A stretch of DNA of 64,000 bases from Enterocytospora artemiae (taxonomy: Eukaryota > Microsporidia), in NCBI GenBank assembly GCA_038659295.1, contig JASNGC010000001.1, positions 248,001 to 312,000 of the forward strand, given 5' to 3'. Each line of letters opens with the position of its first letter. Within the stretch, counting starts at the first letter, position 1. The notes under the pieces were generated by a model that worked only from the letters and a program-made list of their open reading frames with translations, ran no database searches and had not been told where the DNA came from. Positions 1-64,000 of the stretch are shown here, in pieces. The translations under genes were made by a program, and so were the position numbers.

Positions 1-27
1 CTTTAACTATCATATCTTTATTTATTT

Positions 28-384
28 CTATTCTTTCTTTTCTTCTATATCATCCAAATATTTGATATATTGGTTGATAAGTGGCCGCAAATTTCTGTTA
101 GCTTGTGTTTCAAGCGTCTTAGAAACTGCGTGGAAAAACGATTGGTTCAACCCGGCCAAAAGATCGTCATAATTTTTAATAATTGGATTAAACAACTTTT
201 TAGTTGAACCAAATATTCCACGTAAATTGTCTTTGTTGGCTGCTTTATTTCTCACAGCCCTTGCGCGCTTCTTTATAGGCGAATCAGTTGATTCTATAGG
301 TATATCATTACCCTCTAAATCCTCATTTCCGCTATAGGGAGAAAGCTGTTCAGCAGCTCTTCTTTTCCTGCGGTTCAAGTCCAT
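28..384 (-). CDS. Small basic protein of unknown function
   Basis: The product is 118 residues with a very basic N-terminal third (arginine and lysine clusters near residues 5-9 and 38-51 that look like nuclear localisation signals) and a helical C-terminal half. The stretch around residues 54-64 (RGIFGSTKKLF) loosely resembles the start of the pinin/SDK/memA region of splicing-associated proteins. That resemblance is too short to name it. The start ATG is preceded by GGTCCCAAT, so a CCC run lies a few bases upstream, which supports it as a real gene. It shares strand with the V-ATPase B gene and lies 52 bases from it. Confidence 0.6.
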   Translation of the reverse strand: MDLNRRKRRAAEQLSPYSGNEDLEGNDIPIESTDSPIKKRARAVRNKAANKDNLRGIFGSTKKLFNPIIKNYDDLLAGLNQSFFHAVSKTLETQANRNLRPLINQYIKYLDDIEEKKE

Positions 385-436
385 ATTGGGACCATTACAC
401 TATAAAATTAAAAATAAATGTTTTGTGTTAAACTCT

Positions 437-1891
437 TTATTCATCATAGTACTTGTCCAGAATGTTCTTTGGAATTCTATTGAGCATGTTTCTTGGAAAT
501 ATCTTGAGCAACTTCCATCCTAGATCAAGACTTTCGTAAATCGAGCGGTTTTCCGATTTTGTCTGTGATACAAACTCTCTTTCGAATTTGTTCAAAAACT
601 CAATAGATAGTTTGTCCTCATCAGTTAAGCTCTCCTCTCCAATGACAGACTTCATGGCCTGGGCATCCTTTCCTATAGCATACCTTGCATAAAGCTGATT
701 GGACAGGTCAGAATGATCACTTCTTGTTCTTTCATTCCCAATAGCACTCTTCATTAAACGGCTAAGTGATGGAAGAACGTTGATTGGTGGATACAATCCT
801 GCATTGTGCATCTTGCGATCAACATAGATCTGTCCCTCAGTTATATATCCAGTCAGGTCTGGTATTGGATGGGTGATATCGTCGTTGGGCATACTTAAAA
901 TGGGTATTTGAGTTATAGATCCATTCTTGCCCTCTATTCTTCCTGCCCTTTCGTACAAGGTTGATAAATCAGTGTACATATACCCTGGATATCCTCTCCT
1001 GCCTGGAACTTCTTCTCTTGCTGCACTAATCTCCCTTAGGGCATCTGCATAAGAACTCATATCAGTCATTATTGTTAAAACATGCTTTTCTGTCTCGTAT
1101 GCCAGGTATTCTGAAGCTGTTAGAGCAAGTCTTGGTGTAATGATTCTCTCAATAGTTGGATCGCTGGCTAAGTTTAAGAAAAAAGCAGTTCTCTCAAGAG
1201 AACCGTTTTCTTCAAATTGGGACCTGAAGAACTTAGCTGTTTCCATATTTACGCCCATTGCAGCAAAAACTATGCAAAAGTTCTCTTTGGAAGTATCCAG
1301 AGTATCCTTCCTTTTGACTAAGCTGGCTTGTTTACAGATTTGAGCTGCTATTTCGTTATGGGGAAGTCCAGCCCCACTGAAAATCGGAATTTTCTGCCCT
1401 CTAGCAATGGAGCTCATCGTATCAATTGCCGATATTCCAGTCTGGATCATTTCTTCCGGGTAAATTCTTGCCTGTGGATTGATTGGTTGGCCCTCAATAC
1501 TCAAATAATCAGCAGGTATAATTTCAGGGCCACCATCAATAACCTTGGCACTCCCATTAAAAATTCGACCCAAAAGGCCTTCGGACACTCCCATCTTTAA
1601 TATGTCACCGGTAAATGTTACATGGGTATCTCTTACATCTATACCAGACGTTCCTTCAAACACTTGTACCACTGCTTTGCTTCCACAAACCTCCAGAACT
1701 TGACCTTTTCTAATTGTATTGTCAGAGAGTGTGATTGTTACTATTTCGCTGTATTTTAGATATTTAATATTGTCTAAGATGACTAGTGGCCCGTTAACAC
1801 CAGAAATATGCTTATATGTCATTCTTGGTTCAATACGAATGCTCTCCATATTTGTATAAACATTTTGATTGTTAAATTGTAGCTGTTTCAT
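437..1891 (-). CDS. VMA2: V-type proton ATPase subunit B
   Basis: This is the non-catalytic nucleotide-binding subunit of the V1 sector of the vacuolar proton pump. It alternates with subunit A in the V1 hexamer and helps acidify vacuoles and endomembranes. Family hallmarks are plain: [10 protein letters not shown] near the N terminus, [33 protein letters not shown], the degenerate P-loop-like segment [15 protein letters not shown], and [16 protein letters not shown]. The length of 484 residues is close to the usual 490-515. I start at the first ATG (1891) rather than the in-frame TTG at 1930. A shorter start at 1849 is also possible, and neither has a clear CCC motif. Confidence 0.95.
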
Positions 1892-2083
1892 AATATTTAT
1901 GAAATGAGTGGTTTTAATCAAAAATGTCAATTATTCCATCAAACATCTTCTCGTAGGATTCAACCATACTTTTCAATACCACAAATAATTAAAGTATATT
2001 TTATCTTAGTTAAGACATTTTACTCTGTGTCCTTTTCAAGTTAATAATCGTTCTTATTCCATGTTTTACATTTTAAATTTTTT

Positions 2084-2087
2084 CCCC
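2084..2087 (+). promoter_or_regulatory. CCCC motif before the RFC5 start
   Basis: CCCC followed by TA and then the ATG at 2090. This is the cleanest example in the window of the short C-run placed just before start codons, known from microsporidia and thought to mark transcription starts with very short 5' leaders. Confidence 0.6.
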
Positions 2088-2089
2088 TA

Positions 2090-3136
2090 ATGCTATGGAT
2101 TGATGAATACAGACCAAAGTCCTTCAAAGAGATAACTTCACACAAAAACATTGTATCGATGATGAAGTGCTACACTCTGGAGACACTTCCTAATCTTATC
2201 ATATATGGCCAGTCTGGGCATAATAAAAATACTTTGGTAAGATGTTTAACCGAACATTTGTATGGGAAATACCCGGAAATGAAGCAGAAGTCCTCCGAAA
2301 TTCAAGTCAACTCAAAGCCGATTATAATTGACTTTTTAGAATCTGAGGAGATGGTGGAGATAACACCGTCGGATTATGGAAATCGTGATAGACAAATCAT
2401 TCAAGGCATAGTAAAAGAAATTGCACAGAACAAGCCAATAATGGGTATGTTTGGCCAAAGAAAGAGATCTGTAAGACTGATTGTAATAAAGCAAGCAGAA
2501 AATCTTACAAGAGATGCTCAAGCGGCTCTTCGAAGAACAATGGAGATGTATACTTCTCACCTTAGAATCATCATGGTATGCACCGAGGTTTCAAAGCTGA
2601 TTGAACCTATCAGAAGTAGGAGTTTATTCGTCAGAGCCAGAGGATTTCTTGATGAAGAGATTGTTTCTATATGCCAAAGCATCATAGACAAGGAGAATTT
2701 TGTGGTGGAATTGTTTATTTTAAAACAAATAGCTCAAAACTCGAGAGGAAATGCTAAACGGGCGATTTGTCTGTTAGAAATGTATTGTTTCAATAGGGAA
2801 TCAGAAACAACGAAGAAGAAAAAACCAGATCTTGCAACATTTAAATTGGATTGGGAGTTAAAAGTAGAAGCCATCGTTGAACTAATAAAATCTGCAAAGG
2901 TTGAGAGTATGGTTAAGATACGAAAGGAAATCACGTCTTTAATTGTGTCATGCATCGATCCACACGATATCCACCTAGGCGTTTTATCTGGATTGCTTCA
3001 CAAGAACTTTACAAAAGTAACAGAATTAGTTCAATTGGCTTTAAAGTATGAGGAAAGAATGAGGTTAGGGGTAAAACCTATCTTCCATTTAGAAGCTTTT
3101 GCAGCAAATGCAATGGTAGTCTTTGCAAAGAAATAA
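2090..3136 (+). CDS. RFC5: Replication factor C small subunit 5 (yeast Rfc5 / human RFC3 type)
   Basis: This subunit of the clamp loader places PCNA on primed DNA. The protein opens LWIDEYRPKSF, carries EITPSDYGNRDR and DAQAALRRTMEMY, then a C-terminal collar region, matching yeast Rfc5 rather than Rfc2-4. The length of 348 residues is normal. The P-loop at residues 40-48 reads GQSGHNKNT, so the glycine just before the lysine is asparagine. The Walker B region reads IVIKQAENLT without an acidic pair, and the SRC motif is SRS. Rfc5 orthologues are generally poor ATPases, and this one looks more degenerate still. The start is fixed by the CCCC run three bases before the ATG. Confidence 0.93.
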   Translation: MLWIDEYRPKSFKEITSHKNIVSMMKCYTLETLPNLIIYGQSGHNKNTLVRCLTEHLYGKYPEMKQKSSEIQVNSKPIIIDFLESEEMVEITPSDYGNRDRQIIQGIVKEIAQNKPIMGMFGQRKRSVRLIVIKQAENLTRDAQAALRRTMEMYTSHLRIIMVCTEVSKLIEPIRSRSLFVRARGFLDEEIVSICQSIIDKENFVVELFILKQIAQNSRGNAKRAICLLEMYCFNRESETTKKKKPDLATFKLDWELKVEAIVELIKSAKVESMVKIRKEITSLIVSCIDPHDIHLGVLSGLLHKNFTKVTELVQLALKYEERMRLGVKPIFHLEAFAANAMVVFAKK

Positions 3137-3333
3137 ACAGACATTGTGTTGAATGAATTTGTTTCCAATCCACATTGTAGTTATATGGCACTTGCCGCTG
3201 AAAATTGGCTGTGGATGTCATCAACTATTATTATATGATTAACAAACTGGAGCATATTGGTTTATCACACGGATGGCTTTAGCTTTGCTAATGTTCTAGT
3301 AACTAAGTATTTAATATATATGCCGTACCTGCA

Positions 3334-3405
3334 GCCCTGATGGTTTAGCGGTATAATACTCGGTTTGGGTCCGAGAGGTTCCGGGTTCGATTCCCGGTCG
3401 GGGCC
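3334..3405 (+). tRNA. tRNA-Pro (anticodon TGG)
   Basis: A full cloverleaf folds: acceptor GCCCTGA pairs with TCGGGGC with one G-T pair, the anticodon stem CTCGG/CCGAG encloses loop TTTGGGT with anticodon TGG, and the T arm CCGGG-TTCGATT-CCCGG is perfect. The discriminator base is C at 3405. There is no intron, and CCA is not encoded. The internal A box (3341-3351, TGGTTTAGCGG) and B box (3384-3394, GGTTCGATTCC) fit the Pol III consensus. Confidence 0.97.
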
Positions 3406-3411
3406 TTTTTT
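3406..3411 (+). terminator. Pol III terminator of tRNA-Pro
   Basis: A run of six T residues directly follows the tRNA 3' end, the usual RNA polymerase III stop signal. Confidence 0.85.
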
Positions 3412-3671
3412 AAAAATATAGAAAGGAAATAAAAGCTTTTTTTGATTAATCTAGAGAACTTATTAAGCAAACAATTTCATAACTATTTACCTGATTAAAA
3501 GGGGCTAACTTTAATACGTAACAACTGCTATTTAGCACAAACACAACAATTAGTTTTATTGGATCTAATGTTTGCATTACAAATATGGACTATAGTAATA
3601 CTATGGAATAGACTTTCATCCAGCAATTTATATACTCTTAAAATATTAGGTTTCTCAACACTTAGGTATTG

Positions 3672-4601
3672 TTATTTATGAATCCTTAGGTGGGTTTTTC
3701 TCTGATCAAATATTTTTTCAGTCAAATCTGATAATTCATTATAAACAATATATATATACCAACCAATTGAATATATGAATCCATATTTCAGGTTTACTGT
3801 TGTAAATATGATTGTATAAAGAAATGCATTGCATTCCCTGTAAAAAAAAATAAATGCCAAAGGATGAAGGTAACACATAAGCATGCTAAGGAATAATATG
3901 AATGGAGATTCATCAAACTTACACTTATACAGTAATATCAACGCAATGACCAGTGAAAACAAAACCAGCTGATCTCCTTTGATTACTTTATCTCCAATAG
4001 GAAAATAGTAATAGATTCCATAATAGTGTGAGTTGAAATTCATAACAACTCTCACAAATATCAGTAATTTTTGTATATCAACACTAGCAATCTCCAATAT
4101 GATCTTATTACCAAGTTCTGTGTATGGATTGAAAAAGTTGAAATCAAAACGAACTTCAAACAACTCCTGTGCTATTTTATAAATTTCAGAAATAGGCTGG
4201 AAGGAGAATGGATTGACCACCATTTTGGTTTCTTTTGAGGTCTTTAAAATTATTTTTAGGAAGTAATTACCCTTTTGATCACAGTTAGAAATCTCTATTG
4301 CACGAGAGCGAATTTTAAGTTTGGATAATTTATGTGTCCAATATGCTATGTCATTACACACTATAAGAATAGTGGTGGAGGGGGATGGAATAAGCCTGTC
4401 TGTGTAGCCTATTGATGGAATCAAATATGATTTGTGGTTTGAAACATAGAATGGGGAAGTAAAATCTTCTGTTATTATATTAATTGTTTTATCCAAGCCC
4501 TGGTAGCACGATTCGAATGACATGAAATCTAACGAACAATATTTCGGTATCAATAGAATAAATGCAGCAACTATCAGGAACAATCTTACTTTCTGTTTCA
4601 T
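3672..4601 (-). CDS. Multi-pass membrane protein of unknown function
   Basis: I do not recognise the family. The 309-residue product begins with a basic tip and a strong hydrophobic stretch that could be a signal peptide or anchor (about residues 4-22). A largely soluble, probably lumenal, domain of about 170 residues follows, then three or four closely spaced hydrophobic segments in the C-terminal third. That layout (signal anchor, lumenal domain, membrane cluster) fits an ER membrane protein, but no motif identifies it. I chose the ATG at 4601 because it starts directly on the hydrophobic leader and is preceded by CCTTAAA. An ATG at 4646 would add 15 residues. It is divergent from the PAP2 phosphatase gene. 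Confidence 0.65.
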   Translation of the reverse strand: MKQKVRLFLIVAAFILLIPKYCSLDFMSFESCYQGLDKTINIITEDFTSPFYVSNHKSYLIPSIGYTDRLIPSPSTTILIVCNDIAYWTHKLSKLKIRSRAIEISNCDQKGNYFLKIILKTSKETKMVVNPFSFQPISEIYKIAQELFEVRFDFNFFNPYTELGNKIILEIASVDIQKLLIFVRVVMNFNSHYYGIYYYFPIGDKVIKGDQLVLFSLVIALILLYKCKFDESPFILFLSMLMCYLHPLAFIFFYRECNAFLYTIIFTTVNLKYGFIYSIGWYIYIVYNELSDLTEKIFDQRKTHLRIHK

Positions 4602-4739
4602 TTTAAGGATCTTCGGTAAACTATTTTGTAGTGTTTCAACAATCATTTATTCAGAAGGGCCACAAAAGTATTACATAAAAATATTAAGAATATTTTACTG
4701 GTTTGTTTGGTATTTCTTTTGTTTGAGTAAGTTACCCCA

Positions 4740-5168
4740 ATGTATAATAGAATAGACAAATTTTTTAGCGTTCTTCCGTTGGTTCTTATTATGTATCACA
4801 CAATTTGTGCTCTCAGGTCCTCACAACACACCTATGTTCTAATTAAAATAGGTTATACCTACATAATATCTGGTATTTTAAAGACATTTTTTAAGGCAGA
4901 GAGACGTATAAAAACTTATGAGTTTAAACCATGGAATATTCCAAATGTCCTAACAAGATTTAAAAGTCATTACAGCTTTCCAAGCTCTCATTCCATGGTC
5001 TATTTCAGATATCTACTATTATTCCCGTCCTTTCTAATGGCTGCAGTTGTAGTAATTGGGGTATATTCAAGAATATTCTATCAGCATCATACTTACAAAG
5101 AAGTCTTATGGGGAATAATTATCGTTATTGTTCTGGAAATGTCAATCAAATTACTTCTTGGAATTTGA
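4740..5168 (+). CDS. PAP2-type phosphatase, possible dolichyl-diphosphate phosphatase
   Basis: This small (142 aa) membrane-bound acid-phosphatase-like enzyme carries the three PAP2 signatures: a K-x6-R element (KTFFKAERR, with R in place of the usual following P), FPSSHS, and SRIFYQHHTYKEV, which supplies the SR-x5-H part with E where D is common. Several hydrophobic segments surround them. Enzymes of this family remove phosphate from lipid phosphates. A member this small with the FPSSHS form could be the dolichyl-diphosphate phosphatase of the CWH8/DOLPP1 group that recycles the glycan carrier, but the substrate is inferred. CCCC lies directly before the start (4735-4738). Confidence 0.75.
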   Translation: MYNRIDKFFSVLPLVLIMYHTICALRSSQHTYVLIKIGYTYIISGILKTFFKAERRIKTYEFKPWNIPNVLTRFKSHYSFPSSHSMVYFRYLLLFPSFLMAAVVVIGVYSRIFYQHHTYKEVLWGIIIVIVLEMSIKLLLGI

Positions 5169-5330
5169 ATTTCTGGAAAAGTATCCTCAAGTCATGTACC
5201 CGGACGGCATTTCTGTATCTAATCGATGATTCTGAGTAGATCCCCCATTGGAAATCTTATTATTGGTATAATCTAGGTTGGTTTGATTTGATCAAAATTC
5301 CAAGTGAACTATGAGGGTAGAAGTTGATTG

Positions 5331-6077
5331 CTATAGTATTATTTCCTTAAACTCCTCGCACTCCAACAAACTGTTTCTGTCGTTCTCACTTAAATTTAAA
5401 ATTAACTGTCCCCGATCTTTACATCTAACAATCCCATGATCAACAAATTCATGCAAATACTCCATAACTACATTTTTCTTTGAAACCATAAGTTTTTTCC
5501 TTATCTTGCCAAATATATTGTCGATGTGGCAATTTCCTAGAGTAACTAAGTGCTTAAAAACAATTTTAGAGTTCTTTGAAACACTTTTGAGAACCATCAG
5601 AGAATTTACTACATTGTTAGCATAAAGATCAATATCGATGGTTTCTTCCGTATAATCCTCAAATGTGGTTAGGTCCCTATGGACGAAATTGAACGATTCG
5701 ATATCATCCTGGTCATGTGAAAAATTGATGGTTTCAAGTGTTCCAATCAATTTTATGGCCTTAAGATTCTGTAGCTCCACCATATCAAATGAAAAATTAA
5801 TGCAAATCAAAATAATAGTTTTATTTCTTTGAACTAGCTCCTTATCTATATCTTTTATTGATGAGTGTGCTTTCTCACATACGCCATCAATAATGAGTTC
5901 CTCCACAATATTTTTCAGTTTCAAGAATTTACAGTTGAATATCTTAGCTTCGGGGAATAGTTGCATCAATAGATTCTGTTTACATCCATAACCATAGAAT
6001 AACAAATTAAATTCTTGCAATATATATATATATTCTGGTTGGCATTTTTTGTGGAATTTTATGAGTTCACTGGTCAT
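5331..6077 (-). CDS. ORC2: Origin recognition complex subunit 2
   Basis: ORC2 is part of the six-subunit complex that marks replication origins and loads the MCM helicase. The clearest signature is LLFYGYGCKQNLLMQLF near residues 26-42, corresponding to the conserved YG-G-K element of ORC2, followed by a Rossmann-like core and a C-terminal winged-helix region. The length of 248 residues is far shorter than yeast (620) or human (577), because the long N-terminal disordered part is missing. The start was moved from a GTG at 6092 to the ATG at 6077, which is preceded by CCCTCAAA. Confidence 0.8.
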   Translation of the reverse strand: MTSELIKFHKKCQPEYIYILQEFNLLFYGYGCKQNLLMQLFPEAKIFNCKFLKLKNIVEELIIDGVCEKAHSSIKDIDKELVQRNKTIILICINFSFDMVELQNLKAIKLIGTLETINFSHDQDDIESFNFVHRDLTTFEDYTEETIDIDLYANNVVNSLMVLKSVSKNSKIVFKHLVTLGNCHIDNIFGKIRKKLMVSKKNVVMEYLHEFVDHGIVRCKDRGQLILNLSENDRNSLLECEEFKEIIL

Positions 6078-6082
6078 TTTGA

Positions 6083-6085
6083 GGG
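6083..6085 (-). promoter_or_regulatory. CCC motif that fixes the ORC2 start
   Basis: On the minus strand CCC lies five bases 5' of the ATG at 6077. It argues against the upstream in-frame GTG. Confidence 0.5.
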
Positions 6086-6313
6086 AGTTCACGATGACTT
6101 TTCACTAGTAATGACAGTCTTATTTACAAATAAAGTACTCTTATAATCGGAGAACTATCTATTTTAGCAGAGCGCACAAGCTATAAATGTGATATAGGAA
6201 AGTTAAACTAGTATAAAAGTATATTATATGCAGTTTTAAAGAAAGTATGCTTTCTTATCAATTCAAAGTCATAGCTTAGGGCCTAGGTCAACATGATTTA
6301 TTAATCATGGTGA

Positions 6314-8803
6314 TTACACCCACGAAAGTATTATTGAGCGTGTCTTATCGTCAATTTGGCCTTTGTAAATAATTCTTAAAAGCATCTCAGCCGCATTGGA
6401 ATAGCTTGAGGTGTATATGAGCTTTACAACATGCAGCAAAGATTTCAAAAAGGGGCGAGATCCTTGGGAAACTATATCAACATTAACTCTTCCATCATCA
6501 ATTTGCTTTTGAATCAAGCCTAAATCCCTTGGAGTGTAGAAAAGATAAATATTTCTCTGTAAAAGCATTCCAAATAGTACAACCAAGTCGTACAGATAAA
6601 GCTGAGATAGGTTGGGCATTGTTTCGCAGCTATATCTCAAGAGTGTCAGGTAAATTTTTTTAAATTTGGCCACCTCTTCATATTTAACTGAATACAGTAT
6701 ATCGTTTTCCCACAGAAACTCATCATTAATCTTGTGGTTTGCTGTTTTAAACAAATCACTGTGAATATTATAGGTATGCTTTAGCTTAATTTCCTCAAAT
6801 ATTCTGTTGAGCAAAGACTTCTTATAAATAAATGAAACATCATCCTCGAAACTGGATGATAAATTGTACTGATAAAACTTTGATACATCAATATCCTCCA
6901 AAAGTTGTTTACATTTTTGTGAAAAAGAATCTGTGAGAATATACTTACTCTCATTTTCCACTATTTTTGAGTTAATGATCTCATAGAGTGATTTCTCATT
7001 TATCCTTGAATACCTGATTCCATTTACTTGTACATCATAGAATATACATCGACACTCTTCAACTTCTGCTGTTTTATTAATGAAGATGTCATATGACTCT
7101 TTATTGTAGTAAGACATCGTTTCAGAAACTCCATACGAGATACAGTCTATATTAAAAATCGTGTTGTCTTCTATTTCTGTCTCTGAAAAACCATCTGTAC
7201 TTCTTTGATCATTCACTGGGTTTAGAAGGATGTTTGAGGGCGAGTTTAAGTCATCTGTTTCTATTCTATAAAAAATAGGTTTAATAGTTTGATGTAATAA
7301 GCGCGACATGTATTTTAGTGAATGAAACATTTCCACAAACTCAATTGTCTTCTCACGGTTGATCATTTTAAGTCGCAAATATCTTAAATTTGTCTTTTCT
7401 ATCTGAGAGAAAATATTGTTGTCATTTTGTAGGTTTGTAAAAATATAGGTATATGAGTTAAAGGTAGACCACTCTAAATCTTTCAACTCCAAATTTTCAA
7501 CGACTTCATATTTGTGATTGGTAATTATTAAAATATTCTCAAACAGATACAAAGAAAGAACTCCATATCCACTATAGTCACATCTAATAGATGCATACAG
7601 CTTATTTCCTTCAATTTGAGATTTCAGATGCTTACTGGTGTTTGGAGCGATATTTTGATACAGATGCACCTTCTTGCCCAGTTGGTGTTCTGCTTCATTG
7701 ATTCTGTTCATAATGGTGTTGAACTTACTTAATTTAATATACACCGAACGTGTTGTGTGGTTATTGCTGATTTTCATGAAGTTACAAAACGTTACTTTCA
7801 AATCAGTAATCTGCTTTGTTAATTTGTTAAGTCCTACAGAAACAATACTGTTATTGATACATTTAATTCTTAATAAAATTTCTCCTACTCTTTCTTGAAA
7901 CTTTCCCAACCTACGGAACAAATGGAAGTTAGAAATAAAAAATTGAGATAGAATCTCTATATTAAATACTTTGTCGATCTTTCCTGTACTGGCATCCACA
8001 AGATTTAAGCCCTGTATGGCTTTGATCAGGGAACGGCCTTGAACTAATTCATCCGAAAGCAAATTATCGAAATATTCTCTATACGAATAGTACATTGTCA
8101 AATATAAAGACTGAAAACATTCTATAGTTTCTCTAAACAAAATCAAATCAGACTTCTTAAGAACGGTTTGTACATTCATAAGTCTTTCAAATTCTTTTTC
8201 GATCTCCTTCAACTCTAGAATATTTATTATTTCACGACGAAAATACAGTCTGATTGCTATATCTTCATCCTCCTCTATACCTCTCACCTTAATAAGATCA
8301 TGCTCCTTCTCTTTTATGCTTAAACTCAAATCATCAACGAAAAACTCCTTGCTAAACCCCCTAAAACAGCATTTCTGTGGAACCTGTAGACATTTTAAAA
8401 TATCATCGGAATGTTTTATTTCATAAATGTCACCAACGTCTTCCCAATTAAATTTATCAATGTTACTGATTATATAACTTGTTATGTCAACTTTATATTC
8501 CAAATTTGGCAATGCAAGTTCCTTGCTTTCTTCAGGAGCCGCAAACCAAGACCAGAATCCTGTGGCCTTTTTCTGAACCGGTTTTGTTTCAGATATCCTA
8601 TCGAAACCATCAATTATTTCATTGAAATATGTTTTTTGTGCAATTTTCAAAATTAAGTATCTGTTGTCAACAGAACCATCCAAATAGGCAAACTCATATC
8701 TCTTCACCCCCAATCCTGAAATAACAGTGGCTTCCTTTCCAGAAATCTCTATCAAAATATTTCCCAAGTATTCATACTTCACCAAAAAACTTGATTTTTT
8801 CAT
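6314..8803 (-). CDS. Large protein with a possible RhoGEF-like DH-PH region
   Basis: This 829-residue protein has no strong match that I can name. Residues of about 195-400 are a long helical stretch reminiscent of a Dbl-homology domain (it includes EIEKEFERLM, FRETIECFQSLY and a late INEAEHQLGKK helix). It is followed at about 400-500 by a beta-rich piece ending in a helix (LYLFENILIITNHK, then a terminal KTIEFVEMF helix) that looks like a PH domain. The DH-PH order would make it a Rho-family exchange factor acting on actin and polarity, consistent with a formin elsewhere in the window. The long C-terminal part is unassigned. The start ATG is directly preceded by CCC. Confidence 0.5.
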   Translation of the reverse strand: MKKSSFLVKYEYLGNILIEISGKEATVISGLGVKRYEFAYLDGSVDNRYLILKIAQKTYFNEIIDGFDRISETKPVQKKATGFWSWFAAPEESKELALPNLEYKVDITSYIISNIDKFNWEDVGDIYEIKHSDDILKCLQVPQKCCFRGFSKEFFVDDLSLSIKEKEHDLIKVRGIEEDEDIAIRLYFRREIINILELKEIEKEFERLMNVQTVLKKSDLILFRETIECFQSLYLTMYYSYREYFDNLLSDELVQGRSLIKAIQGLNLVDASTGKIDKVFNIEILSQFFISNFHLFRRLGKFQERVGEILLRIKCINNSIVSVGLNKLTKQITDLKVTFCNFMKISNNHTTRSVYIKLSKFNTIMNRINEAEHQLGKKVHLYQNIAPNTSKHLKSQIEGNKLYASIRCDYSGYGVLSLYLFENILIITNHKYEVVENLELKDLEWSTFNSYTYIFTNLQNDNNIFSQIEKTNLRYLRLKMINREKTIEFVEMFHSLKYMSRLLHQTIKPIFYRIETDDLNSPSNILLNPVNDQRSTDGFSETEIEDNTIFNIDCISYGVSETMSYYNKESYDIFINKTAEVEECRCIFYDVQVNGIRYSRINEKSLYEIINSKIVENESKYILTDSFSQKCKQLLEDIDVSKFYQYNLSSSFEDDVSFIYKKSLLNRIFEEIKLKHTYNIHSDLFKTANHKINDEFLWENDILYSVKYEEVAKFKKIYLTLLRYSCETMPNLSQLYLYDLVVLFGMLLQRNIYLFYTPRDLGLIQKQIDDGRVNVDIVSQGSRPFLKSLLHVVKLIYTSSYSNAAEMLLRIIYKGQIDDKTRSIILSWV

Positions 8804-9112
8804 GGGTCAAGAATATTTCTAAAAAATATTATTAAGGTAAACAAAGCTGCTCATTAATGATTGAATAGCGTATAAAAATCTTCGTCTATTGTGATGTTAA
8901 AATCTGCATCTTTATGCATCTAGAAGTCAAAACCCCTGTGTCATACAAAATAACCTTTCTCTCATTTTTGCCTATTGTTATAATAGTCTTTCAACTGCAC
9001 GTAACCATTTTTTCTCCATCGTAGATAGATATACCATACAATTTAGTGGCAACAATATTGTGTCTTCACATTTTAAGTCCATTTAATTTTATAAAAATTC
9101 TTCCCCTCCAAA
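8804..9112. other. Intergenic region between two divergent genes
   Basis: This 309-base AT-rich spacer holds CCC directly 5' of the left gene on the minus strand (8804-8806) and CCCC at 9103-9106 before BRX1. I see no further gene or structured RNA in it. Confidence 0.5.
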
Positions 9113-9775
9113 ATGACTACTATGCTGATGTCTACAAGACATCCTCAAGCAAATATAAAAAGAATGTTGTCGGATATGTCATATCTTGCCAATGTTGAGA
9201 TAGAGCCAAACTTCAGTCTAAGGAAGTCTTTAGGGATGGTTGAATCTCTAATGGACGTTAACGACTGTGAGAGTATTATGTTTTTTGAAATAACAAAGAG
9301 ATTTCAGAGAATATGGTTCGCAAGTTCTAAAATAAGCATAAGATTTGATGTTATTGAAATGTTGAGTATATTTGAGCTGAGCAGTCCTGTGAATTGCCAT
9401 AAAGAGGGTGGGCATGTCCTATGCTTTTCGAAAGAATTTGATGAGTCGCCAAACTTGGCTGAAATTAAAAAACTGTTTTCTGAAGTTTTTCATAATGAAA
9501 AGGCCACTGAAAGAGCATTATGCTTTTTTACAGATGGAACTAGTATTTTTATAAGAAATTATGTCATTGATGGGATGGCCGAGATTGGGCCAAGGTTTGA
9601 TTTAAAAATAAATAAAATTCTCCAGGGATGTTTTAAGGGAGAGTGCATATACAATAGCAGGGCAACAGATTCCACTGCGGCTGACTCTGAGATTCCTCCG
9701 GAAAAACAATCTATAGAAGTCGAGAGCAACAGTATTAGTGCTTCAGAACGTGATAATCAGCAAAATGCTAACTAA
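9113..9775 (+). CDS. BRX1: Ribosome biogenesis protein BRX1 (Brix domain)
   Basis: BRX1 is a nucleolar factor for 60S ribosomal subunit assembly. Brix-family landmarks appear in order: CESIMFFEITKR, RIWFASSKISIRFDV, FELSSPVNCHKEGGHVL, the FFTDGTSIFIRNYVI strand pair, and the closing EIGPRFDLKINKI. These fit BRX1 better than RPF1, RPF2, IMP4 or PPAN. At 220 residues it is shorter than yeast Brx1 (291), losing mostly the tails. The last 45 residues are polar and low in order. CCCC at 9103-9106 precedes the ATG. Confidence 0.85.
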   Translation: MTTMLMSTRHPQANIKRMLSDMSYLANVEIEPNFSLRKSLGMVESLMDVNDCESIMFFEITKRFQRIWFASSKISIRFDVIEMLSIFELSSPVNCHKEGGHVLCFSKEFDESPNLAEIKKLFSEVFHNEKATERALCFFTDGTSIFIRNYVIDGMAEIGPRFDLKINKILQGCFKGECIYNSRATDSTAADSEIPPEKQSIEVESNSISASERDNQQNAN

Positions 9776-9895
9776 TCAGAAGGGAGATGAATAAATATCA
9801 GAGTTTTACGAGTATGAGAGGGGACCATACAAAAGTCACTGTATTATAAAACATTTTCCATCAGAAGAGTGATTTTAGATATTTTTTGTTTTTCA

Positions 9896-9899
9896 CCCC
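9896..9899 (+). promoter_or_regulatory. CCCC motif before the TAF6 start
   Basis: CCCC-TCA-ATG, with a T-rich tract (TTTTTTGTTTTTCA) immediately upstream. The arrangement matches RFC5 and UFD1. Confidence 0.55.
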
Positions 9900-9902
9900 T
9901 CA

Positions 9903-10976
9903 ATGCTTTTTACAAAAGATACTCTTAAGTCATTTGCAGATTCAAAGGGAATAATGGAGATTGAAGATGAAGCATATCGAGTTTTAAGTCAGGATTTAGA
10001 ATATCGTATTAAAGAAGTCTGCCAGGAGGCGGCTAAGTTTATGACTGCATCCCACAGGACAAAATTGAATATTAATGATGTTAACAATGCTCTGATTAGT
10101 AGAAATGTTGAGCCACTCTTTGGATATGATTCCCAAGAAATACTGATTTTTAAAGGACTTCCTAGCAATGTATACTATGTTCCAGATGAAGAAATTGATT
10201 TAGAAGTGTATCTGGAGAAACCCCTCCCAAAAATCCCGCTGAAACCATACATTCAGAGCCATTGGTTAGCAATTGAGGGGCTGCAACCACCCATTCAGCA
10301 AAATCCCATACTTGTTGAACGACCAGTTATCAGGAACGACAGCCTATCGAATTATCAGGAAGAAATGACATTGAAGAAAACAGTAAAGCATCGTCTTACA
10401 AAGGAACTGAATATGTATTTTGAGAAAATTTTGCAAGTTATGGAAACTGATCCCACGATTTCAATGGATTGTCTGTCCAATGAAACCGGAATCCAACAGC
10501 TTGTCCCATATTTTATTCACCATTTCAACACTGAAATGAGAGCAGACATTTCCAATACAGACAAGATAAAAACAATCATTTTGATGTACTACAGTTTGTT
10601 GCGAAATAAATCACTTTTCATTGATCCATATTTGCACGAAATTTTGCCATCTTTACTAACCTGCGTCATTGGAAAGTCAGTGTCTTTGGATGTCAGATTA
10701 ACAGCCTCAGATGTTGTAAAATATGTATTTGATCACCACAGCTTCAACTATCAGACACTTGGACCCAGAATCATTAACACCCTCAAGAAAACATGGCTTG
10801 ATGAGACAAAGAGTGCAGAATCACAATATGGAGCAGTCCTGTGCCTGAGCAAATTATCCAGCGATGTGGTTATGACTCACATTCTTCCAAACATCCATGA
10901 ATACAAATCTAATCATCAAAAGGTCATTGAACTGCTGGAAAATATTAAGAGGGAGACACCACAAACCTATGCTTAA
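9903..10976 (+). CDS. TAF6: TFIID subunit TAF6
   Basis: TAF6 is a histone-fold subunit of the general transcription factor TFIID (and SAGA in yeast) that pairs with TAF9. The N-terminal histone fold spans about residues 1-70. It is followed by EPLFGYDSQEIL, a proline-rich linker with PLPKIPLKPYIQSHWLAIEGLQP, and a C-terminal HEAT-like helical domain from about residue 155. The linker sequence is diagnostic for TAF6. At 357 residues it is shorter than yeast Taf6 (516). The start is set by the CCCC motif four bases before it. Confidence 0.92.
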   Translation: MLFTKDTLKSFADSKGIMEIEDEAYRVLSQDLEYRIKEVCQEAAKFMTASHRTKLNINDVNNALISRNVEPLFGYDSQEILIFKGLPSNVYYVPDEEIDLEVYLEKPLPKIPLKPYIQSHWLAIEGLQPPIQQNPILVERPVIRNDSLSNYQEEMTLKKTVKHRLTKELNMYFEKILQVMETDPTISMDCLSNETGIQQLVPYFIHHFNTEMRADISNTDKIKTIILMYYSLLRNKSLFIDPYLHEILPSLLTCVIGKSVSLDVRLTASDVVKYVFDHHSFNYQTLGPRIINTLKKTWLDETKSAESQYGAVLCLSKLSSDVVMTHILPNIHEYKSNHQKVIELLENIKRETPQTYA

Positions 10977-11137
10977 ACCTGAGATAATAAATAAATATTT
11001 TATACAAAAAATTTTGTCCAGATTAGTGTTAAATCCAATGTGGGTTTATTGGAATTTCTTAATGCATTTTGCTTGCAATATTATGTATGGTAGGTAAAAT
11101 TGATTATGCTTTCTAAAACCATAATTTTTTATCCTAA

Positions 11138-11491
11138 ATGCTTATTGGGCTCCAAAGAGCTATCAGAATTCCAAAAGATCTGAGAACTAGGGAGAACAGA
11201 TTCTACACATCCATGCCTGTAGGGCTTCTGGGAATAGTTGATCCAATCAAGTGGACTGAATATATGACTGGTTTGAATGACATCATAGAAAGTGTTGATG
11301 GTTGGAAATGGTATAATATTTTTCGATATATTTGTCCGTTTTTCATCTTAATTCCACCAAGAAACTATGATGAAGATATTAAGGCTTATATTAAGAAAAT
11401 CAACAAGGAATTGGAGGTTTGTGGTGTAGAGATACAAGACATTACAAAACATGGATATAATGAAATGGAAATCTACGTGACCATCAATTAA
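11138..11491 (+). CDS. ERF4/GOLGA7-like subunit of a palmitoyltransferase
   Basis: This 117-residue protein fits the ERF4/GCP16 family, which forms a stable complex with a DHHC enzyme (Erf2-Erf4 in yeast, DHHC9-GOLGA7 in humans) that palmitoylates Ras-type proteins. Visible features are IRIPKDLRTRENRFYTSMP, a DPIKWTEYMTGLNDI helix, a hydrophobic segment YICPFFILIPPRNY that sits on the membrane, and the closing pattern GVEIQDITKHGYNEMEIYV. A DHHC enzyme is encoded at 50262-51086, a likely partner. The start has CCTAA before the ATG. The assignment comes from the pattern of conserved positions, so moderate certainty. Confidence 0.75.
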   Translation: MLIGLQRAIRIPKDLRTRENRFYTSMPVGLLGIVDPIKWTEYMTGLNDIIESVDGWKWYNIFRYICPFFILIPPRNYDEDIKAYIKKINKELEVCGVEIQDITKHGYNEMEIYVTIN

Positions 11492-11546
11492 AAAGATAAA
11501 ATTTTATGCTACCAAACTTTAGTGAGCCTATTTAATTAAGTGTTTT

Positions 11547-12659
11547 TTAATTGCTTGAATCTTTACGTCTACGGAAAAGTGCCACGAAAAATCCAATGGT
11601 TGATTCTTCTTCACCTGTCCTAATGACACAATCGGAAAACTCATATCTCGGATTTCCCCGCTTAGCCCACGGAATACTTATGTTTTCAATCTCATAATCC
11701 AGATTTTTTTCTAATGCTTCCTTAACAACATCCTCACATTCTTCTGGATGTTCAGAGCAAACAGAATACACAATCTTTGTAGGCTGAAATTTGAATGCAT
11801 GATTCAGCATCATTGCCTGAAAGTTCTTCAAGCCATCGATTCTGTCCTGGTTTTTTTTATAGTTGATATGAATTCCAGATCCGGAGCACGATGGGTCCAA
11901 TAGAATGTAATCAACCTTAAGCTCTGGATTTACTGTTAAAAAGTCCTGTCTTTTACATTCGACATTTTTACAGCCATAGGCCTCCAATTGGTTGGTTAGT
12001 GTCTGAAACCTGTTTTTATCCTTTTCAAAAGCATATATTTTCCCGGTATTGTTCATAATTGAACAGAGATGTGTTGTTTTATTTCCTGGAGCTGCTGTAG
12101 CATCAATAACAGTAGAGCATGGTTCAGGATTAAGAATGAATGCAGGAAGACATGAGGCCAGATTTTGAATTTTGACTCTATCAGAATGGTTGGTAACAAT
12201 ATGCTTCATAATATTGGTTTTACCATTTTTCAAACCGATAACTTTGAAAACATTTTCTACTACAGTATCTTCCAACTCCAAATCACTTAACTCATCCTTT
12301 GATGACAAGATGGTGTTAATACGTATATAAACTGGATTGCTGGCATCTTTCAACTTTCTACTACCCAATGCTCTTTTGAATTTTCTTAAATAGCCGTCGT
12401 TCCTTAACTTTCCAGTCAATATTTCATGAACAATGATCGCCCCCAAGACGATATTCTTCATATAATCTGTTTCTTTTACAATTTCTCTTAAAAGTGGATA
12501 GTTTATAATAATCTTGTGGAGAAGAGCATGATATCTATCAGGATTATTTGTCTTGTACACCTCAGTTTTAATGGTAGACTGGTTACTGTTTATCTTTGAA
12601 ACCATTGCTGCAACTTCCTTGTAAAAATTCTGTTCTCTCTGAGAAAGTTTTCGGAACAT
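11547..12659 (-). CDS. RCM1: RNA cytosine-5 methyltransferase, NSUN5/RCM1 type
   Basis: This SAM-dependent enzyme likely methylates a cytosine in large-subunit rRNA. The Rossmann SAM site AAPGNKTTHL is at about residues 179-188. The two NOL1/NOP2/sun cysteines are both present: C248 in LDPSCSGSG, and C291 in VYSVCSEHPEE. The DPSCSGSG form is typical of NSUN5/RCM1. At 370 residues it is shorter than yeast Rcm1 (490). The ATG at 12659 is preceded by CTCCTAA. It is convergent with the ERF4-like gene, with 55 bases between the stops. Confidence 0.88.
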   Translation of the reverse strand: MFRKLSQREQNFYKEVAAMVSKINSNQSTIKTEVYKTNNPDRYHALLHKIIINYPLLREIVKETDYMKNIVLGAIIVHEILTGKLRNDGYLRKFKRALGSRKLKDASNPVYIRINTILSSKDELSDLELEDTVVENVFKVIGLKNGKTNIMKHIVTNHSDRVKIQNLASCLPAFILNPEPCSTVIDATAAPGNKTTHLCSIMNNTGKIYAFEKDKNRFQTLTNQLEAYGCKNVECKRQDFLTVNPELKVDYILLDPSCSGSGIHINYKKNQDRIDGLKNFQAMMLNHAFKFQPTKIVYSVCSEHPEECEDVVKEALEKNLDYEIENISIPWAKRGNPRYEFSDCVIRTGEEESTIGFFVALFRRRKDSSN

Positions 12660-13049
12660 TTAGGAGATGTTTTTGGAAAATTCTTGAAGCTGTGGAATAA
12701 ATATAGATTGCCATGAAATATTCATAATTGCATTGATTTCCATTCCCAACGATATTAACACAATAAGAATGCACTTTACACTGATTAATACTTTGAATAA
12801 ATGCATATATGATAGAGATAACCGTTGCTTAGCTGTTTAACTAATGTTAAAAAGTTGATAATGCTAGTTGTAAGGCCATCTAAAATGTAGTCCTAATAGA
12901 TCGGAGCTTGGTAACACCAACTAAATTATTCCAAGTGGTTTCAAGTGTGGATACTATTTATTGTAAAGATGATCGATTCATCAAAGTTTTGAAACTCTAT
13001 TAGTAAATAGTTTAAAGTTATAAATAATTTTTTAATATTTAGTTAGAAA
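12660..13049. other. Intergenic region, no gene seen
   Basis: 390 bases of AT-rich sequence between divergent genes. In-frame stretches are short and lack an ATG with a CCC context. I see no tRNA-like boxes. Confidence 0.4.
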
Positions 13050-13304
13050 ATGGATGAGGAAAAAATTCATATAAAGGCTGTTGGCCTGACACACGCAGCA
13101 AGAGAAATTTCAAATAAGATAAAACAGCAGTCCATGATAATAGAAGCTATTAGTGAGGAAGCAAAGAGCAATGAGAGAATATTTAAAAAAAACACTGGGA
13201 TGTTCGCAAAAACAATAAAATCGTTGGATAATGATGGAAGAAATATTTTAATAGGAATATTATTGTGTGTAATTATATTTCTAATAAGCATTCTCAAAAT
13301 GTAA
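13050..13304 (+). CDS. Bet1-like SNARE, tail-anchored
   Basis: An 84-residue protein consisting of one SNARE-length coiled coil followed by a C-terminal membrane anchor (about residues 64-82) and a one- or two-residue tail, as in tail-anchored SNAREs. Heptad hydrophobics run from about residue 14 to 60, with a glutamine pair (KIKQQSMII) near the zero layer, so it is a Q-SNARE. The size and the pattern after the centre (KKNTGMFAKTIKSL) resemble Bet1 or Sft1, which act in ER-Golgi and intra-Golgi fusion. No CCC motif is seen before the start. Confidence 0.65.
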   Translation: MDEEKIHIKAVGLTHAAREISNKIKQQSMIIEAISEEAKSNERIFKKNTGMFAKTIKSLDNDGRNILIGILLCVIIFLISILKM

Positions 13305-13623
13305 CGGCATATGAGTGGTTGCATATAACAGATAACCTACAGTTCAAAGACATTATACATAAGAGAGTTTTAAATTTTATTGTTCAAAAAAATACTATCC
13401 AAATTTTTAAATGGAAAGACAGTAGAAGTATTGTTGGCATGATTTATATTTACATCAACACCAATTAATAAAGAATATTTCATAAGACAATAACGTATGA
13501 GACATGCTTTGTTTTCAATAATCCTATTTTTCATATTATTTTATTTCAAAAAATTGACCAGAATAGTCAGTATTAAACTTCTATTTATATGGTTAGTTTC
13601 TAGCCAATCTTCTCTATAACGGT
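13305..13623. other. Intergenic region, no gene seen
   Basis: 319 bases between convergent genes, containing AATAAA at about 13467-13472 and otherwise AT-rich sequence without a supported reading frame. Confidence 0.4.
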
Positions 13624-14202
13624 CTAAATCGTCTCTTGCTCTATTTTCATTCCACATTCACACACACCCATACTTCCAACTTGAATGAACAGATGGACAT
13701 GTTTCTCTTTGGTCTCAACCAGAAAGGTTTTCTTTTTAAGTTCTTTAACTTTTTTTCTTATCTTTTCTATTTTCTTTTCTTTCTTAACCTCCGCCCTCTT
13801 CTGTAAAATGATGGAAATGTTGTCCAAACTCCCATACTTTTTCAGAGAATATTCCTTGATCTCCTCTTCTCTGTACAACAACATGTCATTCCAGGATCCT
13901 TTGTGTGGATTTGGCCTGCTAAGATATTTAAACTGGCTAACTTCTTCTTCGGTAAGTAAGTAGTCCTTACGGCATTTCGTTTTAGTAATAAATTTCATTT
14001 GTGTGAAACTGCATGATTGACACACTGAGATTTCGAATGTTGTCTTCAACTCCATGGAAATGGGAATATGAGAGCAGAAGGTGCAACGTTCTTGCTTGGA
14101 AATGGGTAGTTTAACATTTAAATTGTCTAAGTGTGCTGCTTTTGGAAATTCATCTGCAATATTCGATTTGTCAAATCCTCCAAATTGATCGATCTCTTTC
14201 AT
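13624..14202 (-). CDS. RAD14: DNA damage recognition protein XPA / RAD14
   Basis: XPA verifies lesions and scaffolds nucleotide excision repair, binding RPA, TFIIH and ERCC1. The zinc finger is CTFC followed by CQSC, then the diagnostic ITKTKCRKDYLLTEEEV and the RPNPHKGSWNDMLLY segment, followed by a lysine-rich helix. I placed the start at the ATG at 14202 because TTGACCCAT lies directly before it. An in-frame ATG at 14241 would add 13 residues but has no such motif. The resulting length of 192 residues is shorter than human XPA (273). XPD and ERCC1 are also in this window. Confidence 0.9.
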   Translation of the reverse strand: MKEIDQFGGFDKSNIADEFPKAAHLDNLNVKLPISKQERCTFCSHIPISMELKTTFEISVCQSCSFTQMKFITKTKCRKDYLLTEEEVSQFKYLSRPNPHKGSWNDMLLYREEEIKEYSLKKYGSLDNISIILQKRAEVKKEKKIEKIRKKVKELKKKTFLVETKEKHVHLFIQVGSMGVCECGMKIEQETI

Positions 14203-14204
14203 AT

Positions 14205-14207
14205 GGG
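14205..14207 (-). promoter_or_regulatory. CCC motif that decides the XPA start
   Basis: On the minus strand the sequence reads ACCC-AT-ATG, pointing to the internal ATG at 14202 as the true start. Confidence 0.5.
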
Positions 14208-14430
14208 TCAATAAACCGATGCTTTGTAAAATACATCTCATAACGTACTGCAGCTTTTTTGCAAAGTTGTGTGTGGTTGCTTATTAAGGAAAGTAACTCC
14301 AAGCTAATTCGCCAATTTCTAAAAATCATAAATTCACATTACGAACACATTTGATTCAATCCGCATTATGAATTGTTAGCACTCAGAAAACTTTTGTAAA
14401 ATTGAATGTTTTTAATGCTGTTTTTTTGAT

Positions 14431-14434
14431 CCCC
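14431..14434 (+). promoter_or_regulatory. CCCC motif before the UFD1 start
   Basis: TTTTTTTGAT-CCCC-TTTA-ATG. A T-run precedes the C-run, as at RFC5 and TAF6. Confidence 0.55.
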
Positions 14435-14438
14435 TTTA

Positions 14439-15140
14439 ATGTTTTTTAATATTTTCAAAAATTTCGAGGAGGATATCCCACCACAATCTTGGATTTTAAC
14501 GCCATTGAAGCATCCAAAGAATTCGAAATTCAACCAATCTAGCAAAGTCATGATCCCCACGTCCGTTTTACGTGACTTGGCCATGTTTAACTTCCAACCC
14601 CCGTTTATTTTTGAAATCTGCCATCACAATCAAATTTTTAGAACGAAATGCTCTGTTGGCGAATTTGTCGATTATGAGGGCGAAATAACTATCCCTTCTT
14701 GGATGTTCGAACAGTTGAATTTGGAGGATTCGCCAGATATAACCCTAACGTATGTACAAGTTCCAATTGGAATTGGAATTAAGCTGCTTCCCCATTCAAT
14801 AGATTTTTTAGAGGTCGAAAACCCAAAATCTGATCTTGAAAACGGCCTGAGAGACTATCCTGTGCTTTCATATGGCGATGAAATTGCAGTGGAGTTCGAG
14901 GATGTCGGAGTTTTGAGGTTTACGATAACTGGGATTACTCCTGAAAATTTAGATTCAATATATACTGTGGATACAGATTTGAATGTGGAATTCGATGAAC
15001 CAATTGGCTACCAGGAAAAACTTGAAAGTGAAAAGACTGTTTTGAGATATATCTCCATCAATGAAAAGGATGGTATTGTAGATTCAGAGGGGTTGTCCTT
15101 ACTGCTTGACTTTGACGGAATATGTAAAAATGAAAAATAA
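14439..15140 (+). CDS. UFD1: Ubiquitin fusion degradation protein UFD1
   Basis: UFD1 with NPL4 is a cofactor of the CDC48/p97 ATPase that extracts ubiquitylated proteins, for example in ER-associated degradation. The N-terminal double-psi barrel is clear: SSKVMIPTSVLRDLAMFN, PPFIFEICHH, CSVGEFVDYEGEITIPSWMFEQLNL, and the second half with YVQVPIGIGIKLLPHSIDFLEV. At 233 residues it is shorter than yeast (361), ending soon after the second beta-barrel lobe, so much of the region that contacts NPL4 and CDC48 appears reduced. The start is fixed by CCCC at 14431-14434. Confidence 0.92.
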   Translation: MFFNIFKNFEEDIPPQSWILTPLKHPKNSKFNQSSKVMIPTSVLRDLAMFNFQPPFIFEICHHNQIFRTKCSVGEFVDYEGEITIPSWMFEQLNLEDSPDITLTYVQVPIGIGIKLLPHSIDFLEVENPKSDLENGLRDYPVLSYGDEIAVEFEDVGVLRFTITGITPENLDSIYTVDTDLNVEFDEPIGYQEKLESEKTVLRYISINEKDGIVDSEGLSLLLDFDGICKNEK

Positions 15141-15446
15141 TAAATTTAACGGTGAAAAGACTATTTCTTCAAAAAACTATACGAGATATCACTAGTTTAT
15201 AGATATTATAGAAGCCTACTTTGTTTCAAAATCAATGGATACGTTTGTTGAAGGATATTGCTATATGTTGGGATTTACATAAGAATTAGGCATCTGCATT
15301 CTAATGAATGCAACTCCTCGACAATATAGTTTGCTTCATACCAACGCTCCTATTACTGGAAACTGACTTCTAATCAACAATTATCTTGTCAATACAACTC
15401 ACCACTCATTACAACAAAAATATCTGTATTGAATTTATCGTATCTC
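15141..15446. other. Intergenic region between convergent genes
   Basis: 306 bases with an AATAAA overlapping the UFD1 stop (about 15138-15143). I see no gene or RNA structure. Confidence 0.4.
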
Positions 15447-16985
15447 TCATAACTTTTGGATTTTTTTATATTCAATAAATAAATCACCTGCATCTCCTTG
15501 ATTCTCCAGGGCGTTTAAAATCTGGTGAAATGTAAATGAATTATTAGAGAGCAACAAAAAGTTTTTAACAAATTCTTCTTTACTTTCTGTGGAAACTACA
15601 AAAATTTTAAGGTAGTTTTTGATCATTTTCATGTATGGAATTTGAGGGTATTTTGTCCTTAAAAATGATTCAACTTCGCAGATGTCGAACATCAAATTTT
15701 CACAAATTCCCTGGTTCAATTTCATAGAACTAATTTGGCCTAAAACATTGCCCATAATCATTTCCAGAATAAACTGAGATATCTCGTCTGTTAAGTTTGA
15801 GGTATCTGGGATGATAGTGTTAAAAAACCTGATAAATTTTGCTCCATTACCGTATTCTTTTAAAAACTGTGGAATGTTCGAGGACAAAAATTTATCAATT
15901 AGACCTTCCTGTGATTTTTCCAGTTTTCTTAGGACTTTTAGAGCCTTGAAATCCATTGAAATGGTATATCTCTCACTTACATCAATCATCAGATCCTCTA
16001 ATGTTTGATTTATAAAAAATATCGTGTCAAGAACCGGATAAGATCGGATTAACTCGGTCTCAGGATATATTTTTTGGATTAAATCCGATAAATAGTAGTC
16101 AACATGCTTGCAGAAATCCTTGATAATTGAAATATCATCGAAATAATTGATTCTTTCATAGATTAGCTGGACATCTCTAAAAAATATAGTAAATACCTCG
16201 ATAATATTCATTTCCTGGATGTTTTGATTATATCTCATCAAACTATAGGGATGTAGATAGTTTTTAAAATATAGATTTAAATTAGGAATAAATATTGATG
16301 ATAGCATCTTCATATGGACACAATGGATCTCATCGTCATTACTTTCATTTATGGAAACAATATCGTCACTAGGGTTTACTACATCATGAAAGTTAATTTT
16401 TGATTGGCAGCATTTGTTCAGTTTGAGAAATTGTCTCATTTTTAATTCAAAGTCTAGTGTGGCAATCAGCCCTGAAGAGAATGATTTCTCGTCTACCTCA
16501 TTGGTGAAGAAATGGTCACATATCTTCTGTTTTATCATAACAACTCCGCGAGTCAGGAAATGCAAATTAATAACCCAGTGAGAAGGCAAATTGCCATACT
16601 TAAAGTTAATGCTCTCCACTGTTGATTCTATAAATTTATATATTTCTGTCAAGTCAAATAAGTCTTTAAACTGTACATTTAAAAAATTAGAGGTGTCTGC
16701 TGCTGTTTTTGGAATGATGTATGAGATTGATAATGATTGAAATCCTTTCATAAACTCAATTCCCAAGGTATCGGCAATCTTTATCAGATCTGTGGGAATG
16801 CTTTTATCACTGTAGAGTATGTGCTTGATTCTTTCATGGATAAATGTTGTCAATTCATCAATGTCTGCTGCTGAAATGGTTTGCTCACGGTGTAACAAAC
16901 TGGATTTCATTGTTTTCGATGAAATAATCTCATAAATTTTATCGTATGACCCTTTGAGACAGTAAGACTTCAATCTTTGGTGCAT
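15447..16985 (-). CDS. VPS53: GARP/EARP tethering subunit VPS53
   Basis: VPS53 is a helical-rod subunit of the GARP complex that captures endosome-derived vesicles at the trans-Golgi. Most of the 512 residues are predicted helix. Alignment landmarks by eye are NLPSHWVINLHFLTRGVV, the GLIATLDFELKMRQFL helix corresponding to the conserved family 'FE-LxxRF' element, and HMKMLSSIFIPNLNLYFKNY corresponding to the family's ISS-FEPxLxLYV segment. The N-terminal coiled coil of VPS53 is reduced. The start was moved from a GTG at 17033 to the ATG at 16985. Another CATCHR tether is the alternative. Confidence 0.68.
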   Translation of the reverse strand: MHQRLKSYCLKGSYDKIYEIISSKTMKSSLLHREQTISAADIDELTTFIHERIKHILYSDKSIPTDLIKIADTLGIEFMKGFQSLSISYIIPKTAADTSNFLNVQFKDLFDLTEIYKFIESTVESINFKYGNLPSHWVINLHFLTRGVVMIKQKICDHFFTNEVDEKSFSSGLIATLDFELKMRQFLKLNKCCQSKINFHDVVNPSDDIVSINESNDDEIHCVHMKMLSSIFIPNLNLYFKNYLHPYSLMRYNQNIQEMNIIEVFTIFFRDVQLIYERINYFDDISIIKDFCKHVDYYLSDLIQKIYPETELIRSYPVLDTIFFINQTLEDLMIDVSERYTISMDFKALKVLRKLEKSQEGLIDKFLSSNIPQFLKEYGNGAKFIRFFNTIIPDTSNLTDEISQFILEMIMGNVLGQISSMKLNQGICENLMFDICEVESFLRTKYPQIPYMKMIKNYLKIFVVSTESKEEFVKNFLLLSNNSFTFHQILNALENQGDAGDLFIEYKKIQKL

Positions 16986-17226
16986 ATTTATAAATAAACA
17001 ACAGGTTTTATTGCAATATCTATTGTGAAACACTAGGAAAACAAACTACTTTTAAACGAAAAATGATTTCTCAACTTATCAAATGCCAGAACTGTGGGAA
17101 TAGCGCAACATATATTTGATTGAAATGCATATGTGATTCTGCTATTCAATAAGTTTCTACCAGCTCTTACTGATTTCCTCTTTATGATTTTAAAATAAAT
17201 ATTTTTATTTTAAATCCTTAAAAATT

Positions 17227-17847
17227 ATGCATCGGAATGACTCTACTAGTAAAAATATATCAGACAAAATAGACTATGACGATCTGTGGATACCTCGTTT
17301 TTTGTCGACTCGTGAAAATGCCTACCTAGAAAGAGTTCCAGATAGCTTTATTTTAGATAGATTCAATCTTCATGGATTAAAAGAGATTGTGGAGGATTTT
17401 GAAGAAGCATATAGTGTTATAAAGAATGATTGCCATCCAAGAAATCCATACGAGGAATGTAAACTTTATTTTTTAATCCATCAACGATATATTACTTTTT
17501 CAAAACAAGGGATGCAGAGTGTATTGGACAGAGTATCCTCAGGTGAGTATGGTCATTGCCCTAGATATGGTTGCAATGAATCCAATGTTATTCCTATAGG
17601 GCTGTCAAATGACTTCGGAAAATATAAAACTAAAGTGTATTGCCAGGTTTGTAAGAATGTTTACGAACCTAAAGGAAGCCTAAAAAGAGTAGATGGTAGT
17701 GCATGGGGAACTTCATTTGCCCAATTTTTAATTATTTCGTATCCATACCACTTTGAGAATGTTATCAAAAAACGATATGTTCCTAGATTATTTGGATTCT
17801 GTGTTTCAAGACTTGAGGAGGATGATGATTCTGCCGATAATGCATAA
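17227..17847 (+). CDS. CKB1: Casein kinase 2 regulatory subunit beta
   Basis: The beta subunit dimerises through a zinc finger and docks two CK2 catalytic subunits, shaping substrate choice of this constitutive Ser/Thr kinase. Features are the N-terminal helix pair (NLHGLKEIVEDFEEAYSVI), the zinc-binding cysteines in CPRYGCNESNVIPIGLS and YCQVCKNVYEPK, then DGSAWGTSFAQFLIISYP and VPRLFGFCVS, all family hallmarks. At 206 residues it is close to the 215 of the human protein. The start is the first ATG, with a CCTTAAAAATT leader. Confidence 0.95.
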   Translation: MHRNDSTSKNISDKIDYDDLWIPRFLSTRENAYLERVPDSFILDRFNLHGLKEIVEDFEEAYSVIKNDCHPRNPYEECKLYFLIHQRYITFSKQGMQSVLDRVSSGEYGHCPRYGCNESNVIPIGLSNDFGKYKTKVYCQVCKNVYEPKGSLKRVDGSAWGTSFAQFLIISYPYHFENVIKKRYVPRLFGFCVSRLEEDDDSADNA

Positions 17848-18309
17848 ATTCCATATTGCTGTCAAATAAATAATTATAACTTAGGAAATCCTGTTCGAAA
17901 TACTAACATTATTTTCGTTTACTTGGAAGTAGGGTACAATAATGATTTTTATTTGTACTTTTAATGATAAATACACTGAGTATATAAAGGAGTAATTTTA
18001 GATTTATTTGTTCAGAAAGACAATACATATTCAAGAATGATCTGGGTTAATCATGGTTTTTGAATAACAAGTGGACACAAGTGTGAAAAGTCTATCTATG
18101 AAAATGTAGGTCTCAATTTTTAAACCGGTAGTTGATTAGCCAGTCATCTATCCCTCATAACTATAAAAGTAGATTAAAGAAGTAAGGTGTTTAAGAGATA
18201 TAATATTATTTTTCAAGCATCTGATACCACATATACTAACTATAGCTATTTTGTCATTTCATTTGTAACCTCTGCTTCTATATAAATTATCCTGGATTTT
18301 TTGGCCTAA
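17848..18309. other. Intergenic region upstream of POL2
   Basis: 462 AT-rich bases between two genes on the same strand. AATAAA occurs just after the CKB1 stop (about 17865-17870). The right end reads GGCCTAA directly before the POL2 ATG, a weak version of the C-run. No gene recognised. Confidence 0.4.
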
Positions 18310-21300
18310 ATGAATCTATCTCAACTTCAGCAAGAAGAATCTTTAGATGAACAATGTGGATACAGCTACTTTTATGATTCTGTGCCAAGGGCTGGGTGGC
18401 TAATAAACTACCATATTATTCACTTGGAAAAACAAAATGATGTAATTCTATACTTCGTCGATGAGAAATCTGAAAATTTTAAAATTAAACTACGGTATTT
18501 TCCATCCTGCATACTAGAAAGCAATGAACTTCAAGATATTGAAGAATATATTTTAAGAAAATATGAAAGTGAAGTACATCTTATCAAGCATTGTTCTAGG
18601 GTAGACACGACCGACCTTAACCATTTGAGTAAATTACCAAAGAAAATGTTGAAAATATACTTTAAGCATGACATTGGATTTAATAAGTTCGTGAGAGATG
18701 TAAAAGAAGTTCTCAATGAAAGAAAGTCCGCTTCAGCAGGAAATTTTCAAATGTATTCCAAAAATGAAAACGCCTATGATTCCATCATTAATATTTTTGA
18801 ATTTGATATTTCACCAGATATTCAGGTTGGAACATTTTACAATATTCGATGTGGATCATGGTTTGATGTAAGATATGATGGCGATCGGTATATATTAGAT
18901 CAGAACCCCAAGGTAGCATACCCGGATTTGAGGATAATGGCATATGATATTGAGACCACCAAACAACCACTAAAGTTTCCAAAGCCAGACTTGGATCAAA
19001 TTATGATGATTTCAATAATGACAGAATCATTTGGAGAATTGATAATAAATCGTGAGGTTGTTTCAGAAAACATTCAGGAATTTGAATACTCTCCGAACCC
19101 TGAATTCAGAACGACTTTTCGAGTGTTTAACGAGGAAAATGAAGAGTCATTACTTGTAAGATTTATTGAAGTGATCCAACAAACATGTCCACATATCATT
19201 ACAACGTACAATGGTGGATTTTTTGATTTCGAATTTGTTGAGAAACGCTTGCAGTACTACGGTCTGAATCTTCAACAGTTGGTAGGTATTTCATATTCAC
19301 AAGAATATTATGATTGCCCATTTATGATACACCTAGACTGCTATAAATGGGTTAAAAGAGATTCTTATCTGCCTATGAGTTGCCAAGGCTTGAAAGCAGC
19401 AACCAAAGCCAAGCTAGGATACTTTCCTGATGAAATTGATCCAGAAGACATGATGCGGTGTGCAGTTGAGGAACCTCAGAAGATGGCATCCTATTCTGTT
19501 TCTGATGCTGTTGCAACATATTTATTGTATGATAAGTATGTACATCCTCATATATTTTCAATCTCTTCAATAATTCCCATGCCACCTGTTCAAATTCTTT
19601 GTCGCGGGTCTGGAACCCTGTGCGAAGCCCTTCTAATCTCTCAGGCATTTGAATACAATGTATTGGTTCCAACTGTAAAACGAGATGGGGGAATACAATA
19701 TTATGAAGGGCATATTGCAGAGAACTTAACATATGTTGGAGGACACGTAGAGTCTTTGAAGGCTGGTATTTTTAGATCGGATTTTCAGCATAAATTTGAT
19801 ACTAGCCAAAAGATAGTAAGAATGATAATTGATAATATGGATGATATGTTGTCCAAATATATTGAATGTGAAGACTATATGGCAAAAAAGGAAGCATTGA
19901 AGCAGCAACTTCTGGGCAGTATAGGCCAAAGTATGCAAACCGGAGAAATATACCACTTAGATGTGGGTGCTATGTATCCCAATATTATTCTCACAAACCG
20001 TCTTCAGCCGATTTCAATTGTAAATGAAGATATCTGTGTGAGATGTGATTTCAATGATTCACAAAATAGATGCAAAAGGCCTATGAACTGGATCTCACGA
20101 GCTGAATATTATCCACCATCAAGTAGTGAGGTTAAAACAATCAAGGGACGGCTTCAGAATGAACCTTTCTATACGTTTGTAAATAATGAAGAAAGAAAAG
20201 TATCTTACGGTGACTTGCCAAGCTCTAAACAAGATTCCATCTTGCTTGATAGAATAATTGAATATTCCAAAAAGATTTATACCAAAACAAAAAAGAAAGA
20301 GGAAAAGCTGCAAGAAGTTACCATTTGCCAGAGGGAAGTCCCGTTCTATGTTGAAACAGTTAGAAAGTTTCGTGATGCACGGTATGTTTATAAGGATTTA
20401 TACAAAAATGCCACTAAGGAGGCCGAGATTTATCCTACAAAAGAAAACAAGAACAAGGTTGTTATATATAACTCTCTTCAAACAGCTTATAAGTGTATTT
20501 TAAATTCATTTTACGGATATGTAATGAGAAAAGGATCCAGGTGGTTCTCAATAGAAATGGCGGCTGTTACATGCCACACTGGTGGAGAAATTATAAGACT
20601 AGCCAGAACTCTTCTAGAAGGAATAGGCATACCATTGGAGCTGGATACCGATGGTATATGGGCAATTATACCATCTTCCATCCCAAACAACATTTGCATA
20701 GGAGGAGACAAGATTTCTTTACTGGCAACCATTTTGAATTACTTTGTTTGTAAAAAATTCACCAATAATCAATATCAACAAAGATTGACTGATGGTGCAA
20801 ATCCAACTAATGATTCTGATGTTGAGAATTCACCCATCTTGATCGGCAATAAAAACAATTCTAACTTTGAAATTACATCCCAAAACACTATTTACTTTGA
20901 AATTGATGGACCATATAAGACTATGGTGATACCTAGTTCAACAGAAGAAAATAGGCTGCTGAAAAAACGGTATGTGGTTTTCAATCACAACAACAAAATC
21001 ACAGAGCTGAAGGGCTTTGAATTAAAACGACGAGGTGAGCTGAACTTGATCAAAAAATTTCAGGAAGAGATTTTTGAGCATTTCAATGATGGTAGTAGTT
21101 TGCAGGAGTGCTATAACTCTCTGGCAAATGTTTGTAATTATTGGCTAGATATTATTCATTCTAAAGGTGAGAATATGGATGACAATTCCATATTTTATTT
21201 GTTTTCGGAATCTCGAAGCATGTCAAAGGATATTGGAGATTATGCCAATAAAAAATCGAATATTTTATCAACAGCAAAAAGGCTGGCTGAATTCCTTGGA

Positions 21301-23856
21301 GAAGATATTTTAGGAGATAAGCTTAAATGTGAATTCATTATTAGCAGATTCCCAGAGGGCGAACCTACTGCAAGCAGAGCCATTCCAGTAATGATTTTTA
21401 AGTCAACAGATTGCCAAAAGTATTTGGAAAGATGGTTGGGAAAGTTAATATCCTACGAATTAAAGGACATTCTTGATTGGGATTATTATAAGGTTAGGTT
21501 TGATGCTATTTTACAAAGACTAATAGTTATTCCAGCACATTTTCAGCAGATCCACAATCCGATTCCAAGAGTAACTGTTCCAAAGTGGGCCAATAAAAGC
21601 TCTAATCTGTTAAATTTTAAAAAGATCCAAACATGTGATTTTGAAGATTTTGGCAAGTCTGATGATCTTATATTGCAGAAATGCCACGAAGGTTCTTTTA
21701 ATAGAAATGAAGATGATGTATTTGGACCTTTGAGTTCAAATGGATATTCAGATGTTTTTTTCACTAAAAATAAAAGAATTAAGGCTGAAGAAGTTGCCCC
21801 TATTCCATCTAAACATTCAGCTACAGAATCTATTGAGAAATGTTTGAAAGACGAAGCCATACCTTGTCCTCTCGTTCAGAATTTTAATTCTTTCAGTGAT
21901 TTTTTGGATGCTGTCAGGATACCATGGCTGGAGTTTCATTACAATCGATCAACAGATGTTAAAAAGATTATTAAGATCGAATATCACGGGCCTCGATACT
22001 CTATTATTTTGTTCGATGGAAAAAGGGAGGAACATGAATTTGTTAGAGAGCTGTTTCTAGATATCAATGATGTGAAATATTTTAACTCAACAGACTGTAT
22101 GAAACTGAGTTTACCTCATAAAAGTGAGCCTGAAGATTTGTTTAAATTACAATTAACAGCTTCGGAATATGAGAATCATAAACAATCAAAGTTTTTTGAA
22201 CACTTCGCTATAAAGAACATTTACAATCATTTAGAGCCAATTTATCAACTTTTCTGGCAGAATAATTCCATGTATAAGAACCAAGATTATTTAGTTGTAA
22301 CATCATTTCAATATCAGAAAAAGTCTGTTTATTGTATTTCGAATTCTAGGAATAAAGCCTGTGTGTTTATTTCTGAGCTGCGAATTGATGGTGTTGATTT
22401 TTATAATCTAAAGCATTATAAATATCCGTCTAGTATTAAGCTTATATTAGTCAACAGATTCGACAGCTCCCTTGGAGTTATTAAAAACTTTTTTGGCAAC
22501 AGTTTTTTTGTCGAATTAGAGTTAAAGATTTCAGGATTCCTGGAAAGTTTTGCCAGTTTAAAAAATCTTCAGATTGATTTGCATCGCCGGATGATGATTA
22601 ATTTTGGTGAAAAGATTGAGATTTCTAAATTAACTAAAGTTCCAATTATGAATATTGATCAGAATATATTAGACTATTATTTCTATAAGATCATGATGAA
22701 TTCTGGGGTTATTTGCATCCAGTCTGATGGATACAATAATATTGTAGTAAGAGATGAAGTGTATAAGAGTGGCTACTATGAAACATATGTTATTCAACTT
22801 GAGGTATGCCGGTCTTTATTACTGTCGATAATTGAATATGAATGTTTTATTCAAAATCCTAATTTTCCTGGTATTCATAGAAGTGATTTTAAGGTACTTC
22901 ATGTATTTTTGAAGGAATTGTTAGTTAAATCTGTCCAAGGGAATGTAGGTGCAACTCTCTTGCTCAATAATATTGAAGGATGGATAAAGCGCGATTCCAA
23001 ACTAATTTCTGTTGAATTAAGAGAAGTTGTGACAATTCTGCAGCAGCAATATTTACTTGGACTAGCCCAGAAATTGAAGGATCTTCAAGTTAAGATAATC
23101 TGCTTGACAAAGGAGATACTATTCATTGAGACTGAAAAAAAAGATGCTTTGGGGTGTGAGGAATACACAAAATACATATTCAAACAGGTTGGTTTAATGG
23201 GAGGTTATGAACTTCTAAACTTGTCAGTTCTTAAGGTTTTTGAAAAAATAAGCTTCATAGATCCTTGCACATATTTCTATTCCCAGGATGGGTCTTTCTA
23301 TGAAAGCAATTGTGATTCTAAAATCCCAACGTTCTTCTTTGAATTATATTTTTCAGATGTTCCTATTGAAAATGAACAAGTATACGATCTTGTCGGAAAG
23401 ATGGATATCAAGGCAGTGAAACTCCTTCTGAGAATCCTTTCATATAAGAGAGATGTCCATGGACTGGCCTCTAATTGCTACAAGCTATTAAAAACGCTAG
23501 ATTTTACCAAAGAAGTGGAATTTAAGCCTAACTTGACTGTTTTTTGCCAAAGCTGCCAATTTGAGAATTTCCTTAGGCATACCTGTGTAAAATGCCATTC
23601 CAAGATCAGCAGTCTACTCCTTGAGACAGAGTGTCGAAAATATCTTCATTATTGTTGGAAGCAACAGATAAGTGGGGATAGATATTGTTCTGTGTGTGGA
23701 AAATACGAAGAAAGAAGGTTAAAGGAGTATTGTGGATGTGGGGGAAAGTTCATGTTGAAAGACTACTCTGATGAGATCCAAAGCATGAAAGAGTTTGTGA
23801 ATACAATGAAATTTGATGATGATGTTGGTAGAGTTAATGCATATTTTAAGACTTAA
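18310..23856 (+). CDS. POL2: DNA polymerase epsilon catalytic subunit
   Basis: The leading-strand replicative polymerase. The proofreading exonuclease motifs are intact: DIETTK (about residue 213), NGGFFDFEF, and YSVSDA. The B-family polymerase motifs are also intact: DVGAMYPNIIL (about 550), KCILNSFYGYV, and ELDTDGIW (about 778), which places it in the epsilon group. A long C-terminal half follows, corresponding to the inactive second polymerase module. It ends in two cysteine clusters (about 1745-1815: CQSCQF...CVKC, then CSVCGK...CGCGG) that bind metal and the other subunits. At 1848 residues it is shorter than yeast (2222) but complete in layout. This is the largest gene in the window. 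Confidence 0.97.
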   Translation: MNLSQLQQEESLDEQCGYSYFYDSVPRAGWLINYHIIHLEKQNDVILYFVDEKSENFKIKLRYFPSCILESNELQDIEEYILRKYESEVHLIKHCSRVDTTDLNHLSKLPKKMLKIYFKHDIGFNKFVRDVKEVLNERKSASAGNFQMYSKNENAYDSIINIFEFDISPDIQVGTFYNIRCGSWFDVRYDGDRYILDQNPKVAYPDLRIMAYDIETTKQPLKFPKPDLDQIMMISIMTESFGELIINREVVSENIQEFEYSPNPEFRTTFRVFNEENEESLLVRFIEVIQQTCPHIITTYNGGFFDFEFVEKRLQYYGLNLQQLVGISYSQEYYDCPFMIHLDCYKWVKRDSYLPMSCQGLKAATKAKLGYFPDEIDPEDMMRCAVEEPQKMASYSVSDAVATYLLYDKYVHPHIFSISSIIPMPPVQILCRGSGTLCEALLISQAFEYNVLVPTVKRDGGIQYYEGHIAENLTYVGGHVESLKAGIFRSDFQHKFDTSQKIVRMIIDNMDDMLSKYIECEDYMAKKEALKQQLLGSIGQSMQTGEIYHLDVGAMYPNIILTNRLQPISIVNEDICVRCDFNDSQNRCKRPMNWISRAEYYPPSSSEVKTIKGRLQNEPFYTFVNNEERKVSYGDLPSSKQDSILLDRIIEYSKKIYTKTKKKEEKLQEVTICQREVPFYVETVRKFRDARYVYKDLYKNATKEAEIYPTKENKNKVVIYNSLQTAYKCILNSFYGYVMRKGSRWFSIEMAAVTCHTGGEIIRLARTLLEGIGIPLELDTDGIWAIIPSSIPNNICIGGDKISLLATILNYFVCKKFTNNQYQQRLTDGANPTNDSDVENSPILIGNKNNSNFEITSQNTIYFEIDGPYKTMVIPSSTEENRLLKKRYVVFNHNNKITELKGFELKRRGELNLIKKFQEEIFEHFNDGSSLQECYNSLANVCNYWLDIIHSKGENMDDNSIFYLFSESRSMSKDIGDYANKKSNILSTAKRLAEFLGEDILGDKLKCEFIISRFPEGEPTASRAIPVMIFKSTDCQKYLERWLGKLISYELKDILDWDYYKVRFDAILQRLIVIPAHFQQIHNPIPRVTVPKWANKSSNLLNFKKIQTCDFEDFGKSDDLILQKCHEGSFNRNEDDVFGPLSSNGYSDVFFTKNKRIKAEEVAPIPSKHSATESIEKCLKDEAIPCPLVQNFNSFSDFLDAVRIPWLEFHYNRSTDVKKIIKIEYHGPRYSIILFDGKREEHEFVRELFLDINDVKYFNSTDCMKLSLPHKSEPEDLFKLQLTASEYENHKQSKFFEHFAIKNIYNHLEPIYQLFWQNNSMYKNQDYLVVTSFQYQKKSVYCISNSRNKACVFISELRIDGVDFYNLKHYKYPSSIKLILVNRFDSSLGVIKNFFGNSFFVELELKISGFLESFASLKNLQIDLHRRMMINFGEKIEISKLTKVPIMNIDQNILDYYFYKIMMNSGVICIQSDGYNNIVVRDEVYKSGYYETYVIQLEVCRSLLLSIIEYECFIQNPNFPGIHRSDFKVLHVFLKELLVKSVQGNVGATLLLNNIEGWIKRDSKLISVELREVVTILQQQYLLGLAQKLKDLQVKIICLTKEILFIETEKKDALGCEEYTKYIFKQVGLMGGYELLNLSVLKVFEKISFIDPCTYFYSQDGSFYESNCDSKIPTFFFELYFSDVPIENEQVYDLVGKMDIKAVKLLLRILSYKRDVHGLASNCYKLLKTLDFTKEVEFKPNLTVFCQSCQFENFLRHTCVKCHSKISSLLLETECRKYLHYCWKQQISGDRYCSVCGKYEERRLKEYCGCGGKFMLKDYSDEIQSMKEFVNTMKFDDDVGRVNAYFKT

Positions 23857-24129
23857 GTAGAATGATTTTTGCTGAAACTTTAGCCTGTGCCTCTAGATTT
23901 AGGTTATCGTGCTATTCTTTGATATTATATGGTATATTAATATGACTACCCAGTTCTGAATTGTTTCTCTTCAGAAAAAGACAGTCTGAGCTACAATCCC
24001 AGAGGTATTGTTTTAGAGGGAGTGTTTGTAGAAATAGTTGATATGTATAGGTTTTAATACCAAAGATTATTGCAGTGAGGATTTGAATTTAAGCAAATTG
24101 ATTTGATATTAAAATGAAGTTTTTAGCCC

Positions 24130-24495
24130 ATGAATGAGTTCACAATTTTGCACACAAATTTTGAAATGACTGAATTATTAGTATGTAAATCTTCGCCTAT
24201 CCAAATATGGATATTTGATAGTGAAGAATTTAATTTTGAAATATTGAAATTGGATATTCCATTCGAACAGTTTAATTTAGAGTTTATTCTACGCCAGATT
24301 ATTGAAAATAAATCAATCAAGGTACAACTTTATGGTGATACAGATAACTATGAAATATTAGAAGGAGTCTTGTTTGTCATGAACCACCAAATCAAAAAGA
24401 AAGATAAAGCACAGAAATTTATTATTGAGCAGTCAGAAAGTGAAATAAAGATATTCATTGATGGGAACTTGCAAGTCCAAATGTCAAAGTTTTAA
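24130..24495 (+). CDS. Small protein of unknown function
   Basis: This 121-residue protein is predicted as alternating strands with a central helix, and is acidic. I do not recognise it. The size, and a pattern of a small beta-barrel ending in a 'LxGxLxVMNHQI' type strand, recall the clamp-loader accessory protein CTF8, but the resemblance is weak and could be chance. Support for it being real comes from CCC directly before the ATG (24127-24129), codon use like its neighbours, and its tight fit between POL2 and ARP5: its stop is eight bases from the convergent ARP5 stop. Confidence 0.65.
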   Translation: MNEFTILHTNFEMTELLVCKSSPIQIWIFDSEEFNFEILKLDIPFEQFNLEFILRQIIENKSIKVQLYGDTDNYEILEGVLFVMNHQIKKKDKAQKFIIEQSESEIKIFIDGNLQVQMSKF

Positions 24496-24499
24496 TAAA
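24494..24499 (+). promoter_or_regulatory. AATAAA overlapping a stop codon
   Basis: AATAAA overlaps the stop of the 121-aa gene. A cleavage site 10-30 bases further on would fall inside the coding end of ARP5 on the other strand. The reciprocal AATAAA for ARP5 lies at 24418-24423 on the minus strand, inside the 121-aa gene. Confidence 0.5.
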
Positions 24500-24503
24500 T
24501 GTT

Positions 24504-26153
24504 TTAGATGGAATACAAGGTACCGGACAAATCTGAGTAATATCTTTTTATAATCTCATCTCCGCCCTGCTTTTCCCACTCATCCCTGGTTACAGTCAGG
24601 CAATTTTCTGAAAAAGTTGCTCCATAAAACGGATCAGTTTTGGATTCTTTCACTATTTTAATGTTCAATTCAGTAGATCTGCAGATCATTTCACTATAAA
24701 TTCGTTCCTTCAGACCTTTCATCGTAGATAACCCCCCAGCAATCAATACATCAGATATGGTGAATTCTCTACAAATATTTTCAATAATTTCTGAAATGCC
24801 CATTTCTGGAATTTTAACTATCGAAGGAGAAAAAAATATTTCTGGAAATCTGATAAGATCAATATTAGCACATTGACGGCCAATATTGTCTCCTTTAAGA
24901 ATCTCTACGGTATTTGCATAAAACGGGATAAAATCCGGATCCAACTCTTTGATTGCGGCAGCCATATTATTCAGTCGGGTAACTATTTCATTTTCTCGAT
25001 CCTTATCTTCGGCATCTGCAATTTGGTGTTGGATCTCCAATTCCTCCTGGGTAAGATTGGATTCCTTGTTCTTAATTATAAATTCTCTTGTGTTCCTATT
25101 TCTAGCACATTTTCTTAAGCTATCCCTAGTCTTTAATTCACGCTTCAAGCTTTCGAAGTTTTCCTTCTTTATTTGAATGTATTTCTGGGGGTCGTTGATT
25201 TTTTCTAACTCATTTCTGTTGGTTTTAATGATCTCTTGAAGGTTTTTGATACCCTTATTGATTTTCATCTTTAGTCTCGAAAGTGTAGAGAAAAACAGAA
25301 GCTTATACCTTCTCTTGGCCTTCAAATCTGATGGGCTGAGCTGCTTATCTTCCTGTTCTAGGATACTGTAGTCTATTTCCGGAATTTCTGTAGTTTTGAT
25401 CTCTTTATTTTTCACTGCCTTAATTTGTTCTGGCACAACATCAGGAGGTGGCTCAGTTATGAATAAGTTACTCGAATAATCCATGTTACATATTTGATTG
25501 TAAATTTCTAAAGATTCCCTTTCAAAATCCTTCGAGACACGAACATGCTCGATTAGACGAGTATAGTCTTTTTTGAAGTCCTTGTATCTATTGTGAAAAA
25601 CTCTATTTGCATATTCCATCAGATCTAGCGCTCCAAAGTTGATTTTCTGTAGTAGTTTGATTTTGCCATCTTTTACATAGCAAAAAAATACATTGGAATA
25701 TGACATATTAATAACCAGACAGTCTCTTCCATGGAAATACCTATGATATGCATATATGAAGTCGTAACCGAGCTGTATTTTGTCAAATTTGTAATTGTTG
25801 AATAGATAATCTAGCAATAGTCCGTTTGTGGGACTAAACGGGGTGACCGTAAAAATCAAATTCTTTAACTCCAAGGGTTCAAGATGGTTTAGTACATTAT
25901 CAATTGCCAATTCAAGAATATCGAAGTTGGTAATTACATCGGTTTCAAACATTGAGTACTTTATAGCTGAGGGGAAGGGCTCGAATTTGGATTTAATCTT
26001 GTTCTTGTATATTTTGTTCCTAACAATAAAGGACAAATCTCCTAAAAATCCTGCCTTGAGTTCATAGACCCCATTGTCAATTACAATAGTATCTGATTTC
26101 AATGTAGGTGTCCTAATTATCGATATATATGGCATTTCAGAAATGTCTATCAT
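24504..26153 (-). CDS. ARP5: Actin-related protein ARP5 (INO80 complex)
   Basis: ARP5 with IES6 is a module of the INO80 nucleosome-sliding complex. The actin fold is split, as in ARP5: the N-terminal half (TIVIDNGVYELKAGF, VINMSYSNVFFCYVKDG), a charged helical insertion of about 200 residues (roughly 235-420, rich in K, E and R, with TLSRLKMKINKGI and RKCARNRNTREF), then the C-terminal half (IRFPEIFFSPS, VLIAGGLSTMKGL, DPFYGATFS). The insertion is typical for ARP5. At 549 residues it is shorter than yeast (755). CCC lies directly before the ATG. An ISWI remodeller is encoded at 54244-56706. Confidence 0.85.
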   Translation of the reverse strand: MIDISEMPYISIIRTPTLKSDTIVIDNGVYELKAGFLGDLSFIVRNKIYKNKIKSKFEPFPSAIKYSMFETDVITNFDILELAIDNVLNHLEPLELKNLIFTVTPFSPTNGLLLDYLFNNYKFDKIQLGYDFIYAYHRYFHGRDCLVINMSYSNVFFCYVKDGKIKLLQKINFGALDLMEYANRVFHNRYKDFKKDYTRLIEHVRVSKDFERESLEIYNQICNMDYSSNLFITEPPPDVVPEQIKAVKNKEIKTTEIPEIDYSILEQEDKQLSPSDLKAKRRYKLLFFSTLSRLKMKINKGIKNLQEIIKTNRNELEKINDPQKYIQIKKENFESLKRELKTRDSLRKCARNRNTREFIIKNKESNLTQEELEIQHQIADAEDKDRENEIVTRLNNMAAAIKELDPDFIPFYANTVEILKGDNIGRQCANIDLIRFPEIFFSPSIVKIPEMGISEIIENICREFTISDVLIAGGLSTMKGLKERIYSEMICRSTELNIKIVKESKTDPFYGATFSENCLTVTRDEWEKQGGDEIIKRYYSDLSGTLYSI

Positions 26154-26666
26154 GGGTAAAAAAATATAGAATTAAAAAATAATAATATGAGAAGTACTAT
26201 TTTAAAAAGCTGAAGCGAGATATACGAAGATACAAAATAAGCACACCATTCGACCAGATGAAATATTCTCACATGATTTTTGATCTAGCCAGTAGTATCA
26301 ATACTAAATTTGTGATTAAAAAACACAAACTTTAAGGAACAAAATTGTTTCTTTCCGAATTTGCATTCTATATTGTTTACATTACTAATTCAGAGAGCAG
26401 TTGTTATTCACCACTTCATGTAGTCAGTCTTAGAGCTCTTTTAGAAGGAGTATATGGATAAATTCAATGAAATTCAAGAATTTAATCTATTTGATTGTAA
26501 TTATTTTATTAAAAGGACTAAGTCTACTAAAAATATAGTCTCCACAACATTTACAACTTCTAGTTCTGCAAGAAAGTGTATTGTTGGAATATTTTAGTCA
26601 TAAATGCCTTAACTATAGAGACTATCCTATTAATTCATCAATTTTCCATGAATTTTTTATCCCTTA
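26154..26666. other. Intergenic region between divergent ARP5 and importin-beta genes
   Basis: 513 AT-rich bases. Both ends carry the C-run (CCC at 26154-26156 on the minus strand, CCC at 26661-26663 on the plus strand). I see no other gene. Confidence 0.45.
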
Positions 26667-29303
26667 ATGGAAACCTCTATTGATTCACAAACAAATTCCA
26701 ACATCCTAATGAATGCTGTTGAGTTTAGAAAAAAGGCTGAGCAAATTCTTTATAATGCTTTGCAGCCAGATCAGAGTGTCAGAAAAATAGCTGAGGAGCA
26801 AATTAGCGTAGTAATTGCAACAGAATATCCTTTATTCATTTGTGTTTTTGGAGATATAATGCTAGATTTAGCAGTTATGCCGGGAATACGTAACTTGGCT
26901 TCAATTGTACTGAAAAATACATTTCATTCTAAATCCAAAAGTTTGAAATTATCATATCAGGAGAAATGGATTACTTGCCCTGAAGCACCAAAGGAGGCGT
27001 TTAGAAATCTGTTACAGGCAAATCTAAACTCCAAAAACAAATCCGTTTTGAATTCTATATGTACCTTATTGGGTTCTATAGCAAGAATTGAAATAATTCA
27101 TGAGATTAACAGAAACATAAAAAATAATCTGAATATTAAGGATCGGGAGGATATTTCCAATAGTTTTTTTATCGATATGTACAAAGGTGTAGGAAACTTG
27201 GAATATGCTGTAGGAATTCTCAATGCAGTAGCAGCTGCCACAGGACAGCTGTATGACGAAACAAACTACTCATTTAAAAACACAGATACTGTAATATACA
27301 AAATTTGCACCTACTATCTGGATAATCCATGTTGTCCCGCCGAAGTTATGACTGCTGCTTTGGATTGTACGGCTATTTCCTTGGAAATATTCTCTCGGAT
27401 ACTCAGGCAACGTGAAGAACAAATGTCTTTTACATGGTCACTTCTTAAGTTATCTGAAGAAACCCAAGATTACAATATTAAAAAGCTGGTATTAAACGTC
27501 GTTAATATTTTTGTAGAGACATGTACCGAATATATTGATCCTGTACTGCCTGAAATTGTGAAATTCTACAATGGCATTGCTACACAACAAAACCCTGTTT
27601 GTATCATGCAGATCTGTGAATTTTGGAGTATACTGACAGATGCTGAAGATTTCAGAACAGAAAGGTTTTCTTCGATGGTTTTCCAAAATTATCCTGTATT
27701 CTTGCCGCTTTTACTCCGTTCACTAACTAATGAGGAAGTTTTTGTCACCGAATGGACTGACCACAAAGCTTGTTCTGCGCTTCTTGTTTCATTGACAGCC
27801 CAATTCGGAGATGTAATATTAAATAATGAAATAACTCAACACTTTATCATCACTAAATTGAATTCACAGGATTCTAGTCAGCGTTCCATAGGTGCAATAG
27901 CTTTAGGCAGTACTTGCTCTAAAAATTGTTCGGACTTCTTGTGTAAGTCTTTAAGTGTTTTAATCCGTGATTTCACTCAGGAATCTGCATCAAATGAACT
28001 CTTGTATGCTATAGCCAGAGTTTGCGAGGTGGATCTCGATGTAACAATGAGTAATGAGAATCCCATCTCGTTTTCCAACTTTGGTGGCCATAAGGATGGT
28101 GCATTTTTATCACGAATTGTTAAGACGTGTGGGGAATTGATATCGAATGATTCCGATCTCACGGAAAATGCAATTTGGATTTTTTATGCAATCTTTTCAT
28201 CTGCTAAATGCTCAGCAGAAACGCATCAGATTGTTAGATATCACTTTAATGACATTGTCTTGGTTTTAGTTTCAAAGATGAATAATATTGATTCTTCTGA
28301 TTTTTCCATTCGGAATGCACTAAATACAACTCTTACTGAAGCTATGAAACACTGTAATGATTTAGAATTACTTGGAAAGCTCATGTCATATTGTTATTCC
28401 AAAATGCATGAGGTTTTAACCAAAATATATTCCGTCGATTTTGAGGAGATGCTTATCCTAGAAGATGTATTGTCGGGCTTTATTGCTCTGCAGTCTGAAG
28501 TATTATATTCAATAAAAAGAAATATTGCACTTGATGCAAATTCCCTGGAAAAACAGCAAAAGCCAGTCTTTGATTCGATTTCAATGGAAAATGCATTCTC
28601 AGCATTTCTGGAGCTTCCTTCCAGCACAATCAAAGGTGAAGTGTTTATAGCTGTTTCCAAGTTAATTGATGAATGTAGTGAATTATTTTTGGAAAAGATG
28701 TTGAATTCTGTTCTAGAAGCTCTGCAAAAGAAAGATCGGTTTTTAACGCACTCTGCTTTAAATTTATTGTGTGATATTGCAACTAAAATGGATCTGGGGT
28801 TCGGGGATCATTTGATAAAAGTTGTTCCTGCATTGGTTGATACAATTACGAATACCTCTACTTCACTTTCGTTTAAAGCAAATGTCATGGAGTCGTTTGG
28901 TACAATTGCCCTTGTCTGTGGAAATAGATTCAATACATATGTTGAAATGGCTGTTGTTCTTTTTAGCAAAATAAATAATCTGGATCGCTCCTCCGATGAT
29001 GAGAAGCATATTGATAGGCTCTATGCATCAATCCTCAAATTGATGAGTTGCATTGTGGTTGGATGTGGTGATTCAATAGAAATGAGAAACCATCTTCCCC
29101 AAATTGCCAATGAGCTTTATACAGCGATGTCAAAGAGCCAGGGGTGTGATAAGGAAATTATCGAACTATTAACAGATTTGACGAGAACATATAAATTCAA
29201 AGAGCTACGTGGCAATTGGGTTAAGGAATATTTATCCAAAATTATGGCTAATGGAGACAATTCTTTGAGGGCTGAAGCGTCTAAAGTCTACAACTATCTT
29301 TAA
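26667..29303 (+). CDS. KAP95: Importin subunit beta-1 (karyopherin KAP95)
   Basis: This is the nuclear import receptor that carries importin-alpha bound cargo through the nuclear pore and releases it on RanGTP. The protein is a chain of HEAT repeats. The N terminus is diagnostic: LYNALQPDQSVRKIAEEQI, then YPLFICVFGDIML, IRNLASIVLKNTFHSK, and YQEKWITCPEAPKEAFRNLL. Later segments such as VMESFGTIALVCGNRFNTYVE correspond to conserved repeats near the C-terminal half. The length of 878 residues matches yeast Kap95 (861). The start has TATCCCTTA before the ATG. Confidence 0.92.
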   Translation: METSIDSQTNSNILMNAVEFRKKAEQILYNALQPDQSVRKIAEEQISVVIATEYPLFICVFGDIMLDLAVMPGIRNLASIVLKNTFHSKSKSLKLSYQEKWITCPEAPKEAFRNLLQANLNSKNKSVLNSICTLLGSIARIEIIHEINRNIKNNLNIKDREDISNSFFIDMYKGVGNLEYAVGILNAVAAATGQLYDETNYSFKNTDTVIYKICTYYLDNPCCPAEVMTAALDCTAISLEIFSRILRQREEQMSFTWSLLKLSEETQDYNIKKLVLNVVNIFVETCTEYIDPVLPEIVKFYNGIATQQNPVCIMQICEFWSILTDAEDFRTERFSSMVFQNYPVFLPLLLRSLTNEEVFVTEWTDHKACSALLVSLTAQFGDVILNNEITQHFIITKLNSQDSSQRSIGAIALGSTCSKNCSDFLCKSLSVLIRDFTQESASNELLYAIARVCEVDLDVTMSNENPISFSNFGGHKDGAFLSRIVKTCGELISNDSDLTENAIWIFYAIFSSAKCSAETHQIVRYHFNDIVLVLVSKMNNIDSSDFSIRNALNTTLTEAMKHCNDLELLGKLMSYCYSKMHEVLTKIYSVDFEEMLILEDVLSGFIALQSEVLYSIKRNIALDANSLEKQQKPVFDSISMENAFSAFLELPSSTIKGEVFIAVSKLIDECSELFLEKMLNSVLEALQKKDRFLTHSALNLLCDIATKMDLGFGDHLIKVVPALVDTITNTSTSLSFKANVMESFGTIALVCGNRFNTYVEMAVVLFSKINNLDRSSDDEKHIDRLYASILKLMSCIVVGCGDSIEMRNHLPQIANELYTAMSKSQGCDKEIIELLTDLTRTYKFKELRGNWVKEYLSKIMANGDNSLRAEASKVYNYL

Positions 29304-29504
29304 ATTTTGTTTTGAGAAATAATTCAATTATTAATAAATTTACAGCAATACAAAAACTTTCTTTAGTATGCTTAGGAATTGTTCCAAAAGATTGATGCAA
29401 GCAAATGGGGTAAGTTTCAGACAAATTTAAAAAACATATTCGATTTCTGTAACAAATTTCAAGCTCTTTAAATTTCTTTTCTAAAGATCCTTAGCCCTTA
29501 TTTT

Positions 29505-32228
29505 ATGAGAGTAGATCTAAATAGTTCCAATAGTATGCTTATGTCCAATATTCCACAATTGGAAACAGAATGCTATAAAAGCAACATTTCAGAACGAATA
29601 TTCAAGCCAAAAAAGTATGCATTTGGTTATATTTTTACCCAAGCCTATAAACATCCACTATTATCGCCTCCCATCCAATATTCTTTCCATCATACACCCT
29701 TGTTTTTTGACTGTCAAATATTTGATAATTATTATGTTTACCATAAGGATCAACTCATCCTTCCCAGCAAGAAAAACTCCATAACTTCCTTATTTTGTCA
29801 GTTTTCAGGTGTTGTTGAGTTGCGAAAAGATGTAAGGATTGTTCCAAAGTTCGTCCAAAATTCTACAGATAGAAAAAGTCACAGATTAACTTTAAATCAC
29901 AGGCATAACAATACACATGGCCACTTTCTATCATTGAATTGTACCTCCACAAGCTATTGTAAATATAACCGACCTACTAAATTAGCCACTAGTACCTTAA
30001 TTGATTATTGGAAAAAGATTTGGGTTTTTCCAAATTTTTATCTGCTATCAACCTCTTTAGAGAGACTTACGATTAAAAACATCCGAATTAGACGAGTAGA
30101 TCTTCGTATATTAACATCTCTAAAGTATGTTCAAATAACAAACTGTAGGCTAAAAAGGTTTCTCGTTGCAGGGTCACTAGAATATTGCAATTTAAACAAT
30201 AATAAACTGAATGGGCACTATCAGACAACTAAAAGTGGAATTAAGGCACTGGATAATAATGAAGGTAAGGTTTTTGGAATCAAATCAAAAGTGCTTATTT
30301 TATCACACAACAGAATTGAATCATTCCAGAGTGATTTTTTTTATAAGTTTTTGAATTTATCTTATAATCCACTTAGAAAGTTCCATGGAGACGGTGAAAA
30401 TATAAATGTAGGGAAAACTAGAATTAAAAATAGGCTCTCCTTGAAATGCAAAATATTGAGAGCAAATTATGTCAAAACCTTAAGGTTAGGAGTGTGTGAG
30501 AATCTTACGTATCTTTCCGTGAATAGCTGCAATTTAAAAAAATTGAACATTAATGTCATTGGATCGAGATGCAATGATGGGAATGATACTTCTCATGCAG
30601 TGGAGAGTGGGAAAAGTGGATTTATTGATAAGCAACACGAAAGTATCCCAAAATGTCTCAATAAGCTCAAATATTTATTTGCCAAAAATAACAATCTGTG
30701 GAAAATTGGTAAGTTGAAAGATGTCAAGGTAGTAGACTTGTCGGGGAATTTTTTGAACAGAATTTATACAGAGAATGTGGAAGTTTTGGACGTGTCTAAA
30801 AATCATCTGTTTAAAATATCAATGAAGGGAAAGAAGTGTTTAAAAAAAATAAATGTCTCATTCAATTTATTAACTGAGGAAGAACTACTGAATGATGTCT
30901 TGATAGATCAGGATAATAGAACAGGTGAGTTGAAAAATAAGCTTGGATATCATCATTATTTTGATCTGAATGATACTAGCTCACTAAGTATGGGAAATAA
31001 CTTATTGTATAATGGAGCTGAGTGTTACATTGATCAAGTATCGTTAAAAATTATTTATGAAGGTATTTCAATGGTACTATATGTGACTGCAAAAACCCGC
31101 ATAAAGGTGGAATTGTTAGAGATTGTTGAAAATGTTTTACATAAAATACTTGCAAATGATAAATACCCAGATTGTAACAGTATCAATGATTGCTTTAATT
31201 TCTTTAGAGAATTTACCAGAATGGTATATGTGAGTGTATTATCAACAAGAAAATCAGTGTCATTTTGTATGATTATTGAGAAATATGTATTCGTACGAAC
31301 TTTTAACCAGCCCATTTTTATTATTACATTTACCAAGGTTATTAAAATTAGCACAGAGATAAAAATCGTGATGTTTAATAACATTCAAGAATGGCATATA
31401 ATTCCTGTGTTTTCAAAGTGTAAAAAAGGATCCCAAAAACGAGAATATAAGCTATCTAATGATTTTTCAAACTTGTGCGAAATTTTCACATTCTTAAATC
31501 ACAAATCACCACTTTCGCTGAAATTTACAATCTCAAATAGTTCAAAACACCTGCAGGAAACCGGCATTTTATCTGACTCTAAAGAAAACTTTGCGATTTT
31601 ATCCAAAAATATTAAGTCCATTCACTCTAAGGACTTTCACAAGAAGTTTAATCATATATTGACAGAAAATATGGATGATAGAAAAAACCACCGAGTAGTT
31701 GGTGATAACACCACCAGTGATTACAGCATGGTGGATGGCTTTGAGACTATTCAAAACCCGACATTTGCATTTTTGAAAATTAATCAGCACAATTTAAACA
31801 TTGATGATGTGATATTTTCAGAATGCATGAACATTATCAGAATTATTGATGTGTATGGCAAGATTTATAAGGGATACATAGTTGAAAAAAAGTCTACAAA
31901 CATTATTTTGGGATTTTCCACACCAATTTCTGCAGCTCGATGGGGAATGAAGGTTTTCAGTGTTTTCAAGGCCATGGGAATAGATGTATCTGTTGCAATA
32001 ACTCAAGAAACTGTGTTTAGAATAATAAATAACGGAAAAATTAAGTATACTGGGCCGGTTTTCTATAAACTTCAGAGAATGGCATTGTCTGGAATTGGAG
32101 TGTTTTGTTGTGAGTGTGTTCCGATTTACCATTCCAATATTGTTCTAGTTGATGAAGGAGAGAGAATACTAAAAGGCTATCAGCAAAATCACAGAATTTT
32201 CTCACTTAGATATTTTTCGGAAGTTTAA
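29505..32228 (+). CDS. LRR protein with degenerate fungal-type adenylate cyclase domain
   Basis: This 907-residue protein has the layout of fungal adenylate cyclase Cyr1 in shortened form. Irregular leucine-rich repeats fill about residues 185-460 (for example ILSHNRIES, LNLSYNPLRKF, VVDLSGNFLNRIY, VLDVSKNHLFKI). Residues 490-740 may be a decayed PP2C-like region. Residues 750-875 match the C-terminal cyclase fold (GFSTPISAARWGMKVFSVFKA, GKIKYTGPVFYKLQRMALSGIG). The catalytic positions appear lost. Where active cyclases have F-T-D-I, this has FLKIN. Where they have E-G-D, it has KSTNI. The late N-x3-R pair has no clear equivalent in KLQRMAL. It is therefore probably a non-catalytic protein. 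A CCC run lies eight bases before the ATG. Confidence 0.72.
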   Translation: MRVDLNSSNSMLMSNIPQLETECYKSNISERIFKPKKYAFGYIFTQAYKHPLLSPPIQYSFHHTPLFFDCQIFDNYYVYHKDQLILPSKKNSITSLFCQFSGVVELRKDVRIVPKFVQNSTDRKSHRLTLNHRHNNTHGHFLSLNCTSTSYCKYNRPTKLATSTLIDYWKKIWVFPNFYLLSTSLERLTIKNIRIRRVDLRILTSLKYVQITNCRLKRFLVAGSLEYCNLNNNKLNGHYQTTKSGIKALDNNEGKVFGIKSKVLILSHNRIESFQSDFFYKFLNLSYNPLRKFHGDGENINVGKTRIKNRLSLKCKILRANYVKTLRLGVCENLTYLSVNSCNLKKLNINVIGSRCNDGNDTSHAVESGKSGFIDKQHESIPKCLNKLKYLFAKNNNLWKIGKLKDVKVVDLSGNFLNRIYTENVEVLDVSKNHLFKISMKGKKCLKKINVSFNLLTEEELLNDVLIDQDNRTGELKNKLGYHHYFDLNDTSSLSMGNNLLYNGAECYIDQVSLKIIYEGISMVLYVTAKTRIKVELLEIVENVLHKILANDKYPDCNSINDCFNFFREFTRMVYVSVLSTRKSVSFCMIIEKYVFVRTFNQPIFIITFTKVIKISTEIKIVMFNNIQEWHIIPVFSKCKKGSQKREYKLSNDFSNLCEIFTFLNHKSPLSLKFTISNSSKHLQETGILSDSKENFAILSKNIKSIHSKDFHKKFNHILTENMDDRKNHRVVGDNTTSDYSMVDGFETIQNPTFAFLKINQHNLNIDDVIFSECMNIIRIIDVYGKIYKGYIVEKKSTNIILGFSTPISAARWGMKVFSVFKAMGIDVSVAITQETVFRIINNGKIKYTGPVFYKLQRMALSGIGVFCCECVPIYHSNIVLVDEGERILKGYQQNHRIFSLRYFSEV

Positions 32229-32467
32229 GTTATTTTGTATAATGGATCAATGATACTGTATAGCAATTCATTTTTCCAACCTGAAAGCAAAAAATAGACA
32301 ACAATAGGAATCCATATTGTTTTTACGGTAATAGTTGCTAAATACAAAGTAGCATTTTTTGAACTTACTGAGATAAATACATGAGTTTCTTACCCAATAA
32401 AAAATCACTGTGTAAGTTACTTAGCTACCAATGTCTGCTCGTCTATAATGAACACAGTCCAATAAAT

Positions 32468-35026
32468 TTATACTTGTAATTTCGATAGTTTCTCTATAAA
32501 GCTGAATATCGAAGTTAGTGTACTTCCTATTGTCCGAGACTTGTCCTCACAAAGAAATTCCTGCAACCTTTCCGAAATGTCTCGATTTTGATCAAATTTA
32601 TCCACCAGTTCCTGTAATTTATTGGATGAGTAGCCAAAGAACGCTATAAACGATGATTGTTCAACCTCACTTAACCCGTTGAATTCATGGATACTATCTT
32701 TATATTTTTCGATTAATTTGTTTATTCTCACTCGGACATTAGTTAAATCTATTGTTTGATATTTCTCTAAACATTTAAATTCTTCAAATAAATTCTTACA
32801 ACTGATCCCATTCTCATTTAGGCTTTCTACTATCAGTGAAGACATATGATATCCTCCATGAGAGTAGCAAAGAAATATTCCTAAACTCTCAGGCTTAAAT
32901 CCTTCAGAAAATCTATTCTGGGTCGAATACTTATAATTTATGGAGTTTCCTATTTCTAACAATATTTTTATCGTATATCTTAGGTTTTTAGATTCAAAAA
33001 TCTTCTTCAGGACTTCATTAAAATCAAACATAAATGTCAATTCGGTGGAAATTTGTTCAAAAAACTCTCTTTCGAAAAGTAAAATCTGCAATTTCGGCTG
33101 AATATTTTGAATTGTCGAAATGAAAATCATTTTTTGTTCAATTTCTCCAAGATCTGAGAAGTCAGCACCGCCAAAGCACTTTTTTTCTGCTTCTGTTGGA
33201 AGTATACAAGATAAGTTCTTTAAATCTTGAGTGGAAAGGGTCCTCGGCCGTAAATTCATCACTTCTGAAATATGTTTACAACTGACGTATCTTAACTCTA
33301 AATGTTTTATGGCTAGCGACACTAAAAACAGCCTTTTTGAATCACAAATTGTGGGAATTTCCTTTTCCTGCCTAATTTCATCTTTTATATCACAACTTGG
33401 CAATTTACAAAACCTTTCCTCAATTTTTGGATAGTTGATGTTTACTTGTAAATCTTTAACTTTTTCAAATATTGTGCCCTCAGTTCCGAAAACTGCCAAC
33501 CAATGCAGTGGCTTGACAGATTCAACATTGGGTTTATTTGCCAATGGTTTGAGTTGTTTTCTTCTTAAGAAGGACATGTTTCTAACAGATGAATATGGCT
33601 TATTTTTTCGCAACTTTTCTGTGACAAAATCAACCTCCACAATATCAAAGGTTTGGTTTTGATGCAGCAGATTATTTGACAAATCATATGCATCTGTTGG
33701 TTTGACATCAAAGGTGGGTTTCTCTGCAGTAGTCGATTTAATCCCTGGAATTTGGACAGGATGTGCGGTATAGATTAGGTTCTTATACCCTCTTGACTCC
33801 AAGGATTTAATTAGATTTTCACATTCTTCGAATCCAAAGTTCATTTGTGCACAAAACTTAGCTATGGTTCTATTGTATGACAATTCTATTAATCTGTCAA
33901 AAAGCTGGGAATTGAAAGAGTTCGACATTTTAGACGAAATTGCTATCATATCGGCAATTAAATCCCGCTTCAGGGTGTATGGATTTGAAATGGACAAATC
34001 AGAGTTTGATACAAATATCAGATCCAGGCTGAAATCCTTACTGAAGTATTTGTAAATATCAGAAGAGGGGAAAAGAGTATCAATATCATATCTAGAAAAC
34101 CGATACAGTCCCTGTTCATAGAAAAGTGAGTTCAGTTGAATGTCAAATATATGGTATTTAGTTTTTTCCTTTTCGAAAAACAAAGACAGTTTGAAATCAT
34201 CAGTGAGAGTTTTATTTATCCCACTAAAAATGACAAAATCAGAGTCCTTATAATAACTTCCAGATTCAATAGTTGAACTGGAGTTCAAGGTATTGGGGTC
34301 ACCTTGTGATATTTCCAGGATAGGTTTGTAGATATCAGAGTCTATAATTGTTGGGATTGTTGTTATTATCAACTGATTTAAAATGAGTTGTGGAAATGAT
34401 TTTACATCTCCCAAAGAAATTAATTTATCAAAATACTTGGCATATAACTTAACACAGCTCATCTTTTTAAACGAAATATTCAGCAACTTTTGCTTCAATA
34501 CATGCATCAATGCACCTTCAGCAGAGTTGTGATATTTTGAATATGACAGAATTGCACATAAGAAGAATAATATCTCAGATTCGTTCCCAACACTAATTTC
34601 CAGGACTATTTTGTTTTTTTCATTGAGCATTAGCCAACAGTTGCTTGTTTGAACAATTTCGAGGCATTGCTTTATACTGAATTTAGCACTGGTGTAAATC
34701 TGAGATCTTTTGAACTGGTTTGAAATATAGTTTTTGGTAAATGAATAGACTAAACATTGATCTTCATATGTATTTGAAATAAATTGCACAACCTTTTCTA
34801 TGTTATTAGCCCTTTCGTTGTCATTTGAACATTCGTAGATGATCTTTATCCTATCATTGATGTCTTCTATAAGAAGTCCCTGATGATGTTTATTGGTTTC
34901 ACCATGATAAATGTGGTTAGATTCAATCACTAATGGTTGTAAGGAGTACTCAGTGGCCTTTGAAAGTTCCTGAATTTTCTGAAATATTTTAGATGAAAGA
35001 TTTAAACCATTACTACCTTTAGACAT
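32468..35026 (-). CDS. Formin (FH2 actin nucleator) lacking an FH1 region
   Basis: Formins nucleate and elongate unbranched actin filaments. The FH2 domain covers about residues 500-850. It opens KPLHWLAVFGTEGTIFEKV, continues through LSCILPTEAEKKCF and LGEIEQKMIFISTIQNI, and has the closing block KILLEIGNSINYKY. The N-terminal 400 residues are helical and could be the armadillo-type FH3/GBD regulatory part. The linker between them lacks the proline stretches of FH1 that bind profilin-actin. The start ATG at 35026 lacks a nearby CCC. The length of 852 residues is short for a fungal formin (about 1400-1950). Confidence 0.85.
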   Translation of the reverse strand: MSKGSNGLNLSSKIFQKIQELSKATEYSLQPLVIESNHIYHGETNKHHQGLLIEDINDRIKIIYECSNDNERANNIEKVVQFISNTYEDQCLVYSFTKNYISNQFKRSQIYTSAKFSIKQCLEIVQTSNCWLMLNEKNKIVLEISVGNESEILFFLCAILSYSKYHNSAEGALMHVLKQKLLNISFKKMSCVKLYAKYFDKLISLGDVKSFPQLILNQLIITTIPTIIDSDIYKPILEISQGDPNTLNSSSTIESGSYYKDSDFVIFSGINKTLTDDFKLSLFFEKEKTKYHIFDIQLNSLFYEQGLYRFSRYDIDTLFPSSDIYKYFSKDFSLDLIFVSNSDLSISNPYTLKRDLIADMIAISSKMSNSFNSQLFDRLIELSYNRTIAKFCAQMNFGFEECENLIKSLESRGYKNLIYTAHPVQIPGIKSTTAEKPTFDVKPTDAYDLSNNLLHQNQTFDIVEVDFVTEKLRKNKPYSSVRNMSFLRRKQLKPLANKPNVESVKPLHWLAVFGTEGTIFEKVKDLQVNINYPKIEERFCKLPSCDIKDEIRQEKEIPTICDSKRLFLVSLAIKHLELRYVSCKHISEVMNLRPRTLSTQDLKNLSCILPTEAEKKCFGGADFSDLGEIEQKMIFISTIQNIQPKLQILLFEREFFEQISTELTFMFDFNEVLKKIFESKNLRYTIKILLEIGNSINYKYSTQNRFSEGFKPESLGIFLCYSHGGYHMSSLIVESLNENGISCKNLFEEFKCLEKYQTIDLTNVRVRINKLIEKYKDSIHEFNGLSEVEQSSFIAFFGYSSNKLQELVDKFDQNRDISERLQEFLCEDKSRTIGSTLTSIFSFIEKLSKLQV

Positions 35027-35781
35027 ACCTCAGCTTATTAATAGGAGATAGTTATTTTTAAACTGTTTTGTTAATGTTTCAAGATTTTATTGGTCAAGAC
35101 ATTTGAAAATCCTAATGCATGTAAAAGACCCTTGTTTTGTAAAATAAGCAACTCAACAATAGTGACTTAATGATATAACTTACAGTACATACTTTATCAG
35201 TTCTACTTATCGAACGTTAAAAAATAGCTCGTATTCAAAAAAAGAACAGAATAACTCAGGCAAATGCCTGCATGGTCAACTTAAGAAAACATCCTATTAA
35301 AATGTGTCTCCTAGAACTCTAGAGTCTAGAAGTGTTTGCTAGCTAATTTTGACTCACTTACTATAAAGCACAGAGCTTCGAATTATCATGGGTCAAAGAT
35401 TTTCAAAAATCTAATATTTGAAATTTCTGAAAAAAGGAAGGAAATCAAAAGCAATATACTCAAAAAATGTGGAAACCACGAACAAGTCATTGAACAGTAC
35501 GTTTTTTATTTGTCCTATACCCGGAAAAAAAATAGTGTATCTCCACCAGTCTTGTTAGATCAGCATATATTCAGATAATCTATTAAACATAGTGGAGGTC
35601 CCAGTAAATATCGAGACTCCTATTGCATTTTGTCGAATGGATTTTATGAATAAGAATGATTTCTGACTGTCTGTAGCAATATCAACAAATATCTTTTCAA
35701 TGGACAATAAATAAAATCCTTCCTGCAAAAGTTTGTCGGACCATCACTATTCAAACAGTCATTTATCTGTAAATCTTAGAA
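35027..35781. other. Longest gene-free stretch in the window
   Basis: 755 bases without a supported gene. One open frame (35336-35578, plus strand) has only a TTG start and no homology that I can see. A nearly perfect palindrome built on CTAGA/TCTAG lies at 35311-35329. A small unrecognised RNA gene remains possible, but I find no tRNA A/B boxes. Confidence 0.4.
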
Positions 35782-36831
35782 TTAAAATAATTGCTTATAA
35801 ATAGCATATATTTTTAAGGTGATCAGAATCATAACCATCAAGGGGAAAATATATAAGGGAATCGCATATTTTGTCGAAATAAATATGACTTCTACAACAT
35901 CAAATGCCTTTTTGGGACTAACTTGATCAAGCAGTTGCTTAAATTGTTCATAATTCGTAACTTTCTCATTCATCTGTGTTTTGAACTCCTCTATAACTTT
36001 ATCTTTCTTTGCAAATATCCTATAGAGAAAATCTGAATCACTTTCTGTTTGTTCTTCAATTTCCAATATCATTATCTGGGTTATTTTGATTTTATCCGTT
36101 AAAAGAACCTGCAATGGACCTGCCCTATCACCTATTGCAAAGTGATAGGGATTTAGCAAAATTGTCATACTTACCATTTTATCAAATCTCAAAATCTCCT
36201 TTATACAATTGAATCCTGCAATTCTAGGTAATAAAACATTTTCTGGTACAAATGCTTCCCCATCAATTTTAATATTATTTTTCTCCGAAAATTCCTTGGA
36301 ACTTTTAATGGACTTATTATGCGGATATGTTCCCTCTGGATACATAAACAACACAAACTCATTCAACTTGTTCAGTTCGAGAGCCTTCTGCTCAATTATT
36401 TTTTTATCTGATTTTAAGCATCGGTTCAACAGAATATGACCAAATGCTCGAACCCCATACCCAAAAAAAGGGATCTTCCCTAATTCCCTTTTCATTAACA
36501 AGCATAAATCACTCCACCTCCCAAGATGGTACATTAGTGCAAGCAAGTATATCCAGTCATAATCTGAGCAATGATTAGAAATAATAAAGGACTTTTTTGT
36601 GCGAATAATTCTAGAATCATATTTAATCCAAATAGGGCTTGAAAAGAAAGGTGCAGCTGCAGCCATTGTGGAGTGATACCAAAGAAATTTTTGTGATCTC
36701 ACAATTTTTTCATTTAGGCTAAGTATAGGATTGTATGCATTTATCATTAAGATACATATAATCAGCATTACCATAAAAATATAGAACGGCGCTATGAGAA
36801 TCAGCAAAAACCCTTTCTTTATGCATTTCAT
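35782..36831 (-). CDS. Membrane acyltransferase of the PlsC/LPLAT family
   Basis: This enzyme likely adds an acyl chain to a lysophospholipid, making phosphatidic acid or remodelling phosphatidylinositol. It has the catalytic H-x4-D box in SNHCSDYDWIYLLAL (H87, D92) and the substrate-binding PEGT at residues 165-168, with a conserved RWSDLCLLMKRELGKIPFFGYGVRAFGHI-type segment between them. An N-terminal hydrophobic segment (about 8-32) and a C-terminal pair (about 320-345) anchor it in the ER. The overall form resembles the LCLAT1/yeast Cst26 group rather than short AGPATs. CCCC lies seven bases before the ATG. Confidence 0.85.
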   Translation of the reverse strand: MKCIKKGFLLILIAPFYIFMVMLIICILMINAYNPILSLNEKIVRSQKFLWYHSTMAAAAPFFSSPIWIKYDSRIIRTKKSFIISNHCSDYDWIYLLALMYHLGRWSDLCLLMKRELGKIPFFGYGVRAFGHILLNRCLKSDKKIIEQKALELNKLNEFVLFMYPEGTYPHNKSIKSSKEFSEKNNIKIDGEAFVPENVLLPRIAGFNCIKEILRFDKMVSMTILLNPYHFAIGDRAGPLQVLLTDKIKITQIMILEIEEQTESDSDFLYRIFAKKDKVIEEFKTQMNEKVTNYEQFKQLLDQVSPKKAFDVVEVIFISTKYAIPLYIFPLMVMILITLKIYAIYKQLF

Positions 36832-37165
36832 ACTTTAGGGGAGAATTTTTGTTACAAACAAATACAAAACAAAATCAAGTCACTTGTTAAAAAACAATAA
36901 CAATTGGCCACACTTCCTCAAAACCAATAAAGGTCTCTCGGTTGATAATAAACATAATGAGTTGTTCTTAGTTTTAATAAAGCAATCATCAGTAACCATA
37001 CTGAAATATAAAGAGTTTGAGATACATATTTTACTAATGTTATACGTAAACCTTCTTGTTATCTGAGAAATAGCACTAGTTTAATAATCCGTGCAAAAGA
37101 GCACACATGGTTGCTTTTAAACATTAAAACATCTGTATCTTACAAACTATGTTTAATTTTGATTT
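36832..37165. other. Intergenic region, no gene seen
   Basis: 334 AT-rich bases between two genes on the minus strand. It holds the acyltransferase CCCC motif at 36838-36841. The open frame at 36884-37066 begins with TTG and has no support. Confidence 0.4.
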
Positions 37166-37750
37166 TTAAAATACAAATCTGAAAAGAAAAAGTAACAGGA
37201 TCACAAGAACCAATAATCCTGTGAATAGGGTTTTATCACCAAATGACCTGGATTCTATCTTGGAAATAAATGAACCACTCACACCCATTCTGGTCAACCC
37301 AGTCTTCAGTTTAGAGTTTATTCTATCAATTACAGCTCCTTGTTTGCGCAGGCCTTCAAAGGAATCCATGGTACTAGAAATTAGTGAGTCTAATCTTTCT
37401 GACTGTTGCGAAAAAAAATCGCTTTCTGAATTCTCGTGTCGATATTCAGAGTCAAAGTTCTCGTTGATTCCCTTCATTCTTAGATGAGATTCTCTCATTT
37501 CCCTTTCCACATCATTTTTCTCTTTCATTTTTCTGTTTGTTAAAACTTTTATATTCCTTTTGAATTCATCAGCCATTGATTTTAAAAATTCATAATCCTT
37601 ACTGGATAGCTCGCTCGCATGCTTGCTTAAAATGTTTTGGAATGATCTGATTTTGATGTTTAGGGGCCCGATGATCTTCAAGTTTGTCTCAGACTCCGCC
37701 AAGTCAGATTGAATTTCTTCGATCATTTTTGTAAAATTTGTCAAACTCAT
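37166..37750 (-). CDS. Bos1/membrin-like Qb-SNARE
   Basis: A 194-residue tail-anchored SNARE. A helical N-terminal domain (about 1-90) precedes the SNARE helix (about 108-170), whose zero-layer glutamine sits in FEGLRKQGAVIDRI. It ends in the pattern GVSGSFISKIESRSFGDK and a C-terminal anchor (about 175-194). The 'G-S-x4-I-x-R-x4-D' ending before the membrane segment is shared by Bos1/membrin and Gos1/GOS28, which act in ER-Golgi and intra-Golgi fusion. Bos1 is slightly preferred by size and spacing. CCCC lies directly before the ATG (37751-37754). Confidence 0.75.
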   Translation of the reverse strand: MSLTNFTKMIEEIQSDLAESETNLKIIGPLNIKIRSFQNILSKHASELSSKDYEFLKSMADEFKRNIKVLTNRKMKEKNDVEREMRESHLRMKGINENFDSEYRHENSESDFFSQQSERLDSLISSTMDSFEGLRKQGAVIDRINSKLKTGLTRMGVSGSFISKIESRSFGDKTLFTGLLVLVILLLFLFRFVF

Positions 37751-37987
37751 GGGGCTAGCAAAATATAAAAGTTCTAAATAATTGCTATTGAATATTTAGA
37801 ACATTTTAGTGGTTGCTTTAGGTATGTCAGTTAAATTTTAAAATACATTAATTCACGAAATGTAATAGTTGTTTATTCCACCATGTTTTTGAATACTTTT
37901 CAGCTTCATTTAACTATGCCAAGAGAAAATCTCATTACTTTTTTGATATTCTAAAATTATACCAAAGCATGCATATTCTATTAAGAC

Positions 37988-39088
37988 TCAACCTATCGAC
38001 GGGTTCTTTTGTTTTCTGGCCACATATTCTTTACGAATATATGGGCACATTCTCAAAACTTCCATGCTCACTCCATTTTCCTCACATATTTGACTTAATT
38101 CATCCAAAAACAATCCGTATTCATTAACTCTACAACAGTTATTGAGCTTTACTCTGAATTCTGGGAAAGCTTCTAGAATTTTATGTAGTATCTTGAAGAA
38201 ATGAGACTTCAAATGTTTTTGTGAAGCTTTATGTGGATAAACTTCAATAATTGATAAGTATTCCCTCAAAATGTTAATTGCAGTAACCGTTTTGTTGACA
38301 GAATGATTATTTTCCGAGTTACAAAGGTTATGTTGAACACCTACTTTCTGTACAATATCACCTACAAATATGGCAGGATTATACAAGTGTGGTTCTGCTA
38401 TCATTACACCATCACATCCGGTATAATCCAAACACTCTTGAATATGTTCATGACATATCATTCCGCCATTAGCAACGACTGGGATCTGCAGACTATTCTT
38501 TACGGCTCGCATATGCTCATAGGATGCATAGCCCATAGCTTGACCCCTTTGTTCTCTGGTTCTTCCATGCACAACCAGTAGGGCGCAGCCATTTTGCTCA
38601 ATCATCTTGGCATATTCAACGGTTTTCTCTACCGATGGATACACACGTATTTTGCAAAAGAGTGGCACGGAAATATTCCCTGATAAATACTTTACAATTC
38701 TTCCCACCAAGTTCCAGTCATCCATTAAAAATGATCCATAAAATCCCTTTTTAGCGATATCCTGTGGACATCCAAGATTGATATCGATTGCATCACAGTA
38801 CTTTTCAACAGAAATGCAGGTTTTCAGCATTTCTTCAGGGTCATTCCCACAGATCTGAATTACAAGGGGCCGATCAGTTTCGCTGGTTGTATACCACAAA
38901 TTCGATGTGGGCTTACTTTTACTTTCATTGTAGATCCTACAGTGAACCATTTCTGTATAGCATATTTGCGCCCCATAATGCCTTGCTAAGTCCCTGTACG
39001 CCTCTTCTGAGTTACTCACCATCGGAGCAAGCATTTTCCATGGTCGAGGAATTTTTTTTAGAAAGTCCGGAATTTTGTCGTATTGCAT
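37988..39088 (-). CDS. DUS1: tRNA-dihydrouridine synthase, DUS1 type
   Basis: This flavin enzyme reduces uridine to dihydrouridine in the tRNA D loop (U16/U17 for Dus1). The TIM barrel carries LAPMVSNSEEAYRDLAR, the catalytic cysteine C107 in INLGCPQ, KIRVYPS, VHGRTREQRG and VVANGGM, then AEPHLYNPAIF, which is typical of DUS1. The length of 366 residues is near yeast Dus1 (423). The start was moved from a TTG to the ATG at 39088. It is preceded by GGGG rather than CCC, a variant also described for microsporidian starts. Confidence 0.92.
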   Translation of the reverse strand: MQYDKIPDFLKKIPRPWKMLAPMVSNSEEAYRDLARHYGAQICYTEMVHCRIYNESKSKPTSNLWYTTSETDRPLVIQICGNDPEEMLKTCISVEKYCDAIDINLGCPQDIAKKGFYGSFLMDDWNLVGRIVKYLSGNISVPLFCKIRVYPSVEKTVEYAKMIEQNGCALLVVHGRTREQRGQAMGYASYEHMRAVKNSLQIPVVANGGMICHEHIQECLDYTGCDGVMIAEPHLYNPAIFVGDIVQKVGVQHNLCNSENNHSVNKTVTAINILREYLSIIEVYPHKASQKHLKSHFFKILHKILEAFPEFRVKLNNCCRVNEYGLFLDELSQICEENGVSMEVLRMCPYIRKEYVARKQKNPSIG

Positions 39089-39234
39089 CCCCAAGTATCG
39101 GTCAAAATATTTTTTAATTTTGACAAGTTTTGGGAAGACAAGTTTGACACCTCAAAATATAAGAAATCATTCAATAGCACCAACTTTTATAAGCCATATA
39201 CTTTAAAGACTGCTAATATTGAGAAATTTTATTT

Positions 39235-40458
39235 TTATTCATTCTTAATGGATTTGGATGTGTCCCCATATTTACTAATAATCACTCCAATTAGTGAGAT
39301 TCCGGCAATAAAGAGTCCAAATCCGACAATCATATTTCCTAACTTGGTTGCTGATGCGTTCTGTCGGTGGTGAAACTCTTCGAGTTGTGAGCTATAAATT
39401 TTTATTTTGTTGTAAATTGCATGCATCTTTTTGTCGAACAAATCCATTTTTTGTGTGTTCTCGCGCTTCAATGTGCCATCATCAACGGTTGCCTCAGTCT
39501 CCACTGCAAGAATAGCCTGGTCCAGTTTTGATTTTTGGACTTTTAATAGGGTTTTGGCACTCATTAGCATCTCAGATATTGTGGATTCTCCATGTGTGCC
39601 AAAGACTATCGATAAATAAGAAATGAAGTGCCCTAGGTTGGCAATAGATTGGCGCAATTCGCTTTGACTTTCAGAGCGTGAAAAGTCATTGTGATCGATG
39701 TGCAAATCCATGGGCCTATACTCTCCTCCCTCCTCGCGACTTGAGAAGTTCATATTCTTTAATTCGATTGCCGTGTGTTTACTCGGGATTTTATAGTATG
39801 AGGTTACTCCAATATTGTGAAGTTTGATTTTATCATTGAATAATCTTGGCTCATTCATTTTAAAGCTATCTGAAATCAAAGAATCTCCATCAAAAACCTC
39901 AAACTTAAAATTATTTTTAGTGTGAATTATCTTAATGGTTAATTCATCCACACCAGCCAGCCTATCTGGGTTGATACGGTCAAAATGAATTGTTTGTTGC
40001 TCTTTACCAGTGTAGTCCACATCATGATTATATGTAAACGTGAGATCTGCGCTATGGGCAGAAAATTCTATACCAGCCATCAATCCGATGAACTTTGGAT
40101 TACCGCCCCTAAAGCTACCACTCTCTAGCCTTTTTTCAGTAAACCAAAAATAAACTCCAGACATCTCCAAATCCTTTAAATTTGGATGATTGATTGTGAA
40201 TATTAAGGAAGTATCTGGGATATTGCTACCATCCCTATCTATGGGATCGTTGAAGTTAATGATACTGCCCTTTAGATCTCTTGATTGCAGAACCATCAGG
40301 TCATTCACCTCCAATACATTAACAAATTCTGTATGGTCCTTCAGCTCCTGGAAAGAATCAATCCCAATCAACTGATTCTCGGTAACATGTGTATTATGTG
40401 GATCCATCTTCTGAACAAAAGTGTATATTACTCCACAGTTCAGCAGATTGTAGATCAT
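39235..40458 (-). CDS. L-type lectin-like ER/Golgi cargo receptor
   Basis: A type I membrane protein resembling ERGIC-53/EMP47. A short hydrophobic N terminus may be a signal peptide. The beta-sandwich lectin-like domain (about 30-250) includes GVYFWFTEKRLESGSF followed by FIGLMAGIEF, and a later strand pair around LTIKIIHTKNNFKFEVF. A coiled-coil stalk (about 270-365) and one membrane segment (about 372-393) follow. The cytosolic tail is short and ends KSIKNE, without the KKxx retrieval signal of many relatives. Sugar- and calcium-binding residues cannot be confirmed by eye. Confidence 0.65.
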   Translation of the reverse strand: MIYNLLNCGVIYTFVQKMDPHNTHVTENQLIGIDSFQELKDHTEFVNVLEVNDLMVLQSRDLKGSIINFNDPIDRDGSNIPDTSLIFTINHPNLKDLEMSGVYFWFTEKRLESGSFRGGNPKFIGLMAGIEFSAHSADLTFTYNHDVDYTGKEQQTIHFDRINPDRLAGVDELTIKIIHTKNNFKFEVFDGDSLISDSFKMNEPRLFNDKIKLHNIGVTSYYKIPSKHTAIELKNMNFSSREEGGEYRPMDLHIDHNDFSRSESQSELRQSIANLGHFISYLSIVFGTHGESTISEMLMSAKTLLKVQKSKLDQAILAVETEATVDDGTLKRENTQKMDLFDKKMHAIYNKIKIYSSQLEEFHHRQNASATKLGNMIVGFGLFIAGISLIGVIISKYGDTSKSIKNE

Positions 40459-40642
40459 ACATAAATAAATGGAAAAGTATTATAAAGATATGTTTCATAT
40501 TATTTGTTTTGTTTAAGGTTTGTTTGTTTAAACAAATTATTTGAGCCATAAGCAGCCTCACCTATGGCAATTCTAGATTTTTTAGAACTAGACTGGACAT
40601 ATATTACTCAATTGTTCACAACACAAAAACGACCCTTATAAA

Positions 40643-42544
40643 ATGAAAAAAGTGACTGTTTCCCAGATTAAAGGAGATTCCTTCAATCTAATTTCTGTAG
40701 TAGAAGAATGCATTGAGATTTCGCCTGCCGATGTGAGGTCTACCTGTGCAGAAATGGAAAATATTTTTACTGAACTGATAGCACTGGACGAGGCATTATT
40801 TTTTAAGAAGGAAAAACTTTCAAAGAAGTTAGTAAACACTGCAGATGTTAGTCAGGAGGAGCTGATGAATAGGATTCAAAAGGGCATGAGGCTGGTAAAA
40901 CTTGAACCGCTTGGGAATGCAAAGAATATTTTAGAAACTAATAAAAACATACTGGAACTTAAGAATATGCAGAAAATTCTTAGATACTCTATAGAATTGG
41001 ATGAAATTTTTTTGCAAAAATCGGACAATAGTTCCGAAAATAAGGTTCTAACAACTTTACTGAACAGCGATATCAAAGAGGACTGGGAGTTCTTGTGTAC
41101 TCTTCTATATTACTACTTGAAATTTGGGACTGAGGAGCAGAAAAGTGTATTTATGTATTACTCCAAAAAGATAGAGGAGAAAATGTCTAACTTGTTTGAG
41201 GAATCACTTAAGATCCAAAACTTCTCGGGCTGTAGAGCCGCATATCGTTCTTTGGAACAGCTGGGGAAGCAGACTATCATCTTTGAAAAGTACATCAACT
41301 CGTTTGACATTTTCCAAAATTCCATAGAAGTGTTTCCACCCACAATGGATATACTTGATTTCGATAATTTTATTGTCGAGAACAATACATTTGCGACGTT
41401 TTTCCAGGCTTTAATTTCAAACATATCCGAAAATAGTGAGAGTTCGTTTCTTATTTTTGGAGATGAGTTTACGGGATATTTTTACGAAAAAGTTTATAGA
41501 TCATTGATTTTCAAAGCATTGGAAAGGTTTTTAAAAATTGATAATCCCTGCCTATTTTTGTTTTCGCTGTATTTTGCCTATAGCAAGGTTGATTCATTAA
41601 CGGTCTATCTATCAAATATGTTCAATCCTGAACCGTTTGTTCAAGATGCTTTCAGCCAATACTTCAGTAATGGTGTTCAAAAGGAGAAAGAGTGCTTTGA
41701 CATTATATTTAATATACTTATCGGAGAACCAGATTGTAGTGGAATGCAATATATTTTGCTTGGAGAGATAGTTAGATTCTCTAAAGATTACAGAAGATCC
41801 TTCGAAAAGATTTTGGCTGTTGTGCATCTTATGAAGCGCAGAAGTAAGTTGTTCTATTCTGAGGAAGATGAAGCTGAGATATTGAGGTACTCGTTCCGAA
41901 AAGTAACGCTTTTGATAGATAAAGTTGTAGTGTCTGTTTCAGACAAAATTGAGATTATTTGCATACTTTCTTACATGTACCTAATTTCCAAAAAATACCT
42001 GCAAGAAAAGTTCTATCTCATAAATACATTTACTACGAAAATTAATGATGCAACCCAAACGGCATTTAATGACCAAATCAATTATATTAACCTGATTGTG
42101 AAGGGCAAAATATCAAATTTGTTCTTCCTGGAAAAAACTGATTACAAGAAGCTTTTGGGGTTCCTTAAGGAAAGTATCAAAAGGGCAGAGGTATTAAAAG
42201 GCAGAAACTACAATATTTTTACGGATAGAATTCTCACATACACCTATAAACGCTTATATAAGCAAATATGTACGATTGTTTACAATTCCAAACAGTGTGA
42301 AAATCTACTTCACGTGGTTGATGAAATACTCGGATATGTTATGTTTATTAACAGAACAACAATGGTTCATAAATTTACGCTCTTAAAAAATATCTGCATA
42401 TTGATTGCATGCCCAAGAGATAAATTTATAGGCAATCTACAAGAGTTAGAGGACTCTATTTCTGAAAAGGAGGTCAAGGACCTACTAAAATGTCGTGCTG
42501 ACAGAGATGCCATTAAGTCAATGATCTTTAGGAGAACAGATTAG
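40643..42544 (+). CDS. SEC10: Exocyst complex subunit SEC10
   Basis: SEC10/EXOC5 belongs to the exocyst, which tethers secretory vesicles to the plasma membrane. The 633-residue protein is almost entirely helical. The section near residues 185-225 (LFEESLKIQNFSGCRAAYRS, then a KYINSFDIF element) corresponds to the family's conserved 'fN-G-xxCxxxYI-xxDxF' region. The last 100 residues (YTYKRLYKQICTIV, HKFTLLKNICILIACPRDKF, LLKCRADRDAIKSMIFRR) track the C-terminal end of EXOC5 closely. Yeast Sec10 is 871 aa. The start has GACCCTTATAAA before the ATG. Confidence 0.72.
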   Translation: MKKVTVSQIKGDSFNLISVVEECIEISPADVRSTCAEMENIFTELIALDEALFFKKEKLSKKLVNTADVSQEELMNRIQKGMRLVKLEPLGNAKNILETNKNILELKNMQKILRYSIELDEIFLQKSDNSSENKVLTTLLNSDIKEDWEFLCTLLYYYLKFGTEEQKSVFMYYSKKIEEKMSNLFEESLKIQNFSGCRAAYRSLEQLGKQTIIFEKYINSFDIFQNSIEVFPPTMDILDFDNFIVENNTFATFFQALISNISENSESSFLIFGDEFTGYFYEKVYRSLIFKALERFLKIDNPCLFLFSLYFAYSKVDSLTVYLSNMFNPEPFVQDAFSQYFSNGVQKEKECFDIIFNILIGEPDCSGMQYILLGEIVRFSKDYRRSFEKILAVVHLMKRRSKLFYSEEDEAEILRYSFRKVTLLIDKVVVSVSDKIEIICILSYMYLISKKYLQEKFYLINTFTTKINDATQTAFNDQINYINLIVKGKISNLFFLEKTDYKKLLGFLKESIKRAEVLKGRNYNIFTDRILTYTYKRLYKQICTIVYNSKQCENLLHVVDEILGYVMFINRTTMVHKFTLLKNICILIACPRDKFIGNLQELEDSISEKEVKDLLKCRADRDAIKSMIFRRTD

Positions 42545-42740
42545 GGTCTGTGCGTGAACTATTGCAAATTTTTATGTTTAAATAAAATAGATTGTTTATA
42601 AGACTGTCAGACGATTAGGAATATATTATAACATGAGTGACAAGTATCAGCAGACTATTGCATTTGTTATCTAAGATTGGAAATCTAGGGGTTTTATTTT
42701 ATACTAAGGGCTTAATTTGTGTATTGAAATCTTTTGATAC

Positions 42741-43715
42741 CTATCCACAATGTAAAGTATTTTTTTTGAATACAAATGGCGTTCTGTTTCTAAAGTCCTT
42801 AGAGCCGGAAAGATCAACCAAATATTTCTGCAGTTCGAAAAGAGCAGTATCATTTTTATCTCCATAAAAAGGTGGGATATATTGGCCGTTTTCATCATTT
42901 AACATATAAGAATACTCTCGATCATCCACAATCAATACTTGATTGATATCTCTGCCCAGAATCGACAAATCCTTTGTAAATGCATCTCTACGTTCTCCAG
43001 TTCGGGTTAGTGCACGGCAATACTTTCTACTTAGAAGATAATCTATAGTCTCATGCTTATCTATCTTCTTTGTTACCTTAATTCCATATGGCATTATTCC
43101 TGCGGTAAAAACAATCATCTCATAATATTGTCTCATGGTTAGTAGAAATTCTTCGAGGCCTGGTCTTTTTACAAAGTAAATGGTATAATCTTTAATAGAA
43201 TCCAAGGTAATCGAGAAATCATACTCCATCTGCTCTTTCATTGATGGGTATACAAGAGTATGATCCAAATCCAGTACAAGAGTAGGTTTCTTACTTATTT
43301 GAGGTGGAAGTATGCTTACTGTTGGACCAAATTCTACACAGTGATATTCACTATCTGAATTATTGCTGTCCAAAATGTGTTTAGTGATGTTTGAAGTTTG
43401 CAGGGTGACATCTCCATTATATTCATATGCTTCATACTCTGGAATAAAGTCAAAATCAAAATAATCTATTTTCCTAAAATCCTTAACACGAGGTAAATTA
43501 TCTGGTAATTGTACAAACTGATACATTGATTCCCTTACTCTAACAGACCCTTTGTCAAAATCGATTGGGAGGTGAAGTTGTAGAGATTTAATGGTTTCGT
43601 TCATTTCAATAATTACAGAATCAATTGATCTATTTTTTTCATCCGTAATAAACTCTACCTGTGTGGGGTTTTTCAGACAAAAAATGTCTCTGAGGAAACT
43701 TCCAATTCTATTCAT
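42741..43715 (-). CDS. NIF/CTD-like phosphatase (HAD family)
   Basis: A Ser/Thr phosphatase of the FCP/SCP-like HAD group. The catalytic DxDxT motif is VLDLDHT at residues 149-153. It is followed by VKRPGLEEFLLTM, MIVFTAGIMPYG, and the acidic VDDREYSYM motif. The group includes SCP1 (RNA polymerase II CTD), Psr1 and Nem1/dullard (lipin). The N-terminal 140 residues are unassigned and no clear membrane segment is seen, so Nem1 is not favoured. The start was moved from TTG at 43721 to the ATG at 43715. Confidence 0.82.
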   Translation of the reverse strand: MNRIGSFLRDIFCLKNPTQVEFITDEKNRSIDSVIIEMNETIKSLQLHLPIDFDKGSVRVRESMYQFVQLPDNLPRVKDFRKIDYFDFDFIPEYEAYEYNGDVTLQTSNITKHILDSNNSDSEYHCVEFGPTVSILPPQISKKPTLVLDLDHTLVYPSMKEQMEYDFSITLDSIKDYTIYFVKRPGLEEFLLTMRQYYEMIVFTAGIMPYGIKVTKKIDKHETIDYLLSRKYCRALTRTGERRDAFTKDLSILGRDINQVLIVDDREYSYMLNDENGQYIPPFYGDKNDTALFELQKYLVDLSGSKDFRNRTPFVFKKNTLHCG

Positions 43716-44034
43716 GGACAATAATTATAAAAAATAAATAAAACATTCAAAACGATAAAAACCAATGAGAATGTTATTAGTTAGTAAAAATAAATAGTTT
43801 TGGAATGTATTTGGGAAAAACTTGTATAGTTTATTCGACAGAAAACTTGTCTTAGGATAAGAGATTGCAAAAGAGTATAATATTTCCCGTGAAAATAGCA
43901 TCTATAGGTACTGTTTTGTAAAGACCATATAACATCAATATATAGTTATCTAGATGATTATGATTCTAATAGTCAGTGCTGGAAAGGGAGCGATAATAGT
44001 ATTATTTCGGCCAAATCTGCTGGGGCATCTGTCA
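43716..44034. other. Intergenic region, no gene seen
   Basis: 319 AT-rich bases between two minus-strand genes. No reading frame, repeat or tRNA-like element stands out. Confidence 0.4.
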
Positions 44035-46416
44035 TCATATTTGTTTTAGATATGATTTAGCAGAGGCTTCATCCAACTGAGATATTCCATCGTTTGTAAA
44101 AGGTTGGCCCATTTCCTTGAAAAATTGTCTTGCTATATGCATGGCCATGTCTATACTTAAACCCGTATTTCCGCGTTCTAGTCTATCTTGGATCCACTTT
44201 GGCATTTTTGTTATCTTCCCCTCCATTCCAAATCTATAGTCCGCCATAATCATCAATCCATAATCTGTCTTTTTTCTCAGTACACGCCCAAGACACTGTG
44301 CAGTATGTCTCATCGCATCAAATATCAAAAAATCATACTCTTTAATGTTGTACTCTGATTTCAGATACCGCAATCTTTCTTTCAACCGGATACTTTCTGT
44401 ATACATAAACGGAATTCCAAGCACAACCACAGCTCGACCGTATCCATCCTCAAAATCTACACCCTCAGACACCTTTCCTCTTGCTACAGATATTAATATA
44501 GCACCCCTGCCATTCTCACATGCCCTTCTATAATTTTTTAGCGCCAGTTCGGTTTCGTTAAAGTCTGGCGTTTCTAGAAACAATAGTTTATACTTCAAAA
44601 TATCATTGATGATATTTGATTCGCTCCAAAGAGTTATAATCTCTTCCATATAAATGTAGGATGGAAAGAATACAACAATGTTATCTGGAACTGTTTTAGC
44701 CAGGTTAATTAGCAGAGAGCCATAGTTTCTTACAACAGAGGAATCTACTCTGAATTTAAAGGATGTTGTAAGTTTTGTACTATCCACTTCAGACAGCACG
44801 TGTTTTTCCAAGGGTATCAAATCGTCTTTAAATTCATTATTGGATAATAACATCTGATCGTCCCCTTTGGTGATTATCAATGGGCTTATTGAGTTTCTAT
44901 TTAGGGTAGCTCCAATCTCAACAACGCTAGAGGGTGTAAAATCAAGGATTTGTGGATACATATCAATGGGACTGAGTGTTCCACTTGTGATTATCACATT
45001 TCTAAATTTATTAAAAACATGTTTCATTGCAACCGAGGCATCCATACAATATAATCTCAAGATAGGATTAAACACATCAGCCATGGAATCATAGGGCTCG
45101 AAAATTATTGCAAATCCTTTTGAGTATATGGAAAGCATTGTTGCAAATTTTGCAACAGTTTTTATCTTCCCAACTTCATCATCATCAATCTGCAGGGTAT
45201 TGATTAGTATATTTAGTCTTTGAGAGCAAAACTGCAATGTCTTTTTGTTGATGAATGTAATCTCAAGAATACTCTCTGTGAAAGACTTAATTGTTTCGCT
45301 AGTGAGATGGGTTGTTTTCAATTTTGTTTTGAGAAATTCAATTAGTCTCTTCATCACGCTTATGAAATGGTTACTATTTCTCAGGTTTCCAGGTGTAAAT
45401 TCATATTTTGACTCATCTAAATTATAAAAATATGGTGTGGAGACCGATTTCTGGCTAAAGTTCTTGGCGAAGTAGTATGGAATTGATTCTTCAAAACCAA
45501 AGTTCATTTTGGAATCTTTTAATTTTTTATCTACTTTTTGATTTCTTGTCAGGAAGAGATTTTCGTTATGAACTTCTGTGTTTTGACCAGATAGTGTGTA
45601 GTCCTGAGCTTTGTTGTATTCCCCTGCAACCATACCGGCTGCTTCAGTTTTTTTGACAGCAACCTTGGATTCTATTATTTTCAATATTCTTCCTGCAGAC
45701 TCTAAAGTATTTCTATTGATTTCCAGGCTCAATGCCTCAATACAGTGTGAATCAATATTGTGGGCCTCATCAAAAATAATAAATGATTCGTGAGGTATGT
45801 TTTCTGAAATGATGGAATATATAACAGGATCAATCAAATAGTTATATGGATATATTATGCAGTCACATTCCGGAATAAACCTTCTGGCTAAAAAGTATGG
45901 ACATATCACATTTTCTCTACCGAGAGCCTTCAAGTCTTCAAAGTCATAAACCCCCTCTTGCAACTGAAATTCATTATTTTCGTAAAAATCACATCTCGAC
46001 CCATCCAGTTTGCTTATTAATCTTCTGCAGGTTAATTCCACATTATTTTTCAGAGCGTACTCATTTATGCACATATTTGCTCGTCTGGACAAGCCAAATC
46101 CTAGAAATTTGAATTCAATGTATTTTTTGATAAATGTTATCAGGTTTTTTAATTCTTTCAGAGCCTTGTCGATTTCGGGAATTGTTCTTGAACAATACAC
46201 TATTTTATAGGGCTTCCCAGCTTTTTGGCAATAAATACTGTAGGAGACTGTACAACTCAACAATGCAATTGTCTTTCCCGTACCAGAGGGCATTTCTATT
46301 AAAATATGCCCAGGAGATTGTATAGATGAGAGTAGAGATTTGATATAGGTTAATTGCTCTGGATAAATTGTTTCGTATGGAAAATAAATCGGAATTTCAC
46401 CAATCTCGAAAATCAT
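44035..46416 (-). CDS. RAD3: TFIIH DNA helicase XPD / RAD3
   Basis: XPD is the 5'-3' helicase of TFIIH, used in opening DNA for nucleotide excision repair. Walker A is SGTGKT at residues 44-49, and the DEAH box is at 216-219. Four cysteines at positions 116, 130, 142 and 172 match the iron-sulfur cluster ligands. YCSRTIPEIDKALKEL and the ending DYRFG...MPKWIQDRL are XPD-specific compared with CHL1 or FANCJ. At 793 residues it is close to yeast Rad3 (778), with an extra acidic insertion around residues 250-300. The start is preceded by AGCCCTGA. Confidence 0.95.
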   Translation of the reverse strand: MIFEIGEIPIYFPYETIYPEQLTYIKSLLSSIQSPGHILIEMPSGTGKTIALLSCTVSYSIYCQKAGKPYKIVYCSRTIPEIDKALKELKNLITFIKKYIEFKFLGFGLSRRANMCINEYALKNNVELTCRRLISKLDGSRCDFYENNEFQLQEGVYDFEDLKALGRENVICPYFLARRFIPECDCIIYPYNYLIDPVIYSIISENIPHESFIIFDEAHNIDSHCIEALSLEINRNTLESAGRILKIIESKVAVKKTEAAGMVAGEYNKAQDYTLSGQNTEVHNENLFLTRNQKVDKKLKDSKMNFGFEESIPYYFAKNFSQKSVSTPYFYNLDESKYEFTPGNLRNSNHFISVMKRLIEFLKTKLKTTHLTSETIKSFTESILEITFINKKTLQFCSQRLNILINTLQIDDDEVGKIKTVAKFATMLSIYSKGFAIIFEPYDSMADVFNPILRLYCMDASVAMKHVFNKFRNVIITSGTLSPIDMYPQILDFTPSSVVEIGATLNRNSISPLIITKGDDQMLLSNNEFKDDLIPLEKHVLSEVDSTKLTTSFKFRVDSSVVRNYGSLLINLAKTVPDNIVVFFPSYIYMEEIITLWSESNIINDILKYKLLFLETPDFNETELALKNYRRACENGRGAILISVARGKVSEGVDFEDGYGRAVVVLGIPFMYTESIRLKERLRYLKSEYNIKEYDFLIFDAMRHTAQCLGRVLRKKTDYGLMIMADYRFGMEGKITKMPKWIQDRLERGNTGLSIDMAMHIARQFFKEMGQPFTNDGISQLDEASAKSYLKQI

Positions 46417-46584
46417 TCAGGGCTAAAAAAATTCCAATGAATGAAAATTACCTAAAGTCCATGCTTGTGGCAAGTGAAGGTTTTTAGCCCAAATACATGT
46501 AGATTTTAACAAAGAATAGCTCTATTTATTGATTCGATCATTTCAGCATGACTCTATTGTCTATGTAAGATTTTTGAACCCTCA

Positions 46585-47340
46585 ATGGAAGGTATTCTCT
46601 TCGAGTATAACTCTAAGGGTTCGGTTGCATTTACAAATAAAATCGATTCCAGTAAGGTGATTGTGTTGTTAGGAGGACTTGGAAGCAACTTGTTATCAGT
46701 AAAATATTCTGATAAATTGCTGAAACTCTGTGAAAAGTACAAAATTAAGTTTATTATTCCACAACTGGAATCAATGCCAAATTATTCAATTTATCCCATA
46801 GATTCTGATATAGAAAACATAAAAGATTTGTTAAATGGTGTAGAATATTCTAAGGCTGTGTTAATAGGTCATTCTACCGGATGTCAGGATGCCCTTTTAT
46901 TTTTGAAACAAAACCCAGATATTCCCTTGTCTGGCATTGTACTTCAGGCATCAGTAAGCGATGTAGAATCACAAGAAATCCTTGATTCATCGCTGTCGAC
47001 GTCCATAAACATTGCAGAACAAGACAAATATGTAGAATATCAAAATAGGATATTTTTATCTGAAAGGTTCATGAGTCTGTATAAAAGACTTGGGAAAGAA
47101 GATATATTCAGCAGCTATTTACCAAGTGAATCATATGTTGCTTTTAGTAAGCTATGTCCAATTCTATCGGTAATTTCAGAAAATGATGAATTTTGCAAAA
47201 TAAGTGTAGAAGACAAATTGGGATTGATTGGGCGTCTTCGGTTATTGAAAAATGCAGATCATTGCCTATCAGATGAATGTTCTCAGGCAGAATTTATTCA
47301 AATAGTGGAGGAGTTCTTAGTGAGCATTTCATTCATATAG
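46585..47340 (+). CDS. Alpha/beta hydrolase of the DUF1749 family
   Basis: A 251-residue soluble hydrolase. The nucleophile elbow is GHSTGCQD (serine 97), followed by IVLQASVSDVES, which matches the DUF1749 signature (LQAPVSDRE in relatives). The acid appears as D in ISENDEF and the histidine as H in NADHCLSD near the C terminus, giving a plausible Ser-Asp-His triad. The substrate is unknown. In fungi this family is often annotated as a carbohydrate-related esterase without direct proof. The start is set by GAACCCTCA before the ATG. Confidence 0.8.
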   Translation: MEGILFEYNSKGSVAFTNKIDSSKVIVLLGGLGSNLLSVKYSDKLLKLCEKYKIKFIIPQLESMPNYSIYPIDSDIENIKDLLNGVEYSKAVLIGHSTGCQDALLFLKQNPDIPLSGIVLQASVSDVESQEILDSSLSTSINIAEQDKYVEYQNRIFLSERFMSLYKRLGKEDIFSSYLPSESYVAFSKLCPILSVISENDEFCKISVEDKLGLIGRLRLLKNADHCLSDECSQAEFIQIVEEFLVSISFI

Positions 47341-47660
47341 ATGGTTGGTTACATGTTTCTTGAACTAGTTGTTCCTATTAAAACAAACTATTGTTCAAAA
47401 GAGTAGCACTGTCTCCAAAGAGATTTATGAACTACTATTTAAAACTGCACCAAATAAAAGCAAAATACTTCTCCCATTAAATATGTTACATACTCTGTGT
47501 TTTCTAATTTAAGCTCTACAGGAACCATGATTTGTATTTTGGACGATATAAGTACATGTATTTCTGAGAGCACATCAGCATATTATTGATTTCAATATTG
47601 AACAACAAAAGTAGTAAATTTCACAAAAATATTTTAAAAAGTCCATTCTCTTAGTTGAAA
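47341..47660. other. Intergenic region, no gene seen
   Basis: 320 AT-rich bases upstream of the phosphatase gene. Ends AGTCCATTCTCTTAGTTGAAA before the ATG, with no C-run close by. Confidence 0.35.
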
Positions 47661-48587
47661 ATGCTTGAAACATCGATACTGAAAAATATTTTAAAAGAAT
47701 TGAGGAATTCTAAACTACCCGATAAGTCTATAGTTCTCCAAATTCTAGACGACGTAGCATATGCTTTATCCATGGAATGTACCGTAATAGATATTTTCGG
47801 GCCTACAAATGTGATTGGTGATGTTCATGGCCAATTTTATGACTTAGTTTCAATATTAGATGATTTAGATTTAGGCTACAATATGATATTTCTTGGAGAT
47901 TATGTCGATAGAGGGTATAATTCGATAGAGGTCTTAATATTATGTTTTATAATGAAACTAATGGCCTTACGTACTAGAGATGATCATGGTACCAATTCTA
48001 GAGGTAGCATGGAATTTATACTACTGCGTGGAAATCATGAATCACGAGCTCAGACAGAGGTATATGGGTTTAAGAAAGAAGTTCTTATGAAATATGATCT
48101 GTACATCTACCTGAAAATCTGTAACATATTTAATCTACTTCCAATAGCCGTTCGAGTGAATAATAAATACTTCTGTATTCATGGCGGAATTATTCCTGGG
48201 CTATCAATTGAGGAGCTTAATAGTGTCAATCGTATGCAAGAATACTCGGAGATTACAGATGTATTATGGAGTGATCCATCAGAAAATATTGAATATTTTT
48301 CAAAGAGCACCAGAGGCGCAGGATTTCTGTTTGGTAAGAAGGCGCTTTGTGATTTTCTAGATGTTTCTGGCTGTAAACACTTGATAAGAAGCCACCAGTT
48401 GGTTAGCGAGGGATTTAAGGAGGATTTTGATGGAAAATGCATAACCATTTGGGGAGCACCAAACTACATTTATAGATCAAGGAATAAAGCGGCTGTTTTG
48501 ATAATTCAAGATTCCGGCCACTTATTTAAAGTATTTGATGCCGTAGATGAGCAATATAAGATTGAAAGCATCAAACTGGATATTTGA
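47661..48587 (+). CDS. PP2A/PP6-like protein phosphatase catalytic subunit
   Basis: A PPP-family Ser/Thr phosphatase. The metal-binding motifs are present: GDVHG (residues 53-57), GDYVDRG (79-85) and RGNHES (123-128), then IHGGI, DVLWSDPSE, RGAGFLFG, the RSHQLVSEGFK loop and WGAPNYIYR. The wording places it near PP2A/PP4/PP6 (Sit4) rather than PP1 or calcineurin. Two oddities: about ten extra residues before RGNHE (around 104-119, rich in R, D, G and S), and a C terminus without the YFL ending methylated in PP2A. The start was moved from TTG at 47655 to the ATG at 47661. Confidence 0.85.
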   Translation: MLETSILKNILKELRNSKLPDKSIVLQILDDVAYALSMECTVIDIFGPTNVIGDVHGQFYDLVSILDDLDLGYNMIFLGDYVDRGYNSIEVLILCFIMKLMALRTRDDHGTNSRGSMEFILLRGNHESRAQTEVYGFKKEVLMKYDLYIYLKICNIFNLLPIAVRVNNKYFCIHGGIIPGLSIEELNSVNRMQEYSEITDVLWSDPSENIEYFSKSTRGAGFLFGKKALCDFLDVSGCKHLIRSHQLVSEGFKEDFDGKCITIWGAPNYIYRSRNKAAVLIIQDSGHLFKVFDAVDEQYKIESIKLDI

Positions 48588-48749
48588 ATTGTTTGAGAAA
48601 TTGAAAAATAAATCCAAGATGATCGCAGTCTTTTGAGAATGTTCATTTGTTTAATTTCCTGTTGTGAAGAAGCGGGTGATTTACTGCTCAAAGACTGGCC
48701 TGATGGTTTATACATTTTGAAGTTTTAAAAATTTTTATAAAAATTTTGA

Positions 48750-48752
48750 CCC
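48750..48752 (+). promoter_or_regulatory. CCC motif before the eL42 start
   Basis: TTTTGACCCAA-ATG. It confirms the ATG at 48755 over the in-frame TTG at 48746. Confidence 0.55.
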
Positions 48753-48754
48753 AA

Positions 48755-49069
48755 ATGGTAAATGTTCCAAAAGAGAAAAAGCATTTTTGCAAGAAATGTA
48801 ATTCCCATGTGGTAAGCAAGGTGGCTATTTACAAAAAAGGAAAAGATAACCCCCAAAGACAGGGCAATAGAAGATATGCTATTAAACAGGCTGGTTTTGG
48901 TGGACAGACCAAACCTATTCTCAGAAGAAAAGCAAAAAATACCAAAAAGCCAGTTCTTAAGCTTAAATGCTCAGGATGTAGTGGTGTGACGCTGAAAGCG
49001 CTTAAAAGAGCCAAGCAAACAATTATATCCAACGAAAAGAAGGTTAAAGGGGCTGCACTGACTTATTAA
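48755..49069 (+). CDS. RPL44: 60S ribosomal protein eL42 (L44/L36a)
   Basis: A small zinc-binding protein of the large ribosomal subunit near the E site. The start VNVPKEKKHFCKKCNSH, the middle KGKDNPQRQGNRRYAIKQ, GFGGQTKPILRRKAKNTKK, and the second cysteine pair LKCSGCSG are all typical, giving a C-x2-C and C-x2-C zinc site. The length of 104 residues matches the family (106). The ATG used here reproduces the family's normal MVNVP start. No intron is present, although ribosomal protein genes are the usual intron carriers in microsporidia that have any. Confidence 0.97.
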   Translation: MVNVPKEKKHFCKKCNSHVVSKVAIYKKGKDNPQRQGNRRYAIKQAGFGGQTKPILRRKAKNTKKPVLKLKCSGCSGVTLKALKRAKQTIISNEKKVKGAALTY

Positions 49070-49208
49070 ACTTCTTGAACGTATGTTTAGCTTTGACAAT
49101 TCTGTTTTGGAATGATTCAGTCTCGTGTCATATCCTTGATCATATATATGGTCCATTTTGTTTGTTTTTTGAAACCTTTATAAATAAAATCTTTTCTATT
49201 TTGAATAT

Positions 49209-49418
49209 ATGAGCTTGGCTAAGACAGTTCTTTTCTGCTTGAGTATCGTTTCACTGTTTAACCAGTCAGAGTTGAATGCAATTATCGGTGAGGGTCGGTT
49301 ATACGCTAGTAAGATAAAATCTTTACTGAAATCGAGTGATGAAATCATGATGGGCCAGCTAAATCTGGATGCCCACTCATCGCTTAAGGATGGGAAATTG
49401 TACAGCAGAAATAAATAA
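49209..49418 (+). CDS. Small putative secreted protein
   Basis: A 69-residue protein with a convincing signal peptide: a lysine near the N terminus, a hydrophobic core (TVLFCLSIVSLF) and polar residues after about position 20. The mature part is about 45 residues, hydrophilic, and matches nothing that I know. It lies between ribosomal protein eL42 and the CIA2 gene on the same strand, with an ATG but no CCC motif. Short secreted proteins of unknown function are common in microsporidia, but a spurious frame cannot be excluded. Confidence 0.45.
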   Translation: MSLAKTVLFCLSIVSLFNQSELNAIIGEGRLYASKIKSLLKSSDEIMMGQLNLDAHSSLKDGKLYSRNK

Positions 49419-49614
49419 TCCAGTTCACAAAATGGGGTTGGATGAAATTACTATTTGGCTTGTGATAATTAGGGCAGTACTTTTATTCTAAAAGGCTTAA
49501 AAGCCGCCAGATATTTTGCCATGAATTGGGTATCTAAGAGTGTTCTATGATAATAATATATCTGATGAACTTTAATCATATCTAAAAAACCACCTAAATG
49601 CCCTTAAAATTCCT

Positions 49615-50115
49615 ATGAATAACGAAAATCCCCAGATAAAAAACAGTCTACAGGAGAGGGTTGAATTAAATTTTGTTGGAAATAAAGTAGTAAATATCTC
49701 TAACTCCACAATTTTTGAACTGATCAGAGACATCAAAGATCCGGAGCATCCATATTCACTCGAACAGCTTAATGTAGTTAATCCAGAAGATATCACTATT
49801 GGAGAATATGTAAAGGATGAGGCGGTACTTTGTTCTATTGGATATCCTATTAAATACATGGAAGTGATTTTCACTCCTACGGTCCCACATTGTAGTTTGG
49901 CAGGAGTCATTGGACTGACCATAAAATATGTTCTATCGAAATTTACATCTGGATATTGGTTAAAAGTATCTGTGAAAGAATTTTCCCATTCAAACTACTC
50001 AATGTATAATAAACAACTTGGAGATAATGATCGGGTAATGGCTGCATTTGAAAATGAAGATCTTGTCGATGTTATTCACAACTGTTTGCCAGAAATACTA
50101 CTGAGTAGACTCTAG
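49615..50115 (+). CDS. CIA2: Cytosolic iron-sulfur assembly factor CIA2 / MIP18
   Basis: CIA2 is part of the targeting complex that delivers iron-sulfur clusters to cytosolic and nuclear proteins such as XPD and DNA polymerases. The MIP18/DUF59 fold shows IFELIRDIKDPEHPYSLEQLNVV, EVIFTPTVPHCSLAGVIGL (reactive cysteine C93), and DKERV-type closing NDRVMAAFENEDL. The length of 166 residues is normal. Client proteins XPD and DNA polymerase epsilon are encoded in this window. CCT lies directly before the ATG. Confidence 0.92.
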   Translation: MNNENPQIKNSLQERVELNFVGNKVVNISNSTIFELIRDIKDPEHPYSLEQLNVVNPEDITIGEYVKDEAVLCSIGYPIKYMEVIFTPTVPHCSLAGVIGLTIKYVLSKFTSGYWLKVSVKEFSHSNYSMYNKQLGDNDRVMAAFENEDLVDVIHNCLPEILLSRL

Positions 50116-50261
50116 CCAAAACTGTACTAATTTATTATTCTGATAGCCAGTATGGAATAATTAGGGCTATTGTTGAGTGCCCAACCACATGTTATGGGCG
50201 CTTTTATGTTTTTGAATCTGTTTGAACGTAAAATAAATAAATAATTAATTTTTATCCCTTT

Positions 50262-51086
50262 ATGAACAATCCACTGGAATTATTTGCCAGAATGATTCTC
50301 TTTGGTGATTTGATCTTCTTGGCGTTTGCACCAGCCTCTATATATTTAAAAAACATCAATAGTGTATTTTCTCGTTTTACAGAAATTGTTCTGATGACCT
50401 CAATGTTTTTCGCTATTTCATATGCAATTTTGACTATATTCACAAAGGGGTTTGTTGCGAATGTTGATAATGTAGACTTTAATATCCCGGAGGAATTTAT
50501 CAGACGATGCCACTTGTGTGAGCAAACGAAGCCAGAAAGATCCCATCACTGCAAGATATGTAAGAAGTGCATAATGAAAATGGATCATCATTGTGTGATT
50601 TTGGGAACATGTGTGCATTTTAGGAACCATGGGCATTTCATACGATTTTTATTCTTCACACTTCTAGGGCATCTGAATCTGTTGCTTTTTAACATTCATC
50701 ACATTTATAAATCAATTAATAATACAAAGCAGATTCTTACATATAAATACTGTGCAGGGATTTGCTTCCTAACCCTAATTGCTGCGTTTGCGTCGGTCAT
50801 CACAGGATATCACCTGGTATTGCAGATGAAATTGGTGAAGGAAAATATTACAAGCATTGAACAGATTCAGAGACATAATTCAAAGTATAGGAAAATTCGT
50901 ATAGGCCCTTCTCCTTATGATTTGGGTCTTTATTCAAATATTGTTAGCATTTTTGGCCCTGCGAAATATCTTTTTTTGTGGAGGCCAGATAGAGACGGAA
51001 TAGATTTTGATAAAACGTACAATACATACTATTGGCCTTTATACCCTCCGGTAGACGATCCCCTGAAAGTATATGAAACTATTTGA
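50262..51086 (+). CDS. DHHC-type protein S-acyltransferase
   Basis: A four-pass membrane palmitoyltransferase. The cysteine-rich domain (about 82-122) has the zinc cysteines RCHLC, HHCKICKKC and the catalytic DHHC at residues 108-111. Membrane segments lie at about 11-29, 41-60, 126-145 and 164-187. A TSIE at 197-200 corresponds to the TTxE motif. After DHHC the usual PW-x2-NC is replaced by VILGTC, a non-standard form. A likely partner subunit (ERF4 type) is encoded at 11138-11491. TATCCCTTT precedes the ATG. Confidence 0.9.
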   Translation: MNNPLELFARMILFGDLIFLAFAPASIYLKNINSVFSRFTEIVLMTSMFFAISYAILTIFTKGFVANVDNVDFNIPEEFIRRCHLCEQTKPERSHHCKICKKCIMKMDHHCVILGTCVHFRNHGHFIRFLFFTLLGHLNLLLFNIHHIYKSINNTKQILTYKYCAGICFLTLIAAFASVITGYHLVLQMKLVKENITSIEQIQRHNSKYRKIRIGPSPYDLGLYSNIVSIFGPAKYLFLWRPDRDGIDFDKTYNTYYWPLYPPVDDPLKVYETI

Positions 51087-51291
51087 TAATAAAAATTTGA
51101 AGCAGATAACTCGTTTTGGAAAGAAATTGTTGTAGAGCACTCAAATATCCTGTTAACATTTACAAGTTGTTTTGTAACTGTTCAAGTAGATTAGTTCTTT
51201 TTTTGTTCTCAAGGTGTATTTATTGGGCATATTTAACTGTAGTTTAGGTACGCTTATCCCGAATGCTTTTCAGATCTTTTTTGCCGTGGTT

Positions 51292-51921
51292 ATGGACATC
51301 CAATACATCCGAACCGATGGAAGATTTCCAAAAGAACTCAGGAATATTTCTATTTCTCATGGGTATGAAAATGGAAATGGCACTATTACACTGTCGCATG
51401 GAAACACTACGGTCAAGGCAGTTGCCGTTCAGCCGTGCGAAAAAGTCAAATTAAAAATAAAATTGAAATTTTCAGAAACGTCCAGAAATGAGCAGATTAA
51501 CGAACGAAAAGTCTATGAACTAGTTTATAAACTAGAAAGCATCTTCACACCTCTTATTCTGGACGAAGCAATGTATGAGATCACTTTGCTAGTACTTCAA
51601 GATGACGGTGGAATCTTACCGACACTAATAAACACAACAACTCTTGTGATGTGCTATTGTGGGATTCCGATTAAAGATATGTGTATAGCTGTTGGACTAA
51701 ATGAAAGAATTGATCTGTATTCAGCGGAAGAAAATAAATCTTTTGTTGCGGTTGTTGCCAGTCTAGTCAGCTCTGAAAGAATAGTTTACTTCGAAAATTA
51801 TGGGAAATGTCATCACTCATGGCTGATTCAAGCAGTAGAGGATGGGAAAGAAGCCTGTCAGAGAATCTGTAGCTATTTCAAAGAGTATTTAATGATGTGG
51901 GAAGCTGCAATTATGGAATAG
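51292..51921 (+). CDS. RRP41: Exosome RNase PH-like ring subunit, RRP41 type
   Basis: A subunit of the six-membered RNase PH ring of the RNA exosome. The start MDIQYIRTDGRFPKELRNI matches the R-x-DGR-x3-ELR opening of RRP41/Ski6, followed by GNGTITLSHGNTTVKAVAVQP and later beta strands including LVMCYCGIPIKDMCIAVG. At 209 residues it is slightly shorter than yeast (246). The frame is open back to a GTG at 51214, but the first in-frame ATG is 51292. A different ATG with a good CCC context (51263) is out of frame. The RRP46 paralogue is the alternative. Confidence 0.75.
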   Translation: MDIQYIRTDGRFPKELRNISISHGYENGNGTITLSHGNTTVKAVAVQPCEKVKLKIKLKFSETSRNEQINERKVYELVYKLESIFTPLILDEAMYEITLLVLQDDGGILPTLINTTTLVMCYCGIPIKDMCIAVGLNERIDLYSAEENKSFVAVVASLVSSERIVYFENYGKCHHSWLIQAVEDGKEACQRICSYFKEYLMMWEAAIME

Positions 51922-52150
51922 AGATGACTGTTCTCTGAGACATAAATCAATATATTATTTCATTTTTAGTAAAGGTTTTCTTCTACCGTAAAAATGCCGT
52001 AAAAACGTCTGGGATTTAAAGGTTATGTCTGTTAAGATATGATCAGTTAATTTTTCAACAAATCGATTCTTCAAGTACCTGCCATTATTTCTGGTTCATT
52101 TCCTCGGTTAAAAAATAATTTCAAGTAGTTTTTTGAAGTACCCTTGTCGC

Positions 52151-52936
52151 ATGGGATTGGTGGAGGATACGAAGGATTTTACCGATTTATCCTTAAAGCT
52201 GTCCAGAAACAACATTTTGAGGCTTGTAAGGATATGTAAGATGCTAACGATTCCACAGAAGATCATAACCGTCATCTTAATGAACTTCTTCATTGCAAAG
52301 CAATCACTCCGCATAGAACCAGACGATTTGGTACTATTTACTTCCTGTATTAATATTACATGCAAAATGGCTGAGATTGCAAGAAATACAGAGAATATCT
52401 TAAAGTATTCTGCTAGAGTACTGCAAGTCAGTATAGAAGATCCGGAGGTCATCAGAAAATATCTTGAAGCGGTAAATATTACAGAGTTAGACATCTGCAA
52501 GGCAATGGATTTTGATTTCGAAATTCCAGATGTTCATAAGGTACTAAAAAGCATTTGTAGTGACAATAATTTTGACATGAAAATGAGCAAATGCTCATGG
52601 ATTGTTCTCAACGACATAACTACATTTACACCAGCATGTGTATATTTTACCCAGTGTGAGATTGTCTACAGTTCTATTTTGATAGCAACAACCTTGGCAC
52701 AAATTGAGGAGAGAAAAGACCCAAAATCTATGAGATCTTGCGGCAGCACGATACATAAGGAAGAATCCGAGACACTGAATGGTAATGAAGGCGAATCTTG
52801 TGTTCTGGACGACGTATTAATAGACAATTTTCGAAAAAGATTTAATTTAGAGTTAGATCATATGAATTATATTTTGTTTCTTGCAAGAAAAATTCTAGAG
52901 CTTTATATGAATACCAAAAAACAAAATTCCTGTTGA
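52151..52936 (+). CDS. Transcription-type cyclin (C/K/L-like)
   Basis: A two-box cyclin fold. The first box covers about residues 25-130, with IPQKIITVILMNFFIA and DDLVLFTSCINITCKMAEIARN as the conserved helices that contact the kinase. The second box is about 130-255, with an acidic insertion near 200-230. The pattern matches RNA polymerase II-linked cyclins (C, K, L, CTK2) better than mitotic cyclins, but no specific member can be chosen. The start was moved from TTG at 52133 to the ATG at 52151. CCC at 52141-52143 supports this. Confidence 0.7.
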   Translation: MGLVEDTKDFTDLSLKLSRNNILRLVRICKMLTIPQKIITVILMNFFIAKQSLRIEPDDLVLFTSCINITCKMAEIARNTENILKYSARVLQVSIEDPEVIRKYLEAVNITELDICKAMDFDFEIPDVHKVLKSICSDNNFDMKMSKCSWIVLNDITTFTPACVYFTQCEIVYSSILIATTLAQIEERKDPKSMRSCGSTIHKEESETLNGNEGESCVLDDVLIDNFRKRFNLELDHMNYILFLARKILELYMNTKKQNSC

Positions 52937-53346
52937 TATATTTGCGATTAAATAAAATGATTAGAACAACTACATTGGCTAGTTAAGGAGGCAATATGTT
53001 TGTGCCATTCAAGAATTTAGTTTTAATTTGAGCTTGTTGATTCTATCGAGGTAGTAGCAATAATGTATTAGATTAGTACTTTCAGATATTAAGTTGCAGA
53101 GCAAATGCCTAGATAGAGTTAATTGGAAGAGTCATAAAATATATGCTGTGGCGATATAAGACTCATTTCTATAGTGGTGAGCAAAGGTTTGTTCAAAACC
53201 TTACAAATATTGTTTGGTAAAGTATGCAAAATCAATGAAAAGTCATTTATACAAATTACTATGAATTTCTGCTGAAATTGATAAATGGGTATGTTGTACC
53301 ATATATCATGTTTTACACATTCTGAATCAATTAACCAATACTGATA
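52937..53346. other. Intergenic region, no gene seen
   Basis: 410 AT-rich bases between two plus-strand genes. It has AATAAA about 15 bases after the cyclin stop and a short hairpin (AAGGTTT-gttc-AAAACCTT) near 53187. No gene recognised. Confidence 0.35.
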
Positions 53347-54219
53347 ATGCTATTAGAAGTTCTCAAGTGGAATTATAAAAGATTTGTTACTTTAAATATG
53401 GTACCCTTCATCGAAAATTCAATGAGGATTTTGGTTGTAGGATGTGGTGGAACAGGAAGTGAGGCAATCAAGCTATTATCACTTAAAAACTATGATATTA
53501 CGTGTGTTGATAGTGATAAAGTAGAAATATCCAACCTATCTAGGCAGTTTTATTTTTCTTCCAAAGACTGTGGAAGATTCAAGGCAGAAGTTGTTTCCAA
53601 TAAAACCGGGTGTAAATTTATAATCTCAAGATTTCAAGAATTGTCAGAAACTATTTTGGATAACTTTGATATTGTGTTTTCTTGTGTAGACAATATATCC
53701 ACGAGAATGGAAATCAACTATAGCTTTAAAATGTCGAGGTGTTCTCTTCTGTTAGATTTGGGTGTTGATGAAATGAAATTCCACGTTAAAGCTGTTACAC
53801 AAAATAGCTCCTGCTTATATTGCATTCATTCATTGTATGAACATCCACAATATTCCACCATCTGCTCTGCATCTTTTTTGGATCAAACTATAACATTTGA
53901 AAACAGAATCAAAATACTTGAATCACACGTTATGAATGGTTTAGAATGTGGTAAATCTGTTCCGATGATCATGGATGAATTCAATAGAAAAGTAGATTTT
54001 TCTCTAAGAACCACAGAATTCGAAGTTTCCGGAATATACAACAGCATTATTCCCAACATTTGTACGATTAATTCAATATGTGCCTCCATCGCTGTTAATG
54101 TTTTAACTAACAGGCCTAAAGAAGATTTTACCTTTGGGAATTTTACTGAAGAGATACATTTGAGTAGCCAAAAAATAGAAATAGGTGAATCTTGCATTGT
54201 ATGTAGTAATAAATTGTAG
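53347..54219 (+). CDS. E1-like activating enzyme subunit (UBA3/UBA2 type)
   Basis: An enzyme that adenylates a ubiquitin-like protein. The ATP site has VVGCGGTGSEA (residues 31-40), and ISNLSRQFYFSSKDCGRFKAEV is the family signature. The catalytic cysteine is probably C173, in STICSAS. Zinc pairs C156/C159 and C283/C286 are both present. Wording near the zinc and catalytic loop leans to UBA3 (NEDD8) over UBA2 (SUMO), without certainty. At 290 residues it ends right after the second zinc pair and lacks the UFD domain that recruits the E2. A partner subunit is not in this window. Confidence 0.75.
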   Translation: MLLEVLKWNYKRFVTLNMVPFIENSMRILVVGCGGTGSEAIKLLSLKNYDITCVDSDKVEISNLSRQFYFSSKDCGRFKAEVVSNKTGCKFIISRFQELSETILDNFDIVFSCVDNISTRMEINYSFKMSRCSLLLDLGVDEMKFHVKAVTQNSSCLYCIHSLYEHPQYSTICSASFLDQTITFENRIKILESHVMNGLECGKSVPMIMDEFNRKVDFSLRTTEFEVSGIYNSIIPNICTINSICASIAVNVLTNRPKEDFTFGNFTEEIHLSSQKIEIGESCIVCSNKL

Positions 54220-54243
54220 ATGCTAAGAGGCTATATGACTAAT

Positions 54244-56706
54244 TTATTTTTTTTTTTCGAATGCTTTCAAAAGTTGCGCAACTATAACAGCAATGTGCTT
54301 AGACAATTCTGTTGTTGAACGTGACATCAGATAGTAATCAAACGTATAATCTCCATTAGTTAGTATTGAATGTTTTATTTTTTCAAAGCATTGTGGATCC
54401 TCCATATACTGAGAGTATAGCTTTAAAAGATGCAGATTATCCATGTAAAGCTTATTTTTAATACAAATGGAGTTTTCCAATTCCACATCTGAAAAGCTCT
54501 TAAAAATATTTCGTAATTTAGAGTTCTTTGCATTTCGTATCCTTACCCTTTCAAGCATATTGCTTATTTTTTCAGATTCTGACAGCTCCGGATATCTTTC
54601 AAAAAACACTTTGTAATATCTGGCAACATCTGTTTTCATAGGCAAGGCCTTTTCAATTTCTGCCAAATTCTCACCATAATTTTCCAGAGCTATCAAGAAC
54701 AATTTGTAATCTTTCTTCGTCCAGTCAAATCCCTCCTTTAATAGGATTTCTTTCCGCTCCTTATCCTCCTGAGAAAGTGTCTCATCCCTATTGAAGAGTT
54801 CTTCTTCCTTATCCTGCAAGGCAAAAAATTCTAACGGGTAAAATTGATACTCTGGAAAATTGAATGGTTTGAATTTTGTATTTGCAAAAAAAGATACTCT
54901 TTTGGCAGGCTCTTCTTCCGTGATGGGGTTTTCTGCAATAAATTCCTGCAATTTCTTTTTCAAATAATTCTCACCTTCCCATTGGTACATATTGATTTTT
55001 CCAGATTCTCCATCACTGATTCTATAGCTTTCTATCTTTCTGTTCATTTCCTTCGTCTTCTCCTCTCCAACTTTCAAAAGATCCTCAAGGCTCAAACCAT
55101 CTATTTCAGATTGCTTATCAACCCTATCAATTCCAGAAGCCAAAATTTGCATCAATTCGGCGTTAGATATATTGTTTTGTTTGATTTTTTCATTTGACTT
55201 CATCAGCACATCATCAAGCTTTAATTTCTGTTGGGCTCTTAGAACCACACTTTCCTCAATCGTGTTTTCTGTAATTAGCCGGAACACTTGAACTTGCTTT
55301 CTCTGCCCAATTCTATGGGCTCTGTCCTGGGCCTGTAGATCAGCGTAAGGATTCCAGTCTGAATCAAATATGATAACGGTATCAGCAGTGTACAGATTGA
55401 TTCCAAGACCACCTGCACGGGTTGTAAGTAAGAAAACAAACTTGTCAGACCCATCACGATTAAAATCATCAATGGCAGTGGTTCTATCTTCCCCAGATGT
55501 CGAGCCATCAATTCTGCAGTATTCCAACCCCCTTAGATTAACATAATCTTCCAAAATGTCTAGCATTCGGGACATCTGAGAGAATATTAGAACCCTAGAT
55601 CCCTTTTTAAACAGATTAGATAAGAGTTTGTCTAGAATTATAAGTTTTCCAGAGTTTTCAACAATATGCTCGCCAGATTCGAAAGGCTCTTTTTCTACCC
55701 CATCGAATAGGTATGGATGGTTGCAGCATTTTCTCAACTGCATGATTATGTTCAAGAGGGCAGTCTTGTTAGCTGTTTTGTCGCAGTATAGATCCTTTAG
55801 ATCTCTCTTCAAAAGTCCCTTATACCAATTTCTTTGTAATAGCGTCATAGGCGCATAGATATTGGTGGACTTTTTGGGGAGAAGAGACTTTTCTACATCT
55901 GCCTTCTCTCTTCTTAAAAAAAATAGTTGAAGCACTTTCTTCAACTTATCGATTTTTTTGCCATTTTCTTTTTGATCTGCGTCAATAATAAAGTTTTCGA
56001 ATTTTTCGGATTTCAGAAAAATATCCGGGAGAATAAAATTAAGGAGAGCCCACAGCTCATGAATGTTATTTTGCAACGGGGTACCTGTAAGAAGTAAACG
56101 ATGATCAAAATGACAAACTCTTAAAATTTGGCTCAGTAGACTGTTTTCATTCTTGAGACGATGGGCTTCGTCAATAATAAGGTACGAAAAATGAATTCTC
56201 TTAAGGTAGTTTTTCGCATTTAAGCACATCTCATATGTTGTTAAGATGACATCATACTTCTTAAATGCAATATTTTTGTATTCCTCTTTGATTTCATCTT
56301 TTGAGCACCAGAACATTTTCACCTTTAAGCTCGGCACAAATCTACTCAATTCATTCATCCAGTTTTGCAAGCAGGACTTGGGCACAACAATCAGATGCTT
56401 TGATTTTTCGTCTTTAACATGCTTAACATATCCTAAAAGAGAAATACTCTGCAGGGTTTTGCCCAACCCCATTTCATCTGCCAAAATGCAGTTTATATTG
56501 TTCTCGTGCATCTTAATTAGCCAATTGAGACCTTCAATCTGATAATCTTTTAGTGCAACTTTAACATACTTTGGTGAGGACGCAAACATATATGACTCCA
56601 CCTGGTTTGAATAAGAATCCTCATCCACAATACCCGGCACAAACTCCTTGAGAAAATCCATATCACCGATAAATTGAATGTATTTTTGATACGGATTTTT
56701 CGACAT
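54244..56706 (-). CDS. ISW1: ISWI-type chromatin remodelling ATPase
   Basis: An ATP-driven nucleosome slider. The SNF2 ATPase runs from about residue 45 to 500: DEMGLGKT (77-84), DEAH (179-182), LTGTPLQNN, and the second lobe with GGLGINLYTADTVI and QAQDRAHRIGQ. The C-terminal half has the HAND-SANT-SLIDE arrangement of ISWI (FDWTKKDYKLFLIALENYGE is the SANT helix 1, and the final helical part is SLIDE). At 820 residues it is shorter than yeast Isw1 (1129). The start was moved from TTG at 56757 to the ATG at 56706, which has CCCC directly before it. The stop is 24 bases from the convergent E1-like gene. Confidence 0.93.
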   Translation of the reverse strand: MSKNPYQKYIQFIGDMDFLKEFVPGIVDEDSYSNQVESYMFASSPKYVKVALKDYQIEGLNWLIKMHENNINCILADEMGLGKTLQSISLLGYVKHVKDEKSKHLIVVPKSCLQNWMNELSRFVPSLKVKMFWCSKDEIKEEYKNIAFKKYDVILTTYEMCLNAKNYLKRIHFSYLIIDEAHRLKNENSLLSQILRVCHFDHRLLLTGTPLQNNIHELWALLNFILPDIFLKSEKFENFIIDADQKENGKKIDKLKKVLQLFFLRREKADVEKSLLPKKSTNIYAPMTLLQRNWYKGLLKRDLKDLYCDKTANKTALLNIIMQLRKCCNHPYLFDGVEKEPFESGEHIVENSGKLIILDKLLSNLFKKGSRVLIFSQMSRMLDILEDYVNLRGLEYCRIDGSTSGEDRTTAIDDFNRDGSDKFVFLLTTRAGGLGINLYTADTVIIFDSDWNPYADLQAQDRAHRIGQRKQVQVFRLITENTIEESVVLRAQQKLKLDDVLMKSNEKIKQNNISNAELMQILASGIDRVDKQSEIDGLSLEDLLKVGEEKTKEMNRKIESYRISDGESGKINMYQWEGENYLKKKLQEFIAENPITEEEPAKRVSFFANTKFKPFNFPEYQFYPLEFFALQDKEEELFNRDETLSQEDKERKEILLKEGFDWTKKDYKLFLIALENYGENLAEIEKALPMKTDVARYYKVFFERYPELSESEKISNMLERVRIRNAKNSKLRNIFKSFSDVELENSICIKNKLYMDNLHLLKLYSQYMEDPQCFEKIKHSILTNGDYTFDYYLMSRSTTELSKHIAVIVAQLLKAFEKKK

Positions 56707-56710
56707 GGGG
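56707..56710 (-). promoter_or_regulatory. CCCC motif that fixes the ISWI start
   Basis: On the minus strand CCCC abuts the ATG at 56706, rejecting the upstream in-frame TTG at 56757. Confidence 0.55.
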
Positions 56711-56967
56711 AAAATATTCAAAAAAATTATTAAAAGTATTTTTCGATTAGATACCAAAATTCATGAAGAGTTTTCTTTAAATGACTATATAAACTTCTTG
56801 GATTCTAATCTTCTGTTTCAGGTTATTATTATTTTTTTCGCATTGTTACTAGAAAAGGTAGGTAATTTACCTAAGCCATGGCCACTTGAATAATTAAAGA
56901 AGTATACAATTACCACAAGCTTGATATTTCAAAACAACTTATTAATTCAATATCTCCATAGAGTTAC

Positions 56968-57534
56968 TCAGCTTTGAAAGGGTTTATTAAAGTATTTAAC
57001 TAAGGATTCGGCCTTTTGGCCCCCAATTCCAAATATTCGACCTATTTCTTTCGAGTCAGTGCTAATTAATTCTTGAAGATTCTTAAAGCTGTTTTTAAGT
57101 CTTACAATTTCTGTTTTTGTGATCTTGGGAAAACCAGACAGAAATGTATCTAGACTTGATTCTCTGTGTCTTAGCACATCGCTGGATATTGTTGTTGCAG
57201 ATTCAAATCCGTGGATATAATTTGCACATTCAGCATAATCCTTAGCAAGGACAATCGTTATAGGAATCATTCGGAACAATTCTTTCAGAGAGTTGTTCCA
57301 ATTCGGAACGTCTATGTGAATCAAAAGTATTTTTAGCCTGTAATCCTTAAGCTTATTAAGTCTTTTAAATATGTATTCTGGTTTACTAACGTAGAATCGG
57401 AGACTCAAGAATAATACAGCCGTAGTGAAGTTTATTTCGTAGTCTGCGGTAACTGATGCATCATAGTGCCAAGAAGTATTTTTAAGTTCTGAAAGTAAGG
57501 CATTGCCTTTCTGCAGCATAGAGACTTTAATCAT
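56968..57534 (-). CDS. RAD10: DNA repair protein ERCC1 / RAD10
   Basis: ERCC1 is the non-catalytic partner of the XPF nuclease that cuts 5' of lesions in nucleotide excision repair. The central domain has MLQKGNALLSELKNTSWHYD, ADYEINFTTAVLFLSLRFYVSKPEYIFKRL and LLIHIDVPNWNNSLKEL, all matching the ERCC1 family. The C-terminal pair of helix-hairpin-helix motifs (about 130-188, with LSGFPKITK and IFGIGGQKAESL) is complete. At 188 residues it is near yeast Rad10 (210). The start has ACACCCTA before the ATG. It binds XPA, also encoded here. Confidence 0.93.
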   Translation of the reverse strand: MIKVSMLQKGNALLSELKNTSWHYDASVTADYEINFTTAVLFLSLRFYVSKPEYIFKRLNKLKDYRLKILLIHIDVPNWNNSLKELFRMIPITIVLAKDYAECANYIHGFESATTISSDVLRHRESSLDTFLSGFPKITKTEIVRLKNSFKNLQELISTDSKEIGRIFGIGGQKAESLVKYFNKPFQS

Positions 57535-57644
57535 TAGGGTGTAAAAACGTTTGTCTGAAATATAAGAGGCATTGTTATAGTTTCAGAAAAAAATATACCC
57601 AGAATTCTGACTTTTCATCCATAAAATCTTTGGAAATCAGTTTA

Positions 57645-58313
57645 TTAACCTTCTAAATAAAGTTTATCAACTATTTCTTCAATATTCACCTTCAATTTGC
57701 TGCGGATGAGCCTGGTAACCTCAGCATTTATTCTGGGAACAATTGTTGAATCGACCGTGTTCGAGATCCAAATATGCCCATTTGCAGCTACTATCATGCT
57801 TGTGTTATTTCGAATCACAAATCTTGTTTTAGGGGTTGCAATATACATCATGGGGATTTTTATTAAAAATCCACCAGCTAGCTTTCCATATTTATCACTT
57901 CTTGTGTGTAAGGCTCCATTACCCCCCTTGGAAACCTTCTGGACCTCACATACTATTAAATCATCTATTGCAAAGATCTTTCGCATATCCATTTCATCAC
58001 TTTCCAACTTTCTTCTCTGAACAACACCAGGCAAATTGATAGCACTGAGATTTAGAGACACTTCACACTTGCTATTTGCATCTATTTTCCACTTTTTGTT
58101 GTAAATCTCAGTAACTCTGCCAATTATAACATCTCCAATTTCTGGCACGTACTTATAAGAATATACAGGATCGACAGTCAGAAGCTTATTGATTTGTTTC
58201 AATGTTCCATAATATGCAGACTTTACCCGTCCATCCTTGAGGCTTGTTCCGTGACCCCGAATGAATCCCTCATTATTACAGATGTCAGAGCCAGGAAACA
58301 AAATTTTCGACAT
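57645..58313 (-). CDS. RRP4: Exosome cap subunit RRP4
   Basis: An S1/KH cap protein on the RNA exosome ring. Landmarks are LFPGSDICNNEGFIRGHGT at the start, GDVIIGRVTEIYNKKWKIDANSK (S1 domain), INLPGVVQRRKLESDE, KGGNGALHTRSDKYGKL, and the KH-like end with NGHIWISN. RRP4 is favoured over RRP40 or CSL4 by the opening and the RGHGT motif. At 222 residues it is shorter than yeast (359). CCCC lies three bases before the ATG. RRP41 and SKI2 are also in this window. Confidence 0.93.
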   Translation of the reverse strand: MSKILFPGSDICNNEGFIRGHGTSLKDGRVKSAYYGTLKQINKLLTVDPVYSYKYVPEIGDVIIGRVTEIYNKKWKIDANSKCEVSLNLSAINLPGVVQRRKLESDEMDMRKIFAIDDLIVCEVQKVSKGGNGALHTRSDKYGKLAGGFLIKIPMMYIATPKTRFVIRNNTSMIVAANGHIWISNTVDSTIVPRINAEVTRLIRSKLKVNIEEIVDKLYLEG

Positions 58314-58453
58314 TCAGGGGAAGATAAAACGATTTGAGCAAAATATTTCTATTCAAGTTTAATCTCCCTATTTGAAATATGAAGCCATTTTTCAGTTGTT
58401 AATGCATTGCTGACAAATACTATTCCAATTGTTTTCAAAATTAAATTCTTTAG

Positions 58454-59980
58454 ATGAATTTTATCCAGCCTTTAATGGACGTTATCCCCCTTGGAGCAGG
58501 CCAAGAAGTTGGGAAATCATGTATAATTGTCACAATTGATGACAAAACCATCATGTTCGACTGTGGAATGCACATTGGATACAGCGACTCCAGAAAGTTC
58601 CCAGACTTTACTTATTTGAGCAAAACAGGAAACTTTAATGCTATCATTGACTGTATAATCATTTCCCACTTTCATCTGGATCATTGTGGTGCCTTACCAT
58701 ATTTTACAGAGGTCTGTGGATATTCAGGCCCCATATATATGACACATCCCACGAAAGCAACCCTACCAATTGTATTAGAAGATTACCGAAAAATTCTCAG
58801 TATGAAAAATAAGGATAATAAAATATTTACGCCCGAGCAAATTGATCTGTGCATGGAAAAAATCATTCCGCTACATATGAATGAGACATTTGTACAAGAA
58901 GGCGGCTTGGAAATTACCCCATATTATGCGGGTCACGTAATAGGAGCCGCAATGTACTATGTGAAATACAAAGGCAAGAGTGTGGTGTATACTGGAGACT
59001 TTAGTACGGCAGCAGACAAACACCTGGGCTCTGCTTGGATTGATTGTGTGCACCCAGATTTGTTAATCACCGAATCCACATATGGTAGTGTTATAAGGGA
59101 CTGTAGAAAGGCAAAGGAGAGAGAATTTTTACAGATCATCCAGCAGGTTATTGATCGTGGTGGTCAAGTGCTGATTCCAATATTTACATTTGGCAGATTT
59201 CAGGAGATTTGTATGATGATAGAGTCGTATTGGGAACGAATGGGATTAACGACTCCAATATATTTTGCAGGTGGCATGGTTGAAAAGGCAAATGAAATTT
59301 ATAAACGATTTATAAATTATACAAATCAAACTGTTAAGAACAAAATTCACGAGAGAAATGTGTTTGACTTTAAGTACACCAAGTCTTACAACAAGAAGTC
59401 GATATCTCCAAACGAGCCTGGGGTATTTTTTGCCACACCATCCATGCTTCATTCAGGAATGTCCCTAAAGCTTTTTAAAAATATATGTTCAGACCCTAAA
59501 AATGCCGTGATCTTGGCTGGATATTGTATACCAGGGACTGTTGGTGAAAAAATTCTTAATGGAATCAACAAATTAGATATCTTGGGAGATACTGTTGAAA
59601 TAAATCTGAGCATTCACAACATTTCATTTAGTGCACATGCTGATAGTTTTGGGATATTAAAAATCATCGACCAATGTAAGCCAAAAAATATTATGCTAGT
59701 TCATGGAGACAAGAGTAGAATGAGTGCATTGAAAAAGATTATTCGTGATGACTCTAATATAAATGTATTTACTCCACCCAATGGGGTTCTTATTAGGATT
59801 CCCACACTTAATATGGTTGATGTTAGAGTAAATAAAAAAATAATGGCAGAGCATTTAAAAATGAATGAGAATACCCAAGATATCAATCTAGTATTGAAGT
59901 TAAAAAATGAAGACGAACAAATTGTGGCTTTGGAATGTCAAACATGTATTCAAATGACAGATAAAGCATCTGATAAATAA
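58454..59980 (+). CDS. Metallo-beta-lactamase/beta-CASP RNA endonuclease, INTS11-like
   Basis: A zinc-dependent nuclease of the CPSF73/INTS11 family, acting on RNA 3' ends. The metal site is SHFHLDH (residues 71-77), followed by GAGQEVGKSC upstream, VVYTGDFS, and the beta-CASP part with PIFTFGRFQEI and FSAHADS. Wording is closer to INTS11 than CPSF73: CGMHIGYSDSRKFPDF, THPTKATLPIVLEDYRKI and GSAWIDCVHPDLLITESTYG. At 508 residues it is near human INTS11 (600) minus its C-terminal tail. A second ATG at 58475 is a possible alternative start. Confidence 0.88.
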   Translation: MNFIQPLMDVIPLGAGQEVGKSCIIVTIDDKTIMFDCGMHIGYSDSRKFPDFTYLSKTGNFNAIIDCIIISHFHLDHCGALPYFTEVCGYSGPIYMTHPTKATLPIVLEDYRKILSMKNKDNKIFTPEQIDLCMEKIIPLHMNETFVQEGGLEITPYYAGHVIGAAMYYVKYKGKSVVYTGDFSTAADKHLGSAWIDCVHPDLLITESTYGSVIRDCRKAKEREFLQIIQQVIDRGGQVLIPIFTFGRFQEICMMIESYWERMGLTTPIYFAGGMVEKANEIYKRFINYTNQTVKNKIHERNVFDFKYTKSYNKKSISPNEPGVFFATPSMLHSGMSLKLFKNICSDPKNAVILAGYCIPGTVGEKILNGINKLDILGDTVEINLSIHNISFSAHADSFGILKIIDQCKPKNIMLVHGDKSRMSALKKIIRDDSNINVFTPPNGVLIRIPTLNMVDVRVNKKIMAEHLKMNENTQDINLVLKLKNEDEQIVALECQTCIQMTDKASDK

Positions 59981-60200
59981 ATCTCTAAGCCTGGATCTGT
60001 ATATAAATTTATAAAAGTAGCATGTTCTTTCTTGTAGCATGATCAGTCTCTACTCGGTTAGCCATAGATTCATTGTCTTCCCTATGATAAGGTGATAATT
60101 CCTCTTCTGTTTTGATTGACCAAAATCAAAGATATTTTTGATTGGCCACAATTAAAACATGTTTGAGGCGTTTATAAAACCAAAGGTCCGCTGACTTCCA

Positions 60201-61883
60201 ATGGTAGATAGAGATATTAGGAAATTACAGCAAGGTAAAATATGCAATGAGAATTTTGATTGGAATAACCATGAGATAGAAATAGATTCAGACAATTTAA
60301 AAACGGCTGATGTTCATAAATCCTCTACAGAATCAACATTTCTTACAATTTTGGGAATTATACGACCCACATTTTGTGTTGCTTTGGTTGTAAGGATTTG
60401 GAGATATTTTTCTGGTAACAATAGCTTTATGATCAAACAGGCAGATCTGAACGACATTCTAAACATGGTCATAGTATATTTTGGATTGTTTTTATTATTG
60501 GCGCTTATTTTTACTATGATTAGCTATGGTCTGATGGTTGTGAAGCTAGACAATACTTTTGGAAAGTATAAGTCCATTGGGCAGCAGAGTGTGATACTTT
60601 TCTGGCTTTTAATTGCATTTGTAAAGTCGAAGATTGTTCTGAAGGAAGCCCTGTATTTCTATAAAACCTTCAAAATCTTGCTGAAGGCAGGAATCATCAC
60701 AACTTCTGTTTGTATTCTCGTCTCATGGCTAATGATCAACTTTGAGGATTTTTTCATAAAAAAGTCTTTAAAAGCTAAAATTCGAGAAACCGAAAAAACG
60801 GAGAAGATTCTAAGGCACATGCATAGATTTAGATATGGCTCTATAGATGACTCCTCCAGCTCTCAATCAGCCATGGGATGCAATGATATAGTGTGCATCG
60901 ATTTCTTTGGATATAATGAGACAGAGCCTGAGAATGAAGATCTAGAAAATAATAGACAATTTGGTACTGTAACTATCAAGCCACCCACATTGCCGAATAT
61001 TCAAGCCTGCCTACAATTGGCGAGGGAGTGCTTCGAAAAGGCATCAGATGGCGATAAGGAGCTAAGTTTTGAACAGTTTGCTAAAATGTTTTCAAATACA
61101 AAACAGGCCCTTAGTGCCTTTGCATACTTCGATTCTGATCAGGACAGATTTATTTCTAAAAAAGAATTTAGAGATACCACCGTGTATTTCTTCAGGGACA
61201 GAGAAGTTTTAGAACAAGCAATTCAATCTACAAAGGAGTTTGTTCTAATTATTAAGAGGATAATTTCAGTATTTGCAGCCTTGTTTTTATCAGTGGTTTA
61301 TCTTCTTTTATTCGGTGTTTCCTTGAAGGATTTAGTAGCTGTAGTTCTATCCTCAGCCCTAGCATTTAACTTTGTTGCAAGCGGTCTCTTGGCCGAAACT
61401 TATAGAAATGTTGTAATGCTTTTGAGCCATCAGTTTGATATAGGAGATGATGTAATAGTGGACAACCAGGATCTTAGGGTATTTAAGGTCGGGCTCTCAT
61501 CTACTTCCTTTATTAATGTTCACGGTGGAAAAATCAAATATTTGAATAGTGATCTATGGAAGCAAACAATTATTAATATGACGAAAGCTCCGGAAAAAAT
61601 ATTGGTCTTTTCCTTTACGCTTCCCTCTTCCGTCAACCCACCCGAGCTTGTTAGGCTGAAGCAGAAAATCCATGACTTCCTGATTAAGAAAATATTTGAT
61701 TACCACGACAATTTCCAATTGATCAGCAAGAGTTCTGGCGATACAAAAATCGATAAGCTTAACTGTTCATTGGTTTTAAAGTGTAAAGGATACAAAAATA
61801 AAGCCAAAAAATTTGTTTTACGTGTGGAATTCACATCATTCTTGCAGAAAACGCTGCAGGAGTTAGGACTGGCAGAGGAATAA
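60201..61883 (+). CDS. MscS-family mechanosensitive channel with an EF-hand
   Basis: A eukaryotic MscS-like channel of the Msy1/Msy2 type that may gate ions on membrane stretch in the ER. Hydrophobic segments lie at about 45-70, 85-115, 125-150 and 160-185, then a soluble loop with one canonical EF-hand (DSDQDRFISKKEF, about 313-325), two more hydrophobic segments (about 350-395), and the MscS beta domain (VASGLLAETYRNVV, then FDIGDDVIVDNQ). The length of 560 residues is shorter than fission yeast Msy1 (1011). The start is preceded by CTTCCA. Microsporidia are known to carry MscS proteins; this one has the eukaryotic form, not the bacterial one. Confidence 0.88.
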   Translation: MVDRDIRKLQQGKICNENFDWNNHEIEIDSDNLKTADVHKSSTESTFLTILGIIRPTFCVALVVRIWRYFSGNNSFMIKQADLNDILNMVIVYFGLFLLLALIFTMISYGLMVVKLDNTFGKYKSIGQQSVILFWLLIAFVKSKIVLKEALYFYKTFKILLKAGIITTSVCILVSWLMINFEDFFIKKSLKAKIRETEKTEKILRHMHRFRYGSIDDSSSSQSAMGCNDIVCIDFFGYNETEPENEDLENNRQFGTVTIKPPTLPNIQACLQLARECFEKASDGDKELSFEQFAKMFSNTKQALSAFAYFDSDQDRFISKKEFRDTTVYFFRDREVLEQAIQSTKEFVLIIKRIISVFAALFLSVVYLLLFGVSLKDLVAVVLSSALAFNFVASGLLAETYRNVVMLLSHQFDIGDDVIVDNQDLRVFKVGLSSTSFINVHGGKIKYLNSDLWKQTIINMTKAPEKILVFSFTLPSSVNPPELVRLKQKIHDFLIKKIFDYHDNFQLISKSSGDTKIDKLNCSLVLKCKGYKNKAKKFVLRVEFTSFLQKTLQELGLAEE

Positions 61884-61925
61884 ATAATTAATTTAATAGT
61901 GTATTTCGGCAGCAAAGCTGTATTA

Positions 61926-64000
61926 TCAGAGATATAGACTTGGCATGAAAACAATGTCCCGTTTGATCATCGAACTACTTTCACTAAATTTCCCTTCAAG
62001 ATCTGCATTTCCTATAAGAATTGACACATTTACCATTTCTCTACAACATTCGTCGAGTCTCAAGATCAATCTGACGAATGATCCTTCCTGAATTGAATGC
62101 TTTGCAACTATCGGGCCAAGACCAACTCCATTCGCCCAATCATAAACAGCTTGGGCCATTCCAAAGTTCAATGACGGGAAGCATGGTATGTTTAGCCTGT
62201 CAATGTCGGTTTGAAGCTCTATGTATGCTTGTTTAATTTCATCGAATCTTGAAGTGAATTCTTCGTCCAAGTCCTGGGAATCGGTATCCTCCTCATATAT
62301 CATGGAGCTCATCAAAGCAAGAATTTCTGGGGGAGTTAAACCTTCAAAAAAATTCCCAAATACCAATTCTGTAACAAAAACATCGTTAACTGTTCTAATT
62401 TCCGCAGCCACCCGCCCCTTAATTGTAACTGTTCCATCAACAACAAAGCCCTTCTCGACTAGAAACCTAATTCTAGCTGTGTATTCTTCCATCTGAACCA
62501 AACTTTTTTCCGAATATTTGTTTTTAATAAAGATGATCTCATTATTAATGGTATAATCAATAATTCTATCATAATAATGCCTGGAAAAACAATTACTATG
62601 AACGCAGGAAAATGTACCCAATTTTTCAAAGAACTGCTTTAAAGCCCTGCTCTTTAAAACTGAGTCAACAGATTTGACATTGTAATTAAATGAAATTTGA
62701 TCATCCTCGACATAGAATATAATATCCTCAAAGGTAATTTCGGACCTAGTAGTTTCCGAGAATACCAGTGGGCAATATTTGGAGAATTTTCCAATGTTTT
62801 TGTGAACGATGGCTTTGAGTTCATCAAACCTCCGGCCAATAAATTGATCGAAATCTAGAATTTCGTTTTTAATACTAAAAAATATACTCTTGAGACATCC
62901 CTTGGCTGGGATACATGTTATTTTATTTCCCACAATGGTCTTAACTATGCACAAGTTGTTGTCCTTTGTGATAACAGTGTCCCCTTCCTTCAAAAACAAT
63001 TTAATGAGTGTGTGATTATCGTTACATATTTTTTGGAAGTACTCTAGGAAATCTAGGCTATCTTCACAGCCAGAACACTGGAGAGTTTGATAAGTCTCTA
63101 GACTATTCAATCTAGCCATATCTGTTGAAAACCCTTTTTGTATCCCATGTTCTTTGAAACTACTCCTCATAAGATCTTCTACAGTGATATTTCCTCGGAG
63201 AGCCATTAGAATCAGCGAAAAACTTAACTTGAATTGGGATCTCAAATTAAGCGGATATCCATCTATCACCTTCTTAATGGTGGTCAAAGGAGGATTGCGC
63301 TGGTCTGCGATAATAACAGTTCCAACTTTGTCCATTCCTCTTCTTCCTGCCCTTCCACTCATCTGAATGAACTCCCCAGTTTCCAAGTATCGATAATGAG
63401 AGTTATCAATTTTTGTTAAGGATAAGAACACACAGCATTTGGCTGGCATATTAACACCCATTGCGAATGTTTCCGTGGCAATAAGGATTTTAACCAAATT
63501 TTGTGAGAAAAGAATTTCTATACATTCCTTGACAAAAGGTAGCAATGAACCATGATGCACTGCAATTCCCTTTCTCACTTGTTCTGACATTCTGCATACC
63601 TGTGGGAGATATCTATCGGCATTTGTCAAATTGCACATGGCCTCATCCAGAAATTGATCGATCTTTTTTTTCTCCATGGAGTTGGTCAAATCTAAAGCCT
63701 CCAGGCTCCTTCCATACTCTTCGCACAGTTTCTTCGAAAAAGAAAAAAATATGGCAGGCATCAATCTGCGATTTGTCACAAAATGGCCCAGATCGTTAAT
63801 TCTAAATCGCCCTCCTGGTTTGTTCTTTTTTGAATATGGAAGTAAACGATTTTTAAAATTAGTTGGTGTTGCTTCTGATTTGGGCTCCGCAATAGAGTAT
63901 ACTTCAAAATCACTGTAAATTACAAATTCTAGTGGAACTGCCCGTTTCTCCGTGGAAATAACATATATGCACCTTTCTTTAGTGCGCCCGACCCATTCGC
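61926..64000 (-). CDS. SKI2: SKI2-type RNA helicase, 5' end beyond the window
   Basis: A DExH helicase that feeds RNA to the cytoplasmic exosome. Only the C-terminal 690 or so residues are in the window. The frame stays open to the edge, and the first ATG-like position inside is a GTG. Near the edge the segment WVGRTKERCIYVIST, then KRAVPLEF, is the SKI2 form; MTR4 has different wording there. Motifs V (FAMGVNMPAK) and VI (QMSGRAGRRGMD) and the C-terminal helical DSHCT region (GLTPPEILALMSSMIYEE) are intact. The N-terminal helicase motifs lie outside. The stop is 42 bases from the convergent MscS stop. Confidence 0.88.
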   Translation of the reverse strand, partial: EWVGRTKERCIYVISTEKRAVPLEFVIYSDFEVYSIAEPKSEATPTNFKNRLLPYSKKNKPGGRFRINDLGHFVTNRRLMPAIFFSFSKKLCEEYGRSLEALDLTNSMEKKKIDQFLDEAMCNLTNADRYLPQVCRMSEQVRKGIAVHHGSLLPFVKECIEILFSQNLVKILIATETFAMGVNMPAKCCVFLSLTKIDNSHYRYLETGEFIQMSGRAGRRGMDKVGTVIIADQRNPPLTTIKKVIDGYPLNLRSQFKLSFSLILMALRGNITVEDLMRSSFKEHGIQKGFSTDMARLNSLETYQTLQCSGCEDSLDFLEYFQKICNDNHTLIKLFLKEGDTVITKDNNLCIVKTIVGNKITCIPAKGCLKSIFFSIKNEILDFDQFIGRRFDELKAIVHKNIGKFSKYCPLVFSETTRSEITFEDIIFYVEDDQISFNYNVKSVDSVLKSRALKQFFEKLGTFSCVHSNCFSRHYYDRIIDYTINNEIIFIKNKYSEKSLVQMEEYTARIRFLVEKGFVVDGTVTIKGRVAAEIRTVNDVFVTELVFGNFFEGLTPPEILALMSSMIYEEDTDSQDLDEEFTSRFDEIKQAYIELQTDIDRLNIPCFPSLNFGMAQAVYDWANGVGLGPIVAKHSIQEGSFVRLILRLDECCREMVNVSILIGNADLEGKFSESSSMIKRDIVFMPSLYL

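Follow-up and report, generated by a model that had tools for sequence, protein, structure and literature searches.

The window, i.e. the whole 64,000-nucleotide stretch of Enterocytospora artemiae DNA that was analysed, contains on its forward strand an open reading frame (29505..32228) that runs from ATG to stop, has no internal stop codons and encodes a protein of 907 amino acids. At the base composition of the window, such an open frame would arise by chance with a probability of about 10^-29.7. When the protein was used as a query against its own genome (3.0 Mb, five contigs), one locus was recovered, namely itself. The gene is flanked upstream by an importin-beta-like gene and downstream by a formin gene on the opposite strand. 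In the formin neighbour (32468-35026, minus strand), a PTEN-type C2 domain (E 1.2e-13) is combined with a formin FH2 domain (E 9.3e-19), a layout that resembles plant class II formins. PTEN and microsporidia are both mentioned in a paper on formin diversity (PMC5628938). The main features of the gene are as follows:

29505..32228, + strand: pseudo-cyclase gene, 907 amino acids, single copy, intact
29727..30044, + strand: N-terminal part (roughly residues 75-180), which aligns with the conserved N-terminal domain (about 110 residues) of the relatives (alignment A2)
30060..30884, + strand: leucine-rich repeats (LRRs), about residues 186-460, by Pfam LRR_4 and the family alignment
31017..31514, + strand: probable PP2C-phosphatase-like domain, residues 505-670, by predicted fold
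31746..32213, + strand: class III cyclase fold, residues 748-903, by profile-profile alignment with controls and by predicted structure

Relatives in other microsporidia

A homologue search with the whole protein identified two relatives (best E 1.5e-44; 7989 candidates scored), and this low number is probably the result of LRR words crowding the candidates. A second search, for which residues 395-785 of the relative P0003 served as the query, recovered ten proteins, P0003 included. Five of them are named orthologues, from Encephalitozoon cuniculi (P0005), E. romaleae (P0006) and E. intestinalis (P0007) and, in a second genus, from Ordospora colligata (P0010) and O. pajunii (P0011), all annotated as hypothetical or uncharacterized; the remaining members are P0002, P0003, P0004, P0008 and P0009. 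A search with alignment A4 returned P0002 and three LRR proteins at 8-10% coverage, and the latter three were discarded as LRR matches.

The family set, consisting of the window protein and its ten relatives, can be aligned across the LRRs, the middle region and the C-terminal domain. All eleven sequences are full-length (731-907 amino acids) and share 66 invariant positions, i.e. we are dealing with a conserved protein and not with a one-off. Within the set, the window protein has diverged most, its cyclase domain being 24-32% identical to those of the others. One could read this divergence, together with the loss of catalytic positions described below, as the mark of a decaying relic without a function, but the full length of every member and the number of invariant positions make such a reading hardly credible.

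Domain layout and the comparison with fungal Cyr1

The original prediction proposed that LRRs, a possible PP2C-like region and a C-terminal cyclase fold follow each other as in the fungal adenylate cyclase Cyr1. The LRRs and the cyclase fold are present and stand in the right order, while the PP2C part was recovered by fold only. Pfam LRR_4 matches the window protein weakly (E 0.0053, under the curated cut-off), but it is above the cut-off in the relatives P0002 (E 6.3e-9) and P0003 (E 4.2e-17), and the repeats precede the C-terminal domains, as in Cyr1. Besides the weak LRR match, Pfam gave a Upf2 match in the window protein, which we take as chance, as we do an NB glycoprotein match and LRR-effector names in NCBIfam. 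A single-sequence search of the PDB with the window protein alone gave no match. The region in front of the repeats is possibly ubiquitin-like or Ras-association-like, judged by eye alone; for the corresponding domain of the relatives, a profile search of the PDB and a comparison of the members with Pfam gave no convincing match.

The predicted fold of residues 505-670 is PP2C-like in 48 of the best 50 structural matches listed, and TAB1 entries are found among the matches. A profile search of the PDB and the comparison of the members with Pfam produced no believable sequence match for this region. The structural model thus makes a PP2C fold between the LRRs and the cyclase domain probable, the evidence being weaker than for the cyclase fold. 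TAB1 is a PP2C-fold protein without phosphatase activity and offers a precedent for the use of this fold as a binding module; unlike the window protein, it has neither a cyclase fold nor LRRs. A sub-threshold similarity to RasGEF lies inside the PP2C-like region (window 31452-31634, genome C1:279452-279634). Its E value is 0.0018 as a fragment and 0.021 in the genome search. It is seen in just one of ten family fragments, the window's own, and is probably due to chance.

The C-terminal cyclase fold is backed both by controlled profile-profile alignment and by structure prediction. The family profile aligned with that of 93 bacterial cyclases with a score of 77.4 (probability 97.6), as compared to a maximum of 21.7 in 100 column shuffles, 16.3 for the reversed profile and 9-14 for four other regions of the family. 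Without the window protein the score was 69.6, and the window protein alone scored 31.2 (probability 51.8; maximum of 100 shuffles 18.6). With the predicted structure, the best 50 of 953 Foldseek matches and the best 50 of 999 chains in VIA-align were all cyclases. In the best structural matches the sequence identity to solved cyclases is a low 17-19%. A search for the fold among viral structures gave five matches below E 0.001, guanylate-cyclase-domain proteins first, and added nothing. Among the matches listed, no other fold was found for residues 748-903. The mycobacterial class III cyclases Ma1120 and Rv1900c were used as structural references; they are active enzymes and, unlike the window family, are built without LRR and PP2C domains. 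When the PDB was searched by sequence with the family profile, the top match was human soluble adenylyl cyclase, in its C-terminal (C2) half.

We can now compare the general features of the family to those of fungal Cyr1/Cdc35 (MAC1 in Magnaporthe). Firstly, the order of LRRs, probable PP2C domain and C-terminal class III cyclase fold is the same. Secondly, the gene is present in a single copy in the genome of the window, as in the fungi surveyed. On the other hand, the metal aspartates and the base-recognition residues are replaced in the window family, the proteins are shorter than fungal Cyr1, which is about 2000 amino acids long, no Ras-association or G-alpha-binding domain was recognised, and a new invariant motif, GxGVFCCxCVxxxH, has appeared.

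According to a survey of 101 eukaryotes (PMC2939053), every fungal LRR-cyclase examined there has LRR, PP2C and cyclase domains, a Ras-association domain occurs in many fungi though not in all, and LRRs joined to a cyclase were seen in fungi alone. An LRR protein could in principle have acquired a cyclase fold independently of Cyr1, and the low identity to solved cyclases and a PP2C part that is no more than probable would agree with this. However, the LRRs, the probable PP2C part and the cyclase fold stand in Cyr1 order, the joining of LRRs to a cyclase is restricted to fungi in that same account, and microsporidia are related to fungi, so we hold an independent fusion to be very unlikely. 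Membership in the secreted microsporidian LRR protein families A and B (PMC3976299) was considered and rejected. In that work, microsporidian LRR proteins are said to resemble adenylate cyclases among others, and this resemblance could be due to the LRRs alone.

Replaced catalytic residues and a new conserved motif

The catalytic positions were assigned from the merged family alignment and its residue table (n=11):

31776..31778, + strand: K758, at the first metal Asp (Arg in 7, Lys in 4 of 11)
31884..31886, + strand: E794, at the base-recognition Lys (Glu in 10, His in 1 of 11)
31896..31898, + strand: T798, at the second metal Asp (Asp in 5, Arg in 3, Glu, Lys and Thr in 1 each of 11)
32043..32045, + strand: K847, at the base-recognition Asp of DYFG (Arg in 9, Lys in 1, Gly in 1 of 11)
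32064..32066, + strand: Y854, at the transition-state Asn (Asn in 6, Ile in 2, Ser, Cys and Tyr in 1 each of 11)
32076..32078, + strand: R858, the transition-state Arg, kept (Arg in 11 of 11)
32091..32132, + strand: GxGVFCCxCVxxxH, residues 863-876 (no variation among the 11 sequences at 9 of its 14 positions)

The original prediction placed the two metal aspartates at FLKIN and KSTNI, and our alignments agree, since Asp-1 falls on K758 and Asp-2 on T798; none of the alignments made restores them. Neither of the two outcomes that the original prediction named as refuting, another fold or restored metal aspartates, was observed. Asp-1 is absent from every member of the family and is always replaced by Lys or Arg, and the E. 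cuniculi protein (P0005) has Arg at Asp-1 and Lys at Asp-2. Of the 93 bacterial references, 90 have Asp-1, 90 the Lys and 90 Asp-2; the remaining three catalytic positions were predetermined by the criteria used to select the references. The claim that the late Asn/Arg pair is not conserved was half correct: the Asn is lost in the window protein, but the Arg is retained throughout. Note that in an alignment of the window protein by itself a 3-residue gap lies directly before R858, so the assignment of this Arg depends on the family alignment.

Class III cyclases require both metal aspartates, and the active site of a homodimer takes its aspartates from one chain. A homodimer should therefore have no complete metal site in any of the eleven proteins. 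The columns of Asp-2 and of the Asn are little conserved, as 130 and 129 of the 153 domain columns, respectively, are more conserved. R858, C868, C869, C871 and H876, on the other hand, are invariant, and GxGVFCCxCVxxxH is the densest invariant 14-residue stretch in the entire protein. Taken together, this indicates that constraint has gone from most of the active site and now acts elsewhere. The pattern Cys-Cys-x-Cys-x4-His (32106-32132), invariant in all eleven sequences, lies inside the pseudo-cyclase fold; judging from sequence, it may bind a metal or serve for packing.

The replacements in the pocket are not random: Arg or Lys occupies the Asp-1 position in 11 of 11 and the DYFG Asp position in 10 of 11 sequences, and 10 of 11 have Glu in place of the base-recognition Lys, a residue that guanylyl cyclases also have there. 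On these grounds the altered pocket might be regarded as a ligand sensor that would bind a nucleotide or a phosphate ligand without metal and thereby change the shape of the scaffold. Yet the Asp-2 and Asn positions vary freely, and the densest invariant stretch is not built of known pocket residues, so we consider a sensor of this kind, proposed from sequence patterns, to be quite unlikely.

The C2 half-domains of mammalian cyclases also lack the metal aspartates, and the family resembles them (e.g. human ADCY10) in combining a cyclase fold without these residues with a transition-state Arg, the Asn being present in 6 of 11 sequences here. The window protein could thus be one half of an active heterodimer, in which it would contribute the Arg, together with the Asn in some species, and its partner the metal aspartates. 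The top PDB match and the invariant Arg speak for this possibility. But C2 works beside an active C1, and no C1-like partner was found here. PF00211 has no match in the own genome, while 5 of 14 control genomes were positive; the profile also misses the pseudo-cyclase gene, so an equally diverged second copy or partner could escape it. Searches of the own genome with P0001 and P0003 recovered the pseudo-cyclase gene alone. As the Asn is moreover a Tyr in the window protein, a half-enzyme appears highly improbable. CYTH had no match in the own genome either (11 of 14 controls positive), and within the reach of these searches no further cyclase came to light. PDEase_II gave no match as well (2 of 14 controls matched, none over the cut-off). 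PDEase_I and CAP_C had no match in the genome or in any control and are hence uninformative.

A probable pseudo-cyclase alongside a cyclic-nucleotide-controlled kinase

The protein was originally suggested to be a pseudo-cyclase, perhaps an adaptor for a Ras-like or PKA-linked signal. The pseudo-cyclase reading is well supported, in as much as the cyclase fold is present, metal-binding residues are lost and the protein is intact in Encephalitozoon and Ordospora. We did not find the Ras-like link. At least 12 loci for Ras-superfamily GTPases (L003-L014) were detected in the genome, which by characteristic motifs are presumably Rab-, Rho-, Ran- or Arf/Arl/Sar-like, and by the same motifs none of them is Ras-like. 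A G-alpha search of the genome gave three sub-threshold matches, all at Arf/Arl/Sar-like loci, and a RasGEF search gave as its sole match the sub-threshold one inside the window protein; in neither case did the control genomes give a match over the cut-off. Ras input seems unlikely in this genome, and a Rho-like GTPase is a possible substitute.

The PKA link is possible, since PKA subunits are present. A catalytic subunit is encoded by L018, for which the PDB entry matching best (E 3.6e-65) is 1fot, a cAMP-dependent protein kinase type 1. One cyclic-nucleotide-binding protein was found in the genome, of 305 residues (L002:1105-2022, + strand, contig C2). It carries the inhibitor-type site RRKRRASV as well as a full phosphate-binding cassette, FGEIALLHSVPRTATV; in its second half the cassette is lost. 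In the PDB it matches cGMP-dependent kinases of parasites first (E 1e-37, summed over several stretches), followed by PKA regulatory subunits (E 5.7e-24 and weaker), and we read it as a PKA regulatory subunit because it has no kinase domain and carries the inhibitor-type site. The intact cassette ends in PRTAT, with a Thr typical of cGMP sites. In the literature, E. cuniculi is credited with one catalytic and two regulatory PKA subunits (PMC2078597), and PKA is reported in three of the four kinomes studied (PMC4280135).

The explanation that we favour as the likely one is that the protein is a catalytically dead descendant of Cyr1, kept as a protein-interaction scaffold at least in Encephalitozoon, Ordospora and the lineage of the window. 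Such a protein would no longer make cAMP, given the loss of residues, and its cyclase fold may still pair with a partner or with itself. The surfaces of the LRRs, the PP2C-like region and the pseudo-cyclase could then hold together a signalling complex, the most natural client of which would be PKA or another kinase. There is a precedent for a non-catalytic scaffold role, as the PP2C domain of Magnaporthe MAC1 is described as binding a MAP kinase and a Ser/Thr kinase (PMC2939053).

The parasite PKA would be controlled by a cyclic nucleotide that the window protein does not make. With an intact cyclic-nucleotide cassette beside a dead cyclase, PKA probably continues to be governed by a nucleotide made elsewhere, for which the host is the obvious candidate and an unrecognised parasite cyclase the alternative. 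One may go further and speculate that the parasite no longer synthesises cyclic nucleotides itself, that host cAMP or cGMP reaching it tunes PKA through the one intact cassette, and that the dead Cyr1 positions PKA or its regulators. We regard this extended scenario as rather unlikely, though if it is true, the PRTAT Thr would permit the reading of host cGMP.

The same survey lists E. cuniculi as being without an LRR adenylate cyclase, while it found the enzyme in every fungus covered except two (PMC2939053). Another study (PMC2666651) built a tree rooted with E. cuniculi as the outgroup from eight genes collected by BLASTP, adenylate cyclase being one of them. No microsporidian pseudo-cyclase was found among the matches listed from the open-licence literature. 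The window family fills part of the E. cuniculi gap, as a homologue is present there without the metal site. This suggests that Cyr1 was not simply lost in microsporidia, but that a degenerate relative survives in which the catalytic site is gone and a new site is under constraint. As a candidate, the family would represent a class III cyclase turned pseudo-enzyme that has been retained in several genera of microsporidia, and it looks like a non-catalytic variant of the LRR adenylate cyclase in an organism that still has a cyclic-nucleotide-controlled kinase. The source of the cyclic nucleotide of microsporidian PKA thereby becomes a directly testable question.
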